Positions 1-5,383 of a DNA stretch of 5,383 nucleotides are shown here, piece by piece. The position numbers were made by a program, and so were the translations under genes. The stretch is taken from positions 1-5,383 of the forward strand of contig JAGGVJ010000003.1 in NCBI GenBank assembly GCA_021158055.1, in the 5' to 3' direction. The DNA comes from Candidatus Iainarchaeum sp. GTDB taxonomy: Archaea; Iainarchaeota; Iainarchaeia; JAGGVJ01. The notes beneath the pieces are model-generated. The model was given only the letters and a program-made list of their open reading frames with translations. It did not search any database and was not told the origin of the DNA. Position 1 is the first letter of the stretch. Every line of letters begins with the position of its first letter.

Positions 1-929
1 CCATTTTCCACACCCAAAATACTTGCAATTCCCGCGTTCCCTGAAACAATACAGGGAGTTCCGCAAGCCATTGATTCAAGCACAACCAGGCCGAATCCTT
101 CTTGTCTTGAAGTGGATGGTAAAACTGTTGCAAATGCGCCTTTATAATAATCTGCAAGTTCTTGGTTTGAAACACGGTTTGTGATAAACTCAATCCTTTT
201 TTCAAGCCCGAGTTCTTTTACCCTGAGCCTTGCAAGTTCTTCTTGCTCCCCCCTGCCAATTACGGTGAGTGAATAATCCTTTTCAAGTCTTGAAAATAAC
301 TCAATTAATTCAAGTAGTCCTTTGTATGGGACAAACCGCCCGACAAATAATAAACTTTTTTCTTTGTTTGGATTTATTTTTTGTTTTGTATTTTTATCAT
401 TGAAAACTTTCAAATCCACCCCGTTTGGAATCATGACAACTTTTTCAGCATATTCCGAAAGAGTATCTGAATCACTTTTATACCTGTTGGTTGTGGAAAT
501 AACTTTTCTTGCCCTCCAGAAAACAAATTTCATGAAAGTCGCGTTCACAAAAGAAACAAATAGTCCTTTTAATCCCCCTTTTATTAACAGGTCATTTTGA
601 TAAGTTATAAACAAAGGTTTTCTTCTAAAAAAGCTTGCAATAGCTGCTTGAAAATTCAGAAACGGTTCAGGGTACTGACCATGAATAACATCACAAGGTT
701 CTATTAACATTTGATAAAGCGCTTTTGGAGCTACGGGTTCCCGGATAAACTTAAACCACTGTTTTACTCTTTTTACTGAAATCCCCTCAACTTCAGGGGG
801 TCCGGGTGTACTTGTAACAACAGTTACATTGCAGCCAAGTTCAACTAATTCTTTTGAAATTTCTAAAACATATGATTCCATTCCGCCCATTTCAGGAAAG
901 AAATGTTTTGAAGCTTGAAGAATTTTCAT
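1..929 (-). CDS. GT4-family (group 1) glycosyltransferase, 3' end cut by the window edge
   Basis: Translation from ATG at 929-927 stays open to position 1, giving 309 residues; the family is usually about 350-400, so the C-terminal tail is missing. The N-terminus is a Rossmann-type start (MKILQASKHFFPEMGGMES) with the GGxE loop typical of GT4 enzymes. The hinge has P168-N-G-V-D172, followed by the second Rossmann domain (LLFVGRFVPYKGL, G197 to K203), which binds the nucleotide sugar. The E-x7-E motif is present as E277-GFGLVVL-E285, followed by ESMACGTP. No membrane segment or signal peptide is seen, so it is probably cytosolic or membrane-peripheral, transferring a sugar from an NDP-sugar to a glycan or lipid-linked acceptor. 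It lies 64 nt downstream of the Alg7-like transferase on the same strand, which suggests a role in glycan assembly. Donor and acceptor cannot be read from sequence. A weak GTGA 4 nt upstream of the ATG could be its Shine-Dalgarno. Confidence 0.93.
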   Translation of the reverse strand, partial: MKILQASKHFFPEMGGMESYVLEISKELVELGCNVTVVTSTPGPPEVEGISVKRVKQWFKFIREPVAPKALYQMLIEPCDVIHGQYPEPFLNFQAAIASFFRRKPLFITYQNDLLIKGGLKGLFVSFVNATFMKFVFWRARKVISTTNRYKSDSDTLSEYAEKVVMIPNGVDLKVFNDKNTKQKINPNKEKSLLFVGRFVPYKGLLELIELFSRLEKDYSLTVIGRGEQEELARLRVKELGLEKRIEFITNRVSNQELADYYKGAFATVLPSTSRQEGFGLVVLESMACGTPCIVSGNAGIASILGVEN

Positions 930-959
930 TTAATCACTAAAAATAATACAAGGGGAAAC

Positions 960-966
960 TAATAAA
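960..966 (-). promoter_or_regulatory. Possible TATA element for the GT4 glycosyltransferase
   Basis: On the minus strand TTTATTA lies 31-37 nt before the ATG at 929. Archaeal initiation about 25-27 nt downstream would give a leader of roughly 8 nt. It follows a T-run that could end the upstream transcript, so the glycosyltransferase may have its own promoter instead of relying on read-through. The sequence is A/T-rich throughout, so this is weak evidence. Confidence 0.25.
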
Positions 967-973
967 CTACTTT

Positions 974-980
974 AAAAAAA
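974..980 (-). terminator. Possible poly-T terminator after the Alg7-like gene
   Basis: Seven consecutive T on the minus strand begin 14 nt past the TAA stop of the Alg7-like gene. Archaeal transcription often stops at such runs without a strong hairpin. No stable stem is visible immediately before it. Confidence 0.3.
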
Positions 981-993
981 CCAACTTGTTGCT

Positions 994-2046
994 TTAAATG
1001 ATTCTTGTGAAAAATAAGCCAAATGCAATTAAAGAAATCATTACTTCAACAAACACAAAAATCAAAACAATTTGTCTTTCGGAAAAATCCCCGAGCTTCA
1101 TCACAAAGTGATTCAAGCTCTCAACCCGTCCGTTTGGCGGCTTGAGCGAGCCGTCTTCCTGCAATGCCCCAAGGCTTGTCGCCTTGAATTTTTGGCTTGC
1201 CTTCAGAAAGGCTTCAATTATCCACGGCAAAAACAAGATGATCGCAAACCTTTCAATGTTTCCGATCACTGTGACGCTTGCATACACCCCGCCTATAAAG
1301 TAAGTCAGTGAATCCCCTGGAAGTATTTTTGCAGGAGTCCAGTTGAACCTCAAAAAAGCAATCAGGACAAACGCGGCCGCAAATGCAATCACTGTCGCCT
1401 CAATTCTTCCCGGGATCAGCGCACCGGAAGAGTCAAACCTGATCAAAAACGAAAACACCCCGAGTGCAAGAAGCGCAACTGCGCCCATTCCGGCTTCGAG
1501 TCCGTTTTGCCCTGCAAGCATGTTGGTTGCGTTCGCGACACAAAGCACGCCCAAGGGAATGAAAAACAAGGGAAAGAATATTCCAAAGTCGATTGCCCCA
1601 AGAAACGGAATCGTCAAGACACTGCTTCCTGCCATTACTGCCATGAGGGGGACTGCCGCAGGCAGGACAAGAATTGCTTTTTTCCACTGGGGCAGGCCCA
1701 CGCGGAATTCAAGGGTTCCTGAAGTGTCTTTTTTTTTCTCGGAGCGGATGTTCAGGTCATCCATGAACCCCACAAACATTATTGTCTGCGCGGTGATGAG
1801 TGCTGCCAGGACAAAGGACAGGTTGATTGAATTGCCGTCAAGAAAGCTGACAAGCCCTATGAAGGACATCACTGCGAAGAAGAACCCGAAGAACACGGGA
1901 ATGCCCCCTGCCCCGACAATTAACGGTTTTCCTTTTTTCTGCTGGTCTACTCCGCACACTCCGATGCCTTTGAAGAACCTGATTGATTTCGGGGTGATCC
2001 AGTAAGTGATTGTGAATCCGATTAATGCAGAAACTGCGATAAACAA
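994..2046 (-). CDS. Alg7/AglH-like polyprenyl (dolichyl)-phosphate GlcNAc-1-phosphate transferase
   Basis: A polytopic membrane enzyme (350 aa) of the MraY/WecA/Alg7 family, which moves a sugar-1-phosphate from a UDP-sugar to a polyprenyl or dolichyl phosphate, the first committed step of lipid-linked glycan synthesis. Motifs in order: D34 with KKGKP (37-41), GGIP (47-50), GFMDD with D96-D97, NATNMLAGQNGLEAG (172-186), GDS (244-246) and PNGRVESL (304-311). NxxNxLAGxNGLEAG is the archaeal/eukaryotic form; the bacterial MraY histidine motif is absent. About ten hydrophobic segments are visible, one at each end. The start is uncertain. TTG at 2046 is the only ATG/GTG/TTG in frame after an upstream TAA (2079-2077), but it has no nearby Shine-Dalgarno. 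AGAGGT at 2076-2071 is instead spaced 6 nt from an in-frame ATT at 2064-2062, which would add six residues (356 aa). G+C is visibly higher than in the neighbours. The exact sugar is unknown. Confidence 0.92.
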   Translation of the reverse strand: MFIAVSALIGFTITYWITPKSIRFFKGIGVCGVDQQKKGKPLIVGAGGIPVFFGFFFAVMSFIGLVSFLDGNSINLSFVLAALITAQTIMFVGFMDDLNIRSEKKKDTSGTLEFRVGLPQWKKAILVLPAAVPLMAVMAGSSVLTIPFLGAIDFGIFFPLFFIPLGVLCVANATNMLAGQNGLEAGMGAVALLALGVFSFLIRFDSSGALIPGRIEATVIAFAAAFVLIAFLRFNWTPAKILPGDSLTYFIGGVYASVTVIGNIERFAIILFLPWIIEAFLKASQKFKATSLGALQEDGSLKPPNGRVESLNHFVMKLGDFSERQIVLIFVFVEVMISLIAFGLFFTRII

Positions 2047-2070
2047 GTAGTTTAACTCGATAATGCTAAA

Positions 2071-2076
2071 ACCTCT
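2071..2076 (-). promoter_or_regulatory. Shine-Dalgarno AGAGGT upstream of the Alg7-like gene
   Basis: AGAGGT on the minus strand matches the anti-Shine-Dalgarno core. It is 24 nt from the TTG at 2046, too far for normal use, but 6 nt from the in-frame ATT at 2064. It starts directly after a TAA stop (2079-2077). It therefore argues either for a rare ATT start or for coupling to an upstream small ORF. Confidence 0.45.
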
Positions 2077-2160
2077 TTACAAAATGCAATAAAATGAATT
2101 GATGTGATTAAATTGTGGTTTGTGTAATAAATAAACATTGCATTTGTTTAATAATTGCAT
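2077..2160 (-). CDS. Possible 27-codon leader ORF upstream of the Alg7-like gene
   Basis: ATG at 2160-2158 opens a 27-residue frame (MQLLNKCNVYLLHKPQFNHI to residue 20, then NSFYCIL) ending at TAA 2079-2077, immediately before the AGAGGT. It is in the same frame as the Alg7-like gene. A TATA-like ATATTTATC is centred about 29 nt before its ATG, so it could be translated from a leaderless 5' end. The peptide is unfamiliar and the region is A/T-rich, so a chance ORF is quite possible. Confidence 0.22.
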   Translation of the reverse strand: MQLLNKCNVYLLHKPQFNHINSFYCIL

Positions 2161-2184
2161 AATTCCATTAAAACGCAACCAATA

Positions 2185-2193
2185 GATAAATAT
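2185..2193 (-). promoter_or_regulatory. Possible TATA box for the Alg7-like transcript
   Basis: ATATTTATC on the minus strand is centred near 2189. A start about 26-29 nt downstream would fall near 2160, giving an Alg7-like mRNA with a leader of about 95-115 nt that includes the putative small ORF. Another A/T-rich candidate on the minus strand (around 2124-2136, TTTATTTATTAC) cannot be excluded. Confidence 0.3.
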
Positions 2194-2198
2194 TTTTT

Positions 2199-2218
2199 AT
2201 TTAACCGGAATTTAACCG
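2199..2218. repeat. Tandem 9-bp direct repeat ATTTAACCG with an 11-bp period
   Basis: ATTTAACCG occurs at 2199-2207 and again at 2210-2218. The 11-bp period is about one helical turn, so both copies face the same side of the helix. It lies just upstream of the minus-strand TATA candidate and could be a regulator site for the Alg7-like gene. No third copy is seen. Confidence 0.35.
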
Positions 2219-2291
2219 TGAAAAGAAATCTTCAAATCAAGATACATACACATTATAGCTTTTTTCGCTGATTACCAAATTAAAATAGATA

Positions 2292-2346
2292 ATGTTACAC
2301 CAAAACGTAACATTTATATATTAAATGTTACTTTATAACGTAACAT
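2292..2346. promoter_or_regulatory. Symmetric double operator (four ATGTTAC/GTAACAT half-sites) around the TATA box
   Basis: Two inverted repeats of identical design are present: ATGTTAC-8 nt-GTAACAT at 2292-2313 and again at 2325-2346. Their centres are 33 bp apart, about three helical turns. The two inner half-sites also form a perfect inverted repeat with 10-bp arms (GTAACATTTA at 2307-2316, TAAATGTTAC at 2322-2331) around a central TATAT. The four half-sites are thus symmetric about position 2319, inside the TATA box. The last half-site overlaps the ATG of the ATPase, and TAACATGTTA (2341-2350) is itself a palindrome. A protein bound here would block TBP and the start site, so repression is the natural reading. 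The binding protein is unknown; the ATPase itself, which has a winged-helix region, is one candidate. Confidence 0.8.
2314..2321 (+). promoter_or_regulatory. TATA box of the AAA_14/DUF4143 ATPase gene (leaderless promoter)
   Basis: TTATATAT is centred about 27 nt upstream of the ATG at 2345. In archaea this spacing places the transcription start at or next to the A of the start codon. No Shine-Dalgarno precedes the ATG, in agreement with a leaderless mRNA. Confidence 0.65.
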
Positions 2347-3625
2347 GTTAATTGAAATACTAAAAGAGTGGAATCCCTGGTGGGAAAAGGCGGAATTAAT
2401 CCGTGAGATAGAAGGTACTCCAAGGCCATATTATGATGATTTAATTGATTCCATTGCGATAAGGGAGATAACAATCATAACCGGTATCAGAAGATCCGGA
2501 AAAAGTACTTTGATGTACCAGATGGTTAATGGATTGTTAACCAATGGAGTGCCTCCTGAGCAAATTTTATTTGTAAATCTGGAAGATAAGAAACTGATAA
2601 ACTCCGGTCTGGACGATATTTATGACTCATATAGGACATCTTTAAATCCTGACAAAAAGGCATACATATTTCTTGATGAAGTTCACAGAAAAAAGGATTG
2701 GGAAATGTGGATTAGGAAAAAATATGATTTGAAGACCAACAACAAATTTGTGATATCCGGATCCAGCTCTTACTTATTAAAAAAAGAGTATTCCTCTCTT
2801 TTGACAGGCAGGAATCTGACGTTTGATGTCTTTCCCCTTTCTTTTAAGGAATACCTGCTTTTTGCAAACTTATCCGTGGATCAAGCTAAACTTAAAAAGG
2901 GCATAATTCTTGACAGGACAAAACTCGTAATTCTGAAATATCTGGAAACATACTTGAATCAGGGTGGTTTTCCTGAAATTTTCTTTAAGCAGGAAAAATA
3001 TAAAACACAAGTTCTTGAGCAGTATTTTGATGATATACTGTACAAGGATATTATTGACAGGTACAATTTAAACAGCCAGAAAGCAAAGGATTTGGCGTTG
3101 TTTCTGATGACAAATTTTACAGGCATAATCTCGCTGAGAAATTTAAGAAATTCATTGGGGATGTCTTACGACACCATTAAAGATTATATGTCTTACTGCA
3201 AAGAAGCATTTCTTTTTTTTACTCTGGACCATTTTTCGTATTCTTTTAAAGAGCAAAAAACCCTCGCTTCAAAAACATATTGCATAGATAATGGATTGAG
3301 AAACGCGGTCTGTTTTAAATTTTCCAAAGACAAAGGAAAACTTGCAGAAAACCATGTATTTATTGAATTAAAAAGAAGGAAAAAAAATTTACATTACTGG
3401 AAAAACAATGGAGAGGTTGACTTTATTATTAAAAATACTGACCAGTCGCTGACCGCAATAAACGTCACATACACAGACAGGATTAACGACAGGGAGATTA
3501 AAGCGTTGCTTGAGTTTAAGAAAAAATTCAGCAAGACAAAAGAGCTGATATTGTTAACAAGAGATACAGAAAAAAATGAACAGGGAATCAGGTTTATTCC
3601 ATTGTATAAATGGCTGCTTGCCTAA
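2345..3625 (+). CDS. AAA_14/DUF4143 P-loop ATPase
   Basis: A complete 426-residue protein of the ATPase family that joins an AAA-type domain to a DUF4143 domain, abundant in archaeal and bacterial accessory DNA. Its cellular role is poorly known. Visible motifs: the family-type N-terminus (ILKEWNPWWE, 5-14), Walker A G47-IRRSGKST55, Walker B YIFLDE with D111-E112, a sensor-like ISGSS (137-141), LTGR with R156, and YLNQGGFPE (203-211). A helix-turn-helix-like stretch follows (about 245-295), then YCIDNGLRN (312-320). The C-terminus has a PD-(D/E)xK-like fold signature: E335, GEVDF with D359, then INVTY (372-376), where a catalytic ExK would be expected. E and K are replaced by N and T, so nuclease activity is doubtful. 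The ending IPLYKWLL is typical of the family. No membrane segment is seen. The gene stands alone and is convergent with the RelA-like gene. The ATG sits inside an operator, so it is probably tightly regulated. Confidence 0.93.
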   Translation: MLIEILKEWNPWWEKAELIREIEGTPRPYYDDLIDSIAIREITIITGIRRSGKSTLMYQMVNGLLTNGVPPEQILFVNLEDKKLINSGLDDIYDSYRTSLNPDKKAYIFLDEVHRKKDWEMWIRKKYDLKTNNKFVISGSSSYLLKKEYSSLLTGRNLTFDVFPLSFKEYLLFANLSVDQAKLKKGIILDRTKLVILKYLETYLNQGGFPEIFFKQEKYKTQVLEQYFDDILYKDIIDRYNLNSQKAKDLALFLMTNFTGIISLRNLRNSLGMSYDTIKDYMSYCKEAFLFFTLDHFSYSFKEQKTLASKTYCIDNGLRNAVCFKFSKDKGKLAENHVFIELKRRKKNLHYWKNNGEVDFIIKNTDQSLTAINVTYTDRINDREIKALLEFKKKFSKTKELILLTRDTEKNEQGIRFIPLYKWLLA

Positions 3626-3664
3626 GATTAATCAATAAACTGACCTGCAAGTGTTAATGACGCC

Positions 3665-4735
3665 CTATTTTGAGTATTTATCTAAAATTTTATTAAGATA
3701 AACGAGAAATTCTTTGGTGTCTAAAAAATAATTTGGGTATGCTTTTTTTAAGTCTGACATTGTGTCTGCTCCAACTAAGACAACATCATATTCTTTTTTG
3801 CCATAAATTTTTTTCTCGGCATTTGCATAATCTTTTATTGCTTTTTCTTCTTGTCGTTTCGAATATGCAGAGATTGTCAATCTTTCCAGGACCGTATCCA
3901 ATTCCAATAAAAAGAAATGTATATATTTTTTATTTTTTAGATCATCAAAAAGCTTGATTGATTCAGTCCAACTTTTCATTTTAGTTCTTACATTCAATTC
4001 TTTTTCTTTTTCTTTAATTAACAGATAGAGTTCTTTTTCATCGTCAGGAGTATTTGGTATTGTGGGGCAGCCTTCCATTTTTGCAAATGCGGAACTCATT
4101 AATTTAAAAAAAGCTTTCCATTCTTCTTCCCCTTCATTTAATTTTATTGCCTGCCCTGTAAAAAACCCGACTGTTTCAACCGCAGTAGCCCATATATGCT
4201 GTAATTTTGACCTGATTTGCACTTCAACCAATAAGCCATTATAGATTTTCTTTCCTTTATCGCTGTTATACCTGTAAATCAAATGTATGCTTCTGTATCC
4301 GTCTTTTTTTGGATCGGAGATATAATCTTTTTCATTTACTTTTTTATGTTTCAAATCCCCTTTAATATAATAGTCATTGTATAGTTTTTTTGCTAATTGA
4401 ACATTTGACATTACAACCCTGCAACCGGCTATATCCTGCATTTGTGTAAGTTTCATTGTTGCTTTATTGTCACCGTATTTCCTGTTAAGTTTTTTTATAA
4501 TTGACGGGACACGCTTAAGCCTTTGTACAGATAATGCATTTTTATCTATCTTTTCAGAAACCCGTTTTAATCTTTTCTTAAAAATATGCATGGGATAGCT
4601 ATGTGCAGCTCTCCAGTTACTCAATATTTCTAAAGCGCAATTTTTATTTTCTTCTGATTCTTTACCATCACATAAAATAATTCCTGCAGAATCAGTTTTT
4701 GACTTTGAAAATTCTTTTTGATTTATTGGTTTCAT
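3665..4735 (-). CDS. RelA/SpoT-domain nucleotide pyrophosphokinase (synthetase only, toxSAS/small-alarmone-synthetase-like)
   Basis: A 356-residue protein with a RelA/SpoT synthetase domain at about 40-190, the fold that transfers pyrophosphate from ATP to GDP/GTP or, in toxic relatives (toxSAS), to the tRNA 3' end. Visible motifs: QRLKR-VPSIIKKL (71-83), MQDIAGCR with putative Mg ligand D101 and R106, DYISDPKKDGYRSIH (137-151) with the stacking Y147 and H151, and VEVQIRS (170-176) with E171, followed by QHIWATAVE (179-187). The catalytic set looks intact. There is no HD hydrolase domain and no TGS/ACT region, so degradation must come from elsewhere. Residues 200-356 form an extra region that ends in AYPNYFLDT (332-340). 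From memory, this layout recurs in many bacterial proteins of unknown role. No antitoxin-like small gene adjoins it. RSH enzymes are uncommon in archaea and its A/T richness fits transfer. It could be an alarmone synthetase, a toxin or an antiviral effector. Confidence 0.9.
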   Translation of the reverse strand: MKPINQKEFSKSKTDSAGIILCDGKESEENKNCALEILSNWRAAHSYPMHIFKKRLKRVSEKIDKNALSVQRLKRVPSIIKKLNRKYGDNKATMKLTQMQDIAGCRVVMSNVQLAKKLYNDYYIKGDLKHKKVNEKDYISDPKKDGYRSIHLIYRYNSDKGKKIYNGLLVEVQIRSKLQHIWATAVETVGFFTGQAIKLNEGEEEWKAFFKLMSSAFAKMEGCPTIPNTPDDEKELYLLIKEKEKELNVRTKMKSWTESIKLFDDLKNKKYIHFFLLELDTVLERLTISAYSKRQEEKAIKDYANAEKKIYGKKEYDVVLVGADTMSDLKKAYPNYFLDTKEFLVYLNKILDKYSK

Positions 4736-4755
4736 AGCAACATAACAAACATATT

Positions 4756-4769
4756 AATATTTAAATATT
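4756..4769. promoter_or_regulatory. Palindromic TATA element of the RelA-like gene
   Basis: AATATTTAAATATT is a perfect 14-bp palindrome centred about 27 nt upstream of the ATG at 4735, the spacing for a leaderless archaeal transcript. No Shine-Dalgarno lies before that ATG. Because the element is symmetric it could also support plus-strand initiation near 4789, toward the 19-bp repeat. Confidence 0.5.
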
Positions 4770-4792
4770 TTCAATTTCGCAACAACGATTTA

Positions 4793-4808
4793 AACTTGAT
4801 GTCAAGTT
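4793..4808. repeat. Inverted repeat AACTTGA-TG-TCAAGTT
   Basis: Perfect 7-bp arms surround a 2-bp centre, about 60-75 bp upstream of the RelA-like start. It overlaps the left part of the first 19-bp direct repeat. A second, wider pair (CGCAAC at 4778-4783 and GTTGCG at 4806-4811) competes for the same bases. It could be an operator or an RNA hairpin. Confidence 0.5.
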
Positions 4809-4817
4809 GCGCGGTTT
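4799..4817. repeat. 19-bp direct repeat, copy 1
   Basis: ATGTCAAGTTGCGCGGTTT is identical to copy 2 at 4897-4915, 98 bp away. Its G+C-rich core (TTGCGCGG) stands out from the A/T-rich surroundings. On the minus strand, sequence before both copies shows patchy further similarity (TTCTTGAT, then AATTTC), suggesting a longer degenerate element. Confidence 0.8.
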
Positions 4818-4869
4818 GCAGAAATTGCCAAAAACAATCAAAATAAGCATCAAGAAAGATTATCTTAAC

Positions 4870-4891
4870 AAAAATCAATTATTACCAATTG
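4870..4891 (-). terminator. Weak hairpin plus T-run after the DUF234-type gene
   Basis: On the minus strand CAATT-GGTAAT-AATTG is followed, one base later, by five T. It lies about 60-80 nt past the stop of the ATPase fragment and could end that transcript before the RelA-like promoter. The stem is short and A/T-only. Confidence 0.2.
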
Positions 4892-4896
4892 TTCCA

Positions 4897-4915
4897 ATGT
4901 CAAGTTGCGCGGTTT
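4897..4915. repeat. 19-bp direct repeat, copy 2
   Basis: This is an exact copy of ATGTCAAGTTGCGCGGTTT, 35 bp beyond the stop of the ATPase fragment. The left flank (GTTCCA) differs from copy 1 (AACTTG), so this copy lacks the 16-bp inverted repeat seen there. The 79-bp interval between copies is too long for an ordinary CRISPR spacer. Confidence 0.8.
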
Positions 4916-4949
4916 TGAAATTTTCCATAAATCAAGAATATCTCTTTTT

Positions 4950-5383
4950 TCAACCTTCAAAACAGTTTTTCAGGTCTTTCAGGTCAAACAGCATCACGCC
5001 TGGTTCTTTTATTTTTTCTTTGAATGATTTTGCAAATAAAACGTAGTGTTCTTTTCTTCCGTTATTGTTCCACAGCACAAATTTTGCCTTTTCTTTAAGC
5101 TCTGCCAATATCTTTTTCGCGTTAACTTTTTCTTTCCATTTGCATTCACAGAAAAGTATTTCCCTTGTGTCTTCATTAAAAGCCGCAATGTCAATTTCAA
5201 ACGTGTTCCTGTCTGTGTCTTTTCCCCATTCTGAACCGATTTTATGAAATGCAAATGGCAATTTTTTCCGGCCATTCAACTCTTTTAAAGCCTCTTGGCA
5301 GACAGTTTCAAATCCTTTCCCGAAAAACGAGTTTATCGTCAGGTCAACTTTTTTCAGCACATATTCATAGTCGCCGTTTTCAA
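4950..5383 (-). CDS. C-terminal part of an archaeal ATPase-type protein with DUF234 (PD-(D/E)xK-like) domain; 5' end outside the window
   Basis: The frame stays open to the right edge, giving 143 residues ending at TGA 4952-4950. A GTG at 5360-5358 could be read as a start, but the codons before it (ENGDYEY) continue without a stop and fit the linker seen before this domain in archaeal ATPases (COG1672 type). I therefore treat it as the tail of a longer protein whose P-loop would lie outside. Counted from the first full codon, the nuclease-like core is E25 (GKGFE), E62-I-D64, and the E79-C-K81 of FCECKW, an intact D-x14-ExK pattern. It continues through KFVLWNNNGRKEHYVLFAKS and VMLFDLKDL, as the family usually does. 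The role is unknown; relatives are frequent in mobile or accessory archaeal DNA. A free-standing restriction-like nuclease is the main alternative. Confidence 0.82.
   Translation of the reverse strand, partial: ENGDYEYVLKKVDLTINSFFGKGFETVCQEALKELNGRKKLPFAFHKIGSEWGKDTDRNTFEIDIAAFNEDTREILFCECKWKEKVNAKKILAELKEKAKFVLWNNNGRKEHYVLFAKSFKEKIKEPGVMLFDLKDLKNCFEG

Follow-up and report, generated by a model that had tools for sequence, protein, structure and literature searches.

Among the closest described parallels to the locus reported here is ParA of the F plasmid (type Ia), a P-loop ATPase with a winged helix-turn-helix (HTH) domain that binds inverted sites repeated across the promoter of its gene; as in what we propose below, several ParA dimers control that gene and the nucleotide state alters binding (PMC8465637). 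ParA differs in belonging to another ATPase family and to bacterial plasmids, in carrying its winged HTH at the N-terminus, in a 28-bp spacer inside the repeat, and in having ParB as a corepressor (PMC8465637), whereas in our system the winged-HTH-like segment lies in the second half of the protein, compact dyads recur every 33 bp on archaeal TATA promoters, and no partner gene was seen. Pfam finds AAA_14 and DUF4143 in our ATPase instead of the ParA/CbiA family, and the protein is not a type Ia ParA, a group defined by a ParA-family ATPase with an N-terminal winged HTH; one feature of ParA-like autoregulation, a phased set of inverted repeats within the promoter of the ATPase gene itself, is nevertheless present. 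Among archaea, the DNA-damage regulator Orc1-2 is likewise an AAA+ ATPase with a winged-helix domain that regulates transcription under an ATP switch, but it is one global regulator of many genes (PMC9738581), while each operator tested here is private to its own ATPase. Type II toxin-antitoxin systems such as MazE6 (PMC9477884) resemble our case in that paralogous loci of one genome each have their own palindromic operator; they differ in that no antitoxin partner gene was seen here and the proposed binder is the ATPase itself.

The protein resembles the PDC-S01 phage-defence candidates, in which an ATPase is fused to a PD-(D/E)XK-like part (PMC12988326). In that 2026 survey, PDC-S01 ranks fourth in frequency among the defence systems detected in prokaryotes, is enriched in archaea and may have arisen there; it was nominated by genomic embedding, and validation is pending for most such candidates (PMC12988326). 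Some 10,000 PDC-S01 genes are reported from archaea. The words promoter and palindrome are absent from the main text of that paper, and no published account of a PDC-S01 promoter or operator was found in the literature searched, subscription journals and preprints lying outside its scope. The same literature held nothing on such an operator under archaeal ATPase autoregulation or COG1373, and named DUF4143 only in a study of Thermus Argonaute. Autoregulation as such is known; a family-wide 33-bp lattice of dyads with private sequences, in DUF4143 ATPases, appears to be undescribed.

We analysed a window of 5,383 nucleotides, one whole stretch of Candidatus Iainarchaeum sp. DNA, whose relevant features are collected in Table 1. 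Pfam assigns AAA_14 (E 2.1e-36) followed by DUF4143 (E 2.1e-21) to the window ATPase, both over the cut-offs, and the PADLOC PDC-S01 profile matches at E 7.6e-108, making the protein a candidate for phage defence. Matches of PDC-S01 profiles to this protein and the other family members tested reached 1e-115. Start codons are predicted throughout.

Table 1. Operator, promoter and protein features of the ATPase locus, in window coordinates.
Feature	Position	Strand	Basis or remark
Operator dyad 1, ATGTTAC-N8-GTAACAT	2292..2313	.	Exact match; retained in ten orthologues
Operator dyad 2, ATGTTAC-N8-GTAACAT	2325..2346	.	Exact match; retained in ten orthologues; fits promoter position class
Inner inverted repeat with TATAT between its 10-bp arms (formed by the inner half-site of each dyad)	2307..2331	.	
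TATA box TTTATATAT, archaeal core promoter	2313..2321	+	By sequence; midway between dyads in its promoter class
AAA_14-DUF4143 ATPase gene, 426 aa, PADLOC PDC-S01	2345..3625	+	Pfam and PADLOC profiles
Predicted winged HTH, residues about 244-315	3074..3289	+	Alignment of 115 homologues; low-confidence model
Segment best predicting operator sequence across homologues, residues 289-313	3209..3283	+	Partial rank correlation
Q/N-V-[CTS] site, codons 370-376	3452-3472		Alignment of 115 homologues

The four half-sites start at 2292, 2307, 2325 and 2340, giving spacings of 15-18-15 about an axis at 2319, and compose two mismatch-free units that repeat at 33 bp, or about 3.1 helical turns, with the TATA box in between; the inner arms read GTAACATTTA-TATAT-TAAATGTTAC. 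A direct check of the sequence found the coordinates, spacings, axis and inner 10-bp arms to be right as given in the first-pass annotation. Dyad 1 is centred 42.5 bp upstream of the start codon, adjoining or over the BRE position, and dyad 2 is centred 9.5 bp upstream, with its last half-site overlapping the ATG (2345). When up to three mismatches were allowed, dinucleotide-shuffled windows gave a mean of 0.21 unit matches, and two or more in 5/200, against two matches in the real window, both with zero mismatches. The arrangement is the unusual feature, because the number of single half-sites in the window, with one mismatch allowed, is 15 and so equals the 15.0 expected. Across the 1.15-Mb genome, exact ATGTTAC-N8-GTAACAT units occur only as the two at 2292-2346; the search returned one further unit match with two mismatches, as frequent as for a reversed control.

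We drew homologues from GTDB contigs and 193 related genomes; the closest are 57-74% identical and come in part from records labelled Aenigmatarchaeota or Woesearchaeota. Presence upstream of orthologues was one of the points on which the first-pass annotation had staked its operator, and all four half-sites are found in each of the ten orthologues (the window gene counted among them). Their cores are exact GTTAC/GTAAC in 39 of 40 cases, the two cores within a dyad start 13 bp apart in 10/10 orthologues, and the dyads repeat at 33 bp in nine orthologues and at 32 bp in one; spacers and flanks are not alike among the ten. No neighbouring gene is common to the ten loci in the flanks compared (about 1.5 kb for most), with the single type of exception that three loci have a further AAA_14-type gene. 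Because the operator is kept with no shared neighbour, it travels with the ATPase gene rather than with any regulator.

Archaeal operators of this shape, among those studied, are mostly read by dedicated small regulators, and a separate transcription factor (e.g., TrmB-, Lrp- or ArsR-like) could accordingly read the operator and control the ATPase gene. No regulator gene common to the ten loci, and none travelling with the ATPase, was seen in the flanks examined. In favour of a separate reader is the Woesearchaeota orthologue L035 (2001-3230), where 11 HTH residues (helix 2) are lost in frame and yet the operator is intact, its two dyads being perfect and identical; this gap could have arisen by recent deletion or by a fault in the assembly, or it could point to a different reader. 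Another orthologue (L012 / L243, G161:C26) is broken by in-frame stops and has extra operator copies at 33-bp steps in its upstream region.

We scored palindromes over the 130 bp upstream plus 6 bp of each gene against dinucleotide shuffles of the same promoter, taking p<=0.01 as significant. A significant palindrome was found in 40/112 archaeal AAA_14-DUF4143 promoters but in only 3/99 controls, which were drawn from some of the family members' genomes. Strong direct repeats occurred in 52/111 family promoters, 39 of the 52 with a period of 32-34 bp, whereas just one of 24 strong direct repeats in the controls had that period. The sequences themselves are not shared: paralogues and distant homologues have different palindromes, and each clade its own. 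The 33-bp arrangement is thus common to the family while its sequence changes from clade to clade, which the first-pass annotation had no means of seeing. Over half of the family promoters fall short of palindrome significance, in part because long-spacer dyads score low; the window gene has such dyads too, and its own palindrome gave p 0.04 in one run and 0.01 in another. A smaller group of promoters repeats at 23 bp, about one helical turn short of 33 bp (the clade of L064, L075, L076, L077, L090 and L111).

A second set of 38 genes, taken from relatives of a distant archaeon (G113), was gathered after the tests were fixed, and yielded significant palindromes in 18/38 promoters and a period of 32-35 bp in 21 of 24 repeats. 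In Fisher tests the palindromes gave p ~1e-9 in either set and the period gave 4e-9 and 3e-7, values that overstate independence since the genes within each set are related; that both sets agree carries more weight. We conclude that two palindromes about 33 bp apart, clade-specific in sequence, are a family-wide pattern beside the promoter. The signal was weaker in the related family ATPase_2-DUF234, used for comparison (2/18 at p<=0.01), of which L145, L150, L155 and L156 have palindromes near the start codon. Among plasmid homologues, 0/7 (six bacterial, one archaeal) reached p<=0.01, the bacterial sample consisting of these six plasmid genes only; the archaeal one has a 32-bp repeat, and one bacterial one a weak 33-bp repeat. 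On the Arcobacter cloacae plasmid pACLO, a DUF4143-type homologue (L237) lies between cas3 and cas4.

Each operator tested is also private to its gene within the genome. The G000 genome encodes 11 DUF4143 genes; for two others of these, a genome-wide search matched the operator nowhere but at the gene it belongs to, and one of the two operators is again a pair 33 bp apart. The C35 paralogue has a different operator, TATTTGGT...ACCAAATA. One regulator shared by all copies is ruled out by operators that are private and differ between copies, and a separate transcription factor would have to come as about one dedicated regulator per ATPase. In a blind scan of 290 archaeal genomes with the pattern GTTAC-N8-GTAAC-N15-GTTAC-N8-GTAAC (one mismatch allowed), 11 genomes matched, and 10 of the 11 matches lie just upstream of a DUF4143 ATPase; the reversed control pattern had zero matches in the same genomes. 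Eight matches were genes already collected and three were new places, namely a previously undetected orthologue (G284), a different and distant DUF4143 gene (G024), and G025:C7:6784-6834 (L245, one mismatch), the only match with no DUF4143 gene adjacent. Family members can thus be found from the operator alone, G284 being one case. Viral carriage found no backing, as candidate viral-contig stretches contained no relatives of the ATPase; the one viral match to the pattern (L242) sits in overlapping reading frames of a GC-rich contig, lacks an ATPase relative and looks like chance.

Weak palindromes are frequent in AT-rich promoters, and the inner palindrome follows in part from the TATA box, so that symmetry arising by chance deserved consideration. 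Conservation in ten orthologues, the control promoters, the second set and the empty reversed scan already refute it, leaving it a negligible probability, and the first-pass judgement that chance explains the repeat poorly was borne out by the orthologues and the 290-genome scan.

To ask which protein reads the operator, we compared 25-residue protein windows with operator similarity over pairs of homologues, allowing for similarity in the rest of the protein. In the first set the relationship was strongest for residues 289-313, with a partial rank r of 0.21 against a maximum of 0.15 among 200 permutations; it was stable when any single gene was omitted, and fell to 0.03 when promoter letters outside the repeats were put in place of the operator. 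With both sets together the peak was still 289-313 (r 0.22), and pairs between the sets gave the same peak window, reached by 0/60 permutations; the second set alone peaked at 285-309, a value reached by 9/60 permutations. With r about 0.2 the effect is modest, and the permutations preserve kinship only in part. Operator similarity follows residues 277-317, which would comprise the end of the winged HTH and the wing, where most homologues have basic residues at 302, 309 and 310. This covariation gives the strongest computational indication that the ATPase may read its own operator, and together with the private operators found across the family it supports the autoregulation through an HTH-like region that had been raised as a possibility at first pass. 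That the operator varies in step with part of the very protein it precedes also counts against a separate transcription factor, which we regard as unlikely.

An alignment of 115 homologues places the winged-HTH-like segment in the first part of DUF4143 in all of them. The low-confidence structure model has helices at 244-259, 264-271 and 275-296 and strands at 300-305 and 309-315 (a hairpin); with a mean AlphaFold pLDDT of 38 (single sequence) or 39 (three sequences), the models are too poor to confirm a winged HTH. Solved structures gave weak matches to the ATPase domain (2fna_A) and none to the HTH segment. Walker A residues G47, R49, G52 and K53 and Walker B D111-E112 are invariant or nearly so in the 115 homologues. 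In the PD-(D/E)XK-like part, E335 and D359 are retained in nearly all of them, and Q/N-V-[CTS] (NVT in the window protein) replaces E-X-K in nearly all, so that the full catalytic set of a PD-(D/E)XK nuclease, lysine included, is not present. The nuclease-like part is probably inactive or altered throughout the archaeal homologue set examined, and because the triad is without its lysine in nearly all homologues, a role in DNA binding or sensing is likelier than cutting.

These features bear on whether the repeats are regulatory at all. They could instead be places that the protein targets, cuts or recombines, or what is left of a mobile element, as the protein's PD-(D/E)XK-like C-terminal part (PMC12988326) would allow and as orthologues spread over several archaeal groups with differing neighbours, in the manner of mobile genes, might hint. 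This is very improbable given that the sites hold fixed positions relative to TATA box and start codon throughout the family, that the gene is not flanked by sites, and that the catalytic lysine is absent in nearly all homologues.

Relative to the start codon, dyad centres in the 63 promoters with phased repeats cluster near -75, -42 and -9, and a TATA-like box, scored by simple patterns, lies within 9 bp of the dyad midpoint in 30/63. About half of the phased promoters, the window gene's included, form a first class in which the dyads flank the TATA box and one covers the start site. In a second class (roughly one-third; for example L033, L037, L041, L097, L100 and L233) both dyads lie upstream of the TATA box, at -75 and -42, the second just before it and the 33-bp lattice unchanged; the -42 site is common to both classes. 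In the second set, several unrelated operator sequences stop exactly at the ATG, as does the window operator. The layout of the second class may reflect activation or a different block. Positions -75 and -42 are a usual place for archaeal activators, and the AAA+ winged-helix protein Orc1-2 acts both ways through ATP binding and hydrolysis (PMC9738581), so the ATPase might bind its own promoter as an activator, or switch sign with its nucleotide state. Where one dyad covers the start site and the other adjoins the TATA box, as at the window gene and in roughly half of the promoters with phased repeats, occupancy should block initiation, and we consider activation or a sign switch somewhat less probable even than a separate regulator, although the sign of control is less certain where both dyads lie upstream of the TATA box.

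The reading we prefer, to which we assign a probability of about 0.74, is that the element serves as an operator with two sites, to which the protein encoded by the gene behind it binds as two phased dimers, probably repressing that gene, and that every copy in the family probably controls itself in this way, through binding at its own gene. Each palindrome would bind one AAA_14-DUF4143 ATPase dimer through the winged HTH, and the two dimers, separated by three turns of the helix and so on the same side of the DNA, would lie over the BRE/TATA region and the start site, keeping TBP, TFB or polymerase off and holding the gene low. Release would follow a signal, probably sensed by the ATPase itself, such as its nucleotide state, an invading nucleic acid or a partner. 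The binder, the dimers, the repression and the signal are all steps that we infer; conservation strongly supports what was pictured at first pass, an operator that takes two dimers on the same side of the helix and overlaps TATA box and start site.

More tentatively, and with less than even odds, the archaeal DUF4143/PDC-S01 ATPases may constitute an unrecognised transcription-factor family, combining a winged HTH, private dyads on a 33-bp TATA-locked lattice, an inactive nuclease-like part and an ATPase serving as sensor and switch. Were this so, some 11 self-controlled units, each orthogonal to the others, would share one genome. The private operators also provide a ready-made collection of archaeal regulator-operator pairs that may be orthogonal. 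A private operator per gene offers a cheap and concrete handle on PDC-S01, through assays of promoter binding and of the ligand that would release the ATPase. It also touches on the question of how a small archaeal genome can maintain so many copies of a single ATPase and still avoid cross-talk.

Downstream of the ATPase gene, on the reverse strand, the window contains a gene with a RelA/SpoT domain (3665-4735, E 1.1e-19) in a genome that its relatives and its promoter mark as apparently archaeal; alarmone-synthetase-like genes of this kind are unusual in archaea. A 19-bp exact direct repeat, ATGTCAAGTTGCGCGGTTT, occurs at 4799-4817 and 4897-4915, 98 bp apart, in the gap between this RelA/SpoT-like gene and a DUF234 gene.
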